This document shows, piece after piece, positions 1 to 64,000 of a stretch of DNA of 64,000 bases. Both the position numbers and the translations under genes were made by a program. Each line of letters opens with the position of its first letter. The stretch's first letter is position 1. The stretch is taken from the IMG/VR virus record IMGVR_UViG_3300009514_000007, positions 51,953-115,952 of that record. The stretch is one strand, 5' to 3'. Source of the stretch: a virus. Below the pieces are notes generated by a model. The model was not told the origin of the DNA. It did not search any database and worked only from the letters and a program-made list of their open reading frames with translations.

Positions 1-12
1 CACGTAATTCTG

Positions 13-20
13 CCTATACC
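13..20 (+). promoter_or_regulatory. CCTATA element, candidate late promoter
   Basis: CCTATACC lies 19 nt before the first baseplate gene. Similar CCTATA/CCTATG elements occur in the other gaps of about 55 nt or more in the structural block (6133, 15471, 27317), always 27-60 nt before a start codon. No convincing -35 box is visible. Promoter function is an inference from position and recurrence only. Confidence 0.3.
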
Positions 21-38
21 TAACCAGAGACAAGAACC

Positions 39-1181
39 GTGAGTCAGGATTTTCAACTCGGCTTCGCTTGCCCGCATCTCACCATCGAGGAACGGGTGCA
101 GCTAGGCTCTGATCGCCGCTCCTTGGAGACACGTCAGCCCGTGTCTTCCGAGGATTTCGTGCAGGTTATCGTCAATGACGACCTCACGGTACCCAAGGGT
201 GGGCTGTTCTCGCCAGCGCGCGTGACGGGCTCGTTTGCGGGTCCATTCCATATCCGCGAAAACGAGAACACGCTCACGCTGATCAGCAGCACAGGGCGCA
301 TCGAGGAATATGCGCTCCCGGTCGGGCTCAGGGTCAAGGCAGCCCGTATCGTGGAATTGCTCGATGCTGTGCGTCGCAATCAAGGGATCGGAATCGTTCC
401 TGAGAACGTCAAGGGGTATCTCCGGTTCAGTGACATCGACCAACTTGGCGGGGCGAGTCGCATCGAGGTCCGTGGGCCAGCCGCCGTTCAGATCGGATTC
501 GTGAATCAGATCGCTGCCAAGGGACATTCGATTTTCCCTGGTTGGGAGATGGCTGAGCGCGCCGACATCGTGAACACGGTCAACATCAATCAGTTCGTCT
601 CGATCAAGACCCGGTTTCCGAAATTCCGCGAGCCGATCAAGGGCGACCCCGTGTTCAAGGTTACTTACGCCACGGTGCAGTCGCGTTGTCGCAGGTGCCG
701 GACGGCCGGCTTTGAGAACGATATGCGCTTCACCGAGCAGGGTGAGCCCGTACAGATCACGAACGAGAACCTGCTCAACCAGGCTCTACTCAAGATCATT
801 ATCACCGAGAAGGGCTCCAACGCCTTCCACAATTTCTACGGGACCGATCTTCACGCTCGTATCGGCATGAAGGCAGCGGGCGCGGCAGTGACGACGATCA
901 ACGAGGACATCCTGCGTGCCATCGAGAATTTCAAGAAGCTCCAGGCCGTGCAGGGGCAGTTCCAGAACCTCACAGCCAGGGAGCGCCTGTTTACCGTGTT
1001 GTCGGTCAATGTGATTCCGAGCGAGGTAGACCCAACTGTGTTTCTCGTGGAGATCGTCGGGACCAATGCTTCTGGCAAGCAAGTGGAGGTTTCCACTGTG
1101 TTCTCCGCGCCTGGGTCAGCCGCGCTCGTTGGTACGAACGGGCTGTCGCTCGGGCTTGCCCCCGAACCGGAGGATAGCTAG
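39..1181 (+). CDS. Baseplate wedge protein with gp25-like C-terminal domain
   Basis: The product has 380 aa and a GTG start. The C-terminal part (about residues 240-360) has the pattern of T4 gp25-type baseplate wedge proteins: LLNQALLKIIITEKGSN, a YGTDLHARIG stretch, and a later helix and beta segment ending in VEVSTVF. gp25 alone is usually about 130 aa, so roughly 235 residues are added at the N-terminus, including a CRRC pair just before the gp25 part. The protein would act in the baseplate at the tail tip. The following gene is the J-like wedge, the usual gp25-gp6 order. The stop region GAGGATAGCTAG also supplies the Shine-Dalgarno (SD) sequence for the next gene. Confidence 0.75.
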   Translation: MSQDFQLGFACPHLTIEERVQLGSDRRSLETRQPVSSEDFVQVIVNDDLTVPKGGLFSPARVTGSFAGPFHIRENENTLTLISSTGRIEEYALPVGLRVKAARIVELLDAVRRNQGIGIVPENVKGYLRFSDIDQLGGASRIEVRGPAAVQIGFVNQIAAKGHSIFPGWEMAERADIVNTVNINQFVSIKTRFPKFREPIKGDPVFKVTYATVQSRCRRCRTAGFENDMRFTEQGEPVQITNENLLNQALLKIIITEKGSNAFHNFYGTDLHARIGMKAAGAAVTTINEDILRAIENFKKLQAVQGQFQNLTARERLFTVLSVNVIPSEVDPTVFLVEIVGTNASGKQVEVSTVFSAPGSAALVGTNGLSLGLAPEPEDS

Positions 1182-1183
1182 CC

Positions 1184-4100
1184 ATGACGACGACTCCCAA
1201 GATCATTGGCCCAGACGGCGTTAGTCGGGAAGATTCCGAATTCACGACCACACTCCCTACGAGGTTTTTCAACGGCACCATTGACGAGAACACCGTCGAT
1301 ATGCAGATCAGTATCCGGGGCGCACCTTTTGTGTCCAACCCGGATCTGGTCGTCTTTGAGGACACGAGTTTCACGGTCCCCAACCCGTCTGTATTCCCCG
1401 ATGGCCTTGACCTCGCCGCAGGGCTCAATGAGATCCTGATCCGTTCTGTGGGCACCTCGGGCTCCGTGTCGAATTCCGCACGAGTGGCCGTTCGACTCGT
1501 ACAAGAGTCGGACCTTGGCAGCACGGGAGAGCCTCCGACCAACATCACCGTTGAACGCCGGGACAACGCGATTGTGATCACGGCCGAGGCATTGGACGAC
1601 TCCAATGTCACTGGCTACAACATCTATGCCTCGCGGTTCACGGGCGGTGGCGCGACGGGTTACGTGCGGATCAACGTCAACCCGATCACAGACACCTTCA
1701 CGAAAGCGGAGACGACCGAGCTTCGGACCCTGGAGGTCGATGCGGACGTTGCCACAAACCCGGATGGTTCCCCGGCTGCCGACCCGTTGTTCGTTCAGCT
1801 ACAGCAGACTCAGACCCGAGGCGGAGACCTGATCGAGCGCCTGGAGGACGTGACGCTCACTGACGAGCTTGCGTCAGCCATCACAATCCAAGAGCAGGAC
1901 AATCTGCTCCAGACCGATTTCACAGACGTAACAGAGGTACCGGAGACGACGACTAAGCTCCGCACGACGGTTCGCGTGGACTCGGTACGTGAGCGCCAAT
2001 TCATCAGCTTTGAGCATGACCGCCGAGCGGGGCCGACGAGCAAGCCCGCAACGGTTCCGGTCGGTGAATTCGCTGCGACTCCGATCACCGATAGCTTGTT
2101 TTACGTCGTTACGGCAGTCGTGTTCGACTCGGAGCTTCGGGTCGAGAACGAGTCTCCGTTCTCGATCGAGGTTGCGGCCAACCCGGTCACAGTTCAGTTG
2201 AACCTTGGTAACTTTCCCACGGTCACTCGCTCGGACATTACGCAGCAGACGATCACGGCGCTCTTGCGTACCAACCCGACCATCGCGGTCCAGCCCGGCG
2301 CCGTTGTCCGCGACATTTTTGTGGACCCCTTCGCCAGTGAGGCTGAGCGCGTCCGCTTCATCGTGGATTTCCTGCACCGCACGGAGTCGTTCGACACGTT
2401 GCTTCGCATCGACGGCATTGACGAGGACGGCAACCCTGTTGCGGTCCAAAACTCGGCGTACAAGCAGGCTCTCCAACGTGCCTTTGGGCTCCAGCGTCCC
2501 GAGGCGGTCCAGGCGGTGATCGACCAAGCCTTTGAGCAGGGGGCAGCCAAGGTTGGGCAGTCGCGCCTGCCGGGTATCCGCGCTCGCGGTCAGGTCACGT
2601 TTTTCACGAACACCCGCCCCACTCAGACCATCCCGATCCCGTTGGGGACGACGGTGGCTGCGGGTTCGGTGACGTTCGTGACGACGGCGGACTCCGCGAT
2701 CCCATTTGAGAATGCGGCTTCGTTCTTTGACCCGACTACGGGGCTGTTTTCGGTGGACGTGTTGATCCGCGCCGAGGCGGTCGGTGAGGCAAGCAACGTC
2801 GCGCGGGGTCAGATCCGCACGGTGCTTTCAGGGACCTCGGGTCTCCAGGTGATCAACTCCAGTGACACGTTTGGAGGCTTGAACCTGGAGACGAATTTCA
2901 AGCTCGCTGTCCGTGCCAAGAACGCCCTTGCGTCCGTGGACTCGGGGACGGAGGCAGGCTACCGCCAAACCCTCGCCGCCATCCCTGGCGTGCAGGAGAC
3001 AGTGATCGTCACTCCTGGCGACCAACTCATGCAGCGGGATTTCGACGCTGATTTCGACAAGCACGTCAAGGGCAAGGTGGACATCTACATCCGTGGGCGG
3101 AACCTCGCCACGGTGACGGACACCTTCGCGTTCACGTTTGAGACGAGCAACGACGCCCAATTCAAAATCAAGGGCAACCCATCGAACCTCGTCTTTGAGG
3201 CGCTGGACGCAAGGCTCACGCCTGACAACCCCCTTGCCGAGATGCTGGATTTTGCCGAGATCGGTCTTGGCTTCCGCAACGCGACCTCGGGTCAGAACTT
3301 CGACCTCACGAACGTCCAGATCCTCGACTACAAGACCATTCAACTTGACGATTCGCTCGCACAACCGGGTGCGGCCCTTGGCGATGTGTTGCTCGGGGAT
3401 TTCCGCTTCTTGGTCACCAACGAATTCATCCTTCCGCGCCAGCCGGTCGCCGAGGTTATTGGGGTTACCGGGCAACTCACGGGAGCTTTGAGCGATGACC
3501 AATTTGCGCTGTACCGTCTCGACAACCCGCTGCTCGATGGGCGCTCGACGGAAGCGCAGTCGTTCGTGCGGATTAACCCGTCGAGCGGGGTGCCGACCGG
3601 CAACCTCGTCGCGGTCCAGAACGAGTCCCACATCGTCATCGGCGAGTTCTACGAAACGCTGAACAACCTCGGGGTCAACCCCCTCACGATCCGGGTGTTC
3701 AATTCGGGCAAGACGATCGAATACCGGGGACCGAATCACCCCTCGGGCATCTCCGATTTCACGATCATCCCTGGCGACTCCACGACGGCGACCTCCATTG
3801 TCCGTATCCCCTCGGGAGGCATTTCTTCGGGCCAGCGGCTTCTCGTGGACTACCAGCACAACGAGAATTTCACCGTCGAGTACACGATCAACTTGGCTGT
3901 CAGCACGGCGCAGGGTGTGATCAACGGCCGCAAAGGCAAGCACATCACGGGAGACATCCTCGTGAAAGAGGCCGTCCCGGTTCCCGTGGACCTGGCTGTC
4001 ACGATCATTCGGCGCTCGGGCTTTGCGGTGAGCCAAGTGGACCGGGCGGTACGGACGAATCTCACTCAGTTTTTCAACAGCCTGCCGATGGGTACGCCTG

Positions 4101-4726
4101 TTCGCCAGTCGGACCTCGATGCGGTGATCGAACGCACCGATGGGGTTTCGTTCGTGGACCTTCCGTTTACCAAGATGGTGCGTGCTCCCGACTCCTGCGT
4201 GATTCGTGAAGCCTTGCGTACCAGCCAGACCGGAGACACCACACTCATTGAGGGGACGGATCTCCAGCCCATCTCAACGACGACCGTGCTGGTGTGGCTC
4301 ATTGAGGACGAGTTGAACAGCGCGACTGCACAGGCGGGAGGCCCTGACAACGAATTCCGAGGCGTGACCAAGGACGACCGGGACATGGATCTCCAGCCGG
4401 TGCAGTTTGAGGCACTTGGGCTTGGCTCAGATCGCGCCTTCATTATCGGGGACGAGGGGCTGTCCATTCCGGGTTTCTCGGACAACGAGACGCTGCAAGC
4501 CGAGTTCCCCACGGCCAGCCTATCCGAGATCGAAGCACAGCGACGGAAGCTCACGTCGAACCGTGTGGCCGTCTCCCTTGCTGTAGGAGACAGCCCAACC
4601 GCCCACACCTTCACCGTGACCTACGTGGTGAGCGCGGTGAATACCGGGACCAAGAACCTCGATGCCTTCGACATCGAATACTTTGAGGTTGGCGACCTCG
4701 ATTTCACCCACTCCGAGGATAGCTAG
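1184..4726 (+). CDS. Baseplate J/gp6-like wedge protein, with FN3-like insert
   Basis: The product has 1180 aa. Residues about 360-410 (PGAVVRDIFVDPFASEAERV and the following helix) and about 930-1000 (LTQFFNSLPMGTPVRQSDLD, then VIERTDGVSFVDL) match the conserved core of baseplate J/T4 gp6-type wedge proteins, which form the ring that rearranges during tail contraction. Residues about 116-165 and 290-330 look like the two halves of a fibronectin-III-like domain (ITVERRDNAIVITAEA; FYVVTAVVFDSEL). This is longer than typical gp6 (about 660 aa). GGAGGAT about 10 nt upstream supports the ATG start. It ends with the same GAGGATAGCTAG junction as the previous gene and overlaps the next gene by one base. 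Confidence 0.8.
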   Translation: MTTTPKIIGPDGVSREDSEFTTTLPTRFFNGTIDENTVDMQISIRGAPFVSNPDLVVFEDTSFTVPNPSVFPDGLDLAAGLNEILIRSVGTSGSVSNSARVAVRLVQESDLGSTGEPPTNITVERRDNAIVITAEALDDSNVTGYNIYASRFTGGGATGYVRINVNPITDTFTKAETTELRTLEVDADVATNPDGSPAADPLFVQLQQTQTRGGDLIERLEDVTLTDELASAITIQEQDNLLQTDFTDVTEVPETTTKLRTTVRVDSVRERQFISFEHDRRAGPTSKPATVPVGEFAATPITDSLFYVVTAVVFDSELRVENESPFSIEVAANPVTVQLNLGNFPTVTRSDITQQTITALLRTNPTIAVQPGAVVRDIFVDPFASEAERVRFIVDFLHRTESFDTLLRIDGIDEDGNPVAVQNSAYKQALQRAFGLQRPEAVQAVIDQAFEQGAAKVGQSRLPGIRARGQVTFFTNTRPTQTIPIPLGTTVAAGSVTFVTTADSAIPFENAASFFDPTTGLFSVDVLIRAEAVGEASNVARGQIRTVLSGTSGLQVINSSDTFGGLNLETNFKLAVRAKNALASVDSGTEAGYRQTLAAIPGVQETVIVTPGDQLMQRDFDADFDKHVKGKVDIYIRGRNLATVTDTFAFTFETSNDAQFKIKGNPSNLVFEALDARLTPDNPLAEMLDFAEIGLGFRNATSGQNFDLTNVQILDYKTIQLDDSLAQPGAALGDVLLGDFRFLVTNEFILPRQPVAEVIGVTGQLTGALSDDQFALYRLDNPLLDGRSTEAQSFVRINPSSGVPTGNLVAVQNESHIVIGEFYETLNNLGVNPLTIRVFNSGKTIEYRGPNHPSGISDFTIIPGDSTTATSIVRIPSGGISSGQRLLVDYQHNENFTVEYTINLAVSTAQGVINGRKGKHITGDILVKEAVPVPVDLAVTIIRRSGFAVSQVDRAVRTNLTQFFNSLPMGTPVRQSDLDAVIERTDGVSFVDLPFTKMVRAPDSCVIREALRTSQTGDTTLIEGTDLQPISTTTVLVWLIEDELNSATAQAGGPDNEFRGVTKDDRDMDLQPVQFEALGLGSDRAFIIGDEGLSIPGFSDNETLQAEFPTASLSEIEAQRRKLTSNRVAVSLAVGDSPTAHTFTVTYVVSAVNTGTKNLDAFDIEYFEVGDLDFTHSEDS

Positions 4727-6114
4727 TGGCGACGGACGATCCAGATCGGGAGCGCAGCCTACTCCCGTATACGGTCGGGCAGAACCCTGCTCCGGTCGAG
4801 GTTGTCGGCCAACAGAGCACGGATCAGGTCCGTGCCCTGACCGAACAGATCTTGGGGACGTTCAGTCGTGTGCTCCCGTCCAACTACGTGAGCCAGATCT
4901 CCGGCCCGTTCTACAACACGCAATTCCAGGCGTTTGCGGAGGTGCTGGCCCGCATCCAGATCACAGCCGAGGAAGCCGCCCTGGATGGGCAGATCGATTT
5001 CACGCGCCCGGAGTTCCTGTGGCAGACGATCGGCACGCTGGTCTTTCCCGACATTAACGAGGATGGCATCCCCGACATCCCCGGAGATGTCTCGTACCGC
5101 TGTTTCTTGAAACGGATGATCAACCTCCTGCTCAGGGGCGCTCGCCTCGACGTGCAGAAAGAGGGTATCGAGCTACTGACGAGTGCGGTCGTCACCATCT
5201 TGGAGAAGGTCGCCTTCCAACGTGACCCGAACACGGCATGGGGCTTTGCCGAGCAGCACGAGTTTGAGGTCAACGTCTCGGACACCTCGACGTGGACGGA
5301 CCCTGAAACGGGGGAGTTGATCGAAGGCGTCGTCGGGACCGGCTTCCCCGAGGATCCGTTCCGGCTCCAAAAGAACGTCGCCATCGTCCTGCGGGCGCTC
5401 AAGCCTGCACACACGCTCTACGACTACCGGCACCTGTTCTTGGAGTCCTTTGAGGACATTTTCACGGACGACGTGTCTTGGGAGATTTCGCCGTACTACT
5501 ACGACGATTTTCGCCGATTCTGTGAGGGGGCTCAGTGCATCGCGGGCACGGGCGACACGCTCAGTGACCGCACCCTGTTTACGGATCCGACTCTCGATTT
5601 CAGATCCATTTGCCCCGGAGCGTTGCTGGAGATCCTGAGTGGCCCGAACACCCCGCCTTCACAGGGCGGAGTCGATGAATTCAATTTGGGCCGGTACTAC
5701 GTCCGCGAGGTACTGCGGATGCCGATCGGCGCGGAAAGCACGCCGAGGGCTTACACGACCTCCCCCACTGGCCTGAGTGGGACGGCCACGATCGGGGACA
5801 ACGGCCAGATCACGGACGAAGCTCAGGATTTCAGTCAGGTCGAGGAAGGCGAGATCCTGACCATCACCGAGGGCGGGAATGCCGGGAGCTACCGGATCGA
5901 TACGCTTTTGGGGGTAAACGGCGGAGAACCGGGCTTTGTAGCCTCTGGCTCTCTGATCGAGTCGATTCGGGTGGCCCCGAGCATGTTGCGGCTCGCCCGG
6001 ATCATGCCTGAGCAGGCCACCGGGCAGAGCTACACGGTGGGTGTGGATCGTCTGGGAATTCGGAAACCCCAGATCGTCGTCGGAGAGGACGCTAGTGCCC
6101 AATTTTACCTGTGA
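4726..6114 (+). CDS. Putative baseplate wedge/tail protein
   Basis: The product has 462 aa, with a GTG start overlapping the stop of the J-like gene (TAGTG), so it is probably translationally coupled. The N-terminal 230 residues are helical and contain LTEQILGTFSRVLPSNYVSQ and a long GARLDVQKEGIELLTSAVV segment. That layout resembles proteins placed after gp6/J in baseplate operons (P2 gpI or gp53-like position). A beta-rich part near residues 350-420 contains DFSQVEEGEILTITEGGNAG, a small module recurring in tail proteins. I recognise no exact family, so assignment to the baseplate rests on position and coupling. Confidence 0.5.
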   Translation: MATDDPDRERSLLPYTVGQNPAPVEVVGQQSTDQVRALTEQILGTFSRVLPSNYVSQISGPFYNTQFQAFAEVLARIQITAEEAALDGQIDFTRPEFLWQTIGTLVFPDINEDGIPDIPGDVSYRCFLKRMINLLLRGARLDVQKEGIELLTSAVVTILEKVAFQRDPNTAWGFAEQHEFEVNVSDTSTWTDPETGELIEGVVGTGFPEDPFRLQKNVAIVLRALKPAHTLYDYRHLFLESFEDIFTDDVSWEISPYYYDDFRRFCEGAQCIAGTGDTLSDRTLFTDPTLDFRSICPGALLEILSGPNTPPSQGGVDEFNLGRYYVREVLRMPIGAESTPRAYTTSPTGLSGTATIGDNGQITDEAQDFSQVEEGEILTITEGGNAGSYRIDTLLGVNGGEPGFVASGSLIESIRVAPSMLRLARIMPEQATGQSYTVGVDRLGIRKPQIVVGEDASAQFYL

Positions 6115-6132
6115 ATTCGGCTCGGTTGCGGG

Positions 6133-6140
6133 CCTATAGG
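6133..6140 (+). promoter_or_regulatory. CCTATAGG element, candidate late promoter
   Basis: CCTATAGG sits in the 58-nt gap between the wedge gene and the tail fibre gene, 32 nt before the ATG, followed by an AAGGAG ribosome site at 6162-6167. The identical octamer recurs at 27317-27324, in both cases followed by a GGTAGGAC string. Confidence 0.35.
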
Positions 6141-6172
6141 GCGAGCTAGGTAGGACCGTCCAAGGAGCATCA

Positions 6173-9100
6173 ATGGCCGCTAGCATTGAAAGCAAAGTCA
6201 ACGCAGCCGCACCGCTGGTCGGCGTGAGCCGCGAAGATCTGCGGGCGGGCGACGTAATCACCCTGACGCATGTTGGAGCGCCAGCCACGACCTACGGGTG
6301 GTCGCTGCTGTTTACGCCTGACCAACCGGACGGTACCCCGTCCACCGCGACCCTTTCCTCGACGGTCGGGCCTGGTCCGATCACCTTCACGGTAGACAAC
6401 GAGGGCGCGTATCTCGTCCAATTGATTGTCGATTTCGGCCTTGGGACCGAATCGAAGCAATCCGTTCGGCTGCGTTTTCAGACCGTATTTGCGGATCTGA
6501 AACTGGTCGCGGGCGGCGAGAAGCGAGACACCACCGAGGCCATCCCGGTCGATGCGAGCCCCGAAGGTTGGGCCGACGACCAAAACCAGAATCTCCAGAC
6601 GTTGCTGGCTCTCGTCCAGCACGTCTCGTCCAGCGGTCGAATTCTCTACATCGACGCGAACCGATCGAAAGACTCCAGCAACCCTCCGAACGACCCGACC
6701 ATCGCGGAAGCGTTCGCGGACGGTTCCACCTATGCCGAGGCAGCGGCCCTCGCCAACAACCCGGTCTGGAACGAAGGCGTGCCGCCCTCGTCCACGAGTC
6801 CGGTGATCGTTGCTGCCCGGCCCGGCCTCTACATCGAGAACCTGACCCTTGAGCCCTACGTCCACCTGATCGCGTGGCCCTCGACGGGGGGCTTCGATGG
6901 TGACACGGCGCTTGGCAAGGTAGACAACTCGGTTCGATTCCGATGTGCCAACGGTGGCGGTGTTCCGGCCCTCACTCACACGGCTAGCGTTCCGCTCGTC
7001 GGTGATTTCGTGATGGCTGCGGGCGTGGTGTTTGAGAACATCGGCACGACGACCAATGCGGCGATCCGAAAGACCGGCGTTGGCGATTTCCACGCCGTCA
7101 ATTGTCGGGTCGTTCAAAACGGCAATGGGGCGGGACAGGGCGCAGCGCTCTCCCCCGAGAACGGGCGCACTTTCCTGCGGGAAACCACGCTCGTCCAAAA
7201 CGCAACCTTCTCGGACGACCTCGCAGCTTTGTCTTTGGCCCCTGCGGGTCCGAATACTGCATCCGTCGTCATGGACGGAGGCAAGATCCACGGTACGTCG
7301 GCTGCGCGCCTGGACATCAATCAGGTCGGTGGTGCGGGCACCTTCGCCACTTTCCGTGATGTCGAATTCCGCCAGGTCGGCATCGGCCCGAGCAGCTACG
7401 TCGTCCACACGTTTGCTCCGGTCACGTCTTTCGACCGCTGTAGCTTTAGCAATGAGAACGGCGGCGCCGATGCGATCGAGGGCAACCCTGGAGGCGTAGG
7501 TACGCCGGGTGCCATGACCATCGAGGTTCGTCGCAGCACTCTCGGGGCACCGGGCGCCTACTTGGGCATCCTGTTTGACGACACCGGCCTCGGTGGGGCA
7601 GCGCTTTTGCGCACAGGTTCGTCGGAATTCTTGGAGCCCATCACGGAGCCCGGCGGGACGATTCCCCGTGAGGCCCTGACTCTTGGCACGACTCTGTTCT
7701 ACGACAACACGGCATCTGGTATCACGGCCGAGAACGTCCAAGACGCCATCGACCAGACGTTCGATGCTGCGGACTCGATTGCCAACCTGGACGACGCCTA
7801 TGACGGCTTCGATTTCTCGACTACCCCTCCGACTCGCCTCGTTGGCGGCGGTCGGGTCATTCTCGCAGACGCCGATGCGGTCGAGGTTCACGGTTCTGGT
7901 GTCTCGACGGACCCCCCGGCCATTGACGACCTGAGTGGTGACGGTACCGTTCGGATCAATCAGGCGTTGGAGATCGGCGCGATCAATGCCCCCGAGGTTC
8001 TGATCGATTCCAACTTGTTCGGCAACGGGCCGTTTATGTCGATGGGCCAACTTGTTTGGTCCGACAGCCCACTCGGAGCCTCCGCGTATTTCGTCGCCAA
8101 GGCGACCGGGGACACGGGCGGAACCGACGAATACCGAAACTACAATCTCCGCATCCAGACGCAGAGCGGCTACGGGCACACGATGGCCGGGCCGATGCTC
8201 TCGGAAATGGGCGCCCTGATCCTCCAGGGTGGGTCGGCCTACGCAATCGGTGGGGTCAACTCCCCGGCTGGCGGTTCGGTCTACGTCATGGCGGGCAACG
8301 TCGATACGGCGGCTGCCGCCCCGGATGGCGACCCCGGCAACGTGTGGGTAGTCCCCGGTGTCTCGCAGGTCGGTGGTACTCCGACTGTTGGCTCGATGAA
8401 GCTGGTCGATCCCGACTCAGCGACCTCGGCAACGCTCGTTCCCGTCAGCAACTTTGTGGACTCCGGTGCTCCAGCGGGCACGATCACGTTCGCAACCGAC
8501 ACGGGCAAGGTCACTGTTACCTTCACAGGCGGAGAGGTCTTTGCCGGACCTGGCGGCATTCAGGAGAAGCTGCAACTGGCTTCGGGCATGGTGGCGACCT
8601 GGCCGGGAGGCGCAACGCCGATCACCCTGACCACGACTGCCATTGGCCCGACCGCTGAGCTTCTGTACGTGGCAGACACGGGAGGCGTAAACGCTTTCCT
8701 CGGTGATTTCTCGATCACGGGTGGTGCTGTATTCACGCCGGGGACGTTCCCCGTCGTCGTGGATATGTGGGCCAATGGCTCGGGCGAGCTTGAGGTGGGG
8801 CCTGTTGGCGGTGGGTCCAACATGATCTACAACCCGACCACCGGGAAGCTTACCGTCCCCGGCCTGATTGACCCGACCGGCATGGCCTTCACCAACGAGG
8901 CCGAGGCTACGATTGCCGCCGCCGTTGGGACGCTCGGCACTGCGTTCGTGTCAGACGGCACTGGCCTTGCCCCGAACGCTGACCACCTGTATTTCCGACG
9001 TGGCAGTGATGGCGTGCTGTTCGACCTGCTTGCTGCGGGTGGAGGCGGCGCACCGCTTGGGTCGCGCTATGTCCTTTCGCCCGGCGCGGCAGATGGCTCG

Positions 9101-9988
9101 CTGACGGCTGAGCGAATCATCGCGGACACTGCCGACATCGCATGGACCGATGGTGGTGCGGGTGGCTCGTTGACTGCCGACCTGGCGGTTCAAGGAGCGG
9201 TCACGCCAGGCACTTACCTGCTCGCCGATGTCACGGTGAACAGCAAGGGAGTCATCACTGGCATCGCGGCGGGTACGTCGGGTGGGGCCTCGTCGGCAGC
9301 CTCCTACGTGATCGTCGGTGGGGGTACGGGCGATGGTACGCTCACCGAGGAACGCACCCTTGCAGGAGATGCGGGCACTGCAAACGTCTCCGTCACCGAT
9401 CTCGGTGTCGGCAACCCGGTTCGCATTGACCTGATCAACACCGCAGTTACGCCGGGTGTTTACGGCGGAGCCGGAGCGGCTACGACCTTCACGGTGGATG
9501 CGAACGGGCGTCTCACCGCAGCAGCAACGGAATCGGGGCCTTTCCCTGCGGTCCATACGATCTCGGAGCAAATGACTGTCCCGGTCGGGGTTGCGCCTCC
9601 GAACACGATCAACGAATTCCATGCTCTCGCGTTCCCGGCTGGCTTTACGCCCGTTCCTGTTCCGGGTGGAGGTGGCCCGGCTGCGGCCTACGTCTACATC
9701 GACGTGGCGTTGGGTATGGCTCCTGGTACCGCTCTCTTGGAGATCTTCGCAGGGCCTCCGACTCCAGGTGTCCCTGCGGCCGGTACCTTGCCAGGACCAC
9801 ACCCCTCGTTCGTTTCGCTTGCGCCCCCCGTTGACATCGGGATTTTGGCTCCGGCGACGCATCTTGCAATCCCCATCGCTCTTGCCCCCATTCCGCCGGG
9901 TAGTTTCCTAGTGTTCAACACGGTCTACACGGCACCGGTGCCAACGGGTGATGGGCTGATCGTGTCCGTTTCCGGTATTGGCGCCTGA
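6173..9988 (+). CDS. Tail fibre / receptor-binding type protein
   Basis: The product has 1271 aa. The AAGGAG site 5 nt upstream fixes the ATG. Residues about 155-500 have the look of a right-handed beta-helix (IVAARPGLYIENLTLEPYVH; repeated short strands with Asn and Gly turns). Residues about 963-1036 and 1041-1120 are two tandem copies of a fibre-shaft repeat, with VTPGTYLLADVTVNSKG and VTPGVYGGAGAATTFTVDANG as equivalent segments. The C-terminal 150 residues are Pro/Gly-rich and could be the tip. No signal peptide or catalytic residues are evident. It would act at the cell surface in adsorption, but receptor and host are unknown. Confidence 0.65.
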   Translation: MAASIESKVNAAAPLVGVSREDLRAGDVITLTHVGAPATTYGWSLLFTPDQPDGTPSTATLSSTVGPGPITFTVDNEGAYLVQLIVDFGLGTESKQSVRLRFQTVFADLKLVAGGEKRDTTEAIPVDASPEGWADDQNQNLQTLLALVQHVSSSGRILYIDANRSKDSSNPPNDPTIAEAFADGSTYAEAAALANNPVWNEGVPPSSTSPVIVAARPGLYIENLTLEPYVHLIAWPSTGGFDGDTALGKVDNSVRFRCANGGGVPALTHTASVPLVGDFVMAAGVVFENIGTTTNAAIRKTGVGDFHAVNCRVVQNGNGAGQGAALSPENGRTFLRETTLVQNATFSDDLAALSLAPAGPNTASVVMDGGKIHGTSAARLDINQVGGAGTFATFRDVEFRQVGIGPSSYVVHTFAPVTSFDRCSFSNENGGADAIEGNPGGVGTPGAMTIEVRRSTLGAPGAYLGILFDDTGLGGAALLRTGSSEFLEPITEPGGTIPREALTLGTTLFYDNTASGITAENVQDAIDQTFDAADSIANLDDAYDGFDFSTTPPTRLVGGGRVILADADAVEVHGSGVSTDPPAIDDLSGDGTVRINQALEIGAINAPEVLIDSNLFGNGPFMSMGQLVWSDSPLGASAYFVAKATGDTGGTDEYRNYNLRIQTQSGYGHTMAGPMLSEMGALILQGGSAYAIGGVNSPAGGSVYVMAGNVDTAAAAPDGDPGNVWVVPGVSQVGGTPTVGSMKLVDPDSATSATLVPVSNFVDSGAPAGTITFATDTGKVTVTFTGGEVFAGPGGIQEKLQLASGMVATWPGGATPITLTTTAIGPTAELLYVADTGGVNAFLGDFSITGGAVFTPGTFPVVVDMWANGSGELEVGPVGGGSNMIYNPTTGKLTVPGLIDPTGMAFTNEAEATIAAAVGTLGTAFVSDGTGLAPNADHLYFRRGSDGVLFDLLAAGGGGAPLGSRYVLSPGAADGSLTAERIIADTADIAWTDGGAGGSLTADLAVQGAVTPGTYLLADVTVNSKGVITGIAAGTSGGASSAASYVIVGGGTGDGTLTEERTLAGDAGTANVSVTDLGVGNPVRIDLINTAVTPGVYGGAGAATTFTVDANGRLTAAATESGPFPAVHTISEQMTVPVGVAPPNTINEFHALAFPAGFTPVPVPGGGGPAAAYVYIDVALGMAPGTALLEIFAGPPTPGVPAAGTLPGPHPSFVSLAPPVDIGILAPATHLAIPIALAPIPPGSFLVFNTVYTAPVPTGDGLIVSVSGIGA

Positions 9989-9994
9989 TGATCC

Positions 9995-12900
9995 ATGACG
10001 AGCGGGTACGGCTTCGATCCCTTCGGCGAAGGTCCATACGGATCTGTAGGGGGCGTGCTTATTCCCCCGCCCCACCCACCGGGCGGCGGATACGGCACGA
10101 TGCCCTATGGGACGGGGCCTTACGGCGGAGTTTCGTACCCGCATCCGATTCCACCCGTCACTGACGGTTACGGCGGAATCCCCTACGGTCACGGATCCTA
10201 TGGCTCGATCAGCCTAGAGGTCGGCGAGGTCACGGGTGCGACCTCGATCTCTGGGTTCCAACTGGAGGTCTTGTTCTCGACCTCCATGATCATCGACGCG
10301 ACGCTGCTCGACCCGGCGTCGTACACGGTGACGGACATCGCAGGCGCGGCTCCGACGACGGTACTGAGTGTTCAGGTTGGAGTCGAAGGCGACCTTGGGG
10401 CTACGTCGGTCATTCTCACGACCACAGGCACGACGCTTGGAGGCACTTACGACATCACCGTGGTCGGCCCCAAGAACGTCGCAGGCACGCCCATCGAGGC
10501 AAGCCACCCGAACAACACAACGACCGTCCTGACCCGTGGTGAGCCGCCTGACTATGTGATCGACCCCTCGGCTGTTGTCGGGAACGAGATCACGATCACC
10601 TTCGACACGGATATGCTGCCCGAGGCCGGGTTCAGCCCTGGCATTGAGGACACGACCGCCTACAAGTTCATCCAACCGGCTGGTGTCGATCCGTATCCGG
10701 TGGAGATGACGGTGCTCGCAGTCGAGCACCCCTACATGGGGGATCTATCGAAGGTCAACCTCACCGTCCAGGGCATGACCTCCGTTGCGTACCAGTCGGT
10801 GATCTCTCCGGCTGATGCGGTTCGGTGGGATGGGGACATTCTCCCCTCGGCGGCTGCGAGCTTTATCGGTACCGAGATCGGAACCGGAACCTCGTCGGTC
10901 AATACCACCGGACTCCTGCTCAGCAAGGGCCTCGGAGGCGGCTACGGGTGGGAATTCTCGGACACCACCGGCAAGGTACTACCGGGCTCGTCTTACCGAG
11001 CGGATGTCACGATCGACGTATCGGCGGCCGTGATCGCTCCGACTCTGTTCGACACGGTGTTCGCTACCTGGACGGTTTCGGATGGCGCAGTAGAGGCCAC
11101 CATCACTCTGACTCGGGTTGCGGGCCTCGATTTCGTAGAGGTATCGAGTGGAGCGTTTTTCGTCACGGGCGCTCTCGCTTGGAGCAACGGCTTTGTTACG
11201 GTGTCGCTCGTCCGTAACCAAAAGGCCGACACCTACACGGTCGTCGTCAACGACAACCCATTCGTCGCGGCCCCTACCGCGAGCTTCACAGGTGCTCCAA
11301 CCATCGCTCCGGGTGCGCGCTTCATTCTCGACCCCGGTGGTGTTTACGCGATCACCAACCTCCCGCTGAAATCGGTTCTGTTCACATCGAGCCAAACCGT
11401 GTTCTCGGGAGCCTGGAATTTCCTGCACGGCACGGGAAGCGTGTTCACGGGAAGCCCACTGCTCACTCGTGACAACCTACTCACGAAAAAAGGACCGCTG
11501 GTCAAGGGGTGGGGCGATGCGACACCCGCAACGAAACAGGATGTAGAGGTACGGATCAACGGCGTCCCCGTCGAGGTCGATCGAGTCAATCCGTATCTCG
11601 GCAAGATTTTCCCCACGATCCCAATCCCGCTGATGCCTCCCGGCGCGATTGAGGTCGAGGTTGACTACATTTGGTTCTGCTCGCCCCCGCTGGAGCTTGC
11701 AGGGCTCAACACGCCGGGCCTGGTCCTCAATAAGTACGACCTGCATCCCGGCAACAACATCGTTTTCTCGTCCGGCGTAGGGCTCCCTGGAGGCGGTTCG
11801 ACTGAGGGCGAGCGATTCCCCTTTGGCGTTGTGCTCGGGCCTCGTGAGCCTCGCAAACCGCTGTTGATCTCGCACCGTTACATCGCCTACGAGAAGGAGT
11901 ACACGGCCTCTCTCAATAGCCCGACCACGCTGCTCCTAAATCGGAGCAACCATACGGTCGCGCTACCTGCCCAGAAGAAGGCGCCCGAGGGTGCCGTAGT
12001 CGCGTTCCTTGGTAACAAGGTGCCCACGGAGGCGGATCCGGTTTGGGTGCTGACTGGCGTGGACGCTAACCCAGATCCCGCTGAAAGCAACGTCACATCC
12101 GTCTACACCATCGTAGACGACCAGGCGGGTTCGTATGGGCAGGGCGATGTGGCGATGTATTCGCGGGAGGAAGACCTTTCCTTCGCATCGACCATCACCA
12201 TCGTCACCCGGTTCCAATCGGACAAGGATGACGCCACGTTCGATGGAGTGTTCTCTGGAGTGGGCTTCGGGGTCCACAACAATCAGCATCTCTATCTGGT
12301 TGGTGCGTTGCTCGTCAACGATGTGCAGCACGTCGCCATGTTGGTCGAGCCTTCGCGGTGGGAGGACGTGGAGTCCTGGCAGATCGCGTTTACAGCCCCG
12401 ATCCAAATCGAGACGACGACCACGTTCTCCATCGCTACGGAGAATGTGCCGGCCCTTGTGCGCTCCGATGCCATCCTCGGTCGGAAGCCTCGGTTCCAGA
12501 TCCTCGACGGAACACAGGCAGGGGTCTACGAGATTGATTCGGTCGCGGATCAGACGGACGGAACCACAACCGTCACCGTCGTTGCGGACAACCCCTTCCC
12601 GAACAACCCCACCGTATTCGGCAACGCCTTTTTCGACATCCACTACGAGTCCAAGTGGGACGACGGAGAGGGAGGGGTGCGGCCCTCGACCTACCGCCTC
12701 GTCGTCAAATCGGATGTCAAAGGCACGCCGGAAGGGCGCGCGGAGCTTTACATCGGGGGCACTCTCGACGGCCTCGCGCTCACGCTTGAGGGCGCTCCAA
12801 GGTTCTCCCGCCCGCCGGACATCCCTCTGCTCCTGCCTGTGTCAGACAAGGGCCAGGTCTTTTTCGGGTCGGTCAGCCGCAAGGCTGCCAACGCGAGCGA

Positions 12901-15448
12901 CTGGTCGTTCTACCGCTACGGCATCGAGCCCGATCGCTCGACCTTCCATTTCCGGGGCATCGTCGCTGCCGCAGAGATGAATGATCTGCCCGAGGACGAT
13001 CCAAACAATATCTGGTTTTTCACGCAGAAATTCGGCGAGTCGGTCATCGACGCGACCGCCGACACCCTTCTGCTCAAGGGCACCTCTAGCAACGAGGTGC
13101 CCGAGGTCAATGGCCTGGACCTGACTTTTGGCTACGGGCGCATCGAGCCATTCCTTACGCGCCGCATGAATATCGACGTGGATGCGAAATTCCGGGTCGA
13201 TAGCGGAATCCTCGGGGCAGGCGACGCGGAGATCATCGTCCGTGACGACCAGCGGGAGGTCCGGCTCTCCACGCTGCTCTACGAGGAAACGGGTACCAGG
13301 CAACTGCTCAACCTGCCTTCGGTGTCCCTTTCAGGCTTGCTCCTGCCTGACCTCCAGGGATGGGGGAAAACCGGCTCGGTCGTGGGGGAGAGCGTTCAAG
13401 GGCAACGGATCGAGTGGTCGCAGGCAACCGGAGAGACGGTCGCCTACATTGAGAATTTCTCCGACCTTTTTCCTGACCCGTTGCCTTCCAAGGGTCGCAT
13501 CTTGGAAGCCAGGTTCGCCGTCCCCTCGCTGACGACCACGGCCGTCACGGGAGACACGGGAATCATCTTCGGCACGGATGCGGACGACCCTGGTTCTGAG
13601 CGTGGTGTCGGCCTCGCTCTCCGTGTCCCCGTGGGAGGCGACCCGGCGCGTGTGGTGATGTTCTCGGTGGACACCGGGGCTGATGTCACGACCTACGATT
13701 TCGACTGGCAGGATGGCGAGTTTCACACGTACCGTGTCCTGATCGACCCTGATCTCGACGCGGTGACGACCGTGTTGGATGACGTGGTGGTAGGCACCGT
13801 GCCGTTCACATCGTTTGCCGTGTCCTCAACGGCGGACCAGATTGTCATTGGCCTCGTCAGTGCCGAAACCGTTGCGGAGGTCGAGCTTGACTCGTTCTCC
13901 GTAGTTGTCACGCCTCCGGTGACGGCCAAGCGCACCCTTGGAGTTTGGCTCGGGGGTGACCCCGACGAGATCACGAATTGGAAGATCCCACGGACGGACG
14001 GGCTCTCGGTTCCCAACGACGACCCGCTTGCAGTGATCGAGGAAATGGACTGGCGAGTGGATATGCTCGTCCGCATCCATAGAGATGTGACGTGGGGCGT
14101 CACCATTCTCCGACCTGATCTTCCGCCCCCGCCGTTCTTTACGGGAAATTTCGCCACGCAGATCACCGAGCCGAGCGCTGGTTGGATCAACGTGGAGTAC
14201 CGCGATCTGCCGCTGCTCAAGAGCCCGCTGTTGCAGGGTACGAAGATCAGCCTTCTCCAATCGGCGACGCCACCGCCCCTCGGCTTTGTGGCTTTCGGCG
14301 CGCTCGACCCTCGCTCGATTTCGCAGCAGCGGTGGGACGAGGTTCGGTATCGAGTCTACGAGTACCCGAACGAGGACCTGATCGCCCCGCACCACATGGT
14401 CCTCAACCAGTACAACGTCATTTCCAGTGGCGAGCTAACCGAGGACATCACGATCGAAGAGGTCGAGGTCGTCTCGGTCAACAACTTTACGGTCAACTTG
14501 CGGGCGGCGAACATCACGGCCGACCGGGTGTTTAACCTCCAGTACGAGGACATCGACGGCAACACGGTCGTCCTACCCTGCGACCAATTCACGTTCGACC
14601 GTGAGACACAGATCCTCACGCTCAACGGCGATCTGACCTTCCGGCCGTTGGCCTTTTCCGAGCCAGGGCCGTCACCGGAGGACGACGCGATCGAGGAAGC
14701 CGGAGAGACGGCAGCCAGTTTCCTCCAAACCACCGGGTTCGTGCTCGACAGCGATCTGGTGAACATCCCTGTGATCGTCCGGTTCAACCCCGGCAAGCCG
14801 GTTACCAAAACGTATCTGTGCTCGCAGCCGTTGGAAAACGGGATCACGAATCTCAACGAGGGCACGCCCCCGTACCCTAAGCATCAGACAGGGACGGAGC
14901 CTGGTTCGGTCACGTTCGGGTCGAAGATCAACGACCCCCACGACACGCTCACGGACGACCCTGATTTCATTCTCAACGATCCGTATCGATCGATCGAATT
15001 CGACCCGAGAGATCCGAACGATCGTTACGAGTGTCTGGAATTTTGCGAGGTCACGAACGAGGGTAAGACTCACCTGCTTTCGGCCATTTGCGATGATTCG
15101 TGCCCCGGCTCGGGCTGGATCGAGATGGCGCTGGAGGGCGTGGCCTTCCACGAAACCGAGCTTTTCCCATTGATCCAAGATGGCCCCAACGGCGGGGCAG
15201 GCGGAAACGGCCAGGGAGGGGGTGTTCCCAACGTGTTCTTGCACGCGATGGGTGGCGCTGCGCCACCCGGAGGCACCCTCAACAACACGATCTTGTTCCC
15301 GCCACCTTCACCGAGCGGCGGGGGCGCAGGGCCTCCCGTGGGCGGTCCTGGCGGTACTGTCCAATGGAGTGTGTGGGGCACCCTCTACGACACGGTGTCT
15401 GGCACGACCACCCCCCTCTATTTCGACAAACAGACTCCGTTCCCGTAG
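9995..15448 (+). CDS. Giant multi-domain tail appendage protein with LamG-like domains
   Basis: The product has 1817 aa. The first 70 residues are Gly/Tyr/Pro-rich with PYGTGPYGG-type repeats. An SbsA-like immunoglobulin-type segment follows (about 75-180). At least three jelly-roll, LamG/concanavalin-like segments can be traced: about 319-423, 719-789 and 1173-1274 (for example VGLALRVPVGGDP, then WQDGEFHTYRVLID). Near the C-terminus (about 1690-1725) lie several Cys residues, and the end is Gly/Pro-rich. Such proteins decorate baseplates or fibres and often bind carbohydrate. This is inference from domain look; no family name is certain. The gene follows the fibre gene by 6 nt without a clear SD. 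Confidence 0.55.
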   Translation: MTSGYGFDPFGEGPYGSVGGVLIPPPHPPGGGYGTMPYGTGPYGGVSYPHPIPPVTDGYGGIPYGHGSYGSISLEVGEVTGATSISGFQLEVLFSTSMIIDATLLDPASYTVTDIAGAAPTTVLSVQVGVEGDLGATSVILTTTGTTLGGTYDITVVGPKNVAGTPIEASHPNNTTTVLTRGEPPDYVIDPSAVVGNEITITFDTDMLPEAGFSPGIEDTTAYKFIQPAGVDPYPVEMTVLAVEHPYMGDLSKVNLTVQGMTSVAYQSVISPADAVRWDGDILPSAAASFIGTEIGTGTSSVNTTGLLLSKGLGGGYGWEFSDTTGKVLPGSSYRADVTIDVSAAVIAPTLFDTVFATWTVSDGAVEATITLTRVAGLDFVEVSSGAFFVTGALAWSNGFVTVSLVRNQKADTYTVVVNDNPFVAAPTASFTGAPTIAPGARFILDPGGVYAITNLPLKSVLFTSSQTVFSGAWNFLHGTGSVFTGSPLLTRDNLLTKKGPLVKGWGDATPATKQDVEVRINGVPVEVDRVNPYLGKIFPTIPIPLMPPGAIEVEVDYIWFCSPPLELAGLNTPGLVLNKYDLHPGNNIVFSSGVGLPGGGSTEGERFPFGVVLGPREPRKPLLISHRYIAYEKEYTASLNSPTTLLLNRSNHTVALPAQKKAPEGAVVAFLGNKVPTEADPVWVLTGVDANPDPAESNVTSVYTIVDDQAGSYGQGDVAMYSREEDLSFASTITIVTRFQSDKDDATFDGVFSGVGFGVHNNQHLYLVGALLVNDVQHVAMLVEPSRWEDVESWQIAFTAPIQIETTTTFSIATENVPALVRSDAILGRKPRFQILDGTQAGVYEIDSVADQTDGTTTVTVVADNPFPNNPTVFGNAFFDIHYESKWDDGEGGVRPSTYRLVVKSDVKGTPEGRAELYIGGTLDGLALTLEGAPRFSRPPDIPLLLPVSDKGQVFFGSVSRKAANASDWSFYRYGIEPDRSTFHFRGIVAAAEMNDLPEDDPNNIWFFTQKFGESVIDATADTLLLKGTSSNEVPEVNGLDLTFGYGRIEPFLTRRMNIDVDAKFRVDSGILGAGDAEIIVRDDQREVRLSTLLYEETGTRQLLNLPSVSLSGLLLPDLQGWGKTGSVVGESVQGQRIEWSQATGETVAYIENFSDLFPDPLPSKGRILEARFAVPSLTTTAVTGDTGIIFGTDADDPGSERGVGLALRVPVGGDPARVVMFSVDTGADVTTYDFDWQDGEFHTYRVLIDPDLDAVTTVLDDVVVGTVPFTSFAVSSTADQIVIGLVSAETVAEVELDSFSVVVTPPVTAKRTLGVWLGGDPDEITNWKIPRTDGLSVPNDDPLAVIEEMDWRVDMLVRIHRDVTWGVTILRPDLPPPPFFTGNFATQITEPSAGWINVEYRDLPLLKSPLLQGTKISLLQSATPPPLGFVAFGALDPRSISQQRWDEVRYRVYEYPNEDLIAPHHMVLNQYNVISSGELTEDITIEEVEVVSVNNFTVNLRAANITADRVFNLQYEDIDGNTVVLPCDQFTFDRETQILTLNGDLTFRPLAFSEPGPSPEDDAIEEAGETAASFLQTTGFVLDSDLVNIPVIVRFNPGKPVTKTYLCSQPLENGITNLNEGTPPYPKHQTGTEPGSVTFGSKINDPHDTLTDDPDFILNDPYRSIEFDPRDPNDRYECLEFCEVTNEGKTHLLSAICDDSCPGSGWIEMALEGVAFHETELFPLIQDGPNGGAGGNGQGGGVPNVFLHAMGGAAPPGGTLNNTILFPPPSPSGGGAGPPVGGPGGTVQWSVWGTLYDTVSGTTTPLYFDKQTPFP

Positions 15449-15470
15449 CCCACGGGGGCACGGTAGCTGG

Positions 15471-15477
15471 CCTATGG
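15471..15477 (+). promoter_or_regulatory. CCTATGG element, candidate late promoter
   Basis: This is a variant of the CCTATAGG element, in the 56-nt gap before the 224-aa tail gene and 27 nt upstream of its ATG. A small CCCGT/ACGGG hairpin (15442-15456) overlaps the stop codon of the previous gene; it has no T-tract and is a poor terminator. Confidence 0.25.
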
Positions 15478-15504
15478 AACACCCACAAACGAAGGCGGAA
15501 GCCA

Positions 15505-16179
15505 ATGTCTAAGCGCGAATCAAAAATCCGGGTCCAAGACCGGATCCAAACCGTCTCCCGAGCGGGGGTCAAGTGGGGCGCCGCCGTTCTGCACGAGGAA
15601 CAAATGGTCCTCCCGGTCAAGGGGAGCGTGTTTCTGGAGATGCGCGATGCCCGTACCGGCGAGATTCTGGAAAAGTGGGAGAAGCACAACGTCATTACCT
15701 TTGACGCTGGAATCCTCGCGGCCCGACTGTTCAAGGATCCGTTGGAGCCCGCTCATGGGATCAACATGCTTGCGATCGGAACGGGAGGTTTGGGCGCGCT
15801 CCTGAACCCGGATGCGCCGAGCAAAGAGCAGCGCCGGCTCAACAATGAGATCGCGCGCAAGCCCTTTTCCACGACCTCGTTCCGTGACTCACAAGGGGCG
15901 GCTGTCGCCATCCCCACGAACGTAGTCGATTTCACCGCGACCTTCGATGAAGCGGAGGCTGTCGGAGCCCTCAATGAGATGGGGCTGATGTCCACCATCT
16001 CCGACAACGTGGGCATCTTGAATCCGAACACGAACGCCGCAGGGCAAGGAGGCCAGGCTTACGACCCGACAGTGGATGTGACGCAATTCGACATGCAGGT
16101 CAACCACCTCACCTTTGGCGTGATCGTCAAACCCGCTACGGCGATCTTGACGATCACCTGGCGCTTGACATTCGGATAG
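15505..16179 (+). CDS. Tail-associated protein, IGTG type
   Basis: The product has 224 aa. I chose the ATG at 15505 because the upstream frame extension lies over the previous gene and MSKRESKIRV begins a sensible protein; AAGGCGG lies about 7 nt before it. Motifs include HNVITFDAGILAARLF, LAIGTGGLG, a LNNEIARKPF segment and ATFDEAEAVGALNEMGL. This is a layout I associate with widespread small phage tail proteins (IGTG, L-x-x-E-x-x-R, E-x-G-L). The exact role is unknown; location among tail genes suggests a virion component. The next gene starts one base after its stop. Confidence 0.5.
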   Translation: MSKRESKIRVQDRIQTVSRAGVKWGAAVLHEEQMVLPVKGSVFLEMRDARTGEILEKWEKHNVITFDAGILAARLFKDPLEPAHGINMLAIGTGGLGALLNPDAPSKEQRRLNNEIARKPFSTTSFRDSQGAAVAIPTNVVDFTATFDEAEAVGALNEMGLMSTISDNVGILNPNTNAAGQGGQAYDPTVDVTQFDMQVNHLTFGVIVKPATAILTITWRLTFG

Positions 16180-16180
16180 C

Positions 16181-19100
16181 ATGGCCCGTCACGACAAATT
16201 CCTCCCTGGAACGTCCCGGTACCTCAAGCCGGGTGAAACGGGATACAGCCAGGTCGTGTATCAGGCCGGCAAGCCTGTTCTGGATTCGGAGTTGAATTTC
16301 GACCAGGAGATCCGCACGCATCTGCGGTCGATCCTGGCGGAACGTCGTGTGCCAAGCGGGTGGGTGCGTGGGCAGACACGAGCCAACGCCTACGAGGACT
16401 ACTCGTTCGATGCCCCATGGCTCGCGGGTCCGACTCTTAACCCTGATTTCCTCGCCAATGCTTTCCACCTGCGAAAGCTCCAAGCGATCGTTGCCGGCCA
16501 CCTTGTCGATGTCGAGTACACGAATACCGACACAGACGGCGACAACGTGATTGTCCTTGACCGGGCAACCATCTTCGATGGGACTCCGCCGTCGTTCAAA
16601 CGCACCGATTTCGTGTGGCTTGAGGTCTGGCTGGCACTGGTCGAGGACAGCCCGAATGCCACTGGCACCTTCACCATCGCTTCTCCCGTCACCGCTCTCC
16701 CTGGCGACACGGTGACTGTGGACGGCGTGGTGCTCACGGGCATCGCTCCGGGTCCGCCTCCCCTTCCCAACGAATTCACGATCGACCCGGCGTCGGCGAC
16801 GAACACGGCAGCTAGCCTTGCGGCCCAGATCCCCGGCGTCGTTCCTACGGTCACGACTCAAGTGAACGGGAACGTGGTCACGGTGATTGCTGTGGCTTCG
16901 GGTGCCGTTGGCAACCTGATCACCTTTTCGGCTACGGGTGTCGGCATCTTGGTGTTCCCAGGTACGGGGTTCCTTGGCGGTGGCGCAGACAAGCCGAACA
17001 AGCCCGCAGAGGATCTGATCTACCGGCACGGTAACATTCAGTCGTCCACGACGGTCGCGCTGCCCGACGACATCGCCGATCCGGTCTTGAACGCTGAGTC
17101 CACGAAACGGGTTCAGGTCCAATACTGCATCCGTCACTCGGGCGTAGCCGAGGGTGTCGATTTCAAGAGCCAAGCGGATGGGTTCTCCAATGCGGCTGTA
17201 CTCGCACAAGGGCCGCAGCCTGCTCCTGTCGCCCTGTACCCGTTCGTTCCGGCCGACCTCAAATCGTTCCGCGACAACAGCGATGCCCGTGATCAGGTTG
17301 CAGGCACGGGGGTCGGCTACGGCATCGAAGACACGGGCTTGTGGATCGCCGGAGATGGTACGTCCTCGTCGGCGACTGACCTCGGAACCGTCGATGGGTA
17401 CGTGTACGCGATTCCGATCTGCTTCGCCTTCCGTCGTAACGATGCTCAAGGGGGCGCGGGCTTTGAGCCTTTGCAAAACACGAACGGTGCCCTCGCGCAC
17501 AATCATGGCCCGTTCGTCAACCCAAGCATTTACTCCGTCGTGGCTATGGGTGAATCGGATCGGCCTGACCAGGCATTCCACGATGCGATCCGAGACAACG
17601 ACATCCTCGACCTTCGCCGGCACACCAGTTTCCAAGGCGTAGACCTTGCGGCCGAGTTGCAACACCAGATGCAGTCGCTTCTGGACGGCAATTTCCGAAC
17701 GTGGGCCATCGACGGGGCGGACAAGAACGTGCTTGGGGCGGGCTCAGGAGATGTTTCTACGCGCTTCATGGTCTGCAACCAAGTGGGGCGCACCGAGACG
17801 AACCCGCCCGGCCTGAATGGCGTGGCGCCGCTCTCAGGCAACACCACGCGCGGCGACACGATCCGCAACTTTGACCACGTAGCTCGTCGTTTCGGCGACC
17901 AGTCGGTTGTTGAACGGTTCGTACTCAGCTTTACGCCCCCCGAAGATTTCGCCACGAACCCTGGCAAGTTTGTGACCCGAGCAGGGTATGCGGCAGCCTT
18001 TGCCGGATGGGCCGAGGGTGACGTGCTCAACCTCGATTTCGCCGCCCTCAATGCGACGACGCTCGGTGATTTCGACCCCACTTACACGTCCTTGCCGCTT
18101 GGCGACGTGTTCGATTTCATGCCTGCGGGCACGATCATCACCGATGTCCTGTCGATCTACCACGATGACGGAAACTACGATTCGGTGGAGGATCAGCGGT
18201 GCAAGCCATCGCTGATTGTCGGCTTGGGTACTGAGCACGTCGAGATCACGCTCGATGCCAACGCGACTCAGGTAAACGGGGGCGTGGATACGGGCGCCGT
18301 CTATCACGACATGGTTGGCACGCTGATCTCAGGGGACGTGGGGTCCGCGCGGCGCATCTTCTTGGAGATCGAGGTCACCTACCCACTCGGCGAGGGTCTG
18401 ACCGATACCCCCGATTTGGAGGTCGTGCAGGACGCGGCGCCTTATCCTCACGGCCCGTTGATCGAGAACGACATCACGCTCGCCCAACGACCTCCCGACA
18501 TGGAGAACCCGCTGGCTCCGAATTTCCGTCCAGGGTTCCGCGAGGTTCAGCTTGAATACATCGCTCGTGACCCAACAGGGGGCGTCGCCAATGCGGGCGC
18601 TCCGATTGGATCCATCACGGCTGAGTCGATCGTATCTCGTAACGACCTGGAGCTTGTGCTTGGACGACGCGCCTTCGGCTCGACGGTTTCGACCATCGGC
18701 GTGACTGATCAGGTCGATTTTGGGGGCCGCACGCTCGACGTGGGGGCTACCGATTTCGGGTCCTCGTCTCGCCTCGTCACGTTGCTTAACTCCGGCCTGG
18801 CTCCGGCTGTGCCGCTCTCAGGTGCAGGGCAGACGTTGTGCGCCGTGACCTACTTTGCCCAAGACCCTATCCCCAACTACGGCCCGAATGGCGCCGGGTA
18901 TCAGGTCGGCGTGTACTATCGATCCAACGCTCCGCAGACGGTCGGGGTGAAGGCAGGTGTGATCACGACGGGCGGGGTGTCTGATTTCCCCTACACCGGA
19001 GCCACGGGACCGTTGCCCGAGGAAATGATCGTGGAGCCGCTGGTCATGGCGGACAGCCTGTGGACCGGCACGGTGGGGATGGGCTCGGTCGAGCTTCCGT

Positions 19101-19636
19101 TCCCGTACTTTGCGCCGCTGGATCAGATCCCGATCAACGACGGCAGTACCTCTCCTGTACCTCCGGCGCCTGGCGATGAATTCCCCGGTGAGTGGTACTT
19201 TGCGGCCACGGCCAACATCTCGATCGATGATTTCGATGCACAGACGGGCCTGCTTGCCTTGCACCCATTCGTTCAAGTGGACGGGACTCAGGAGTACACG
19301 ATAGGCGGAGTCAACATTGACGAGACGCCGTTCAAGGACGCCGAATTCCGGGCCGCGTACCCGGTGATCAACCTCGACACGTATCGTCCCACGGTGTTCT
19401 CACAGCCGCTCAGCGGCGTGGTCCGACACAAGGTTTTCTTGCCGTTCCTGGCCCGAGCAACCGCCGACTCGGTTCTGTTCCGCAAGCACGAGATTTTGCT
19501 CGTCGTGATCAGCCGATGGGCTGAGTTGGACGACGAAAACACGGTCAGGTTCATCGACACCGATGCTGGCAACCGTACTTGTGCGGGGGTCTATCGGACA
19601 CGGAGCCTTCTACTGACGGCAGGTAACGGAGAGTAA
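16181..19636 (+). CDS. Large tail protein, paralogue of the 28187-33805 protein
   Basis: The product has 1151 aa. The N-terminal half aligns by eye with the 1872-aa protein at 28187: VVYQAGKPVLDSELN against VVYQRGKPPLDSEHN, TDFVWLEVW against VDFVFLEVW, NKPAEDLIYRHGN against NKPSADKIWKYGN, and GTVDGYVYAIPICFAFRRN against GTVDGYVYAIPMCGIFRRN. Residues about 166-270 are a small beta module (GDTVTVDGVVL to FLGGGAD) inserted where the paralogue has none; the paralogue has a related module near its C-terminus. Probably a virion appendage or baseplate-attached protein. No enzymatic motif was seen. Confidence 0.55.
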   Translation: MARHDKFLPGTSRYLKPGETGYSQVVYQAGKPVLDSELNFDQEIRTHLRSILAERRVPSGWVRGQTRANAYEDYSFDAPWLAGPTLNPDFLANAFHLRKLQAIVAGHLVDVEYTNTDTDGDNVIVLDRATIFDGTPPSFKRTDFVWLEVWLALVEDSPNATGTFTIASPVTALPGDTVTVDGVVLTGIAPGPPPLPNEFTIDPASATNTAASLAAQIPGVVPTVTTQVNGNVVTVIAVASGAVGNLITFSATGVGILVFPGTGFLGGGADKPNKPAEDLIYRHGNIQSSTTVALPDDIADPVLNAESTKRVQVQYCIRHSGVAEGVDFKSQADGFSNAAVLAQGPQPAPVALYPFVPADLKSFRDNSDARDQVAGTGVGYGIEDTGLWIAGDGTSSSATDLGTVDGYVYAIPICFAFRRNDAQGGAGFEPLQNTNGALAHNHGPFVNPSIYSVVAMGESDRPDQAFHDAIRDNDILDLRRHTSFQGVDLAAELQHQMQSLLDGNFRTWAIDGADKNVLGAGSGDVSTRFMVCNQVGRTETNPPGLNGVAPLSGNTTRGDTIRNFDHVARRFGDQSVVERFVLSFTPPEDFATNPGKFVTRAGYAAAFAGWAEGDVLNLDFAALNATTLGDFDPTYTSLPLGDVFDFMPAGTIITDVLSIYHDDGNYDSVEDQRCKPSLIVGLGTEHVEITLDANATQVNGGVDTGAVYHDMVGTLISGDVGSARRIFLEIEVTYPLGEGLTDTPDLEVVQDAAPYPHGPLIENDITLAQRPPDMENPLAPNFRPGFREVQLEYIARDPTGGVANAGAPIGSITAESIVSRNDLELVLGRRAFGSTVSTIGVTDQVDFGGRTLDVGATDFGSSSRLVTLLNSGLAPAVPLSGAGQTLCAVTYFAQDPIPNYGPNGAGYQVGVYYRSNAPQTVGVKAGVITTGGVSDFPYTGATGPLPEEMIVEPLVMADSLWTGTVGMGSVELPFPYFAPLDQIPINDGSTSPVPPAPGDEFPGEWYFAATANISIDDFDAQTGLLALHPFVQVDGTQEYTIGGVNIDETPFKDAEFRAAYPVINLDTYRPTVFSQPLSGVVRHKVFLPFLARATADSVLFRKHEILLVVISRWAELDDENTVRFIDTDAGNRTCAGVYRTRSLLLTAGNGE

Positions 19637-19638
19637 AA

Positions 19639-22600
19639 ATGCCTCGTAGTGGAGATCCGAAAGACATCCGAGTAGGCACTGGTAAGGCAAACCAGGCGTC
19701 GGTCGATGCCAATTCGTTCACGCAGGATCTTGCGGTGGGGGCGGGTGGCAAGCACGGGGTCAAGGCGCACGTCAATGACCCCAAGGGAGCCCACCCGGCT
19801 TCGGCGATCTCGACTACAACGACCCAAGGATTCTACGACAGCGAGAGTGTGCAGGGCGACCTGGACGAGCTTTCCAGTTTGATCCCTCCGCGTCCCCCCG
19901 TGATTGGCGAGTACCTGACCAACCTCGGCACCATCTTGTCGGGATCGGACGCCCTCAACGGTATCCCTGATTGGGGACATTTCAAGCTCGCTGATGCGGG
20001 ACACATCGCTCGCGGAAACGTGGTCCCTCCCGTCCCGGCGACGCCCAACGCTGACGCGGACGTGTACCCGTACTATCACTTTGCTCCGCTGTACGCGGAC
20101 GACACTCCGCCGTTCACCTTGCCTGGTAACGACCCGGCCACGGACCCGACGTTCAACGTGGATCCAGCAGGCACGGGCGACCCCACCTACAAGGGGGGAG
20201 GCCCCGGCAAGGCGCACCACGGCGGCTTCACCCGTGGCCCGGCCGGTGGCATTGGCACGTTGGGGCCGGTGATTGAATCGGCTCGTCTGATGGACACGAG
20301 CGGCGGCGCCTTCCGGCCCATCGTCGTTTCGGGAATGGTTTACCCGGCCGACCGGGGGGTGCTCGCGCTCCTTCACTGGCCCGCAGATGGGGACATTGGC
20401 GATTTCCTGGCGCTCGACCTTACTGACCGTTGCCCCGCCGCCCTTCTGCTCGGCCAAGGCATCTTGGACGAGTGTGATGGTGAGCCCGGCAAGATTTTCT
20501 CTGAGGGTGACCCAGACATCCTTGCTTATCCCGGCCGTGCCTCGGGCCAGTACGACCTCGTAGAGCTTCACACGGGCTTGGAGGGCGGCTCAGGTCCGGC
20601 CCTTCCGCCCCCCTTCGATGTGGGTGCCCCCTCCGCAGGGCAGGTCCGGCTCGGCATTGACCCCGATGCAGGGGTGACTCCGGTGACGGGCGGTATCCCG
20701 ATCCTCGGTGGCACCACGAATTCCCTCGGAGCGGACGGCAACCCGTACACTCCCTCGGGGAACGACAACAATTTCTTCCGCTACCGGCTGCCGTACCTTG
20801 AGGACTACACGGCTGGATCGGGACCGACTTACACGCCCATTGCTGAGCGGCCGAGGTATTTCTCCAAGCCTGACGTGGCCGAGGACTACCTCGTGGATCT
20901 TACGCAGGCCGGGGATTACCCGAACCTGCCCGATGACTACTGGCATTTCCAGATCGCTCGTTACCGTCACCAATTCAATTTCATCGAGAACGCACCGCTG
21001 CCACCGTTTGCGATCGATGCCGGTTCTTGGATGCTCCTGCATTTCAAGAAAGAGGCGGACTTTGAGGCGTTCGTGCGTGATGGCATCTTGCCGGATGACG
21101 CGACGTTCGGGTATGAGCTTTGGAGCGCGGGTCTGGCTGATTTTGCGGGCGGGCCGGAGAGCACGGACAACATCGCCGACCCGACAACTCCGTTCGACAC
21201 GTCGGAGGGCTACCACGTTCTGCGTGCGGCGACGATGGAGGACCCGACCGCCAACGTGATCACGTCACCCGCCAAGAGCTTCACGTTCACGGCCACTGTG
21301 GACGAGGTAACGATCATTTCGGGCGTGCAGTATTTCGTGCCCGGCACGATCGGCGCGCAGTGGACGATTGATTCGCTGAGTCATATCATCGACCCCGGCG
21401 CCTGGACGTATAACTATCACCTTGGACGCTCTGCGCCGACACCCGCCGAGATCACGCCAGGGATGGAAGGGCAGTACCCGATGTTCCTGTACCTCGGCAT
21501 GTTCGCCGCCGAGCTTGGCAACATCAATGAGCCTACGGCTACGGCTTCGTTCGACGGGGACGAGTACCTGCAACGCCTGGAATTCCGCTATGACACGCTC
21601 GATGCTGCTTCGGGACACGGCACCTTTGACCTGACCAATGGACCGATCGCCGGGGACAACATGACCCTGGCTTTGTTTGCGGGCGATCCCATGACGTTCG
21701 CTGGAGACACGAGCGTCCCCCACTTTACGACCGACGCCCGGATCCGATCGTTTGTGCGCAAGCCCTTGGGCCAGGATGTGCCGGCCGAAACGGCTTTGGA
21801 GACTCTGTTTGATCGGCCTGCTGGTAACGGTATCCTATTCCACACGACGGGCCAAAATCCCGGTGGCGGCGCAGGGGAGTACGGCAATTTCCTGACGGGT
21901 GGTGTCCCTTCCCCGGCTCGTGCGAGTTTGGAAACGGCCCTCAAGGACGTGCAAGAGCGGTTCTTGGACGAGGTATACCGCTTCCGGGCCGCAGCCTTGG
22001 AGCTTGCAACCATTGACCCCACTTGGGATGGCGCACGCGGAAATCTCCGAGGGCCGGGGTTGCCTTTCGCTGCGGCCCCGCAGGATGTTCCTGTCCGCAT
22101 CGGTACGGTGGGGGTTCCTTGGGATGCGGCGTCGTGGGTCCAACAGGGCAATCATCTCCTCGACCTCGGTTCGGCGGCTCCTGTCGCGGTTGAGGCACAG
22201 GTTGGCGGTTTGCCGGATCGTAACCCCCCGATCACGGACGGTGTGGTAGCTCCGGTCCCGTCCTCGGGCATCCTGCTCTACCCGCAGACGGACTACACGA
22301 CCGGGTTCCGGCCATCCAATCCCACCGACATCACGACCCCTCAATTCGATTACACCGTCGTCGCTGAGCCACAGCGCGAGTACATCCGTGTGCTCGATGC
22401 CTCGTACTCGCGTGATGCGACGCCCGAACCGGGAGTGGTCGGCCAGAACATCGTCAAGTTCCGCATCGACGGATTGCGCCTGGTTGATTTCGCTTGGGTG
22501 CCTCCCGCCGGTCCTCCGCACGGTTCCAATGAGATCGCCATCTTGTGCAAGGTGCCAGGTCTTACCTCGTGGATGGATCTCGGCCGTGTCGATGGGGCTG

Positions 22601-22893
22601 GACCTTCCAAGCAAGACCCGTTGAACGACGGAGCAGGCTGCCAGGTTGTCGGCCCCGACACCTTCGACGCCCGTGACCCGGCTACCGGCATTTGGTACAG
22701 CCAAGTGAAGGTCAACGTCGGGCCGGCTGCGGCGCTGTTCCTGAACAGCTTTGGCGAGGCGCCGATCATGGTGTGGGCGATCGTCAAGGCAGCCGGAGCA
22801 ACCCTGAATTTCCAGCAAGGGGGTACGGGCGGCACCACGAACGACGTGCGTGGTCTGATCGGTATTGAGGTGCTGCGACCGGGAGTTTCCTGA
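19639..22893 (+). CDS. Large structural (tail-region) protein, unknown family
   Basis: The product has 1084 aa, with GGAGAG about 6 nt before the ATG. It is acidic, Pro/Gly- and aromatic-rich, and beta-structured throughout, without signal peptide, membrane segment or recognisable catalytic motif. Residues about 1-60 are hydrophilic (GKANQASVDANSF); a helical stretch near 765-790 (LKDVQERFLDEVYRFRAAAL) is the only clear coiled-coil-like part. Sited between two large tail proteins and coupled to the next gene through TGATG. A virion protein is the best guess; the specific role is unknown. Confidence 0.45.
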   Translation: MPRSGDPKDIRVGTGKANQASVDANSFTQDLAVGAGGKHGVKAHVNDPKGAHPASAISTTTTQGFYDSESVQGDLDELSSLIPPRPPVIGEYLTNLGTILSGSDALNGIPDWGHFKLADAGHIARGNVVPPVPATPNADADVYPYYHFAPLYADDTPPFTLPGNDPATDPTFNVDPAGTGDPTYKGGGPGKAHHGGFTRGPAGGIGTLGPVIESARLMDTSGGAFRPIVVSGMVYPADRGVLALLHWPADGDIGDFLALDLTDRCPAALLLGQGILDECDGEPGKIFSEGDPDILAYPGRASGQYDLVELHTGLEGGSGPALPPPFDVGAPSAGQVRLGIDPDAGVTPVTGGIPILGGTTNSLGADGNPYTPSGNDNNFFRYRLPYLEDYTAGSGPTYTPIAERPRYFSKPDVAEDYLVDLTQAGDYPNLPDDYWHFQIARYRHQFNFIENAPLPPFAIDAGSWMLLHFKKEADFEAFVRDGILPDDATFGYELWSAGLADFAGGPESTDNIADPTTPFDTSEGYHVLRAATMEDPTANVITSPAKSFTFTATVDEVTIISGVQYFVPGTIGAQWTIDSLSHIIDPGAWTYNYHLGRSAPTPAEITPGMEGQYPMFLYLGMFAAELGNINEPTATASFDGDEYLQRLEFRYDTLDAASGHGTFDLTNGPIAGDNMTLALFAGDPMTFAGDTSVPHFTTDARIRSFVRKPLGQDVPAETALETLFDRPAGNGILFHTTGQNPGGGAGEYGNFLTGGVPSPARASLETALKDVQERFLDEVYRFRAAALELATIDPTWDGARGNLRGPGLPFAAAPQDVPVRIGTVGVPWDAASWVQQGNHLLDLGSAAPVAVEAQVGGLPDRNPPITDGVVAPVPSSGILLYPQTDYTTGFRPSNPTDITTPQFDYTVVAEPQREYIRVLDASYSRDATPEPGVVGQNIVKFRIDGLRLVDFAWVPPAGPPHGSNEIAILCKVPGLTSWMDLGRVDGAGPSKQDPLNDGAGCQVVGPDTFDARDPATGIWYSQVKVNVGPAAALFLNSFGEAPIMVWAIVKAAGATLNFQQGGTGGTTNDVRGLIGIEVLRPGVS

Positions 22894-25800
22894 TGGCTGA
22901 TTTTTCAGATTTCGATGCCGAAACCCTAGAGCGTCTGCGTAAGGCTCTCGACAAGGCCGTGGAAACCGGCCAGGGCCGTCAGCCTTGGCAGGAGCTTTTC
23001 GACCGCGAGACCTCGGCGTTTTCTGAGGGGGTCCTGAGCAACGACATTATCCAGGGTCTCTCGGGCTCATGGGCAGCGTCGTACAACTTTGCGTGGGGCG
23101 CCGGGACCACGACCGACACCGTGCCGACGCAGGCTGCCGACCCAAACATCCCGGCACCGTTGCGCGCCCGCACGAGCAAGTTTGGCCGACGTGGCGTGCC
23201 GGACATTGATTTCGTCCCCTACAACTGGAGGACGAACCGCTTTTCGATCAAAGGGCCTGCTCTGGTCGGGAACCCGATTTCGTTTGAGCCCTTTGGGCCG
23301 ACCCTCAAATCCGAGGGGATGGACTGGACGTGGGAGATCGTGCCGGGCGCCGGACCCAACGGTGGCGACCTTCTGACGCAAACGGATCGTCCAGACGGTG
23401 CGAGCCCGGCGGCGATCTCGATCGAACAGATCTACAACACCGGCCCGTGGGTCATTGGTGGTGCAGGGGAACCCAACGGCGGGCTGTACCTGATCTTTTC
23501 AGACCCCGGCGAGTTTGACGGTGCTCTGCCCGGCGGTGCTTCGGCACCCTTGGACCCGTTGCCTGCGTATTTCGATGTGGCGAGGGTTGAGATTTTCCGC
23601 GTCAGTGAAATGCTCAACGACGTAGCTAGCGGCCGAGCACAGATTGAGCTTCACCCGAGCAAGCCGGTCGGCAACTACTTTGATCTTCCGGCAGCGCGGA
23701 GTGTCCGGGCTGTCACATTGTTCCAGCCTTACGCGAGTAGGCTCGCCGCGATCCCCGAATCGGGAGCAGGTGTTGGCCGCGAGCGTGTGTTCCAGGTGGT
23801 CTCGCCTGTTCGCGCGGCGGCTTCTGACTACTACCCTCCCTACGACGGCGGTACTTTGGGCGATGGGACGTGGCTGCAAGGCGGCTTCCCTTCGCACCCC
23901 GCAGGTTGGGATCCTGGTACGGCGGCAACGTGGATGGGCAAGGCAGTGTTGCCTTGTCCGTTGCCGCTCCGCGAGACCCAAGGGACGGTCGAGAAGCTGG
24001 CGCCGTTCACGATTTCGTCGGCGGAAGCGGGTACCTCCAAGATTTTCAACGTCGCCGACGTGGACCCAACCGATGTAGGCCGGGTCATTCGGATCTACCA
24101 CGTCGATTCGGACGATGGGGATCCGTTCAACACCGGAGACGTGACTAAGATCCTCGGGTGGTTTGAGGTACTGGCGATCGACGCTGACATTTACACCATT
24201 CGACACGTCCCCGACATCCCGCCGTTGACGGGGCAGGTGTTTCATGGGCAGGTCACACACGCCAACGTAGGCACTCCTTTCATCCACGTCCGCTTCACCG
24301 TCCACGACCCGGTGTCCGAAATCTTCCAAGGGGATTTCGACCATGACAAGGTAGAGGCGTGTCGGCTCAAGCATCTGATCGACCCCCATTTGGTCGAGCG
24401 TTTCGGCAAGAAGCGGGTCGCACAGTCCCCGGCTCTTTCGGCAGGGTTCAATCCTGGCCGTGGGGATCGGGCCGCGTTTGGGACCGTCTCGATCACAAGC
24501 GGCCCTGCTCCGGGTCAGGTTGAGAATCCCGGCAACCTGCTCGACCTCGGCTTTCGCATGGTGCTGTTTCCGGCCAAGGACGACGGCAGCGGCAACCCCA
24601 TTCCTGATTTCGACAAGCCAATCGACTCTCTGGAGGCGGTGATCGACCCCGACATCACCGAACAGCAATTCCTTGAGATCGACTACTCGGCAGGTGTTGT
24701 GACCCTGAGCCACCCGCCGCCCGATGCCCCGCGTGTCGGGGGCCTTGGTCAAATCATCCCGAACGGGATCATCGGTGGCGTAGGTACGACGAACCCACGC
24801 GAGGAAGCCGTGTTGTTTGCCTCGTGCGTCCCCTACTCGCGTGAGCCGCAGTCGAATGCACCGGGCATCCGTGCCATCGTCCGCAACCCCGATGGGAACA
24901 ACGAGCACGTTGACGTATTCAGCAATCGGATCACCGCTCAGATCGACCTGCTTGCTACGACCTTCATCGCAGCCGCACCTTGGATCGATGAAGCGACGGG
25001 CATCGTGCTCACGGGCACATGGGGTGGTCCACAGACGGGAATCATCGACATTATCGACGGTGACATCGGGGATGTCAGTATCGGGACGTGGGCTTATACG
25101 CAAGTTGACTCGGCTGGCCCTGGAGTGGACACGCTCAGACTCGTATCCAGTATGAGTGGAGCGGCGGATCCCTCGGCATTTGGTCCTCGCATGACCGTCG
25201 TGTTGCGCCGGGAGGCGCGAACCTCGATCAACCTCACGCCGGACAATTCGTTCGACGTTGACGACTACCGCTTCGACACGACCTATGGGAGCACAGCGCG
25301 GTTCAACACCATGCGCTTCGGGTCCACGGCAACGCCTTACATCGACGGCTCCGTGCTGATTACCTCTGGTGGGGGTGGCGCTGGCCTCGCAGAAGGGTTC
25401 CCTCAATACTACATCGACCAGGCAGCCTCCAGCGACTCTAGTCCGATTTTCACTGACATCGTGGGAGCCTTTGCAGCTATTGGGGCGCTTCCGGTGCTCC
25501 CCGGCCCCGTCCACCCCATCGAAAACACTCTGGCTTTGCCGGGGTTCACTGACATGGGGTCTTTCACGACCGGCGTGTACTCGTTGATCAATACGAACCT
25601 CAAGGGCACGGGGCTTCCGGGGGGTTTCTTTGGGGGCGACAATCCCTTTGTGTTTGCGTCTGGTGGGGTGGCGGTCCTGGAGGACATACGATCGTTCAAG
25701 GGGATCACGATCGGGAAATTTGGCTTTCACGCTGCGCCCACGTTCACGTTTCCGTCTAATGACTATGTTGTGTGGGACGATGTGGCTACCTCGTCGCCCA

Positions 25801-26504
25801 CTAATGGTCCTCCAGGGGCCGCACCTTTCGATGCTTCGGGCTTTTCCCATCGCTTGCGTGCAACTAAGACTTTCATGGACGCCGCCACATGGGATGTCGG
25901 CGGGAGCTTGGAAATCGAGCTTGAGAACGACAATCAGATTGCCCCTGGCGCTATCGGAGGGGGTGGGTTCTGTTTGATCAAGATCAAGGGGTCTGGGAAT
26001 CACGTCAATACCGCTCAATCCGTGGGCACGCTCGACATCGACATCGGGGACGCTTTTGCTTCTGGCGGCGCAAAATTCAGCGGGGCAGAAGCCGTTACGT
26101 TCGGAGCCGGGCCACTTACGTGGTCGGGGGTTGGAACCTGGCAGTTGCAACCTGGAGGGGCCATCGTGGGAAGCCCACCCCCCGTTCCCGGCGCCTCCCC
26201 GTTGGTGTCTGCTGCACGGCCCATGCGGGGAATCGTGCGTGGGATCCATGTGCAGACCGGCACTGCCAGTCCGCCGGGTGATTTTGACGTGTGGATCTTG
26301 GAAAGCGGAGTGATCAAGTATTTGGAAGGCCCCTTCGATTCGGGCCTTGCTGCGGGATTTGGCACCTACCTCTCCACTACCTTTGGTGAGATCGTCGGGA
26401 CTGGATTTGGCGGAGCGCCGATGGCAGTTTGGATCGACGTGAATCCCTCGCATTCGGGCGCTGGTGGGTGGGATTTCATCAATGTCACCTTCTTTGTGAA
26501 ATAG
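22893..26504 (+). CDS. Large structural (tail-region) protein, unknown family
   Basis: The product has 1203 aa; its ATG overlaps the previous stop. The N-terminus is helical (LERLRKALDKAVETGQGRQP) and may anchor it; the remainder is beta-rich, Gly/Pro-rich and resembles a fibre or decoration protein. The final third (from about 25500) has more T and weaker GC3 bias than the block around it, as does the next gene, suggesting a recently exchanged distal part. No catalytic motif was found. Function inferred only from size, composition and place. Confidence 0.45.
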   Translation: MADFSDFDAETLERLRKALDKAVETGQGRQPWQELFDRETSAFSEGVLSNDIIQGLSGSWAASYNFAWGAGTTTDTVPTQAADPNIPAPLRARTSKFGRRGVPDIDFVPYNWRTNRFSIKGPALVGNPISFEPFGPTLKSEGMDWTWEIVPGAGPNGGDLLTQTDRPDGASPAAISIEQIYNTGPWVIGGAGEPNGGLYLIFSDPGEFDGALPGGASAPLDPLPAYFDVARVEIFRVSEMLNDVASGRAQIELHPSKPVGNYFDLPAARSVRAVTLFQPYASRLAAIPESGAGVGRERVFQVVSPVRAAASDYYPPYDGGTLGDGTWLQGGFPSHPAGWDPGTAATWMGKAVLPCPLPLRETQGTVEKLAPFTISSAEAGTSKIFNVADVDPTDVGRVIRIYHVDSDDGDPFNTGDVTKILGWFEVLAIDADIYTIRHVPDIPPLTGQVFHGQVTHANVGTPFIHVRFTVHDPVSEIFQGDFDHDKVEACRLKHLIDPHLVERFGKKRVAQSPALSAGFNPGRGDRAAFGTVSITSGPAPGQVENPGNLLDLGFRMVLFPAKDDGSGNPIPDFDKPIDSLEAVIDPDITEQQFLEIDYSAGVVTLSHPPPDAPRVGGLGQIIPNGIIGGVGTTNPREEAVLFASCVPYSREPQSNAPGIRAIVRNPDGNNEHVDVFSNRITAQIDLLATTFIAAAPWIDEATGIVLTGTWGGPQTGIIDIIDGDIGDVSIGTWAYTQVDSAGPGVDTLRLVSSMSGAADPSAFGPRMTVVLRREARTSINLTPDNSFDVDDYRFDTTYGSTARFNTMRFGSTATPYIDGSVLITSGGGGAGLAEGFPQYYIDQAASSDSSPIFTDIVGAFAAIGALPVLPGPVHPIENTLALPGFTDMGSFTTGVYSLINTNLKGTGLPGGFFGGDNPFVFASGGVAVLEDIRSFKGITIGKFGFHAAPTFTFPSNDYVVWDDVATSSPTNGPPGAAPFDASGFSHRLRATKTFMDAATWDVGGSLEIELENDNQIAPGAIGGGGFCLIKIKGSGNHVNTAQSVGTLDIDIGDAFASGGAKFSGAEAVTFGAGPLTWSGVGTWQLQPGGAIVGSPPPVPGASPLVSAARPMRGIVRGIHVQTGTASPPGDFDVWILESGVIKYLEGPFDSGLAAGFGTYLSTTFGEIVGTGFGGAPMAVWIDVNPSHSGAGGWDFINVTFFVK

Positions 26505-26510
26505 GAAGCC

Positions 26511-27281
26511 ATGCACAAAGCAGATCACCAAGATGTGAACCTGGCCGGAACCCCGGCCGGGTGGAGGCGTGTGGGTTTTGTCGATGACCGGGGTATGTCG
26601 GTCGTCGCCATGGTTCGGATGGCCTCAGATTGGACGGTCGAGGTTCACATTGACGAGACGACCAACACCTGTTTTTGCATTGGCGTGAGCCCGGATGACA
26701 CGCAGGTGATTGCCGAACGGTGGGTCAGCGTTCACGGGCCGAGACGCCAGGAGTATGCCGATCTAGCCTCCCAACAGGCAGCGATGTCGGGTAACGATGC
26801 GACGACCCTTGACCACGCAGGCATTTTGTCCGAGTTGCAGAGTACGCTCACAGCCGGAGACACGGCACCGGCTGTACCCTCTCGGACGTTTAATTGGACA
26901 ACGGTGGATGATTCGCACACGCTCGCTAGCTTGGCTTCCAACGCCCATCAGTACGGCGACCTTCTTTATTCGGGCTCGGGAGGTGAGGCAGCATGGGGCT
27001 TCTCGCTAGGGAACCGCTTTCGATCCATGCGGACCAAAGCCGTCTTGACTGACACGCGCTATGTGCTCAAGGACGGGGAGAACGAGATCTTTTTCCTTTA
27101 CGAGTCCGGTGCCGACTACTTTTTGGAGGCTTTGCGGTTGTGGGGGGGTAACGACCAACGTCGTGAGGTCACGGTGACCCAACAAAGTGTGATCGATGCC
27201 ATCGGAGCTAGCCCGGCCCCCTCGGATGTGGTTGAGCATCTTGAGCCGCAGCTTGTCTACGATCCAAACGCCTTCCCGTAG
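26511..27281 (+). CDS. Hypothetical tail-region protein
   Basis: The product has 256 aa, with TAGGAA 4 nt upstream of the ATG. The N-terminal 90 residues form a beta-domain (VGFVDDRGMSVVAMVRM). The C-terminal part (about 125-215) contains FNWTTVDDSHTLASLA and DGENEIFFLYESGADYFLEA. No family recognised. It shares the slightly AT-richer codon use of the end of the preceding gene, so the two may have been exchanged together, as fibre tips and their partner proteins often are. That link is inference. Confidence 0.4.
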   Translation: MHKADHQDVNLAGTPAGWRRVGFVDDRGMSVVAMVRMASDWTVEVHIDETTNTCFCIGVSPDDTQVIAERWVSVHGPRRQEYADLASQQAAMSGNDATTLDHAGILSELQSTLTAGDTAPAVPSRTFNWTTVDDSHTLASLASNAHQYGDLLYSGSGGEAAWGFSLGNRFRSMRTKAVLTDTRYVLKDGENEIFFLYESGADYFLEALRLWGGNDQRREVTVTQQSVIDAIGASPAPSDVVEHLEPQLVYDPNAFP

Positions 27282-27316
27282 GCCCGAATTCCGGCCTCTA
27301 GCGTAGCGTTTTCCTG

Positions 27317-27347
27317 CCTATAGGAGCGCCACAGGTAGGACACCTGT
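27317..27347 (+). promoter_or_regulatory. CCTATAGG element plus small hairpin
   Basis: The 95-nt gap holds CCTATAGG (27317-27324), identical to 6133-6140, and then a hairpin with a 7-bp stem CACAGGT/ACCTGTG (27330-27336 with 27342-27348) and a 5-nt loop. Earlier in the gap AGGCC/GGCCT half-sites flank an EcoRI-like GAATTC. A promoter with an operator-like palindrome is possible; a terminator is unlikely because no T-tract follows. Confidence 0.3.
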
Positions 27348-27376
27348 GCCATGGGCGCAGGTACAGTGATCCGGCC

Positions 27377-28177
27377 ATGCGCGTCCTAGTCGATTACCCC
27401 ACACACGACATCCTCCAGGTGGAGAAAACGCCACCGGAGGGCGAAGGGGAGCCCGTAAACGGGAAATACTCGGTTCCGATCCCGGAGGCCGTAACGGTCT
27501 ACGTGAACCCGGATTCGTTCGTTCTCCCGTCCTCGGACCCCGGATCGATTGTGGCCCAATCCTACGCCGGATTGCTTGCCGCGTTTCCGCAGTACGAGAA
27601 CATCCTCTACAACCCTCTGATCGAGGACACGGACATTGACGATCTCGACCTGACGGCGACGCTGAAAGAGGGCCTACCCCCCACCGAGACTCACATCACG
27701 AGGGCTCAGGTAGGGCGCGGTACAGGCGGCCCCTTCACGAGCGGGCAAGCCGCAAATACCACGGCGGTCTTGGCGGCCAACGAGGGGGTGGTTCCGACTC
27801 GCCCCGGCGTGCTGATCACGGACACCATCGACATCGCTCCCCTCACCATTGATCCGATTACGCTCCTGGCGGTGGGCGCTGACGAATTCGTTGTCTACTG
27901 GTATCTCTACGAATTCGAGACGACTGACGACATCCGATCCGATTATGGTGCCCAAGCCGGCAAAAATGAACCCGCCCTTCGTCGGATTGTCGAAACCGAC
28001 CAGGAGCCCTCGGACCTCCAGGTGTTCCTGTCGATCAACGACGGGGCAACCTACTTTGAGGTTCAGCGGCTAGTGCCGATCGCCTTTTGCGAGCCCGGCA
28101 CCCTGCTTCGGATTGCATTCAAGAACAACAACCCGGACGGCAAAAAGTACATCGCGGCCTACGCAATTCTTTTCTGA
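27377..28177 (+). CDS. Hypothetical tail-region protein
   Basis: The product has 266 aa. No SD is visible before the ATG; an alternative upstream ATG at 27351 is out of frame. The protein is acidic, with a beta-rich C-terminus ending in YIAAYAILF, like small fibre-associated proteins. ITRAQVGRGTGGPFTSG and VVYWYLYEFETTDDIRSDYG are the most distinctive stretches. It precedes the 1872-aa protein by 9 nt and is probably cotranscribed with it. I do not recognise the family. Confidence 0.45.
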   Translation: MRVLVDYPTHDILQVEKTPPEGEGEPVNGKYSVPIPEAVTVYVNPDSFVLPSSDPGSIVAQSYAGLLAAFPQYENILYNPLIEDTDIDDLDLTATLKEGLPPTETHITRAQVGRGTGGPFTSGQAANTTAVLAANEGVVPTRPGVLITDTIDIAPLTIDPITLLAVGADEFVVYWYLYEFETTDDIRSDYGAQAGKNEPALRRIVETDQEPSDLQVFLSINDGATYFEVQRLVPIAFCEPGTLLRIAFKNNNPDGKKYIAAYAILF

Positions 28178-28186
28178 GGACCACAA

Positions 28187-31100
28187 ATGGCTGATCTTGG
28201 CAACGGCGTATCGCGCACCCTCTCCGCTCTCATGCGGCAGTTCCAGCTTGTCGTCTACCAACGCGGCAAGCCCCCGCTGGACTCGGAGCACAACCTGCTC
28301 CAACAGATCCAGAACGAGACGGCCGCCAATTGGGTGCGGAGTCAGATGCCCTCGGGCTTTTTCCTTGACCCGACTCGACCCCTGGACGATTTCGTAACCG
28401 ACTCGCTGAACGCCAATCAGTTTCGTTTCGGCCAACAGAAGCGGAACGACGCGGGAAATGTCGAGGAATTGGCCCCGATCATGTGGGCCAACGTCAACGG
28501 CTGGCTCGTCCCGGTTGTTGGCACGAACAACCCCGAGTCCAACGCCACTGACAACATCGTGACCCTCAATCCCCCGCCTGACTCGGACACGCGCGTCGAT
28601 TTCGTGTTCCTTGAGGTCTGGCGGGTCAATGTCGCTGCCAACGACTCGACCAAGAACAAGCCAAGCGCGGACAAGATCTGGAAATACGGCAACGTCGAAT
28701 TCGGCCAAGCGAACATTGACGACGACCTGACCGATCCGGCCATCGGCTACGAAACGACCGAGCGCGTCCAACTCCAGTACCGGATCCGCGTCGTCGGAGA
28801 GGGCTCAGGGGCCGGCGTCAGCCCGGCGCTCGACGTGTACCCCGATGGTCTGGACGACCCCAACGTGCGCGCTCAGGGGCCGCTGTCGGCTCCCTCGGCC
28901 CAAGCCTACGCCGTGTGGACGAACATGCGGGCAGACCTTGGGGATGCGAGCCTGTGGCGTGCAGGTGACGGCGATCCGGCCAACGATTTCGGGACCGTGG
29001 ATGGCTATGTGTACGCCATCCCCATGTGCGGCATCTTCCGCCGCAACAACCAGCCCTACGTGGCGGTGAACACAGCAGGCAACCCGAACCAGAACGGTGC
29101 CTTCAATCGCACCCCAAGTTCGGCGCTTCTGACCAATCCCCGTGACGGAGCCCGGTTGCTCAACCAAGCGGCGTTGGTTAGCGATATGCCCGCCGAGCAA
29201 TTCACCGTGCTCACCGAGGTTGAGGTAGACGGCCTGATCGGTTCGGGCTTTGACGACGCCGGGATCAGCTTCACCAACACATTCCTGGTGATCGATGACG
29301 AGGTAATTGCCATCGACTCGATCGACACCACCGTATCCCCGGCGCGCATCCGCATTCCAGCGAACGGCCGTGGTCAATGGGGTTCCGATCCGCTCGGACA
29401 CGCTGGACGTTCGGACCCCGCCGTCGCTGGCAGCGGCACGGCGATCACGTTTTTCAATACCCGGCCGGACGGCAAGTTTGCCGACGAGGTAGCCCTGGAC
29501 GACGTATTCGATATGCGTCGCGGGGTCAATTTCGGCGATTGGGACTACGAGCGCCTGCTCATGCACAACGCCGCCGCTCTGATGCGCAACCGTTTGCGCT
29601 CGACGTGGAAGCAGACGGGTGTGCCTTCGGGTGACACGGAAGGTGTTACGGTCCACGAGGTTGACTACCTGCTCCAAGACGGGGCGACCGCTGTACCCAA
29701 CGGCACCGAGGCGATGGATGGCCCTGATGGTATCCGTACCGTCTTTTCCGACGCCGCTACCCTGCAAGCCGATGTGACCTCGTTGCTCGACAACGAGGGC
29801 ACGATGAATTCGGGCTTCATCCAGACCTTCGATGATCTCGTGTTCTGGGACGCCGGGGCGGATTTCAAGCCCGGCGGCTTTATGAATAACCGGAACAACA
29901 CCGATCCGGGATTCAAAAACGGCACGACGATCTTCATGTACATCGGTGGTGACGACGGCAACGAGGGGGCACGCAAGACCTTCCGTAACGGAGCAACCCG
30001 AGCGGTTCGCTACGTCATGCCGCGCGAGCATTTTGTGAGCCGCCAAGACGACCCCGACACGGGCCGTCAGCATCCGGTCACATTGTCGTGGACGAGCAGT
30101 GACCAGCAGAACGCTGTCGCCACGGGGCCGGGTTCCGGGCTTCAAGCGCTCACCCCGGCTGGTCCCGGTGAGGCAGCCAGTGAGCACCCCGGCGCGATGT
30201 ACCCTCTGAGCTTCCTCAACTTTGAGAAGCCCTTTATCGTGCTCGGCGGCGTTATCGAGTCGTCGCTGAACCTCTCGGGTTTGGTCGCGGCCACGCTGCA
30301 CGACAACACCACGGACCCCGGCACCATCCCGCTTGGCGAAGGTGAGATCGAGCTTCCCGGCTTCGATTTCGATGCGGTGAACGACTGGTATACGCTCGAC
30401 ACCAATGGTGAGTACGAGCTTACGCCAACCGCCAACCTGAGCTTCCCGGTCCTTCGCGGGCAACGGACGCTCTACGATATGCTCACCGCTGGAGGGCGCG
30501 ACCGCACGGGGTCCTCGTCCGAGGTCTACCTGATCCTCTACGGGGACATCGACGCCGAAGAAAACAACGGCGCCTTCCAAGTGATCGGCGCCGGTACGGG
30601 CGGCATGACTCAGAAGATCGCGGGCGGGTCGAACCGTCTCCGAGTCCGTTTCCTGAGTCAGAACGTGACGACCTTCGACGTGACCTCTACCTCCGTCACG
30701 ATTTCTCTCCAAGTGCGTTCGCAACACTCCAACGCCGAGGATGGCGGCGGTCAAGCTACGGGTCCGTCCGCCATGACCATCACCCTCACGGATATTCAAG
30801 CCGAGGAAGGTGGCGGCGCGAACCCGTGGAACGAGGCGAACATCAATCCGGGCACGGTCGATGGTAAGACCTTGGAGCAGCCGTTCGACTACAAGTGCCT
30901 GGCGAACATGACGCTCCAGTACCACCCTGGCCGTGGTGCGATGGCCCGCGTTCCCGATCACATCGAGCGGGTGGCGATCCAGCAACCCAACGTCCAGATG
31001 CTTCGGCAGTCACGGGCGAATCTCGACACGGATTTCCCGGCGCTGACGGGCGCTCCTGGCTCGCCCCCGGAAGCGGAGTTCACGCCCACGCACATTCAAA

Positions 31101-33805
31101 CGTGGAACCGTTTGCCGAGCCTCGGCCAGCACGAGCCCGATGCCCCTAACTACGGTGGGAACGTGGTGCTGTTCTCCGAGATCGACCGCGAGAACGAGGC
31201 TTTCATCGACAGAGGGTCCAAGACCCTTCTCCTGCGTCCGTACCAGGATCTCAGCATGACCATGCGAGGGTTCACGACGGAAGCCTCGCCCTCTCTGCTC
31301 GGTCCTACGGGCTACCCTGCTGTGCCACTGATCCCGAACGGGTGGAACGGACCCAAGGACGACGCTCAGATCTTCACGACGACCTGGCTGATGGGCTACA
31401 CGGTGCCGCATGAGTGGATGCCTCGTTTTGGCCGTCAGGACATTCCCTACTACCAGGACAACGGACCCAACTACGGCACTGGCCGGTTCTTGGAGGGGAT
31501 CAATCACCTGTTCACGGACGGCACGGACCTGACCAACCCGGTTTTCAGCGTCATTGGCGGTGAGGACAACACCACGGGCGGGCAGCTTGTGACCCGTTTC
31601 TTGGCGCAGACGGGCACGACCTCCGGGTTCAAGTACGGGCAGTATGGAACTGTCACGGGTCCGACGACTCCGGCATATCAGGGCCGACTCCTGAGTGCCA
31701 TCGGTACGGGCACCCCCGAAGCCGAGGCCATCACGAATCGGGTCAACTCCATCGTATCCTCGGATTTTGGTGTGGGCCTCAACGGCATCCAGCTTCCGCC
31801 CTACCTCGGCATCGCCCGCTTGTTCGGCGTGTATGACCGTCGAGACTACGTGGCGAAGGGTGGAGTGTCGTTTGACACGGATCGCGTGACGCCGCTGGCG
31901 AACAACGCGGTCAACCTGCTCAGGCGAGACGCAGACAAGCAGACCCTTTTCATCCTCCAAGACGGAGCAAAGGATCTGACCGGCGAGGACGACGACCACA
32001 CCTACGTCATTCCCGAGAACGCGATCGACATCACCCGGTCCCCCAATTTCGTGGGCGGGGAGACGTTCTCTGACCTGGAGTACGTGGTCGAGTTCACCTG
32101 TTTCGGATTCGCACGCGGGTTCGTAAACAAGAACAACTTTGTTCTGGCTCGCCGTCACGATGGTCAAGGGAACAGCATTACCGATGGGGATAACCCCGAG
32201 CTTGAGAACATCCGCATGACCATCCCGCACGCGGCTCCTGACTCGTCACGAGCCTACGTCGCGTACAACCGCACGGTCTACCAGGGCGACCCCTACATGA
32301 GCCGTGCGGGCTCCGTGAGGACCAATAGCGACTACGAGCACCGCTACGGTCAGGTCGCTGTCTCCGACGCTTTCGCTGTGGGTGACGACATCCAGCAATT
32401 CGACGCGGACGGGGTGCAGATCCCTGAGCGTCCGAACGCGCGTGCGTTTGAGGTCATGGCCTCGCTCGATTTCTACACGACGATGGGAACTGGCAACATC
32501 GGCGGGCGCTTGTACGCGGGCACCGTGACCGACGTGGGCTACACCGAGGACAACGAGATCAGCGCGACCAGGATCCCGCCCGAGGTAGATACTCCGGCGA
32601 ACCGGGTCCTTGCGCGTGCCTTCACCGAGGGTCAAAAGGAGAACCAGAGTCGAGCCTCCATCAATCTGCGGATTGAGGGCACGGCCATGACATTCTTCCC
32701 TGCGGCAGACGCTACAAAGGTCACGATCAAGAAGCTCAACGGTGACCTTGTTTCGTTCACAGCCAACAACGGCGCCACGGTGGACGCGGATAAGTTCGAT
32801 GCGTCCTCGCCTGACGAGGTAGTGATTGCCAAGGAGCTTACGGACAAAATCAACGCCCGTACTGCTCTGGACGACACGCTGGTCGCGTTCAACGACATTG
32901 ACGATCAGGTGCTTCGGCTCGTTTCGCGGGTCGTCGGGGACGAGGGCAACGGCATCCGTGTCTCGATCAATGACATCACGAATCTAAAACTCCAGAAGCC
33001 GGTCACGGGCGAGGAAACTCTCGATGCCGTGTTCACCGACTGTTTCTTGGAGGGCGGGATCGATCTGGCAGTCAACGGCGGGAACGGCACGACCCAGATC
33101 GACCTGACCGGCATGACCGAGCGGTTCCCACTTGGCATCTTGTTTCAAGACTCCGATTTCATCGGGGAGAACCCGCTTGGAGACAGCGCTTCGGCGGTGC
33201 AGACGGTGCTTGGAGGTATCCGCCCGGTGCAGAATCTCTTGCCGCTCACTCGTAGCGGGGGTGAGGAATTCACCCGATTTGCGGGCGCCCCCGGCGAGTT
33301 GATCGGCATGGGGGATGGCGCGATTCTCCAGTACAGCGCGTTTGACGAGAACACGAACCCCGGAGGCAGTCGCCGGTTCCGTCTGTTCCGTGGCGGCGGC
33401 TCGGTGTTCGTACTCGGCGGCCGTAACCCCGGAGGCCCGATCGACTACGTGTCCGGTTCCCTGGAGCCGCCCCTCAACCCGGTCCTCAAGGGCGGCTTGC
33501 TCGCGTGCAAGGTGCTTTTGGTCCGTAACCTGACCGAGCGTGCTTTTTCCACGGACGATGTGACGACCGAGGGAGACGAGCTACAGATGGTGGTGATCAC
33601 CACGGGCATCCTTGGCAACGGTAGAACCCGCCGCGAAGGGGTCACACTTGACGGAATCATTGGCCCGACTGGATTCGGGGAAGGCGACGCGGCCTCTGAC
33701 CGCTACCGCCTCAATGGCAAGCCCATGTGGAAGGGTCGGGTCCGCGTGACCAATGACCCGGCCACCATCGCCCTCGCCCCATTCCCAGGACGAGACACGG
33801 AGTAG
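28187..33805 (+). CDS. Very large tail protein, paralogue of the 16181-19636 protein
   Basis: The product has 1872 aa, with GAGGA 7 nt upstream of the ATG. Residues about 1-480 are homologous to the 1151-aa protein at 16181 (VVYQRGKPPLDSEHN, VDFVFLEVW, GTVDGYVYAIPMCGIFRRN, MRRGVNFGDWDYERLL). The middle 900 residues are unique and beta-rich. Residues about 1512-1625 form a module (VTIKKLNGDLVSFTANNG to CFLEGGID) of the same general type as the insert in the paralogue. No signal peptide or enzymatic motif. Likely a large virion appendage or baseplate-bound protein. Confidence 0.55.
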   Translation: MADLGNGVSRTLSALMRQFQLVVYQRGKPPLDSEHNLLQQIQNETAANWVRSQMPSGFFLDPTRPLDDFVTDSLNANQFRFGQQKRNDAGNVEELAPIMWANVNGWLVPVVGTNNPESNATDNIVTLNPPPDSDTRVDFVFLEVWRVNVAANDSTKNKPSADKIWKYGNVEFGQANIDDDLTDPAIGYETTERVQLQYRIRVVGEGSGAGVSPALDVYPDGLDDPNVRAQGPLSAPSAQAYAVWTNMRADLGDASLWRAGDGDPANDFGTVDGYVYAIPMCGIFRRNNQPYVAVNTAGNPNQNGAFNRTPSSALLTNPRDGARLLNQAALVSDMPAEQFTVLTEVEVDGLIGSGFDDAGISFTNTFLVIDDEVIAIDSIDTTVSPARIRIPANGRGQWGSDPLGHAGRSDPAVAGSGTAITFFNTRPDGKFADEVALDDVFDMRRGVNFGDWDYERLLMHNAAALMRNRLRSTWKQTGVPSGDTEGVTVHEVDYLLQDGATAVPNGTEAMDGPDGIRTVFSDAATLQADVTSLLDNEGTMNSGFIQTFDDLVFWDAGADFKPGGFMNNRNNTDPGFKNGTTIFMYIGGDDGNEGARKTFRNGATRAVRYVMPREHFVSRQDDPDTGRQHPVTLSWTSSDQQNAVATGPGSGLQALTPAGPGEAASEHPGAMYPLSFLNFEKPFIVLGGVIESSLNLSGLVAATLHDNTTDPGTIPLGEGEIELPGFDFDAVNDWYTLDTNGEYELTPTANLSFPVLRGQRTLYDMLTAGGRDRTGSSSEVYLILYGDIDAEENNGAFQVIGAGTGGMTQKIAGGSNRLRVRFLSQNVTTFDVTSTSVTISLQVRSQHSNAEDGGGQATGPSAMTITLTDIQAEEGGGANPWNEANINPGTVDGKTLEQPFDYKCLANMTLQYHPGRGAMARVPDHIERVAIQQPNVQMLRQSRANLDTDFPALTGAPGSPPEAEFTPTHIQTWNRLPSLGQHEPDAPNYGGNVVLFSEIDRENEAFIDRGSKTLLLRPYQDLSMTMRGFTTEASPSLLGPTGYPAVPLIPNGWNGPKDDAQIFTTTWLMGYTVPHEWMPRFGRQDIPYYQDNGPNYGTGRFLEGINHLFTDGTDLTNPVFSVIGGEDNTTGGQLVTRFLAQTGTTSGFKYGQYGTVTGPTTPAYQGRLLSAIGTGTPEAEAITNRVNSIVSSDFGVGLNGIQLPPYLGIARLFGVYDRRDYVAKGGVSFDTDRVTPLANNAVNLLRRDADKQTLFILQDGAKDLTGEDDDHTYVIPENAIDITRSPNFVGGETFSDLEYVVEFTCFGFARGFVNKNNFVLARRHDGQGNSITDGDNPELENIRMTIPHAAPDSSRAYVAYNRTVYQGDPYMSRAGSVRTNSDYEHRYGQVAVSDAFAVGDDIQQFDADGVQIPERPNARAFEVMASLDFYTTMGTGNIGGRLYAGTVTDVGYTEDNEISATRIPPEVDTPANRVLARAFTEGQKENQSRASINLRIEGTAMTFFPAADATKVTIKKLNGDLVSFTANNGATVDADKFDASSPDEVVIAKELTDKINARTALDDTLVAFNDIDDQVLRLVSRVVGDEGNGIRVSINDITNLKLQKPVTGEETLDAVFTDCFLEGGIDLAVNGGNGTTQIDLTGMTERFPLGILFQDSDFIGENPLGDSASAVQTVLGGIRPVQNLLPLTRSGGEEFTRFAGAPGELIGMGDGAILQYSAFDENTNPGGSRRFRLFRGGGSVFVLGGRNPGGPIDYVSGSLEPPLNPVLKGGLLACKVLLVRNLTERAFSTDDVTTEGDELQMVVITTGILGNGRTRREGVTLDGIIGPTGFGEGDAASDRYRLNGKPMWKGRVRVTNDPATIALAPFPGRDTE

Positions 33806-33808
33806 ACC

Positions 33809-34210
33809 ATGGCTAACCCTTCCGCAACCCGAGTCGCGTCTCGCCACATCGAGGCGTACCGGAATCGACACGACAAGATCATTGACGACTGGTTTGACGA
33901 CCAGCTTGACCCTCGCACGAAACGGCTCATTCAACAGGCCAACCATGACCTCTATGAAGGTCCGCACTCGTCACCGGGATACCCTGGCTTTGAGCGGGCG
34001 ACTCGCATGATCGGGCAGGCCCTTGATCGGTTCCGCACCGATCTGTGGCTCGACCAGCAAAGCGATATGGTTCAAGACTCGGAGCCGGAAGGGTGGGAGG
34101 ACGAGGAAACGGGGGAGTGGATCGAGCCAGACTGGCATGACTGGATCCACTACGACTGGTCGGATGTGAAACGCATCGGGCTCGGAGCTTTGGCTGAGTA
34201 CGTGAACTGA
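33809..34210 (+). CDS. Small hypothetical protein, acidic C-terminus
   Basis: The product has 133 aa. The N-terminus ATRVASRHIEAYRNRH is basic and helical; the C-terminus is Trp/Asp/Glu-rich (GEWIEPDWHDWIHYDW). The next gene overlaps at TGATG, so these small genes are probably coupled. A short V-A-x-R motif near the N-terminus recurs in the 34575 protein. No family or function recognised. Confidence 0.55.
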   Translation: MANPSATRVASRHIEAYRNRHDKIIDDWFDDQLDPRTKRLIQQANHDLYEGPHSSPGYPGFERATRMIGQALDRFRTDLWLDQQSDMVQDSEPEGWEDEETGEWIEPDWHDWIHYDWSDVKRIGLGALAEYVN

Positions 34211-34578
34211 TGTCCCCGCTCGATCTCAAGAGGCTTGCCATTCGGATCGAGCGGTTGCAGCGAATGAGCCGGCACGGCTGGTCGCCCGCTGATGACCTGG
34301 AGTTCAAGAACAAGCTCCCTGGTGGTCGAGACTCGCGCCGTGCGTTGCCCGACCCCAAAGACCTGCGGGAGTGGGCCAAGACGATCGGCAAGGATCTCCA
34401 GCTACAGCGGAACATCCGGCCCAAGTGGCGGCAGTGGATCACGACGACGCTGAACCTGGAGAGCGCGGCGTCGAGCAACGACCCACGCAACCCGAAGCGA
34501 ATCATGCGTGACCTGTCTCGCGGGCGGTTCCCGCGACGGGCTGCCGTGGCGCGACGGTATTTGGCGCGTCAAAAATGA
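34210..34578 (+). CDS. Small basic hypothetical protein
   Basis: The product has 122 aa and a high Arg/Lys content, especially the last 30 residues (KRIMRDLSRGRFPRRAAVAR), compatible with nucleic-acid or virion-core binding. It overlaps both neighbours by 1-4 nt, giving a tightly coupled run 33809-35255. No family recognised. Confidence 0.5.
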   Translation: MSPLDLKRLAIRIERLQRMSRHGWSPADDLEFKNKLPGGRDSRRALPDPKDLREWAKTIGKDLQLQRNIRPKWRQWITTTLNLESAASSNDPRNPKRIMRDLSRGRFPRRAAVARRYLARQK

Positions 34579-35255
34579 CGCCCGACCCTTCCAAGGTCGC
34601 GGCTCGTTGGGCATCGCAGGACGAGCCGATCCCCGACGAGTATGCCGGGGACCTGGAGTTGGTTGAGCAGTGGCAGGGCGGCACTCAATTCCATGTGCGC
34701 TGGCTGTCTGACGAGGTGAAAGACCTTTTGCGATCCGGGGATGTCCCCATGGACCTGATTGTGGCGCTCCGTCGTCACTACGGGTTCACTGAGGACGCTC
34801 GGGAGAGCGCCGGACACAAGGCGTTGACGGCGAGACACCTGCGACTGCTCTACGCGCTCCGTGACAAGCATCCGTACTTTTTCAAGCCTCCGAGACAACG
34901 GGCCTACTACCGGGGGGTGGGCCTGCGCCGCGCGTCGGTCGAGAAGCTGATCGGCCCCATCGAACCTGCGCGGGGCAAGACCTCTAAGGTTCCCGTGGAC
35001 CTGACGTTCCCTCTCCGGTGGAACAAGCACTGGACCACGAATCTGCGGCTGGCTCGCTCGTGGGCCTCGGGGTTGGGAGGGCGAATCCCTCTCGTGCTGC
35101 ACACGAATGCAACTGATCTGTTCGTACTCAACGTCCGGGGGATGCACGACCTGATCGGTTTCGATCGGGGCCGGTGGTCTGAGCAAGAGGTTGTGCCGGT
35201 GAAAAGCATCCCCGTGTCGCTGATCGAATTACAGGGTTGGAAGCTGGCCGGGTAG
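34575..35255 (+). CDS. Putative ADP-ribosyltransferase-like protein
   Basis: The product has 226 aa. The second half shows the order expected of R-S-E type mono-ADP-ribosyltransferases: an Arg in YYRGVGL (R113), a Thr-rich element before an A-x-x-W helix (HWTTNLRLARSWA, T154-T155), and an E-x-E pair in WSEQEVVPV (E203, E205). Phage ADP-ribosyltransferases such as T4 Alt and ModA modify host proteins. The STS motif is not canonical (TTN) and the protein is small, so this is a motif-level call. The N-terminus DPSKVAARWA resembles that of the 33809 protein. It overlaps the preceding gene by ATGA. Confidence 0.4.
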   Translation: MTPDPSKVAARWASQDEPIPDEYAGDLELVEQWQGGTQFHVRWLSDEVKDLLRSGDVPMDLIVALRRHYGFTEDARESAGHKALTARHLRLLYALRDKHPYFFKPPRQRAYYRGVGLRRASVEKLIGPIEPARGKTSKVPVDLTFPLRWNKHWTTNLRLARSWASGLGGRIPLVLHTNATDLFVLNVRGMHDLIGFDRGRWSEQEVVPVKSIPVSLIELQGWKLAG

Positions 35256-35264
35256 CATAGGGCG

Positions 35265-35657
35265 ATGCACCACCTGTCTCAACAACACATTGATATGAAG
35301 GTGCGCCGTCCTCACCTGGCGCGGTTCAAGAAGCAGTTGATCGAATCTCTCCGCGACCCCGGATTGTCCGCTGAGCAGGTTCAGATGATCCGCTCGCGCC
35401 TGGAGCGCCTGGGAAAACCCAAGGAATATCGGGAGGGTACGACCCCTCCAGGGGGCCTCAATCCTGGTCCTATACCGAAGCGCCCTAGTAAAGAGATCGC
35501 TGTCGAGATCGGAACCTTCACCAACGACTACCTATTTGGATTACCTCACTCCACGCTTGCTCGTTACTGCAAGCAAGAGGGCTTGGAGGTCAGGATGACC
35601 GACCCCAAGGCGACGCTCGTAGCAGCCATTCTCAACTCAAAGGGAAACAACCAATGA
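35265..35657 (+). CDS. Small protein with SAP-like C-terminal helix pair
   Basis: The product has 130 aa. The N-terminal half is basic and helical (RFKKQLIESLRDPG). Residues about 90-128 (LPHSTLARYCKQEGLEVRMT, then KATLVAAIL) follow the L-x-x-L, G-L-x-V, K-x-x-L-V-x-x-I-L pattern of SAP/HeH-type helix-extended-loop-helix domains, which often bind DNA. The assignment is by pattern only. It overlaps the next gene at ATGA. Confidence 0.45.
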   Translation: MHHLSQQHIDMKVRRPHLARFKKQLIESLRDPGLSAEQVQMIRSRLERLGKPKEYREGTTPPGGLNPGPIPKRPSKEIAVEIGTFTNDYLFGLPHSTLARYCKQEGLEVRMTDPKATLVAAILNSKGNNQ

Positions 35658-36241
35658 TCAACCGACTCACGGTCCTTTTCGCTTTTCTCGTGGCGTTCGT
35701 TTTCACCGCTCCGCTGGCCCTCGCAGGTCCGCCGGAGGGTGACACGGCCGTTGAAACCAAGGCCGACGTAAAGGCCGATGCACCCGACGCCAAGGCAGAC
35801 GAAAAAGCCGACGCGACAGAGGATGCCAAGGCAGACGAAAAAGCCGAGGCCAAGACAGATGACACCGATGGAACTGGAGGGACCGATGGGACCGATGGGA
35901 CCGATGGCACGGATGGCACGGACGAGGCCGACGAAAAGCTCGGCGAGCATGTGGATGCTGCGATTGAGGCGGCTCGCTCCGGCGAGTGGGCTCTGATGGT
36001 GTCCGCTCTGATCATGCTGCTGCTCGGTGTCGGCCGGAAATTCAAGGTGCTCGACAAGGTGCCCTCCAAGACGTTGCCTTGGGTGGCCGTCATCTTGGGT
36101 GTCGCCGTCGCCGTCGCTGACGCCCTCGCCACAGGCGGAGAGCTTTCGCTGGAGCGGGTGCTGCAAGGTGTCATGGCTGGCGCGGCAGCATCCGGTCTGT
36201 GGGGGATGATCGGCAAGCACGTTCTTGGCAGCAAAAAGTAG
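35654..36241 (+). CDS. Signal-peptide membrane protein, holin-like
   Basis: The product has 195 aa. Residues 1-25 form a signal peptide or membrane anchor (LTVLFAFLVAFVFTAPLALA). Residues about 28-95 are a low-complexity spacer of K-A-D/E-A-D units followed by five G-T-D units. Two or three hydrophobic helices follow (ALMVSALIMLLLGVG; LPWVAVILGVAVAVADALA; VLQGVMAGAAASGLWGMIG). The GAAASGLWGMIGK ending resembles C-termini of phage holins. An internal perfect 23-bp direct repeat and 9-bp tandem repeats make the spacer prone to length change. The gene is followed at once by a strong terminator, so it ends a transcription unit. A holin or other lysis role is inference. Confidence 0.5.
   Translation: MINRLTVLFAFLVAFVFTAPLALAGPPEGDTAVETKADVKADAPDAKADEKADATEDAKADEKAEAKTDDTDGTGGTDGTDGTDGTDGTDEADEKLGEHVDAAIEAARSGEWALMVSALIMLLLGVGRKFKVLDKVPSKTLPWVAVILGVAVAVADALATGGELSLERVLQGVMAGAAASGLWGMIGKHVLGSKK
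35789..35847 (+). repeat. 23-bp direct repeat pair
   Basis: A perfect 23-bp copy at 35789-35811 recurs at 35825-35847, encoding A-K-A-D-E-K-A-D/E twice within the hydrophilic spacer of the membrane protein. Confidence 0.85.
35881..35925 (+). repeat. Five tandem 9-bp repeats
   Basis: Three copies of GACCGATGG followed by two close variants (CACGGATGG, CACGGACGA) encode the G-T-D repeat. This is a slippage-prone microsatellite inside the membrane protein gene. Confidence 0.85.
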
Positions 36242-36264
36242 CTGCCCGCCCAACTTGCCCATTC

Positions 36265-36300
36265 AAGGGCCGCTCGGGAAACCGGGCGGCCCTTGCTTTT
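36265..36300 (+). terminator. Rho-independent terminator
   Basis: A 13-bp stem (36265-36277 with 36282-36294, one G-T wobble) closes a GAAA tetraloop and is followed by GCTTTT and then GGTTTC. It lies 24 nt after the holin-like gene and is the clearest terminator in the window, marking the end of the structural/lysis unit. Confidence 0.9.
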
Positions 36301-36351
36301 GGTTTCGGATCGTAGGCGCGTGTCGTTAAGGGGGTGGAGGAATTACGCCCT

Positions 36352-36588
36352 ATGTCACGCGAACAAGATCGATGCTGGTGGTGTGACGAGCCCGCATCGA
36401 GCCGCAAGGCCCTGATCCTGGCTCCTGTTTCCGAGGCGCACTACCATGCCGCTTGCAAGAAGATCGCCGATCGTCAGCGTGCCCGAGGGGGCGTGAAGGT
36501 GGTCAAGCTCAAGAAGGCGCCTCCGCGCGTAGGTACGCGGGCGTTCAAGCGCGCCGTGAAGGCTGCCGAGGCCCGCAAGGCCGCGTAA
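36352..36588 (+). CDS. Small CxxC protein
   Basis: The product has 78 aa from the ATG at 36352, preferred over an in-frame GTG at 36334 because TGGAGGA (36335-36341) stands 10 nt before the ATG. C-WW-C near residue 10 and H-x-x-x-C near residue 36 could bind zinc (CWWC, then HYHAAC). The C-terminal half is basic (Lys/Arg/Ala). First gene after the terminator. Possibly a small nucleic-acid-binding protein; no family recognised. Confidence 0.55.
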   Translation: MSREQDRCWWCDEPASSRKALILAPVSEAHYHAACKKIADRQRARGGVKVVKLKKAPPRVGTRAFKRAVKAAEARKAA

Positions 36589-36623
36589 TCGCTCAGATCA
36601 ACGCCCATTTGGCGTAAGCAGCT

Positions 36624-37220
36624 ATGGTGAAGGACTACGTGACAAGCCTGGCTGAGATCCGTGCCGAGCAACGGAAGGGCCATGTGTGGACCGCGTACCT
36701 GGAAAAGCGCACTGGCGGGCTTGTTACGTCGTATGCGCGATACGTGTGGAACCCGCACCACTCCCGCTCCTTGGTTCAGGTGACCGTGGGCGCATTTTCA
36801 GAGGGCAAAAATCGTAAGAAATCCAGTGTTCAAGCGGCGGAAACGTCGTCGTTGCCCGTTTCGGCGGCAATTTCGTCCCTGGAAAGCAAGCTCGGGCACG
36901 GGTACGCTTTCACGGAACCAAAGGGGTCGATTGTTGTCTCCAATGTTCGCTCGTTCACCGAGCGCCGGGAAGCCATCGAGCAACCATCTCGTTCGGTGCC
37001 CCCCGATTTCGTGGACCCCTATGACCGCATCCTCCGCATCGACCTTGATCTCGACTCGGGTCAATGGAGTGCTTTCGACAGCCTCGACCTGCGGGAAGCG
37101 AATTTCATCCTGTCACTCGACAGCCACGGGGCGGCGGACCTGTACGCGGAGCGCCCGCGCCGTCGTCTCAAAAAGAAAGGCCGGGTCGTTCGCTACGAAT
37201 TGAGCCCGCCGGAGAGTTAG
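36624..37220 (+). CDS. Hypothetical protein
   Basis: The product has 198 aa. No SD precedes the ATG; instead TGGCGTAAGCA lies immediately upstream, the same element found before the 50211 and 50854 genes. The protein has an N-terminal beta part (VWTAYLEKRTGGLVTSYARY), a Ser-rich helix near residue 75 and a basic C-terminus (RPRRRLKKKGRVVRYE). Function unknown. Confidence 0.55.
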   Translation: MVKDYVTSLAEIRAEQRKGHVWTAYLEKRTGGLVTSYARYVWNPHHSRSLVQVTVGAFSEGKNRKKSSVQAAETSSLPVSAAISSLESKLGHGYAFTEPKGSIVVSNVRSFTERREAIEQPSRSVPPDFVDPYDRILRIDLDLDSGQWSAFDSLDLREANFILSLDSHGAADLYAERPRRRLKKKGRVVRYELSPPES

Positions 37221-37223
37221 ACC

Positions 37224-37457
37224 ATGCAGTCCAAGTGGAAAAAACTGAGGGAAGGGCATTGGGTGTCTTGGAACGGATACGAGATCCAAAAAGACGCCAA
37301 GGCCAAATCCAAGTGGCATCTCTACGACCCTGACGGCGCGGCTGTCCACGTCGAAGGCCAGTGTACGTGGGGTAGTCTACGTGGAGCGCAACGAGCCCAC
37401 GCAACGGTACAGTCCACAGGTGAAGCGCTCGCGGCGAGACACATCCACACCGCGTAA
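37224..37457 (+). CDS. Small hypothetical protein overlapping groEL start
   Basis: The product has 77 aa, starting 3 nt after the previous stop; no strong SD. Residues 1-50 contain KKLREGHWVSWNGYEIQKDA, a beta-rich small domain. The last 77 nt overlap the proposed GTG start of the GroEL gene in another frame. If GroEL starts further downstream the overlap shrinks. Function unknown. Confidence 0.45.
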   Translation: MQSKWKKLREGHWVSWNGYEIQKDAKAKSKWHLYDPDGAAVHVEGQCTWGSLRGAQRAHATVQSTGEALAARHIHTA

Positions 37458-39036
37458 GCCCGTCACCATCACCACAGGCTCGTCCGCTCGCGGCCGTTTG
37501 GTTCGTGGTGCCGACGAGCTTCATCGTGTGGTGCGTGTAACCTACGGACCTTCGGGTGGCACGGTCATGCTTGACCGTGCGTTTGGTTTGCTTTCCACGC
37601 GCGATGGGGTCACCGTTGCCTGCGAGGTTGCGCCATCGGACCCGGTTGCTCGGCTCGGCGCCGACGTTCTCCGACGAGCGTGTGTTCGCGTGAACGAGGA
37701 TGCGGGCGACGGAACCTCGACCGCTGCGATTCTCGCAGGAGCCTTGCTCACTGAGGGGCACAAGATCGTGACAGGCGGGGCAGACCCCGGCGAGGTTGCA
37801 CGCGGGATGCTCGATGCGGCTCAGATCGCCAGCGAGGTCGTGGGCGAGCTTGTTGTGCCCGTGGACGACGAAGACACGCTTCGCCAGATTGCCTTGCATA
37901 CGACCAAACGAGACGAGCCGGTAGCCGAGGCCCTGGCCGAAGCCTGCATGTTGGTTGGGTCCAAGGGAATGATCGTGATCGAGGACGGCAAGGGGCGCGG
38001 CATCGAGGTCGTCCCGAAGCACGGGGTCGAGGTCAAGCAGGGATGGCAGTCGATGGAATTCGGGGACGACACTGGCGAGTGGAGCCAGGACGTGTGCCTC
38101 GTTGCCGTGATCGCCAAGCCCCTGATGCGCTTTGACGACGTGGCTTCGATCTTGGAGGCCGCGAGCATGGTCGCACCGGGCAACCTCCCTCTCCTGATCG
38201 TTGGCGAGGGCGTGTATGGTGAGGCGCTTGTCACGATGGTCACGAACCACAACAAGGACGTGATCCGGTGTTGTGCGATCCAAGGGCCGGGGCACGGGCC
38301 GTTCGTGAAGGACCACTTGCAGGACATCGCCGCATTCACGCAAGCCAAGCTCGTTGACCCCGAGGCAGGGATGGACCACAAGAGCTTTCAGTCCGAGTGG
38401 CTTGGTTCGATCCAGCAAGTGAGCGTCGGGCCAAAAAAGACGACGCTCGTTGCGTTTGACGATGCTCTCGATTCGATCCAATCAAGAATTCGATCGTTGG
38501 AACGGCGGCGAGATGCTGCTGAGCACAGCCATGACCGAGATCGCCTCAGTGAGCGGATCGCCAAGCTCGCGGATGGGCTGTGCGTCCTGCGAGTGGGCGG
38601 AGTCACCGAGGCCGAGGCCAAGGAGCGTCGAGGCCGCGTCGAGGACGCTCTGCACGCTGTCCGGGCCGCTTTGACCGAGGGCGTGGTGCCCGGAGCCGGC
38701 ATGGCGTACCTTGCGGCATCCGAAGTTATTGAAACCATTGGCTTTTCTCCGGGAGACCGTGGAGCCGGTCAACGGGCGCTCGTGAAGGCGCTCAGGGAGC
38801 CTCTGAGAGCCCTTGTAACTAACGCGGGCCAGGAGCCGTCCGTGGTGCTGGAACGCCTGAGATTGGCGTCAGATGGCGCGTACTGGCATGGTTGGGACGC
38901 CTTGTCGGGGCAGGTCCGCGACCTGCTTGAGCCGCCAATTCTGGCTGATCCCTTGCGGGTTGTGCGCTCGACCATTGAGACAGCCGCCTCGGCAGCGGCC
39001 ACCTTGCTCACTGCCGAGGTAGCGATCACGGCGTAA
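37381..39036 (+). CDS. groEL: Phage GroEL-like chaperonin
   Basis: The product has 551 aa, close to bacterial GroEL (about 548). The ATP site is intact: VTYGPSGGTVML corresponds to GroEL VTLGPKGRNVVL, D75 lies in STRDGVTVA (GroEL D52), D110 in AGDGTSTAA (D87), D422 in RVEDALHAVRAA (D398), and TEGVVPGAGMAYL matches the EGVVAGGG loop. The apical segment is aligned but divergent, and the Gly-Gly-Met tail is absent. It would fold phage proteins as a ring ATPase, as in EL-type giant phages. No GroES gene was recognised here. The GTG start adds about 25 residues beyond GroEL and overlaps the preceding gene; a start further in (for example GTG 37420) is possible. Confidence 0.92.
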   Translation: MERNEPTQRYSPQVKRSRRDTSTPRKPVTITTGSSARGRLVRGADELHRVVRVTYGPSGGTVMLDRAFGLLSTRDGVTVACEVAPSDPVARLGADVLRRACVRVNEDAGDGTSTAAILAGALLTEGHKIVTGGADPGEVARGMLDAAQIASEVVGELVVPVDDEDTLRQIALHTTKRDEPVAEALAEACMLVGSKGMIVIEDGKGRGIEVVPKHGVEVKQGWQSMEFGDDTGEWSQDVCLVAVIAKPLMRFDDVASILEAASMVAPGNLPLLIVGEGVYGEALVTMVTNHNKDVIRCCAIQGPGHGPFVKDHLQDIAAFTQAKLVDPEAGMDHKSFQSEWLGSIQQVSVGPKKTTLVAFDDALDSIQSRIRSLERRRDAAEHSHDRDRLSERIAKLADGLCVLRVGGVTEAEAKERRGRVEDALHAVRAALTEGVVPGAGMAYLAASEVIETIGFSPGDRGAGQRALVKALREPLRALVTNAGQEPSVVLERLRLASDGAYWHGWDALSGQVRDLLEPPILADPLRVVRSTIETAASAAATLLTAEVAITA

Positions 39037-39043
39037 GGGAATC

Positions 39044-39283
39044 ATGGACACGGAATTTGAGCATCGATCATCGGCGGACATCGGGCTTGGCCTTGAACAA
39101 GCTAGGCGTGATCTGGAAAAACGGATCGCTTCGGCGTGCCCCGACCGTGACCGCTCCGAGGTCGAAACCGAGGCGTTGCAGTGGTACTTGCTTCTCCGCG
39201 AGAAGGTTCAAGAGGGGTGTACGATCAAAGCGCACCACTCGGACGGGACGATCATGGTGCTTATGCGTGAGGGTAACCCATGA
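39044..39283 (+). CDS. Small hypothetical protein
   Basis: The product has 79 aa, starting 7 nt after groEL. It is helical (LEQARRDLEKRIASACPDRD) with a short beta end (SDGTIMVLMREG). It overlaps the next gene by ATGA. No family recognised; the layout suggests cotranscription with groEL. Confidence 0.5.
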   Translation: MDTEFEHRSSADIGLGLEQARRDLEKRIASACPDRDRSEVETEALQWYLLLREKVQEGCTIKAHHSDGTIMVLMREGNP

Positions 39284-40089
39284 AACGAACGTCACTCGTA
39301 CAAGCTCGTAGCGGATCGATTACGGCGGACACGGCCGAAGCGATCAGGCAACTGGAGATGCGCGCAGTCAAGCGAGGGAACGTCACGCTCCACGTTCAAG
39401 CGACACCGCTCACTGAGCACGCGTGGGAGCCGTGGCCGCATCCTGGTCGTCCTCCGTACTCAATGGTGCCGAGTGGGCGCGAGGTTTCTTTGTCGCTCAT
39501 ATTCAAAGAGGACGAGGTTCCCTCCGACGTGGCGAAGGCGCATGAGATTGCGACCTTGTGGGCGTTGGCGATCCCTTGTGGGTTCACGCCGTACCAGCGG
39601 TACCCGACGCCGAACAGTTCCCACGACGATCTGTTTCACTGCTTTGGGCCGTGGCAGATTCTCTACGACCATCTCGTAAGCGAGGGCCGAGGGGAGGAAG
39701 CCTGGCCTTCGTTGTGCGCGGCGGCGCAGTCGGATGTCGGAGCCTGGCAAGGTGAGCGGAAGGTCGAGCGTTTCATCCAAGCTCAGCTTCACCGCGTCGG
39801 CGTCAACGTCGGCCCCATCGACGGCCAGGTAGCCCACCGAACGCTGACGGGGTTGAAACGGCTCGGGCTCGACGGGATGGCGTTGGAGGATGCGGCCGTG
39901 AAACTGATCGGGATGAATTCGATCGAGCACGAATCGCAGGACCGTAGAATCGGGCACATCGTCGTTCCGGGCCAGAATGCTTCTATAGTTTGCTCTGGGC
40001 AGGTGTACTCGACCAAGACAGCGACCGGCGCAGCCCTCACCATCGACGGGCCAGGGCGCGTGATCCTTGACCTGACTCCGAAAGGCTGA
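39280..40089 (+). CDS. Putative peptidoglycan-binding domain protein
   Basis: The product has 269 aa. Residues about 161-197 (FIQAQLHRVGVNVGPIDG, then HRTLTGLKRLGL) match the PG_binding_1 repeat pattern (L-x-x-x-G-x-x-x-G-x-x-D-G-x-x-G/A-x-x-T). The central part (PCGFTPYQRYPTPNSSHDDL; FGPWQILYDHLVSE) contains His and Asp residues but no recognised amidase or lysozyme signature. No signal peptide. It could be cell-wall-interacting (lysis or injection), or a virion protein using the fold for another purpose. Translationally coupled to the preceding gene. Confidence 0.4.
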   Translation: MKRTSLVQARSGSITADTAEAIRQLEMRAVKRGNVTLHVQATPLTEHAWEPWPHPGRPPYSMVPSGREVSLSLIFKEDEVPSDVAKAHEIATLWALAIPCGFTPYQRYPTPNSSHDDLFHCFGPWQILYDHLVSEGRGEEAWPSLCAAAQSDVGAWQGERKVERFIQAQLHRVGVNVGPIDGQVAHRTLTGLKRLGLDGMALEDAAVKLIGMNSIEHESQDRRIGHIVVPGQNASIVCSGQVYSTKTATGAALTIDGPGRVILDLTPKG

Positions 40090-40091
40090 CA

Positions 40092-40715
40092 ATGGAAGAT
40101 CTGGACGACCTCAAACTCGCTGGCGCCTGGCCCGCTTCCATTTCGGCAGCACGCAAGGCCGAGATGCTGAAAGCCGGTCGGCAAGGCGCCCGCGAGGTAT
40201 TTCGCCTCTTGCTCCCCAAGGTGCTCGATGCGGGCGAAGAGATCGATTCGCAGTTGATCAAGCTCGGGCGAAAATACGGGATCGATCCTGATTACCTGCG
40301 CTTCACGCTTGGACGCGGGCACTTGTGGCCTTCCATGACCCCGGAGGATCGGAAGTTGGTCGGCCTTGCCGCCGAGATCGTGAAGGCGGGAGGCTCGGTC
40401 CCGAGCTACAAGAGCATGAGTATCCCCGAGGCTGAGCTTGAGGATATGGCGATGGACCTGGCCTTCATGGACCTCGGAAGCTGGATGGCGCTCAAGCTCG
40501 CCGGGAAGCTCGACAAGGCGTATACCGACGCCGGGTGGGAGGTTGCGTCGAAATACACGCACATCCTGACCATTCCCGGTGATCCCGCCGATCCACGGCT
40601 CCAAGCTGCCGGGATGATTCAAGCAACCCTAAAGCACCAGTTGGCGCGGGGCGGCTTCGGCTCTCCCCACAAATACGTGGTGCTCGGCGTGCTGCAAGAC
40701 CTCTTGAACGTCTAG
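40092..40715 (+). CDS. Hypothetical helical protein
   Basis: The product has 207 aa, starting 2 nt after the previous stop. It is mostly helical: AARKAEMLKAGRQGAREVF, IDSQLIKLGRKYGIDPDYL, and two C-terminal helices. A helix-turn-helix-like impression is not strong enough to assign. Last gene before the helicase, with a 30-nt gap. Function unknown. Confidence 0.5.
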   Translation: MEDLDDLKLAGAWPASISAARKAEMLKAGRQGAREVFRLLLPKVLDAGEEIDSQLIKLGRKYGIDPDYLRFTLGRGHLWPSMTPEDRKLVGLAAEIVKAGGSVPSYKSMSIPEAELEDMAMDLAFMDLGSWMALKLAGKLDKAYTDAGWEVASKYTHILTIPGDPADPRLQAAGMIQATLKHQLARGGFGSPHKYVVLGVLQDLLNV

Positions 40716-40745
40716 GCGTTCACATCCTCCGCTGCGGGGGTAAGG

Positions 40746-43700
40746 GTGGTGATGGACGACGCGCTTAAAGCCGTGTACGGCAAGCTCAAGGACTACCGCA
40801 CGCGGACGGATCTTTCCCTGCGCGCATCTCCATTCCTCAAGCCCACGTTCACTGGCTTTGACGGCTCGGAGAAACCGTTGAGCCATCGCTACTACCAAGT
40901 GCAGGGGATCCTGCACTTGGTCGCCATGACCCGGTTCTTGCTCGGCGACGACTGTGGACTCGGCAAGTGCGTGACCGGCGATACGTTGGTTTTGACCGAT
41001 CAGGGCCTCCGCGAGATCCATACCTTGCGTGCCGATTTGAGCGAACCGGCCGAACCAGGCACGTTCCTCAAGGCCGAGCCGTGTCGAGTGTGGACTGGAC
41101 GAGAATGGGCTCCGATTAAGTCGTTCTATTTCGATGGGGAAAAACCAACGAAGCGGATCCAAACCCGCTACGGGTTCACCATCGAGGGCTCGTATCGTCA
41201 CCCGCTGTGGGTTCGTAAATCGGAAGGTGAAGGTTGGAGGCGGCTGCCTGACCTCGCGGCGGGGGATTTCGTGTGCATTGAACGACGCGAGATGGCATGG
41301 CCGGAGGACAAGGTGCCTCTGCATTGGGTCACGGATCGCCCGTCCAATGCCAAGCAATACAAAACGCCCGAGTGTCTGACCCCGGAGCTTGCCCGGTTGC
41401 TCGGGTATTTCGTGGCGGAGGGAAATTCAACGAACCCAAACGGGTTCACGATCACGCAATTCGACCCCGAGGTACACGCGGACATCCGTGATTTGCTGGA
41501 TGGCTGTTTTGGTTGGACGGGCAACGCCCATAGCCAGAAGGCCGACACGGAGATTCAAATATCGAGTGTCGTGCTCCGCGATTTCGTTGCGCACTGCGGG
41601 GCTCTGCATGTTAAATCGGCCAAGAAACAGATCCCGTGGCGAATCCTCCGCTCCCCGCGTGAGGTCGTGGTTCAATTTCTACGCGGACTATTTGAGGGGG
41701 ACGGCCATGCTCTCCCCGGATCCGGGATCGAGTACACCTCAAAATCGAGGCGGCTGTGTTCGGAGGTCCAGGCCACGCTCCTGCGTTTTGGGATTGTGTC
41801 GAAAGTAAGCTGCAAACCCGTCAACGGTGAGGACTATTGGAGGCTGACGATCTTTGGCGACGACGCGAGGGGGTTTGCGCAGAAGATTGGGTTTGTGACG
41901 GCGCGCAAGAACGAAGCCTTGGATCAAGTGCTGTCGAAAAACGGCAACCCGAACCACGACGTGCTTCCGTTTGTTGCACCCCTTGTGTCCGCTTTGTATG
42001 CCAAGCTCAAAGATGCCACGACGGTTCGTGGAGCGAATGTCGCCAAACGCGGGTCGGGGATCAAGCAATTTGGCAACGGATTTCGGCTCGCCATGCGCGA
42101 GGTGATCAGGGGAGAGCGTGACCTGACCTATGCCAAGCTGGACGAGCTTCTTTCCCGGTGCCTGGATTTCGGATTGTCGTCGGAACCTGAGTTCCAAAAA
42201 CTGCATACGCTTGCATCTCGTCGGTTTTTCTACGACCCCGTTGTGTCGATCGAGGACGGCCACGCTCCTGTCATGGACCTGGAGATCGATCACGACGACC
42301 ACAGCTTCGTGGGCAACGGGTTCGTCAACCACAACACACTCCAGGCGATCACCGCGCTGTGTTTCCTGTGGGAGCGCGATCCGAATCAAAAGGTCGTGAT
42401 CCTGACGAACAAGAGTGCGGTCGGTCAGTGGTGCAAGGAATTCGACAAGTTCTGTCACTCGGACAAGCTCACGATTCTTCGCTGCATCGGCACCCCCGCC
42501 AAGCGCAAGAAGGTCTACGCCGAGTTTGAGGCCGCGACGGGGCCGACCATCCTGGTCATGGGGTACGCGACGGCGCGCCAGGACATCAGCCTGATCCAAG
42601 ATTGGTCCGACTACATCGTGATCTTCGATGAAGCCACGGCGTTCAAGAACCCCAAGACACAGATCTACAAGGTCGCTCGCCACCTGTCGGAGCGGGCAGC
42701 GGGGCTCGACCGGGAAAGTGGTGAGTGGCGTAAGGGTCGCGTGTGGGCGCTGACGGCGACGCTGATCAAGAACCACCTGATTGAAGGTTACGGGATCTAC
42801 AGTGTGATCGTGCCGGGTCTGTTTCCGTCGAGCAAAAACAAATTCGTCAACCGCTTCTGCATCACCAAGCTCCAACGGATCAAGGGCAACCGCCATATCC
42901 CGATCATCGTCGGCTACCGCGACGGAGCCATTCCCGAGTTCAAGGAGAAGATCGACCCGTACTACCTTGGGCGACCCAAGCACGAGGTAGCCAAGGAGCT
43001 TCCGCCGCTCACGACCCGCATCGAGAAGGTCGGGTTGACTAAGGCGCAGAAGGACAAATACGCCGAGGCGCTTGCCGGGTTGTTGGAGATCGACAAGACG
43101 GGCGAGGAAAAGGAAACGACCAAGCTGACGGCGTTGATCTACTGTCAGCAGATCGTAGACCACCCGGCGCTGGTCGAGTGCGAGGGAGAGTCGGAGAAGC
43201 TGGAGACGCTGATCGACCTCGTGACCAATGGGGAATTCGCCGAGGAAAACGTGATCGTCTACTCGCGCTTCCGCAAGATGGTGGATTACATGCAGCCCAT
43301 CTTGGAAAAGAAGGGCGTCAAGACGGTGCGCATCACAGGCGCCGAGAAGGACGACGAGCGCTTGGAGGCGATGGAGGCATTTCAGAACCCGAAAGCGGAA
43401 GCCCGTTGCGCGCTGATCACCGACGCGGCCTCCGAGGCGATCAACCTCCAGTCGGCCAAGGTGATCATCTTCTACGACTCGCCGTGGTCGGCAGGTAACC
43501 TGCTCCAGATCCTTGGCCGTATGATCCGAATCGGGTCTGAGCATGATCGCTGCTACGCCATTCATCTATGCGCGCGGCGAACCATTGACGAGAAGGTGCT
43601 CGCCGTCCTCAAAAAGAAGATGAAGCTGATCGAGTCCATTATCGGTAAGCGGATCAAGGGCGAGGACGACGACGTAGAGGTTGCAGAGGTTAACGACATC

Positions 43701-43754
43701 ACCGAGATCTTCGACGCCATGAAGGCCGACGCATTGGGCTTCTTGAACGAATGA
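40746..43754 (+). CDS. SNF2-family DNA helicase/ATPase interrupted by an intein
   Basis: The precursor has 1002 aa; removing residues 75-530 leaves a 546-aa helicase. Exteins join as GLGK plus TLQAI, rebuilding the Walker A P-loop. Downstream are YIVIFDEATAFKN (DEAx box), LTATLIKN (motif III), and NLQSAKVIIFYDSPW followed by QILGRMIRIG (motifs V and VI), typical of SNF2/RapA-like ATPases seen in phage replication regions. The start is GTG 40746, GTG 40749 or ATG 40752; ATG is plausible. It overlaps the next gene by ATGA. The enzyme can hydrolyse ATP only after splicing, since the insertion splits the P-loop Lys from its Thr. Confidence 0.9.
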   Translation: MVMDDALKAVYGKLKDYRTRTDLSLRASPFLKPTFTGFDGSEKPLSHRYYQVQGILHLVAMTRFLLGDDCGLGKCVTGDTLVLTDQGLREIHTLRADLSEPAEPGTFLKAEPCRVWTGREWAPIKSFYFDGEKPTKRIQTRYGFTIEGSYRHPLWVRKSEGEGWRRLPDLAAGDFVCIERREMAWPEDKVPLHWVTDRPSNAKQYKTPECLTPELARLLGYFVAEGNSTNPNGFTITQFDPEVHADIRDLLDGCFGWTGNAHSQKADTEIQISSVVLRDFVAHCGALHVKSAKKQIPWRILRSPREVVVQFLRGLFEGDGHALPGSGIEYTSKSRRLCSEVQATLLRFGIVSKVSCKPVNGEDYWRLTIFGDDARGFAQKIGFVTARKNEALDQVLSKNGNPNHDVLPFVAPLVSALYAKLKDATTVRGANVAKRGSGIKQFGNGFRLAMREVIRGERDLTYAKLDELLSRCLDFGLSSEPEFQKLHTLASRRFFYDPVVSIEDGHAPVMDLEIDHDDHSFVGNGFVNHNTLQAITALCFLWERDPNQKVVILTNKSAVGQWCKEFDKFCHSDKLTILRCIGTPAKRKKVYAEFEAATGPTILVMGYATARQDISLIQDWSDYIVIFDEATAFKNPKTQIYKVARHLSERAAGLDRESGEWRKGRVWALTATLIKNHLIEGYGIYSVIVPGLFPSSKNKFVNRFCITKLQRIKGNRHIPIIVGYRDGAIPEFKEKIDPYYLGRPKHEVAKELPPLTTRIEKVGLTKAQKDKYAEALAGLLEIDKTGEEKETTKLTALIYCQQIVDHPALVECEGESEKLETLIDLVTNGEFAEENVIVYSRFRKMVDYMQPILEKKGVKTVRITGAEKDDERLEAMEAFQNPKAEARCALITDAASEAINLQSAKVIIFYDSPWSAGNLLQILGRMIRIGSEHDRCYAIHLCARRTIDEKVLAVLKKKMKLIESIIGKRIKGEDDDVEVAEVNDITEIFDAMKADALGFLNE
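40968..42335 (+). other. Intein with LAGLIDADG homing endonuclease
   Basis: The intein has 456 aa. It begins with Cys1 (CVTGDTLVLTDQG, block A) and ends with NGFVNHN (blocks F/G, penultimate His, terminal Asn), with Thr as the +1 extein residue. Block B is GSYRHPLW, where Ser replaces the usual Thr. Two dodecapeptide motifs of a LAGLIDADG endonuclease are present: LLGYFVAEGN (precursor residues 218-227) and FLRGLFEGDG (311-320), both with the acidic residue. It therefore looks like a complete, splicing-competent, mobile intein. The insertion point GK/T is a known hot spot for inteins in ATPases. Confidence 0.93.
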
Positions 43755-44791
43755 AGATCCGCAACAACAGTAACCATCCGCTCGTCGTAGCGGATGTGAA
43801 GGTACAGCCGCACGAGGTCCGCGAGGTCCGTGGGGACGTGTGGGCTCGCATGAAGGCCGAGCGTCCTGAGTTTGCCGAGGCTGTGGCGGAGGGTGTTTAC
43901 GAGGAATTGGCGCACCTACTCCCTGGCGACGGCTCCCCCGGCTGCCAGTTGTGCTTGGGCCGAGGCTTCATCTCCGAGGGTGTGGTCGGCCGTCGATGTA
44001 CGTGCGTCCGCACGCGTGACGTGATCGCCAACGTCAACAAGATCTGGCCGATGTACCAGTTGATCAAGGCGGACAAGTTGCCCAAGGGTCACCGCTCCCC
44101 GCTGATGGATTTCGTGGACCGGAACCTCTACATCACCGCCCCCGAGGATCTGTTCAAGGCTCACCTGCGAGCCACGGCGATCCGGCAGGGGTCCGATTGG
44201 TACGCCCGTGTCCGTGGCGACAACGACCTGCTCCGAGCTTGGTTTTTCACAGCCAAAGCCAAGGGCGTCGAGATCTACGATGTGGACGTGGCTGACTCGC
44301 CCATTTCTGAGGACCCGAGCATCGAGGATCTGGCTTTGCCGCCGGACCTGTTGATCGTGCTCATGGGGGTCAAGCGGACGCGCAACGTGGCCTCGCCCGA
44401 GACGCTGCTGGAGGTACTGAAACTCCGCGAGTTCCGCTCCAAGCCGACGTGGATCGTAGACCAGCCCAACTATCTGCTCACGTCAGATTTCCACCTGTTC
44501 AACGAAGCGGCGATCACGACGATCTTGGAGGCATGGAATCATGTCGAGCTTACTCGGCACATGCCTGTTGTCTCGCAGACGGATCCAGACGACATCCTGG
44601 CGGCCAGTAGCTCACCTTCGGCAACCGTCACCGCACCTACGGCAAAGCCCGCGCGACCGGGCAAGATTACGTTGTCGAGCCAGGTAGGTGCTGATCGAGG
44701 CAGAACGAAATCTGAGGATATTGTAGAGACAGAGGAACCGTGGAAGCCGGGTAAGCCGAGCACATCGAGTAAGAGGGGGAAGGGCAAATGA
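43751..44791 (+). CDS. Putative DnaC/IstB-like helicase loader, degenerate P-loop
   Basis: The product has 346 aa, overlapping both neighbours by ATGA. Residues 65-85 form a small zinc knuckle (C65, C68, C83, C85; CQLCLGRG, CTC). The C-terminal AAA-like part has DLLIVLMGVK (Walker B-like) and LLEVLKLREF followed by KPTWIVDQPNYLL, resembling DnaC/DnaI sensor regions (N-x-R with KPTI). No normal G-x-x-x-x-G-K-T/S is seen. The last 70 residues are a disordered Ser/Pro/Lys tail. Its position directly before a DnaB-like helicase supports a loader role; inference. Confidence 0.45.
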   Translation: MKIRNNSNHPLVVADVKVQPHEVREVRGDVWARMKAERPEFAEAVAEGVYEELAHLLPGDGSPGCQLCLGRGFISEGVVGRRCTCVRTRDVIANVNKIWPMYQLIKADKLPKGHRSPLMDFVDRNLYITAPEDLFKAHLRATAIRQGSDWYARVRGDNDLLRAWFFTAKAKGVEIYDVDVADSPISEDPSIEDLALPPDLLIVLMGVKRTRNVASPETLLEVLKLREFRSKPTWIVDQPNYLLTSDFHLFNEAAITTILEAWNHVELTRHMPVVSQTDPDDILAASSSPSATVTAPTAKPARPGKITLSSQVGADRGRTKSEDIVETEEPWKPGKPSTSSKRGKGK

Positions 44792-46335
44792 AAACCCTCT
44801 TACGCTCTACGTTTCTCGTCAAGCCTGACGAGAGTGCGGATCTGTTTCTCTCCAATTACCTCGCCCTGAGTAATTCGGGCCTCGGTTTTGAGACGACCGA
44901 GGACAACCTGATCTGGACCTACGTTCAAGAATTCTTCCGAACGCATAACCACGTCCCGACTCTCTCCACGCTCCGTGCTCACTTTGAACGGATCAAGGAG
45001 ATGGAGGTCGTTGATCGTCTGGAGCAGCTTGGACAATTCCCGAGCCGCACCCGAGGCGATTTCCTGCGGCACCTTGAGGAAAAGGCCGAGGACCGCAAGA
45101 TCCGAATGGTCCGTACCTACCTCAAGACGGCGGCTGAGATCACCGAAACGGGGTACGAGGAAAAAGACGCACGCGGCAAGGTGGCTCGCAAGCTGATGGG
45201 CGCCGTCGATGCGATGCGGTTCTTGTTGGAAAAGAGCCACGACATCGTGGCCCCCACGCTCGGGAGTCGGCTCAGCGGTGGTGTGCTCGGGGCCGTCGAT
45301 ACGTTCAAGGAGAGGTATGAGCGTGTCGAGTCCGACCCGCAATTCGGGCGCGGGCAGTTCAGCGGGATCAAGCAGCTAGACGAGACGATGGGTGGCTGCA
45401 AGAAGGGCGAGCTTTGGACGCACGCGGCATTCACCGGGCACATGAAATCGTCGTTGGCGATGTCGTGGTGCTACATGCAGGCCGTCTACTACTCCAACGA
45501 CTCGCTCTACTTTTCGTTGGAGATGCCATGGGAGCAGGTGCAGAACATCCTGTGGACGATGCACAGCTACCACGAGAAATTCCGCACGATTCGGATCAAG
45601 CTCGGGATTCAGCCAGCATCGAGCAAGACACCGGGAGGCAAGGAGATCCACTACGACCGGGGCCTTGATTACGAGAAGGTCAAGTACGCACAGCTAAGCA
45701 AGAAGGAAAAGAGTTTCCTGTTTGACATTGTAGCCGTGGATTTCAAGGACCCCGCCAACGGGTATGGCGAGGTTCACGTCGAGGTCGCCGATCCAGACAA
45801 GAGCGATTTCACGGTCGCCGATGCGCGAAGCAAGGCCGAGATCCTGTACGCCAAGAATCCGTTTTCGATGATCGTATTCGACCACATGGGGCTGATGGCT
45901 CCGCGCAAGTGGGTGGCGAGTACGACCGAGCGATCGAACGAGGTCATCCGAGATACGAAGCGGTTGGCGATGTCGTTCAACCGGGGCCAAGGTATCGCCG
46001 TCCTCGGCCTGTTTCAGATCAACCGTGATGGTTTCCGGGCCGCTGAGAAAAACGAGGGTAAGTACAACCTCACTCACCTGGCCTACGCGAATGAATGCGA
46101 AAAGTCGTCCGACGTGGTGTCGGCCTCGTGGATTGACGATGACCTGCGTAAGCAGGGTCGTTTCTACATGCAGTGTCTCAAATCTCGTGACGTTGCCCCG
46201 TTTGAGCGGTTCGGCATCCGGGTAGAGTTTCACTGTCGGCGCCTGCTCACCGATGAATCGGGTGTCGAGATGATCGACGCGAAGCAAGAGAACGAGGCTA
46301 TCGGTGACGAGATCGATCTACTGGAGGATCTGTAA
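44788..46335 (+). CDS. DnaB-like replicative helicase
   Basis: The product has 515 aa. The N-terminal 150 residues are helical, like the DnaB N-domain. The RecA-like domain has AAFTGHMKSSLAMSW (Walker A-type, K220-S221, with HM instead of the usual Gly), SLYFSLEMPWEQV (H1a), FSMIVFDHMGLM (Walker B), LGLFQINRDG (SQLNR-like motif) and SDVVSASWIDDD (motif H4). It should be a hexameric helicase unwinding at the fork. There is an insert of about 75 residues (around 285-360) before Walker B. It is coupled to the putative loader and directly followed by the methyltransferase gene. Confidence 0.85.
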   Translation: MKTLLRSTFLVKPDESADLFLSNYLALSNSGLGFETTEDNLIWTYVQEFFRTHNHVPTLSTLRAHFERIKEMEVVDRLEQLGQFPSRTRGDFLRHLEEKAEDRKIRMVRTYLKTAAEITETGYEEKDARGKVARKLMGAVDAMRFLLEKSHDIVAPTLGSRLSGGVLGAVDTFKERYERVESDPQFGRGQFSGIKQLDETMGGCKKGELWTHAAFTGHMKSSLAMSWCYMQAVYYSNDSLYFSLEMPWEQVQNILWTMHSYHEKFRTIRIKLGIQPASSKTPGGKEIHYDRGLDYEKVKYAQLSKKEKSFLFDIVAVDFKDPANGYGEVHVEVADPDKSDFTVADARSKAEILYAKNPFSMIVFDHMGLMAPRKWVASTTERSNEVIRDTKRLAMSFNRGQGIAVLGLFQINRDGFRAAEKNEGKYNLTHLAYANECEKSSDVVSASWIDDDLRKQGRFYMQCLKSRDVAPFERFGIRVEFHCRRLLTDESGVEMIDAKQENEAIGDEIDLLEDL

Positions 46336-46797
46336 ATGGAAATCTCGCTGAGACTAGGCGATTGCCGCGAGCGGCTTGCTGAGCTTGAGGACGAGTCGAT
46401 GGACGCCGTGATCTTCGATCCCCCATACGAGCTAGGCTTCATGGGCAAGGATTGGGATGCCTCGGGAGTCGCTTACGACCCGGAGCTTTGGGAAGAAATC
46501 ATGCGTGCCCTCAAACCAGGCGGAGTCGTCAAGGCGTTCGGCGGGACACGGACATTTCACCGCATGGCTGCGGTGATGGAGAGAGTGGGTTTCGTAGGCG
46601 TTGCGACACAAATGGAGGCATGGACCTACGGGAGTGGCTTCCCAAAAAGTCTAAACATTTCAAAGGCTTTGCGGAAAAAGGCCAAACAAGATTCTGATCC
46701 GTCGCTCGCCAAGCTCGCCGAAACATGGGAAGGGTACGGCACTGCGCTTAAACCAGCGTGGGAGCCGGTCCTTGTTGCCCACAAGCCGGAGGCGTAG
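46336..46797 (+). CDS. N-terminal half of a DNA amino-methyltransferase (DPPY motif)
   Basis: The product has 153 aa. It contains the catalytic motif IV D28-P-P-Y and the downstream LKPGGVVKAFGGTRTFHRM strand of N4-cytosine/N6-adenine methyltransferases, ending at the conserved PAWEPVLVAHKP strand. The AdoMet motif (F-x-G-x-G) is missing; it is present in the next ORF, which follows in the same frame directly after a single TAG. In typical relatives both parts form one chain of about 350-500 aa, so this is a split enzyme or a gene broken by one stop. The first codon touches the helicase stop. Confidence 0.8.
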   Translation: MEISLRLGDCRERLAELEDESMDAVIFDPPYELGFMGKDWDASGVAYDPELWEEIMRALKPGGVVKAFGGTRTFHRMAAVMERVGFVGVATQMEAWTYGSGFPKSLNISKALRKKAKQDSDPSLAKLAETWEGYGTALKPAWEPVLVAHKPEA

Positions 46798-48291
46798 GTG
46801 CGCGTCGTGACCCTGGCTCGCTCGCCTGTTCTTGGTGCTATGGCGGCGTGTATCGAGCAAGGGGCAGGCGCGCTCAACATCGACGGAACGCGGGTGGGCT
46901 TTCAAGGGGATAGTGATCGCGCCTCCGCGAAGCCGGGAGGGAAGCTGACAGCCAGAACGGGAGCCTTGGCGGGTAAGACTCAGAACCCAGATCAGAAGCG
47001 GACGGAGTTCACGTCGGACAACAACAAGGGGAGGTGGCCTGCCAACCTGATCCTCCAACACCGGGCGTCGTGTACCCAGACAGGTTCAACCACTGCACCG
47101 GGCTACACGATCAACCGCTGGACGGACGGAGCCAAGCCGTTTGGCGGTGGGGCAGGTCACGAGTACGAGAGCGAGAAGCAGCCCGACGAGAGCGTGGCGG
47201 TCTGGGAGTGCGCAACTGAGTGTGCGATCGGGTTGTTGAATCGAGATGCTGGCGTGCTCACGAGCGGGGGCGGAAAGAAGCATCCAGTAGGAAGCAAGAT
47301 CTACGGGCGAAGTTCGTATTTGGAGAGCGCAACTGCGGGCGATGGTTCGGATTGGCAAGCGAGCAAAGGAACCGCATCGAGATTCTTTCAACAGGTTCAG
47401 GAGACAACGATGAACGAGCTACCGCAAGAACTGGTCGATTACCTGGAGACGATGATCACGCCGCCCGATGGTGAGGTCTTGATCGTGCCGGATGTGTCGG
47501 CCGTCAACTGGACCGAGTACGACGACAACCAGCTACACGGGGTCGTGGTCATCGGGAAGCGGGCGGATGAATTCAAGGGCAACGACTACCTCGATCAGAT
47601 CTATCGGGTGCTTCGACCCGGTGCTCATGTCGCCATGATTGCTTCCGACGAGCAGCCGACCGGGCACACGAACACCTGCGCCCTAGAGGACCAGGGCTTT
47701 GAGATCCGCGATGCCCTTTTGGTCGTGCAGGAGCCGGGGCGCATCCACTATGTCGCCAAAGCTGCAACTGCCGAGCGCAATGCAGGCGTCGCCCCGATCA
47801 AGCAAGAGGTCACGGTCGAACGGTGGTTCCCCAAAGACGACGCGGACCTTGACGAGATTATGGAGGCCCTGGCCGAGTCGCTTGAGCCTGAGCAAATTGA
47901 CGAGATGGAGGTGGAAGGGCTCGACAAGAAAGAGGTCCCCAAGCATCTGCGCGATCAGTTTGAGTCGGCCACCTTTGAGCGGACGATCACACACCAGAAC
48001 AACCACCCGACCTGCAAACCAATTGCCGTCATGGAGCGGTTGTTGGCGAACGTCCCCGAGGGCGCCGTCGTGTGTGACCCTTTCATGGGAAGCGGGACCA
48101 CGGGCATCGCGTGTCTCAACACGAACCACAGCTTCATCGGCATCGACCTGGAGGAACCCCACGTCAAGATCGCCGACGCTCGGATCCGACATTGGGATAC
48201 GAAAAAGCGGCGGACCTGGGTGGCGGAGATTGAGTCCGAGGTCGAGCCCGAGAAACAAGATGACCCGTTTGGCGGAATGTTCGGGGGATGA
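46798..48291 (+). CDS. Methyltransferase C-terminal half with N-terminal recognition-type module
   Basis: The product has 497 aa; its GTG start abuts the preceding TAG in the same frame. Residues 1-204 form a module (VRVVTLARSP, then GRWPANLILQ, ending ASRFFQQVQ) corresponding to the region between catalytic halves in phage methyltransferases, the expected target-recognition position. Residues 205-360 look like a degenerate second methyltransferase half (YRVLRPGAHVAMIAS; RIHYVAKAATAERNAG). The C-terminus holds NHPTCKPIAVMERLL (motif X-like) and DPFMGSGTTGIA (motif I, D427). With the upstream ORF it would make a complete beta-class amino-methyltransferase. An internal SD/ATG at 47399-47412 may give a shorter product. 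Confidence 0.75.
   Translation: MRVVTLARSPVLGAMAACIEQGAGALNIDGTRVGFQGDSDRASAKPGGKLTARTGALAGKTQNPDQKRTEFTSDNNKGRWPANLILQHRASCTQTGSTTAPGYTINRWTDGAKPFGGGAGHEYESEKQPDESVAVWECATECAIGLLNRDAGVLTSGGGKKHPVGSKIYGRSSYLESATAGDGSDWQASKGTASRFFQQVQETTMNELPQELVDYLETMITPPDGEVLIVPDVSAVNWTEYDDNQLHGVVVIGKRADEFKGNDYLDQIYRVLRPGAHVAMIASDEQPTGHTNTCALEDQGFEIRDALLVVQEPGRIHYVAKAATAERNAGVAPIKQEVTVERWFPKDDADLDEIMEALAESLEPEQIDEMEVEGLDKKEVPKHLRDQFESATFERTITHQNNHPTCKPIAVMERLLANVPEGAVVCDPFMGSGTTGIACLNTNHSFIGIDLEEPHVKIADARIRHWDTKKRRTWVAEIESEVEPEKQDDPFGGMFGG
47399..47412 (+). promoter_or_regulatory. Internal in-frame ribosome site and start
   Basis: AGGAG (47399-47403) stands 6 nt before an in-frame ATG at 47410, exactly where the recognition-type module ends. 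Translation here would give a 293-aa protein carrying the AdoMet motif. Its use is inferred from the SD quality and the domain boundary. Confidence 0.5.
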
Positions 48292-48926
48292 AGATCGTCA
48301 CCCTCGCCCGTAAGCCTTTGGGGGGTTCGGTTGCTCAGGGGGTGGTCGAGCACAGAGCCGGTGCGATCAACATCGGTGGCACGCGAATTTCTGCGCATGG
48401 CCGTCCTTTGCGGACGTTCGACCCGAAGCCGGGGGTTGAGCGTAGCGTTGGTTGGGAGCCGGGGTGGGCGGGAGGCAGTAAGGCTAGCGGTCAGACCTCA
48501 CTCGGCCGATGGCCTGCGAACGTCCTGCTCCAGCACACGGCCGGCTGTAAGTGTCGGGGGACCAAGAGGATACGGCCCGGTAACGGGTCGGGGCGTACAG
48601 GAAAAGGGGCACACGGCTTTCAGACCGCCTACGTCGGTGGCGACAAGAAATCCGATGGGTGGGTCGGCGACCATGTTGACGACAACGGTATGGAGACGGT
48701 CGATGCGTGGGAGTGCTCCGAGGGCTGTCCCATGCTTGACCTGGACGGACAAAGCGGTGTGACGCTCTCGTCGGGAGGCCGCACCGCGAACATCTCCAAG
48801 GGCCAACGGATCTACGGTGGCGGTCGAGGGCTCGGCCAAGACCTCACGCCCGACGAGGTACGTGGGGATCCTGGCTACGGGGACGTGGGTGGAGCGAGCC
48901 GCTTTTTCAAGCAGATTCAGCGGTAG
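48288..48926 (+). CDS. Stand-alone methyltransferase recognition-type module, copy 2
   Basis: The product has 212 aa, overlapping the previous stop by ATGA. MKIVTLARKPLGGSV, then GAINIGGTRI, GRWPANVLLQ and the ending GGASRFFKQIQR match the first 204 residues of the 46798 ORF and the partial gene at 63621. It lacks both the DPPY and F-x-G-x-G motifs, so it cannot methylate alone. It has a C-K-C and C-x-x-x-C arrangement that could bind metal. It may supply alternative DNA specificity to the split methyltransferase, or be a relic. Its end overlaps the converging minus-strand gene by 10 nt. Confidence 0.6.
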   Translation: MKIVTLARKPLGGSVAQGVVEHRAGAINIGGTRISAHGRPLRTFDPKPGVERSVGWEPGWAGGSKASGQTSLGRWPANVLLQHTAGCKCRGTKRIRPGNGSGRTGKGAHGFQTAYVGGDKKSDGWVGDHVDDNGMETVDAWECSEGCPMLDLDGQSGVTLSSGGRTANISKGQRIYGGGRGLGQDLTPDEVRGDPGYGDVGGASRFFKQIQR

Positions 48927-49132
48927 TAGTCGCGGACCTCGCCGACCGTCGAGCACCCGGCCGCGATGGCGACCTTGACTGCGCCTACGGTGATGCCGAG
49001 AGCACCTGCGATCACCGGAGCCGTCACGAGCGCGACAGGGGTGGCGAGGGTGATGCCGATGTCCTTGCCCATCTCAAAGAAGGGCTCGGTCACGTCGGAT
49101 ACGAGATCAACTACGTCGTCAAACAGACCCAT
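48917..49132 (-). CDS. Small hydrophobic protein
   Basis: The product has 71 aa from ATG at 49132 (rc). A longer frame runs upstream to 49297 but lies inside the coding end of the next minus-strand gene, so the short form is preferred. After MGLFDDVVDLVSDV comes a long hydrophobic Ala/Val/Gly helix (about residues 25-55), suggesting membrane association. Second of two minus-strand genes. Function unknown. Confidence 0.5.
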   Translation of the reverse strand: MGLFDDVVDLVSDVTEPFFEMGKDIGITLATPVALVTAPVIAGALGITVGAVKVAIAAGCSTVGEVRDYYR

Positions 49133-49149
49133 CGCCAGCACTCTAGCGG

Positions 49150-50139
49150 CTACGCCTTGGCGGCGCCAGCCTGATCGAGCAGCTTGTTCAGGTCCTTGGT
49201 CGTGCTGTTCAAGCTGCGGACCCACGAGGCCACGCTGGCGGCAGCGGACTGAATGGCACGCCATGCGCCGCTCAGCATTCGGGTCAGGTCGCTCCAACCG
49301 AACGCGACGCGAGCGCCCTCGGCAACGGACTCGACATGCTCCATCTGAGCCATCGCCGCGTTGAAATCATTGATCCCCGCGAGCACCTTGGTCAGAACCT
49401 CTTGGTGGGAAAGCTCGCGGAGAGCTTCGCGCAGCAACGTCTGGAATTTTTCCTCAAACGTGATCGTCGGCTCTGTGTGCGACTCGTGACGAGCAGCGGC
49501 AGCGGTTACGGCTTGCACGCTGTCTTGCACGCTTTTGACCTCTTTTTGGAGAGCCTTGAGCTTCTTTTCCGCTCCGGCGAGCCATTTCTTGCGGCGTTCA
49601 CCGCCGCGACCAGCTTCGACCTCTTTGGCGTGTTTGGCGACCAGGGCTTCGGCTTCCTCGATCTTGCCTTCCAAGGACCCGATCATGATCTCGGCTTCCA
49701 AGGCAGAGCGGCCGACCGCAGTGATCAGGCCCTCAGATTTCATCTTGGCCTTGACCCATTCCTCGATCTGATCGCCGTTCTTGATCCCGGCCAGGCTCAT
49801 CTGCTTCGCCACGCCCTTACCACCCATGCCCTCGATGAATTCCTCGGGGAGCGTGATCCCAAACCCTTGCGGACGGCCCTTCTGGCACTTGTTTCGCCAG
49901 TAGGCCGTGGCACCGCCATAGTCAAAGTGATCCCCGAGCTTTTCCACGACCATCTTCCACGCGAGCAGACACTCGGGAGGCAGCTTGCCATCGTGTACGG
50001 CCGCCGCGATTCCACGCGGAGGACGGAAACGGGAGTCAGGTGGCCCGGAGATGCGGGCCTCGTGGATCAACGGCAAAAGCTCGTCCCGAAGCTCAGGCTT
50101 CTCGTAGGCGAGCCGAACAAGGGAGCTTCGCAGATTCAT
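49150..50139 (-). CDS. Coiled-coil protein, minus strand
   Basis: The product has 329 aa from ATG at 50139 (a GTG directly before it is the alternative). The N-terminus is amphipathic (NLRSSLVRLAYEKPELRDEL). The middle (residues about 150-215) is strongly coiled-coil (LEGKIEEAEALVAKHAKEVE; EKKLKALQKEVKSVQDSV). The C-terminus has Trp-containing helices. No enzymatic motif. It is transcribed divergently from the 50211 gene and with the small hydrophobic gene behind it. Could be a structural or internal virion protein; not recognised. Confidence 0.6.
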   Translation of the reverse strand: MNLRSSLVRLAYEKPELRDELLPLIHEARISGPPDSRFRPPRGIAAAVHDGKLPPECLLAWKMVVEKLGDHFDYGGATAYWRNKCQKGRPQGFGITLPEEFIEGMGGKGVAKQMSLAGIKNGDQIEEWVKAKMKSEGLITAVGRSALEAEIMIGSLEGKIEEAEALVAKHAKEVEAGRGGERRKKWLAGAEKKLKALQKEVKSVQDSVQAVTAAAARHESHTEPTITFEEKFQTLLREALRELSHQEVLTKVLAGINDFNAAMAQMEHVESVAEGARVAFGWSDLTRMLSGAWRAIQSAAASVASWVRSLNSTTKDLNKLLDQAGAAKA

Positions 50140-50142
50140 CAC

Positions 50143-50210
50143 CGAGGGCTGGCTATAGACGGACTAGGGCGAGGTTTCCGCTGGCGGGTGCCTGGCGTAA
50201 ATACGTGTGT
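50143..50210. promoter_or_regulatory. Divergent intergenic region
   Basis: These 68 nt separate two divergent start codons and so should hold promoters for both strands. Seen here: a TATAGCC-type box on the minus strand (rc of 50152-50158) and TGGCGTAAATA (50193-50203) just before the + strand ATG. No matched -35 boxes are evident. Confidence 0.5.
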
Positions 50211-50630
50211 ATGGACCGCTGCAAGCGTTGTGATGGAGCAGGCTTTCTCCCACAGTTTCGCCACGTCGAAAACGGCGTTTGTTGGCGTTGTGAGGGCTCA
50301 GGCACCGATCCGGGCAAGGCGCCGAAGCGACGGACCATCCGTCGCAGCCGAGTCGTGCGGGGGCCTCGGCTCAGCCGCGAGGCGAGATCGCGTCTGGATG
50401 CCCTGATCCGATCTGGCGGGAGCAAAGAATTCACGCGGGTCACGCCGATTGGGCGTGAGCTACAGCGGCTCGGGCTCGTGCGGATTGAATTCGATCGCAC
50501 CCGTGGGCGTGGACGGGCGATGGCGACTGACCGTGGCGCACGTAGCCATTGGAAGGCTATCGTCGCAGGATTGTTGCCAAATCCCCGCCACGAATCCGAT
50601 CACGCCCGCACGGTTTCGCTTCGTTTCTAG
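50211..50630 (+). CDS. Small double-CxxC zinc-finger protein
   Basis: The product has 139 aa from ATG 50211; the frame is open further upstream, but that part lies antisense to the divergent gene. CKRCDGAGF and CWRCEGSG are two C-x-x-C-x-G-x-G knuckles like those of DnaJ zinc centres. The rest is very basic, with a small winged-helix-like stretch (FTRVTPIGRELQRLGLVRIE). Possibly nucleic-acid-binding or regulatory. TGGCGTAA precedes it in place of an SD. Confidence 0.55.
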   Translation: MDRCKRCDGAGFLPQFRHVENGVCWRCEGSGTDPGKAPKRRTIRRSRVVRGPRLSREARSRLDALIRSGGSKEFTRVTPIGRELQRLGLVRIEFDRTRGRGRAMATDRGARSHWKAIVAGLLPNPRHESDHARTVSLRF

Positions 50631-50853
50631 GCGTCGTACTCAGTACGCCCCGTGGGAATGACCAGCGTGGCAACCCCTTCCAAGGCGATGTTTGCCCATC
50701 GCTTAGGTAGTCCAAGGCAAGGGCCGGTCCAGGATCGGAAACCTACCGAACGGACAGCGGCCTTGACTGGCCGTGTAGGGAGGCTGGTCAGACCTGCGGG
50801 GCACGCATTTAAGGTCCAGGTTTCCCGATCGAAGGCTCTGGCGTAAGTAGGCT
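50631..50853 (+). other. 223-nt non-coding gap with nested RNA-like structure
   Basis: This is the longest gap between accepted genes in the window. Arms 50733-50744 and 50818-50830 pair over 12 bp with a single bulge. Between them are a 9-bp hairpin (50764-50772 with 50782-50790, two wobbles) and a bulged 8-bp hairpin (50791-50798 with 50804-50807 and 50813-50816), giving a three-way-junction layout. A competing 5-bp GC hairpin (50758-50762 with 50769-50773) excludes the first hairpin. GGTCCAGG is repeated at 50726 and 50813. It ends 24 nt before the HD-hydrolase start. It could be a cis-regulatory leader, a small RNA or a DNA element such as an origin; no known family was recognised. Confidence 0.45.
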
Positions 50854-51372
50854 GTGGAGAGACTCAACGAACAGGCGCGGGAGTACGCCGTCGAGGCGCA
50901 CGGCGACCAAAAGTACGGGGACGAGCCTTACGTCGTTCATCTGGATGCTGTGGTCGCCATCGTGCGCGAGGCGGACGGGTCGGAGCTTGCCGAAGCTGTC
51001 GCCTGGCTGCACGACGTTCAAGAGGATACGGATCGCAACTCGGCCGAGTTGGAGCGGCTGTTCGGTCCCGTTGTGTCGGTCGCTGTTTCGTGCGTCACGG
51101 ATCCCAACGGGCCGAATCGCCGGACACGCAAGGCGCGGCTGCACGCTCAACTGGCGAAGCTCGATCACGAGCAGCATGAGAGCTACCGGATCGCGTTGCT
51201 GGTGAAGGCAGCCGATCGGCTCGCCAATCTCCGAGCCTCGGAAGCGAACAACGAGCGTCTGCTCAAGATGTACCAGCGGGAGGCCAAGGCTTTCCGCGAA
51301 GCCGCGTATCGCCCTGGCCTCGCCGATGGTGTGTGGGCCGAGATCGATCGCATCACAGGAGACACGGTTTAA
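50854..51372 (+). CDS. HD-domain hydrolase, MESH1/SpoT-hydrolase-like
   Basis: The product has 172 aa with a GTG start. The HD metal site of Rel/SpoT/MESH1 (p)ppGpp hydrolases is present in order: H29 (YVVHLDAV), H53-D54 with E57-D58 (WLHDVQEDT), and D121 (KAADRLANL). The N-terminal AVEAHGDQKYGDEPY is also typical. There is no synthetase domain, so if it acts on (p)ppGpp it would only remove the alarmone, countering the host stringent response; other HD substrates are possible. No SD; TGGCGTAAG lies 7 nt upstream, preceded by the structured gap. The next gene overlaps at TAATG. Confidence 0.8.
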   Translation: MERLNEQAREYAVEAHGDQKYGDEPYVVHLDAVVAIVREADGSELAEAVAWLHDVQEDTDRNSAELERLFGPVVSVAVSCVTDPNGPNRRTRKARLHAQLAKLDHEQHESYRIALLVKAADRLANLRASEANNERLLKMYQREAKAFREAAYRPGLADGVWAEIDRITGDTV

Positions 51373-51839
51373 TGGACCACCGCAATCTCAAGAAAAAGCC
51401 GTGGCTCGTCCAACGAGTGCTGCGGAAGGACTCCGAGGAGAAGGGCATCGACGGCGCGTTTGGGTTCGACTACATGGGCTCGGCCGAGTTTGAATTCGGC
51501 TCGCTGTTCCATGCCCTCAAGGCCATGCGCGCCACATGGGACCAGTACCTTCCCGAGCCGAAGCGGATCAAAGACGAGAACGGACGCATCGTGTGGTACG
51601 TCGGACCCGACGACGCCGAGATCTTGGCCTTTGCCGAGTGGTTCTTTGTCGATCAGAGCTACGGACACTGCGAACATGACCTCAAAGAGCGCACGGACAT
51701 GCGTCGCGCCTACGAGGACGAGCCCGATCGGTGGGCTCCGACTGGTTGGTGGGCCATCGACCACGACACTCCCTGGCTCCTGTTCGTCAAAAAGGACGAC
51801 GCACGGGAGTGGATCAAGCGGACGAAGGAGCAGGAATGA
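51372..51839 (+). CDS. Hypothetical phage protein
   Basis: The product has 155 aa from ATG 51372, whose A is the last base of the previous TAA. GFDYMGSAEFEFGSLFHALK and the Trp-rich GWWAIDHDTPWLLFVKKDD are conserved-looking stretches. It is of mixed alpha/beta type and acidic. No function is known to me. AAGGAG near its end serves the following overlapping gene. Confidence 0.55.
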   Translation: MDHRNLKKKPWLVQRVLRKDSEEKGIDGAFGFDYMGSAEFEFGSLFHALKAMRATWDQYLPEPKRIKDENGRIVWYVGPDDAEILAFAEWFFVDQSYGHCEHDLKERTDMRRAYEDEPDRWAPTGWWAIDHDTPWLLFVKKDDAREWIKRTKEQE

Positions 51840-52585
51840 CGACTCCCTGGTACGACACAAAAGAGGGCCTGGAGGCCCGCCTGAAATCTGGCATCGCTGG
51901 ACTCCGCGAGATTGCCCGCGCGCGGCATACGGCCGGGTACGAACGTCGGGAGCGGATGGCTGAATGGTGTCTGATTGGACGTTTCTGGACCGACTCTTGT
52001 GGGAATTTCTCGCGCTTCACGGAGGGGGCTCCCCACGATCAGAGGGGCCGGATCGAGATCCCGGACGTGATGTCCCGAGAACAAGCTCTTGGGATCTCCG
52101 AGTGGATCACGACCACCTTCACCGAGCTTCCGCCCGAGGATGGTCGGTGCGATCGGTGCGATGGCGTGTGGACGATGCGCAACGTGGACGATTTCATGTG
52201 GAAGCGGGATCGCGGCGACCTGCCCGTGGCCCGAGCCCGTCACAAGACCTGCAACCGCCTGGCGATCATCGAGGCGGAGGCTGACGAGATCCGCAAGATC
52301 GTGGAGCGTTCGGAGATGCCGTTCAACTCGATCCACATGATCCCGAACGAGTATTTCCCCGACCCCGACGTGTACGGCCCCTGGTTTATGATCGAGACTC
52401 CCAAGGGTCGGATCAAGATCGGATGGCGCAAGCGGGTGATCAACATCGACTGGTCGCTCTCGGGCTACGGTGCCAAGGGCGAGGACGTTGTGGACGAGGC
52501 CAACGTGACGTACGGGCCTCAGTACGTCCATGCTTACGGTGCAGACAAGGCCGTGGAGGCCCTGCGGAAGATTGCGGGGGCTTAG
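51836..52585 (+). CDS. Hypothetical protein with treble-clef-like zinc site
   Basis: The product has 249 aa from ATG 51836 (ATGA overlap, AAGGAG upstream). C-D-R-C-D-G in mid protein followed by an H-x-x-C (ARHKTCNRL) could bind zinc. The second half (MPFNSIHMIPNEYFPDPDVY; IKIGWRKRVINIDWS) is beta-rich. Part of a run of small coupled genes after the HD hydrolase. Function unknown. Confidence 0.55.
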   Translation: MTTPWYDTKEGLEARLKSGIAGLREIARARHTAGYERRERMAEWCLIGRFWTDSCGNFSRFTEGAPHDQRGRIEIPDVMSREQALGISEWITTTFTELPPEDGRCDRCDGVWTMRNVDDFMWKRDRGDLPVARARHKTCNRLAIIEAEADEIRKIVERSEMPFNSIHMIPNEYFPDPDVYGPWFMIETPKGRIKIGWRKRVINIDWSLSGYGAKGEDVVDEANVTYGPQYVHAYGADKAVEALRKIAGA

Positions 52586-52587
52586 CC

Positions 52588-52977
52588 ATGTCTCGTTCCC
52601 TACTCGTTCCTGACATCGGCACGGACCTGACTCTTGCCGAGGACTGGACGTTCGTGCTCGTGCCTGAGTACCGTAACGACAAGCTGTGGACGGCGGCAGG
52701 GCTGCCCAACTACGGGCATAGCCAAGCCGTCAAGGTCAAGCGTGGCGATGCCCCCGGCGAGGTATTCCTCGTGGACGAGCAAGGGACTGAATTCGTCCCG
52801 CAGGTGACGTTGCCCAAAGGGACGGTGCTCCGATGCGCGCGCGTCTACATTCGCAACGGCAAGAACGCATCGAATTTCTCGTCGCTCACCTGGACGATCA
52901 AAAAGTGCCCCGACAAGACACTCAAGGGGCGCTTTTGGGCGAGACTCCACGACTGCAACAACATGATCGTGGAGTAG
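52588..52977 (+). CDS. Small hypothetical protein
   Basis: The product has 129 aa from ATG 52588, 2 nt after the previous stop. It is beta-rich and basic (VYIRNGKNASNFSSLTWTIK), with no motif I can name. The upstream frame extension overlies the preceding gene and is not used. Confidence 0.5.
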   Translation: MSRSLLVPDIGTDLTLAEDWTFVLVPEYRNDKLWTAAGLPNYGHSQAVKVKRGDAPGEVFLVDEQGTEFVPQVTLPKGTVLRCARVYIRNGKNASNFSSLTWTIKKCPDKTLKGRFWARLHDCNNMIVE

Positions 52978-52980
52978 AAC

Positions 52981-53202
52981 ATGGGATTTTTCACTTTCCT
53001 TGCGGTCTGTATTGCTGCCGGGTGCGCCATGCACGGTTACGAGATCTGGATCAAGCACCGCGAGACGATGGCGATGTTGCGCATGGGCGAGCGTGCTGCC
53101 AAGGCGCTTATGGAAGCGCCCGACCATGAGCGGAGTGCTCTGGCTCGGGAGTTGTTGGAAGCCTACGACGAGGCCGGGCAGGGCTTGGAGAACGACGTTT
53201 GA
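52981..53202 (+). CDS. Small membrane protein
   Basis: The product has 73 aa. The first 17 residues (GFFTFLAVCIAAGCAMHG) form one membrane segment, followed by a cytoplasmic amphipathic helix rich in Glu and Arg. It could be an inner-membrane accessory (lysis or superinfection factor), but nothing specific is recognisable. It overlaps the next gene if that gene uses TTG. Confidence 0.5.
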   Translation: MGFFTFLAVCIAAGCAMHGYEIWIKHRETMAMLRMGERAAKALMEAPDHERSALARELLEAYDEAGQGLENDV

Positions 53203-53603
53203 CCGCGCCCTACCGTGACGACGACCCGATGCGCTGCGACTGCGGGCAACACCCGATGGTCTTGGAGGTCTACTGGAAAGGCACCGAGCGCGAGCGCCGT
53301 ATCTGCCATCACTGCACGCCCGAAATTCTGCGGATCGAAACACGATGCGTCGATCCGGCCGGGTCAGGGGAAACCTTCACCATCACAAAGAACCTGGCGA
53401 TGCGATGGGGCGCAGACCAGGAGCACGCCGTCAAGATGTTCCAAGCCTGGAAAGCGGCCCAAGCCGGTGAAACGGTCATTCTCAACGAGCCAGAGCCGCA
53501 GGAGCGGCCCAAGGGCCTGTTCGCGCGCCTTTTCCACAACCTACCCTCACCCTTCCATCGTGGGGGGCGGTTTCAGATCGGATCCGATTGGCGTAAGGGG
53601 TAA
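53199..53603 (+). CDS. Small zinc-site protein
   Basis: The product has 134 aa if the TTG at 53199 (coupled by overlap) is used, or 124 aa from ATG 53229. M-R-C-D-C-G with a later C-H-H-C suggests one zinc site. The C-terminus is basic (LFARLFHNLPSPFHRGGRFQ). Start choice is uncertain; no function assigned. Confidence 0.5.
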   Translation: MTAPYRDDDPMRCDCGQHPMVLEVYWKGTERERRICHHCTPEILRIETRCVDPAGSGETFTITKNLAMRWGADQEHAVKMFQAWKAAQAGETVILNEPEPQERPKGLFARLFHNLPSPFHRGGRFQIGSDWRKG

Positions 53604-53608
53604 CGCAC

Positions 53609-55600
53609 ATGACCGTGACCGATGTAGACAATCTCGTGGCGACGTTGGAGGCAGCCCGCACGGCCTACGACAATGACGTTCCTCTGATGTCGGACGCTGA
53701 GTACGACGCGCTGGAGGATCAGCTACGGGACGCGGCGCCTGACCACCCGTTTCTCAAGCGTGTGGGCTCCAAGCCCAACGAGAGCGGATGGACCAAGGTG
53801 AACCACGAGGCCCCGATGGGCTCGCTGAATAAGGGCAACACCATCGAGGAAATTGGCGAGTGGATCAGCGACCGGCAGGGCAAGCTCAAAGACTGGATCG
53901 GGGCCTCGGTTGAACACCCCGTTTCCCGTAGTAACGCTCTCCGAGCAGTGGACACGGCCACGATGGTTGTGTCGGACAAGTGCGACGGGCTTTCGCTGTC
54001 TCTCAAGTACGTCGAGGGGAAGCTCGTCCAGGCGCTCACGCGAGGCGACGGGTTTGTGGGCGAGGACATCACCCGCAACGTCCTGCTGATGAAGGGCGTC
54101 GTGACGGACATGCACGATTTCACCGGGCATCTCCGAGGCGAGATCGTTCTGTTCCGATCGGACCATGCTGCGCTGCCCGAGTACAAGAATCCCCGCAACG
54201 CAGCGGTCGGCATCTCCAAGCGGCAGTCGGACCCGAGCCAGTGCTCGGCGCTCACCGTGCTTCACTATCAGGTGATCAAGCAAGGCGGGAAGCAGCCCAA
54301 GAACAAGGCGACGGAGTTTCGGCTGCTGGAAAAGCTCGGCTGCGCGGTTCCGCAGTGGTACGAGGTCGAGGCCAAGGCTGAGGCGATCGGGCGGCTCTAT
54401 GACGAGTACGTTGAGAGCAAGCGCGACGACATCGACTATGACATCGACGGGCTCGTGATCGAATTCAATGACCCCGATCACATGGACATCCTCGGGGATA
54501 GGGATGGGCGACCCAAGGGAGCCATCGCATTCAAGTTCCCGCACATGCAGCGAACGACGACGCTCCGTGACGTGGTGTGGCAGGTGGGCAAGAGCGGACG
54601 CATTACCCCCGTGGCGATTTTCGATCCGGTGGACCTCGCGGGCGCGACGGTCAAGCAAGCGAGTCTCCACAATATCTCCAACATGGAGCGCCTGGCCGGG
54701 ATGCAGGGCACCAACCTGCTCGGTACGGGGGATACGATCCTGGTGTCGCGTCGGAACGACGTGATCCCTTACGTCGAGGCGTTGGTTGAAACGAGCGGAC
54801 CCGACGTGGATGGGTTTGATGCCCCGTTGGAGTGTCCCTCGTGCAGCTACAAGTTGGAGCGCGACGGTGAGTACCTTGTCTGCGAGAACAGCGGCGTGTG
54901 TCAGGCACAGATGGTCGGCAGCATTCGGCGTTGGGTCGAAAAGCTCGGGATCAAAGACGTGGGCGATGCCGTGGTCGAGGCGATGGTCGCTGGCGGAGTC
55001 AAAGAGATCGCGGATCTGTACGGGGTGATCAAGAATCCCGAGGCGATGGCTGAAATGGACGTGGGCGGGAAGCGGCTCGGACTCTCGACGGCCAAGCGGA
55101 TCAAGAAAAACCTGGAGGCCAAGATGGAGCTTCGGCTGTCCGATTTCCTCGGCAGTTTGGGCATCCCTTTGTGTGGCCGATCCATGTGCGAGATCTTGAC
55201 GGACAGCAACAACGTCACGCTACAAGATCTCAGGGAGATGCCCGAGGACCACTTTTCGGCCATCCCCAAGGTGGGAGCCAAAAAGGCCGGGGCGTTTTTT
55301 GAGGGACTACACGCGCGCGAGCAACTGATCGACAACCTGCTTCGGGCAGGCATCGTGCTCAAAAAACCCGTCGTGGGTGGGAAACTCACCGGCAAGACGT
55401 TCTGTTTCTCGGGCATCCGCGACAAGCCGATGGAGGCCGCCATCGCTGATGCGGGTGGCGCCGTCAAGGGGAGCGTAAGCAAAACACTCAGCTACCTCGT
55501 CGTACTCGACAAGACCTCGACCACAGGAAAACCCAAAAAGGCGCGCGACTACGGGGTGCCTCTGATCACCATGGCCGAGCTAAAGGCCATGCTCGACTGA
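53609..55600 (+). CDS. ligA: NAD+-dependent DNA ligase
   Basis: The product has 663 aa, full length for LigA (E. coli 671). Domains in order: Ia (AARTAYDNDVPLMSDAEYDA), adenylation domain with K124-x-D-G (DKCDGLSLSL), DGLVIEF and later AFKFPHMQRTTTLRDVVWQV, OB fold (RITPVAIFDPVDLAGATV), a Cys4 zinc finger (CPSC, CENSGVC), HhH region (FSAIPKVGAKKAG) and a C-terminal BRCT (GKTFCFSGIRDKPMEAAIAD). It seals nicks using NAD+ in phage replication or repair. KCDGLS replaces the common K-I/V-D-G-L-A. The ATG lies 5 nt after the previous stop. Confidence 0.95.
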   Translation: MTVTDVDNLVATLEAARTAYDNDVPLMSDAEYDALEDQLRDAAPDHPFLKRVGSKPNESGWTKVNHEAPMGSLNKGNTIEEIGEWISDRQGKLKDWIGASVEHPVSRSNALRAVDTATMVVSDKCDGLSLSLKYVEGKLVQALTRGDGFVGEDITRNVLLMKGVVTDMHDFTGHLRGEIVLFRSDHAALPEYKNPRNAAVGISKRQSDPSQCSALTVLHYQVIKQGGKQPKNKATEFRLLEKLGCAVPQWYEVEAKAEAIGRLYDEYVESKRDDIDYDIDGLVIEFNDPDHMDILGDRDGRPKGAIAFKFPHMQRTTTLRDVVWQVGKSGRITPVAIFDPVDLAGATVKQASLHNISNMERLAGMQGTNLLGTGDTILVSRRNDVIPYVEALVETSGPDVDGFDAPLECPSCSYKLERDGEYLVCENSGVCQAQMVGSIRRWVEKLGIKDVGDAVVEAMVAGGVKEIADLYGVIKNPEAMAEMDVGGKRLGLSTAKRIKKNLEAKMELRLSDFLGSLGIPLCGRSMCEILTDSNNVTLQDLREMPEDHFSAIPKVGAKKAGAFFEGLHAREQLIDNLLRAGIVLKKPVVGGKLTGKTFCFSGIRDKPMEAAIADAGGAVKGSVSKTLSYLVVLDKTSTTGKPKKARDYGVPLITMAELKAMLD

Positions 55601-55617
55601 CACAGACAGGACCACAC

Positions 55618-56601
55618 ATGCTCACAATCGAAGCCACCGCAGGCTCCAGAATCAACGACACTTGCCGCAAGGCCGTTTACGTCGCCGAATGGGCTACTCG
55701 TGAAGCCGACCTTGCCAGTTTGGATGGACAGTGGGTCGCCATCTCCCCCGTGCCAAATCCTGACAAGGGGGAGCACGAGGCTGATCGTTACACGCAAGTT
55801 GGTCAGTGGGATCCGGCTGATCGTGACGCGATTCCCGAAGGCACGGAATTGTACGGGGACCAGGACGGGTGGTTTGCGTTTTGGAAGATCATCGTCGGCC
55901 AGCTTGGGCAAGAAGCCGCTCGGAAGTGCGTTTTGGTCAAGGTCGAGGACGACGAGTGGTACACGACGGTCAAGTTCGATTTCAACGAGATCGAGATCGT
56001 ACAGGCGCCGATTGACTCACAGGACGAGTGGCTTCACGCGGACGTGAATCCTCTTGTCGCAGCGCTTGTCGAGCAGTACCACAACCGGATGGAGGACGCT
56101 CGTGTGCGCTATGAAGCAGAGAGGCAGGCAGCCTTGGATGCTCGCACTCCCGAGCAGGTTGCCGAGGACGAGCGCAAGCGACAAGCGGCCATCGACAAGG
56201 AGAACAAGCGCAAGGCCGACCTCGCCGCCGCTATCGAGAAATACCCGTTCGCCCCCGCCGAGGGTCTGGAGGACGAGTATGCGGCGGCGAAGGGCAAGAA
56301 CACCGATCCCTACGGGGCGGGGGTCTACCGCTACCTGGAGGGTTGGGCTTCGCTGATGGAGTCCAAGCTGGCCGAGGGGAAGGCGATCGTGGACATCGCT
56401 AAGGAAACCTCGCACGAGGCCGACTTGGAGGGGATCAGTGGATTCATGTACGGCGCGGCCGTCTCGGTCTTGTCGCACTTTTGGAAGCACGGCGAGGATC
56501 TTCGCCGCTGGCATAACCTGGACACGCAGCTTGGGAACGAGGGCGAAAAAGCCAACGAGTCCGGCGGTGTTCTCAACCCGGCCGTATTGAACATCGGCTA
56601 G
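55618..56601 (+). CDS. Hypothetical coiled-coil protein
   Basis: The product has 327 aa. The N-terminal 140 residues are beta-rich and acidic. Residues about 150-205 are a charged coiled coil (RYEAERQAALDARTPEQVAE; ERKRQAAIDKENKRKADLAA). The C-terminal part is helical (YGAGVYRYLEGWASLMESKL). No known domain. It follows ligA by 17 nt and is followed by a run of similar accessory genes. Confidence 0.55.
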   Translation: MLTIEATAGSRINDTCRKAVYVAEWATREADLASLDGQWVAISPVPNPDKGEHEADRYTQVGQWDPADRDAIPEGTELYGDQDGWFAFWKIIVGQLGQEAARKCVLVKVEDDEWYTTVKFDFNEIEIVQAPIDSQDEWLHADVNPLVAALVEQYHNRMEDARVRYEAERQAALDARTPEQVAEDERKRQAAIDKENKRKADLAAAIEKYPFAPAEGLEDEYAAAKGKNTDPYGAGVYRYLEGWASLMESKLAEGKAIVDIAKETSHEADLEGISGFMYGAAVSVLSHFWKHGEDLRRWHNLDTQLGNEGEKANESGGVLNPAVLNIG

Positions 56602-56610
56602 GAGAGACAG

Positions 56611-57297
56611 ATGGACAAACCGAAGAAAGTACCCAATACCACCGAGGAAACCCAAAGCCCGGAAGGCGCGCAGGCGTTCCTGGCCGAAGCGATGCTTCAC
56701 TCACTCACGGGAGGCGACCCTTCCGATGCCATCCTCGCCCAAGAGGCCCGAGGGCAGCGCGACCTGGCGCAGAGCAACCAGCTTCCCGTCGATGGGTCGC
56801 CCGGTTCTAGCAGGTGCTCCGACGAGGATGCCGAGGTTTGGGCGGCGATGGGGATCGAGTGGGGGCCGATCGATCCCAAGGACATCTTCCGCAACGCTCT
56901 GCTTCCCGAGGGGTGGAAGATTCAGCCGACCGAGCACTCGATGCACTCGGACCTCGTGGACGAGAAGGGCCGCAAGCGGGCGGGCATCTTCTACAAGGCG
57001 GCGTTCTACGACCGCTCGGCCAACATCCACCTGACTGCTCGGTTCCACGTCCAGCGGGACTACACGTCGCCGGAAACCAAGGAGAACCGGAACATGACCC
57101 GTTATCAGGTCACGGACGGGGGTGAGGTCGTGTTCTCGACCGAGTGGGTCGATCTCGGGGACCGCGCCCAATACGGCACCGACGAGTACACGGCGCGGGA
57201 GAAGCGGGAAAGTGATCTCCGCGCCATCGCAAAGGAGTGGGTCGAGTCCCGCTACCCGAATTGGCAACGGGCCGACGCCCACTGGAACGACGAGTAG
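56611..57297 (+). CDS. Hypothetical phage protein
   Basis: The product has 228 aa, with GGAGAG upstream. Residues about 95-185 (LLPEGWKIQPTEHSMHSDLV, GIFYKAAFYDRSA, RFHVQRDY) form a compact alpha/beta domain of a sort common in accessory regions of large phages. The N-terminal 60 residues look disordered. Function unknown. Confidence 0.55.
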   Translation: MDKPKKVPNTTEETQSPEGAQAFLAEAMLHSLTGGDPSDAILAQEARGQRDLAQSNQLPVDGSPGSSRCSDEDAEVWAAMGIEWGPIDPKDIFRNALLPEGWKIQPTEHSMHSDLVDEKGRKRAGIFYKAAFYDRSANIHLTARFHVQRDYTSPETKENRNMTRYQVTDGGEVVFSTEWVDLGDRAQYGTDEYTAREKRESDLRAIAKEWVESRYPNWQRADAHWNDE

Positions 57298-57312
57298 GAA
57301 AGGAACAAGCAC

Positions 57313-58173
57313 ATGAGCCATTTTTTCGTAACTGTCCTGGTCCCTGGAGACACCCCACCCGATCAGATCGAGGCGGTCTGCACTGAGCTTTTCGCTCCGT
57401 ACAGCGAGCATCTGGACGTGCCCGAGTACGACCGGGAGTGCTACTGCGTGGGGGGTATTGCTCGCCGCGCGTCCTTTGAGGCGACGGCACGGCACTTTGC
57501 TGAAACGCATGGTGTCGAGGGCTACGCCCATCACCGTGACGTGTTCGATCGGGTCTTTCGGGACACGTACCGCGAGAAGGTCGCGGCCGAGATTCCCGCA
57601 GACCTCAAGCGCGAGGGCATCGACTGGAAAAACCGCGAACAGGTCAAGGCTTACGACGAGGCTGAAAAGAAGGCCGAGGAAAAGGTTGGTTCGTGGCAAG
57701 ACCACATCGCCCCGTGGCAGGAGATGGAGGACACGCTGGAGAAGGCCCATGCCATGTACGGCAAGCCGGACCCCGCGTGTGACGAGTGCGGAGGCGGGGG
57801 CACGAACAAGAGCACGTACAACCCCAAGAGCAAGTGGGACTGGTACAGCTTCGGTGGTCGCTACAACGGGTGCATCCACGGCGAGTACAAGGGCGACGAG
57901 ACGGGGTTCAACTTTCCCGACGAGTACCGTCAGTTGGAGAAAAACGTCACCACCGTCAAGGCCCTGCTCAAGCGCGGCAAGGAAAAGGGTGTGGATGACA
58001 TCACGTCGTTTGCCATCCTCACGCCGGACGGGGAGTGGTTTGAAAAGGGTGAGATGGGGTGGTGGGCGATGGTCGCCAACGAGAAGGACCAGGACGAATT
58101 CAAGGGCGGGTTTATGAACCTGCTGGAGAAGCACATCGACTGCCTCGCGGTTGGCGTGGACTGCCACATCTGA
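57313..58173 (+). CDS. Hypothetical protein with CxxC knuckle
   Basis: The product has 286 aa, with AGGAA 9 nt upstream. The N-terminal 35 residues resemble a ferredoxin-like strand-helix (FFVTVLVPGDTPPDQIEAVC). Mid protein has C-D-E-C-G-G-G-G followed by KSKWDWYSFGGRYNG, a Trp/Gly signature familiar from uncharacterised phage and actinobacterial proteins. The C-terminus is a small alpha/beta part with several His/Cys. It overlaps the next gene through TGATG. Function unknown. Confidence 0.55.
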   Translation: MSHFFVTVLVPGDTPPDQIEAVCTELFAPYSEHLDVPEYDRECYCVGGIARRASFEATARHFAETHGVEGYAHHRDVFDRVFRDTYREKVAAEIPADLKREGIDWKNREQVKAYDEAEKKAEEKVGSWQDHIAPWQEMEDTLEKAHAMYGKPDPACDECGGGGTNKSTYNPKSKWDWYSFGGRYNGCIHGEYKGDETGFNFPDEYRQLEKNVTTVKALLKRGKEKGVDDITSFAILTPDGEWFEKGEMGWWAMVANEKDQDEFKGGFMNLLEKHIDCLAVGVDCHI

Positions 58174-58493
58174 TGGAGTGGACCCGAACCGTTCGCTGGC
58201 ATCGGGACCGCAAGGCCCCGAAGATCAAACTCGACTCGATCGACTGCGATGTGCTGGTTGTTCACGTCGTAGGTGATTGTCAGCGGACGTTTCGGCTTCC
58301 GCGAGATTTCCTAGCGCGGATTGCCAGGCACCATCCTGGCCCGCCCGAACACTACACGATCAAGATCGTCCCCAACTTTGGCAACTTTCGCCAGTACGAG
58401 CAGTGGCCCATGGATCCGATCACGAGGGAGGTGCTTGACGAGATCGAGTACATCGCTAAGCACGGGTACGAGCCGCTACCCAAAAAGGAATAG
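58173..58493 (+). CDS. Small hypothetical protein
   Basis: The product has 106 aa from ATG 58173 (coupled overlap). It is basic at the N-terminus (WTRTVRWHRDRKAPKIKLDS) and Pro/Tyr-rich at the C-terminus. No domain recognised. Confidence 0.5.
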   Translation: MEWTRTVRWHRDRKAPKIKLDSIDCDVLVVHVVGDCQRTFRLPRDFLARIARHHPGPPEHYTIKIVPNFGNFRQYEQWPMDPITREVLDEIEYIAKHGYEPLPKKE

Positions 58494-58495
58494 AC

Positions 58496-58954
58496 ATGGG
58501 AGTAGACACGCACGACTACATCGGCCCGTACATGGAGGCTTGCACGCCGTTGGTTGAGCACAAGGACGACCAGTGCAAGAAACCCCAAGAGTGTCCCAAT
58601 TCGGGCTCGGGTTTCTGCCCGGCATGTGGCATCGACACGGAGAAGCGGTACAGGATCCGCAAGGGTCCAGAGGCAGGTCGCTATTCGATCATGGAGATCA
58701 CGAACGACGCTCTGATGGGAACGGACATTATGTGTGACCCGCCTGAGATCAACGGGGTCTTCACGTACCGAATTATCCCGAACGCTCAGGCCAACCGCGC
58801 TTGGGACGACGACGATACGATCAACCTGCTTGGCACCGACATGGAAGCCGAGTGCGACGAATTCGCGGAGCGGTACAAGGCCGAGATCGAAAAGGTCAAG
58901 GCCGTCTTTGGCCCGGTCGAGATCCGGTGGGGCTACCTCCGCTGGTACAGCTAG
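58496..58954 (+). CDS. Small Cys-containing hypothetical protein
   Basis: The product has 152 aa. Residues 16-44 hold C-x(10)-C-x(5)-C and then F-C-P-A-C-G, a probable zinc site. The C-terminal half is an acidic helix (MEAECDEFAERYKAEIEKVK) and a Trp-containing strand. It is directly followed by the primase zinc domain gene. Function unknown. Confidence 0.55.
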   Translation: MGVDTHDYIGPYMEACTPLVEHKDDQCKKPQECPNSGSGFCPACGIDTEKRYRIRKGPEAGRYSIMEITNDALMGTDIMCDPPEINGVFTYRIIPNAQANRAWDDDDTINLLGTDMEAECDEFAERYKAEIEKVKAVFGPVEIRWGYLRWYS

Positions 58955-59605
58955 ATGCCGAATGCTGGCCCGTCCGTCCTCGGGCGCGGTACAAGTCGCC
59001 CTCGTCGGCGTAAGCCAAGCGTGGAGAGCCGTGCCAAACGCCGCTCGGACAGGATCCGAGCGGAAGTATCGATCTTGGCCCTGCTCGGTAAGTACGGGTT
59101 CGCGGACATCGATCCGTTCAACGATGTAGAGCAGCAATTCCGTTGTCACCTGCACGGCAACGACCAGAAGCCCTCGGCCCGCGTTTACCCCTCGACCAAC
59201 AGCTTTCATTGTTGGGCGTGCGGCAAGAGTCGGGATCCGATCAACCTCACCATGGATGCCGAAGGGATCGAATTCAGCGACGCCCTCGCCAAGCTGGAGG
59301 CCGAGTACGACCTGCCGCCGATGCCTTTCGATCCCGTCGAGGAAAAGGGGCCGGGCTTGGCCGAGCAAGTTGAGGCGGCGGGGCACAGCACCCGGACCTA
59401 CGAACAGGAGCACAAGCGCGTGGTTCGGATGCTCGACAACCTCACGACCGACCGCGACCTCACCATGGATGCGACCCTTGCGTTTTGGGAGATGTTGGAT
59501 CGGATCGTTTACGGGGTCGAGCAAGAGGGTTGGGGGGAGCAGCAGGGGAAGGAACAGATCATCAAATTGCGGGCGCGTATCATGGAGCGCATCGGTAGTG
59601 TGTAG
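58955..59605 (+). CDS. DnaG-type (CHC2) primase zinc-binding domain protein
   Basis: The product has 216 aa. Residues 35-115 match the DnaG zinc domain: ILALLGKYG, then C64-H-L-H67-G, a PSARVYP stretch and F-H-C86-W-A-C89-G, followed by the helix SDALAKLEAEY. The ligands are C-x2-H ... C-x2-C as in CHC2 fingers. The RNA polymerase/TOPRIM core of primase is absent and not seen elsewhere in the window. It may recognise template for a separate primase or be a priming subunit. The C-terminal 100 residues are helical and unassigned. Sits two genes before PolA. Confidence 0.75.
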   Translation: MPNAGPSVLGRGTSRPRRRKPSVESRAKRRSDRIRAEVSILALLGKYGFADIDPFNDVEQQFRCHLHGNDQKPSARVYPSTNSFHCWACGKSRDPINLTMDAEGIEFSDALAKLEAEYDLPPMPFDPVEEKGPGLAEQVEAAGHSTRTYEQEHKRVVRMLDNLTTDRDLTMDATLAFWEMLDRIVYGVEQEGWGEQQGKEQIIKLRARIMERIGSV

Positions 59606-59608
59606 CCG

Positions 59609-60052
59609 GTGGACGGGATCCGGCAGATCGACCTGTTCGATACGCCCTATGGCGATTTGAAATTCACGCTCCCGGTCCCACGGGCGGGTGAACCGTGGGG
59701 TGTCATGCTCCCGTTGAAAGAGACGCCGTGGGCGAAGCTGATTCCGATCGTGACGGGAGACGCGCTCTCACATGCGCTGCATGGAAACACCAAACCACTG
59801 ATGTCCGTTGTGGGGCGCCCGCCGCGTCATCAGGGAAAACAACTACAAGTGCATGAGCGACACTGCAAGTTGCTTGGCACCTGCACCCTGCACGAGTATT
59901 CTCGTTGCTACGTCGGCAGTGGGGATCTCCCCGGTTGCTACGTTGCCCCGCTACTCGGCCCGGAAGCGGCTATGCTTGCGCTCGTCGTGGCGATGGCCTG
60001 GAACGAGGGTCGGTACGTTGTTGTGGTTGAGGGCGGTGAATTCGTCCTGTGA
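59609..60052 (+). CDS. Hypothetical protein upstream of DNA polymerase
   Basis: The product has 147 aa with a GTG start 3 nt after the previous stop. It contains HERHCKLLGTCTLHEYSRCY with a cluster of Cys/His that might bind metal, and a beta-rich hydrophobic C-terminus (LALVVAMAWNEGRYVVVVEG). Stop is 16 nt before the polymerase GTG; likely the same operon. No family recognised. Confidence 0.5.
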   Translation: MDGIRQIDLFDTPYGDLKFTLPVPRAGEPWGVMLPLKETPWAKLIPIVTGDALSHALHGNTKPLMSVVGRPPRHQGKQLQVHERHCKLLGTCTLHEYSRCYVGSGDLPGCYVAPLLGPEAAMLALVVAMAWNEGRYVVVVEGGEFVL

Positions 60053-60068
60053 TGGCGTAGGAGTACCT

Positions 60069-62969
60069 GTGTCGATCGATTTTCTGACGTTCAGCGAGGA
60101 AAGCAAAAAGCCCAAGGTCACTCAGTTTCCCTGGATGCAGGAATGCGTCATGGAGCTTGTTGACGCGGATGGCCTCGATGCTGTGATCGATGAAATGATC
60201 GCGGCGGGGCACTACGCCTTGGACCTGGAAACGACCGGCCTCGACAATCGCGTGTTCGATGGTCGGACCAACGATCAGATCGTTGGGGCTTGCCTGAGCG
60301 GGGATGGGATCAAGGGCTACTACATTCCTGTTCGACACGCGACGAACACTGAGGCGAACATCCCCGTCAGCCAGTTTGAGACAGCCATGCGCCGGCTGTG
60401 CAACTCGGACGCGGTGGCGATTTTCCACCGGGGGAAATTTGACCAGGAGTTTCTGGAGTTCTGCGGAGGCACTCCGATTGGGGATTGGGACGACCCGAAG
60501 AATTGGGAAGACACCCTGATCTTGGCGTACCTGTTTGACTCCCGCGCCAAAAAGGTCGGCCTCAAGCACTGCTCCAAAACCTTCATCGACTGCGAGATGA
60601 TCGAGCTAAAGCAACTGTTTCCCGAGGACCACAAGGGCAAACGGAATTTCGCTCTGCTCGACCCGGCGTGGGAGCCGTGCATTTGGTATGCGGCTTCGGA
60701 TGCTATCTGCACCTATCGTCTATGGCAGTTTTTCTACGACAAGGTGGTGAAGCCGGACGACGGAGGACCCTCGCAAGCGACCGTCTACAACATCGAGAAG
60801 ATGTGCTGTGCCGCGACGCGCTGGATGGAGCGGTGCCGTGTCTACATCGACCAGGATAAGGTCACGGAGCTTACTCGGCTCGGGCAGCGAGAGCTATTCG
60901 ATTCGATCAAGGCGATCTACGATTTTTGCATCAATGAGTTGGACCGCGACATCGCCCCGGCATGGTGGCACGTCTTGGCGGACGGAGTGCGCTACGACAC
61001 GGACCAGAAAAAGGACAACCTGCCCCCGGTGTTCGACGGGCAGGAGATCGAGCACCATTTCAAACTCCAGTTGGAGGAAGCCAAGAAGATCGTCACCCAC
61101 AACCAAAAGCTCCCGCCGCACGCACAGTCGCAGGAGCTACTGCTGATCACCGAGAACGCCCAGGTCAAGCTGCAAAAGAAGGTGAAGGTGAAAGGCAAGA
61201 TGGAGGAACGGACCTTCCCTCACCAGTACGACGTGATGTCGGCACAGCAGCTTGGAAACCTGTTCTTGGAGATGGGGATCCCCGGTCTGAAATTCACCGA
61301 GAAATCAGGCCAAGTAATGACGACCGCAGCCGAGATGGATCGGTTGACGGAGCGGTATGGCGACACGTACCCCTTCATGGCGAGGATCAAGAGGTTCCGC
61401 GAGGTCCAAAAGGCCCTGTCACAGTACCTTATCCCGCTGCACCGAGATGCCCACCCCTCCGACTCCACAATTCGGATCGACTACAACGGGTGGAAAGTGG
61501 ACACCGGCCGGTTCGCCGCGCCCGGTGACGACGACCCGGCTACGAACGGTGGCACCTCGTTCCCGATGCACGGCACGCCGGCTGGCTACGACAAGGACAA
61601 GCCAGAGTGTATGCGTCGGATGCGAGAGTGTATCAAGGCGCGGCCGGGTCGGATCATGGCTGCCATCGACTACTCGGGTGTCGAGCTTCGACTCGTTACG
61701 AACCTGAGCCGTGAGCCCAAGTGGTTGCGCGAGTATTTCCGCTGTAGCTCGTGCGACTACAAATTCGATCCAGGTGACGGCCAGACTACCCCGGAGCCCC
61801 CGCCTCCATTCTGCCCTCGCTGTGGGTCAGACAAGATCGGCGACCTGCACACGGCATCGGGTATCGCCTTTTACGGCGCCGATGCGCCGAGCAAGCCCGG
61901 CTGGAAACAGAAACGGCAGCAGGCAAAGGGTGCCAACTTTGCCCTTTGTTACGGCGGCTCGGGGCGAGCGGTGCAGCGTTCGATCAAGTGCGACGAGAAC
62001 GAGGGCTTTCGCATCGCCCAGCAATTCAACGCGACCTACAAGGGCTTGCAGGCATGGTGGGATCGAACCCGCGCCTACGCGCGCAAGCACGGGTTCGTGC
62101 TCACCGCATTCAATCGCCGCTACCCGGTTCCCGACATCCTCAAGCCCAAGTTTGAGAAAACACCGGAGGGCGAGACGATCAACAACGGGGCTTTCATCGC
62201 CAAGGCTGAGCGCAACGCGGTGAACGGACCCATCCAGGGGTCGTCGGCGGACATTACGAAGCTGGCGATGGCGCTGTGCCACCGGGAGTGCAAGAAACGA
62301 GGCTGGTTGGAGAAGGTCTACATGACCATCACCATCCACGACGAGCTTGTGTTTGAGATCACGACCGACATCGTGGCCGAGGCTTTGCCGGTTCTGATGC
62401 ACCTGATGACCAGGGCCTCCCCGATCCTCAAGCTCAAATACCCTGTTCCCCTCACGCTCGACTGCGAGCTTGGGTACGATTGGACGGTGCCTTGGAATCT
62501 CGTTGAATTCCAGTACGGCAAGAAACCATGGCCCGACGAACTAAAGCCGTTTTTCCCCGAAGCGTCCAACGCCCCCGTGCCCGTCGAGGGTGCCGAGATC
62601 GAGGAACACCGTTCGGGCAAATCCTCGATAGCGCACCCCGCGCCCGAGGCCGACGAGACGCCGCAGGAGCCATCCTCAGACGCCCCGCAGGCCGAGGCCC
62701 CCAAGGCTGCTTCGACGGCCGGGAGCCCGCAGGAGTCCGTCAAGGGCGTCCCAACCCTCGGAAAAGGCCAGCCATTCGTCTTTGTCGTCCGGCACCAACT
62801 CAGCCACAAGACCGCGCGCAATCTCGCGCGTTTGATTTCCCGCTGCCGCGACTCGGGTTCACACCCTTTACAGCTTTCGACCCCCGAGGGGGATTTGATC
62901 CCGATGGTCGAGACAGTGAGTGTGAACCCAACGATTTTCACCATCCTGGCGGAAGAATACGGAGTCTAG
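60069..62969 (+). CDS. polA: Family A DNA polymerase with zinc-ribbon insert and extra C-terminal domain
   Basis: The product has 966 aa. I chose GTG 60069 because TAGGAG (60058-60063) is 5 nt upstream; the longer frame lies over the previous gene. A 3'-5' exonuclease is present: D52/E54 (YALDLETTGLD), D125 (HRGKFDQEFL), and YAASDAICTYRLW. The polymerase has motif A D534 (AIDYSGVELRLV), motif B QQAKGANFALCYGG, and motif C HDE D758 (TIHDELVFE). No 5'-3' exonuclease. Between motifs A and B a Cys4 ribbon (C559, C562, C582, C585) is inserted. After the palm come a disordered Pro/Ala/Glu linker of about 75 residues and a C-terminal domain of about 65 residues (RHQLSHKTARNLARLISRC) of unknown type. 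It should be the replicative polymerase. Confidence 0.93.
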   Translation: MSIDFLTFSEESKKPKVTQFPWMQECVMELVDADGLDAVIDEMIAAGHYALDLETTGLDNRVFDGRTNDQIVGACLSGDGIKGYYIPVRHATNTEANIPVSQFETAMRRLCNSDAVAIFHRGKFDQEFLEFCGGTPIGDWDDPKNWEDTLILAYLFDSRAKKVGLKHCSKTFIDCEMIELKQLFPEDHKGKRNFALLDPAWEPCIWYAASDAICTYRLWQFFYDKVVKPDDGGPSQATVYNIEKMCCAATRWMERCRVYIDQDKVTELTRLGQRELFDSIKAIYDFCINELDRDIAPAWWHVLADGVRYDTDQKKDNLPPVFDGQEIEHHFKLQLEEAKKIVTHNQKLPPHAQSQELLLITENAQVKLQKKVKVKGKMEERTFPHQYDVMSAQQLGNLFLEMGIPGLKFTEKSGQVMTTAAEMDRLTERYGDTYPFMARIKRFREVQKALSQYLIPLHRDAHPSDSTIRIDYNGWKVDTGRFAAPGDDDPATNGGTSFPMHGTPAGYDKDKPECMRRMRECIKARPGRIMAAIDYSGVELRLVTNLSREPKWLREYFRCSSCDYKFDPGDGQTTPEPPPPFCPRCGSDKIGDLHTASGIAFYGADAPSKPGWKQKRQQAKGANFALCYGGSGRAVQRSIKCDENEGFRIAQQFNATYKGLQAWWDRTRAYARKHGFVLTAFNRRYPVPDILKPKFEKTPEGETINNGAFIAKAERNAVNGPIQGSSADITKLAMALCHRECKKRGWLEKVYMTITIHDELVFEITTDIVAEALPVLMHLMTRASPILKLKYPVPLTLDCELGYDWTVPWNLVEFQYGKKPWPDELKPFFPEASNAPVPVEGAEIEEHRSGKSSIAHPAPEADETPQEPSSDAPQAEAPKAASTAGSPQESVKGVPTLGKGQPFVFVVRHQLSHKTARNLARLISRCRDSGSHPLQLSTPEGDLIPMVETVSVNPTIFTILAEEYGV

Positions 62970-62973
62970 TCCG

Positions 62974-63621
62974 ATGCCCATGAAGCCCCTGAAAACGACA
63001 CCACCCGACGAAACCAAGACCTTCACCCTCCGCTGCACGCACGAGAAGATGTGGCCGCCGCCGTTGACGTTGCTCAACGTGGACATTCGGGCGATGTGGC
63101 GCACGGGCGAGATCAGCCAGCACGACTACCAGCAGATCGAGACGTGGGAAAAGGTCTGTGGGCTCAAGGCGATGGGGGACAAGTGCATCGACTGTCCTCT
63201 CGCCAAGATTGAGCTACCGCATCCTGGCGCGGGCCAGAATCGGGTGGAGTTGGAGCCGTTGCCGGGATGGCTCAAGGAGCGGAAGCGGTTGCGTATGCTC
63301 GGGACCAAGCCGAAACCCAAGCCCAAGCCTGCGGCCCACAACCCGCCGTCGAAGAAAGAGGTCGTTGTCGAGACTGTGGAAAACAAGGTGGACGAATCGC
63401 CTGTCGGAGATAGCCCGTCGAAAAAGCCTGCCGAGAAAAAGAAGCGCACGAGTAGGAAACGCACAAAGGCCAAGGTGGCCCTGACGGACGACGCGCCTGC
63501 CGAGACGCCTTCCACTCCCGAACCGGAGCCGACCCCGACCCCGGAGCCTGTCGAGACACCCGAGCCCGAAGCTACGGACTCGTCGGACGGGCTTGACCTC
63601 GACAAGCTGCTCAACGAGTGA
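62974..63621 (+). CDS. Zinc-site protein with disordered charged tail
   Basis: The product has 215 aa, starting 4 nt after polA. Residues about 1-105 are ordered, with Cys residues at R-C-T-H and K-C-I-D-C-P. The rest is low complexity: KPKPKPK, KKKRTSRKRTKAK, then Pro/Glu/Thr repeats (PEPEPTPTPEPVETPEPE). This is the look of a DNA-binding or scaffold protein with a flexible tail. It overlaps the next gene by one base (TGATG). Function unknown. Confidence 0.5.
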   Translation: MPMKPLKTTPPDETKTFTLRCTHEKMWPPPLTLLNVDIRAMWRTGEISQHDYQQIETWEKVCGLKAMGDKCIDCPLAKIELPHPGAGQNRVELEPLPGWLKERKRLRMLGTKPKPKPKPAAHNPPSKKEVVVETVENKVDESPVGDSPSKKPAEKKKRTSRKRTKAKVALTDDAPAETPSTPEPEPTPTPEPVETPEPEATDSSDGLDLDKLLNE

Positions 63622-64000
63622 TGCGGGTCGTTACCCTTGCCCGGAAACCCATCGAGGGATCAACCACGCGATCGGTTGTCGAGCAAGGGACAGGGGGGCT
63701 CAGCATTGACGCCTCCCGCATTGGCAACGAGACGATCAAGGTCGGACACAACGCCGGGGACAGCTTCTCGCAGTCCTACAAGGCCAAAGGTACGACCCCG
63801 GAGCGCACGCACTACACGACCCATACGGGACGCTGGCCGACGAATTTGATTCTCCAGGCGAGTGCTGTTGCGGATCTGGACGCTCAGTCGGGCTATCTCA
63901 AGACAGGTCGGGTAGCATCCCATAGTGAGCGGGGGATGTGGGGCAGCGGGGCCGACGTGGACTATGCTGACGTAGAGGCAGGTGGCGGGGCGTCGAGGTT
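63621..64000 (+). CDS. Stand-alone methyltransferase recognition-type module, copy 3 (cut by window end)
   Basis: At least 126 aa, truncated by the window edge. MRVVTLARKPIEGST, GTGGLSIDASRIG, GRWPTNLILQ and the final GGGASR match the modules at 46798 and 48288, starting at the same point of the homology. In the other copies the module ends within about 10 residues after ASRFF, so it may stop just outside the window or continue into a catalytic half. No catalytic motif lies within the visible part, and no DPPY half precedes it. Confidence 0.65.
   Translation, partial: MRVVTLARKPIEGSTTRSVVEQGTGGLSIDASRIGNETIKVGHNAGDSFSQSYKAKGTTPERTHYTTHTGRWPTNLILQASAVADLDAQSGYLKTGRVASHSERGMWGSGADVDYADVEAGGGASR

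Follow-up and report, generated by a model that had tools for sequence, protein, structure and literature searches.

Single-chain beta-class phage methylases, such as the mycobacteriophage enzymes Murphy gp99, Petp2012 gp60 and Elite2014 gp98, carry a DPPY half, a module and a C half in one chain. Together with PHROG 67 and the solved relatives M.CcrMI and M.BceJIV, they are the nearest known single-chain systems; M.BceJIV is an N6-adenine methyltransferase. Type I systems place specificity in a separate subunit, HsdS, with two independently assorting recognition regions and a shared methylating core. In METTL3-METTL14, which acts on RNA, a catalytic methyltransferase unit is paired with a degenerate one. 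M.AquI and M.EcoHK31I are two-polypeptide C5-methylases (PMC3404938). The multispecific C5-methyltransferases of the Bacillus phage SPbeta group unite one core with several recognition domains, as far as the citing text describes them (Trautner et al. 1996, cited in PMC12707154). A split amino-methylase with a separate array of recognition-module genes was not found described in the open-licence literature searched.

The locus presented here encodes the DPPY half (D), the module between the catalytic halves (M) and the SAM-binding half (C*) as distinct gene types. By family it belongs to the beta-class amino-methyltransferases; in the way it would work, it resembles HsdS exchange and the multispecific phage C5-methylases. 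The motif order (DPPY, recognition region, HPTVKP, FxGxG), the anchors GALNID, GRWPAN and ASRFF and some cassettes are held in common with the single-chain phage enzymes, and D is 55% identical to the mycobacteriophage methylases over 98% of its length. The single-chain methylases differ in having DPPY and FxGxG in one polypeptide, no pseudo-DPPY half and no array of free modules. The likeness to type I HsdS comprises a separate putative specificity subunit, two independently assorting regions, to which recognition is assigned by analogy, and a shared methylating core. Unlike HsdS, the modules gave no profile match and no restriction subunit was recognised beside the D, M and C* genes; HsdM, moreover, is a complete methylase, whereas the catalytic core is itself split here. 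The catalytic partner of METTL3-METTL14 is likewise complete, whereas neither D nor C* is complete alone. The conserved motifs of M.AquI and M.EcoHK31I are also split over two proteins that must combine, but these enzymes belong to the C5 class and have a single specificity and no exchangeable module genes (PMC3404938). With the SPbeta-group enzymes, as described in the citing text, the locus shares a phage origin and one catalytic core for several recognition domains; those enzymes are cytosine-C5 methyltransferases with the domains in one chain, whereas the present system matched amino-methyltransferase profiles only and its modules are separate genes.

Gene organisation of the split methyltransferase

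The window, that is, the whole stretch of DNA analysed, covers the final 64,000 bases of a virus record that is linear and 115,952 bp long. Because its genes include those for a Baseplate_J protein, a DnaB-type helicase, a DNA polymerase, an NAD-dependent ligase and a GroEL-like chaperonin, it is assigned to a tailed phage. The chaperonin gene (37381-39036) matched phrog_5725 at 4e-99. A SNF2/helicase-like gene at 40746-43754 is split by an intein-like stretch (CVTGDTLVLTDQGLREI ... VGNGFVNHN).

Directly 3' of the DnaB-type helicase gene, a beta-class amino-methyltransferase is divided over the three gene types at 46336-48926. A preliminary description, made from the letters of the window, had placed three open reading frames side by side here, and all of them were recovered, with lengths of 153 aa (46336-46797), 497 aa (46798-48291) and 212 aa (48288-48926). 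The features are compiled in Table 1. A D/M/C* split system was defined as a C* with FxGxG and without DPPY that is accompanied nearby by one or more D and one or more M; the window holds one D, three M and one C*. Right after the module genes, a 330-aa gene with a weak DUF4192 match lies on the minus strand (49150-50142).

Table 1. Features of the split methyltransferase in the window and positions of interrupted D genes in related phages.
Feature	Position	Strand	Evidence
D subunit gene: DPPY catalytic half, ends in strand VLVAHKP, without FxGxG half	46336..46797	+	profile and homology
DPPY catalytic motif (motif IV)	46417..46428	+	sequence
Strand VLVAHKP, end of D, duplicated as VVTLARSP at module start	46768..46788	+	sequence comparison
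D/M junction: GGAGG 46788-46792, TAG stop of D 46795-46797, GTG start 46798	46788..46800	+	sequence
Module M1 (putatively for specificity), fused-gene residues 1-204; opens with strand VRVVTLAR 46798-46821	46798..47409	+	HMM M 1e-37
M1 variable cassette t1, 45 aa; cassette type as in module L031:6052-6486 (45% identity)	46894..47028	+	
GRWPAN anchor, separating t1 and t2 of M1	47029..47046	+	
M1 variable cassette t2 with cysteines (WECATEC)	47047..47373	+	
ASRFF anchor at M1 end	47374..47388	+	
AGGAG (Shine-Dalgarno) and ATG 47410 inside the fused gene; free C* likely starts here	47399..47412	+	
C* subunit: pseudo-DPPY half and SAM-binding half, fused 3' of M1	47410..48291	+	
Position of lost DPPY motif in C* (LHGVVVIGKRADEF)	47533..47574	+	
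HPTCKP (motif X) of C*	48004..48021	+	
FMGSGTTG, SAM-binding motif I of C*	48082..48105	+	
Module M2, standalone gene, 212 aa, ATGA overlap with preceding gene	48288..48926	+	homology, HMM
M2 variable cassette t1, 39 aa	48387..48503	+	
M2 variable cassette t2 with cysteines (WECSEGC)	48522..48893	+	
Module M3, third module, ends at GGASR with record end; may be standalone or fused	63621..64000	+	
Interrupted D genes	L108:9679, L110:10897, L127:5661, L134:8741, L136:10468, L344 (about 13560), L349 (about 3000)		

D matched phrog_67 at 7.3e-31; alone it reached 21.9 bits against Pfam PF01555 (N6_N4_Mtase), under the curated cut-off of 26.7 bits. C* exceeded this cut-off with 72.8 bits (5.2e-20), M did not match PF01555, and the standalone module M2 matched LR745208 at 3e-23. 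Because D, a standalone module and the C part each match known sequences or profiles, the arrangement is not due to chance. When the modules were searched against profiles, as proposed in the preliminary description, M2 had no match in Pfam and NCBIfam, HsdS families included; the modules matched the region between the catalytic halves of single-chain enzymes.

The strand at the D/M junction had been described as duplicated, and this was borne out: VLVAHKP ends the first reading frame and VVTLARSP starts the second, against a single copy in single-chain relatives. In Petp2012 gp60 and Elite2014 gp98 the strand (I/V)VVARKP occurs once per chain, and MAFFT aligned the terminal strand of other D proteins with the strand that opens the module. 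The first two reading frames share one frame across a TAG codon. Neither amber recoding nor a simple nonsense mutation was accepted as the explanation for this TAG, because of the duplicated strand, the downstream GGAGG and GTG, and the free D and M genes that are the rule in relatives.

The modules had been said to share one boundary and to contain GRWPAN and ASRFF. Correspondingly, M1 starts with VRVVTLAR and M2 with MKIVTLAR, and both contain the two anchors. The listed modules at 46798-48291 and 48288-48926 were found, but a third module, at 63621, had been missed. Completion of this module at the other end of a circular record was ruled out, as the record start does not carry the frame on. 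An assembly break caused by a repeat was sought at the record end; no common 13-mer was found there beyond one chance match.

The C* pseudo-subunit

The second gene had been characterised as a module plus an F-x-G-x-G half. FxGxG is present, but residues 205-497 also carry a degenerate N-terminal half without DPPY. This region is a compact methyltransferase-like unit, and its first ~130 residues can be aligned to the DPPY half found in ordinary enzymes. In C*, the DPPY motif itself has been substituted or lost (DNQLHGVVVIGKRADEF against DNSVDSIVTDPPYELGF), and DNQLHGVVVIGKRADEF occupies the place of DNSVDSIVTDPPYELGFMGKKWD in Petp2012. C* has the SAM motif FMGSGTTG and no catalytic motif; D has the catalytic motif and no SAM motif. 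The hallmark of PF01555, DPPY and FxGxG in one polypeptide, is thus distributed, with DPPY only in D and FxGxG only in C*. All 43 C* reading frames examined in the first set lacked DPPY and kept FxGxG, and C* therefore needs a partner.

M1 ends with ASRFFQQVQETT just 5' of the ATG at 47410, and M2 ends with ASRFFKQIQR and a stop codon. By sequence, a module gene and a C* gene seem to have been joined to give the second gene. Of 11 M-C* fusions inspected, 7 had a Shine-Dalgarno match of at least 5 bases before the internal C* ATG; among 129 other internal Met codons, taken as control, the number was 6 (p = 3e-6). This enrichment suggests that free C* is probably also made besides the M-C* fusion.

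Several C* genes had further peculiarities. Large intein-like insertions were located at HP|TVKP in L114, L144, L136, L143, L151 and L164 (L numbers denote loci). L117 and L129, which are 99.3% identical, differ in the short C* linker between SEREAG and HPTVKP, and this linker may be exchanged too. L193, on a record of 115,647 bp, has three modules beside a C half seemingly without the pseudo-DPPY half; no D was present in the record, whose start adjoins the modules. L108:6063-8765 is a single reading frame of 901 aa with two tandem modules in front of C*.

Recurrence in other viruses

The split form was found in IMG/VR with profiles of the modules and of C*. Single-sequence searches of the virus contigs with M2 or the whole second reading frame returned nothing; alignments were needed. 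Besides the window, about 40 virus contigs with sizes to 618 kb carry D/M/C* sets. After HMM typing of all reading frames, 43 C* loci, including the window and some close relatives, were obtained, 42 with one C* and one with two. D, M and C* were all present locally in 42 of the 43 loci; in the exception, L143, C* adjoins the contig end and neither D nor M was nearby. Apart from L143, each locus has one to six D and one to seven M. At least two modules were present in 25 of the 43 loci and at least two D in 11, and one module was fused to C* in 17. Whole-record searches agreed with these locus-level counts. The genes of each set lie on one strand, frequently with ATGA overlaps. Gene orders include M-M-M-M-M-M-C*-D-D-M in L144, C*-D-D-M-D-M-M-D-D-D-M-M-M in L123 and D-D-[M-C*]-D-M-D-M-D-M-M-M in L252, which is from a bacterial MAG.

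Among 84,980 bacterial and archaeal genomes, C* was detected on two contigs only. None of 50,697 isolate phage records covered 80% of C*; single-chain relatives only were present. According to the preliminary description, related phages with the same module in an unrelated function would speak against a role in specificity. No related phage with a module in an unrelated setting was found among the phages searched.

Selection on the modules and exchange of cassettes

Codon comparisons gave dN/dS values of 0.09, 0.37, 0.32, 0.04, 0.04 and 0.20 for module pairs and 0.05-0.15 for D and C*. By this measure, standalone modules are under purifying selection. The values bear on the idea that standalone modules and D halves are decaying fragments of a duplicated single-chain methylase. 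Duplicated strands at the junctions and the interruption of some D genes in relatives could be read in this way. However, the dN/dS of 0.04-0.37 in standalone modules is low, which argues that they are not decaying fragments; the module ends are conserved, the arrangement recurs in 43 loci and every C* examined lacks DPPY. We give decay next to no credence.

Within a module, the cassettes t1 and t2 assort independently. Pairs of cassettes were scored as alike at identities of at least 55% and as unlike at no more than 35%. Over all modules, one cassette alone was alike in 27 pairs and both in only 2 pairs, and the latter came from closely related phages. One t1 type was common to a free module (L122), a module fused to C* (L121) and a single-chain enzyme (L086), with 72-89% identity.

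Swap events in near-identical phages were seen in only two pairs. L171 and L173 are 98.7% identical over 11.4 kb, with 98.8% upstream (6.9 kb) and 98.5% downstream (4.5 kb). Their C* is 100% and their D 97% identical. Only one block fails to align. It measures 319 nt in L171, sits within the single module gene and extends to either side of GRWPAN; judged by position alone, a block would fall there by chance in about 3% of cases. The t1 cassettes of L171 and L159 are 95% identical, in surroundings that otherwise differ. The second pair, L142 and L156, is 91% identical overall, with 94% in D and 92% in C*. Within the module, the C-terminal portion is nearly identical, and one of the two loci has t1 and the initial stretch of t2, which the other lacks. 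On the sequence level, this pattern is what exchangeable recognition cassettes would look like.

Specificity might instead be set by the D halves, with M as a structural part. D also reaches six copies, and its loops after DPPY and after GFPKS vary. Near-identical phages, however, keep D and C* and replace M, and M sits where beta-class enzymes carry their recognition region, which leaves this alternative highly improbable.

A further alternative concerns the number of working modules. Only one module per phage might function, the others being silent spares for recombination into the expressed or fused copy, in the manner of silent hsdS loci. Both the fusion of one module to C* in 17 of the 43 loci and the clear recombination of cassettes between modules would agree with such spares. 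Yet standalone modules have their own starts, purifying selection acts on them, and ATGA often couples them to D and C* genes of the same operon. Many loci have standalone modules only, and the internal C* start with its Shine-Dalgarno sequence is kept in most of the fusions examined. Silent storage is thus unlikely, although it was rated highest among the alternatives to several working modules sharing one C*.

Structure prediction

As D and the second gene lie in one frame across the TAG, they could be modelled with AlphaFold2 as one read-through chain, using 128 aligned sequences. The D-M-C* model reached a mean pLDDT of 80.0 and a pTM of 0.79, and the strands at both module junctions were ordered; it is a model of a fused chain, and the single-chain relatives in the alignment favour packing of D on the SAM half. 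M2 alone was predicted with a pLDDT of 58 and a pTM of 0.44, and its first strand was disordered. The preliminary description had named modules predicted not to dock onto the catalytic halves as an outcome against it. This outcome was not obtained, with a pTM of 0.79 for D-M-C* against 0.44 for the module alone, in a fused-chain model with a possible single-chain bias. Assembly of D, M and C* is thus predicted, and so is a catalytic fold from both halves together, on which the single-chain rows of the alignment may have had an influence.

The best PDB match of the D-M-C* chain was M.BceJIV (8urk), with 625 aligned columns and a TM-score of 0.71 by target length; matches limited to about 260-310 columns had TM-scores of 0.24-0.32. 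We read the M.BceJIV alignment as covering D and the SAM half. With the same possible bias from single-chain rows, this fits a placement of D on the SAM domain where the pseudo half would otherwise lie.

The modules might have another job, for instance in mimicking DNA, as decoys or in regulating host restriction, and owe their likeness to recognition regions to descent only. The largely disordered prediction for the module alone would agree with this. But the module is predicted to fold within the complex, its anchors and cassette types are shared with the recognition region of single-chain enzymes, and modules nearly always accompany D and C*. Such a job is very unlikely compared with a function in target recognition.

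Proposed function

The data are best read as a heteromeric beta-class DNA methyltransferase of large, mostly uncultured phages, with one SAM-binding pseudo-subunit that works together with exchangeable subunits for catalysis and for specificity; we put the probability of this reading at about 75%. The suggestion that interchangeable specificity modules serve one catalytic pair, already made in the preliminary description, gains support from the recurrence of the system, the swaps in L171/L173 and L142/L156, the independent cassettes and the predicted assembly. D, M and C* would assemble as one methylase, with D supplying the catalytic motif and C* the SAM site. M would read the DNA target and be joined at its two junctions by duplicated edge strands. 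The pseudo-DPPY half of C* may be a docking face or a placeholder. Alternative M and D subunits would draw on a single C*. The window has M1 fused to C*, and the internal start probably yields free C* that could be used with M2 and M3.

Each M would hold two exchangeable recognition cassettes, t1 and t2, flanking GRWPAN, and the methylation target would therefore change on a module or cassette swap. The system would methylate DNA. Because the motif is DPPY, the N6-adenine class is probable, and adenine is the presumed target base.

The copy numbers suggest that several modules may be used simultaneously. In a wider reading, one C* would combine with many D and M in the same infection, and the D copies times the M copies, with two cassettes per M, would give a set of specificities that evolves by cassette exchange. 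We consider the chances of this combinatorial system to be even. A likely benefit would be the protection of phage DNA from changing host restriction systems.

If the proposal is correct, the system would be a phage counterpart of exchangeable HsdS, in which the gain or exchange of one small gene alters the target, and phages would gain protection against many restriction systems at little DNA cost. Protein engineering would also gain an adenine methylase that is naturally in three parts, and a large collection of natural domain swaps could be used to ask how beta-class methylases read DNA, which is an open question.

Interrupted D genes

The D gene was interrupted exactly at the catalytic motif in seven related phages (Table 1). 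In these genes, DPPYG (or DPPYD) is immediately followed by a stop codon and, after a gap of 2-8 bases, by a codon for the same residue. This codon stands directly before LEFMGK (or IAFMSK), mostly in a different frame, and the normal D sequence resumes after it in all seven. From the sequence, this looks like translational bypassing over the stop, as in T4 gene 60, or like termination and re-start. The D genes of L102, L112 and L165 contain large insertions.
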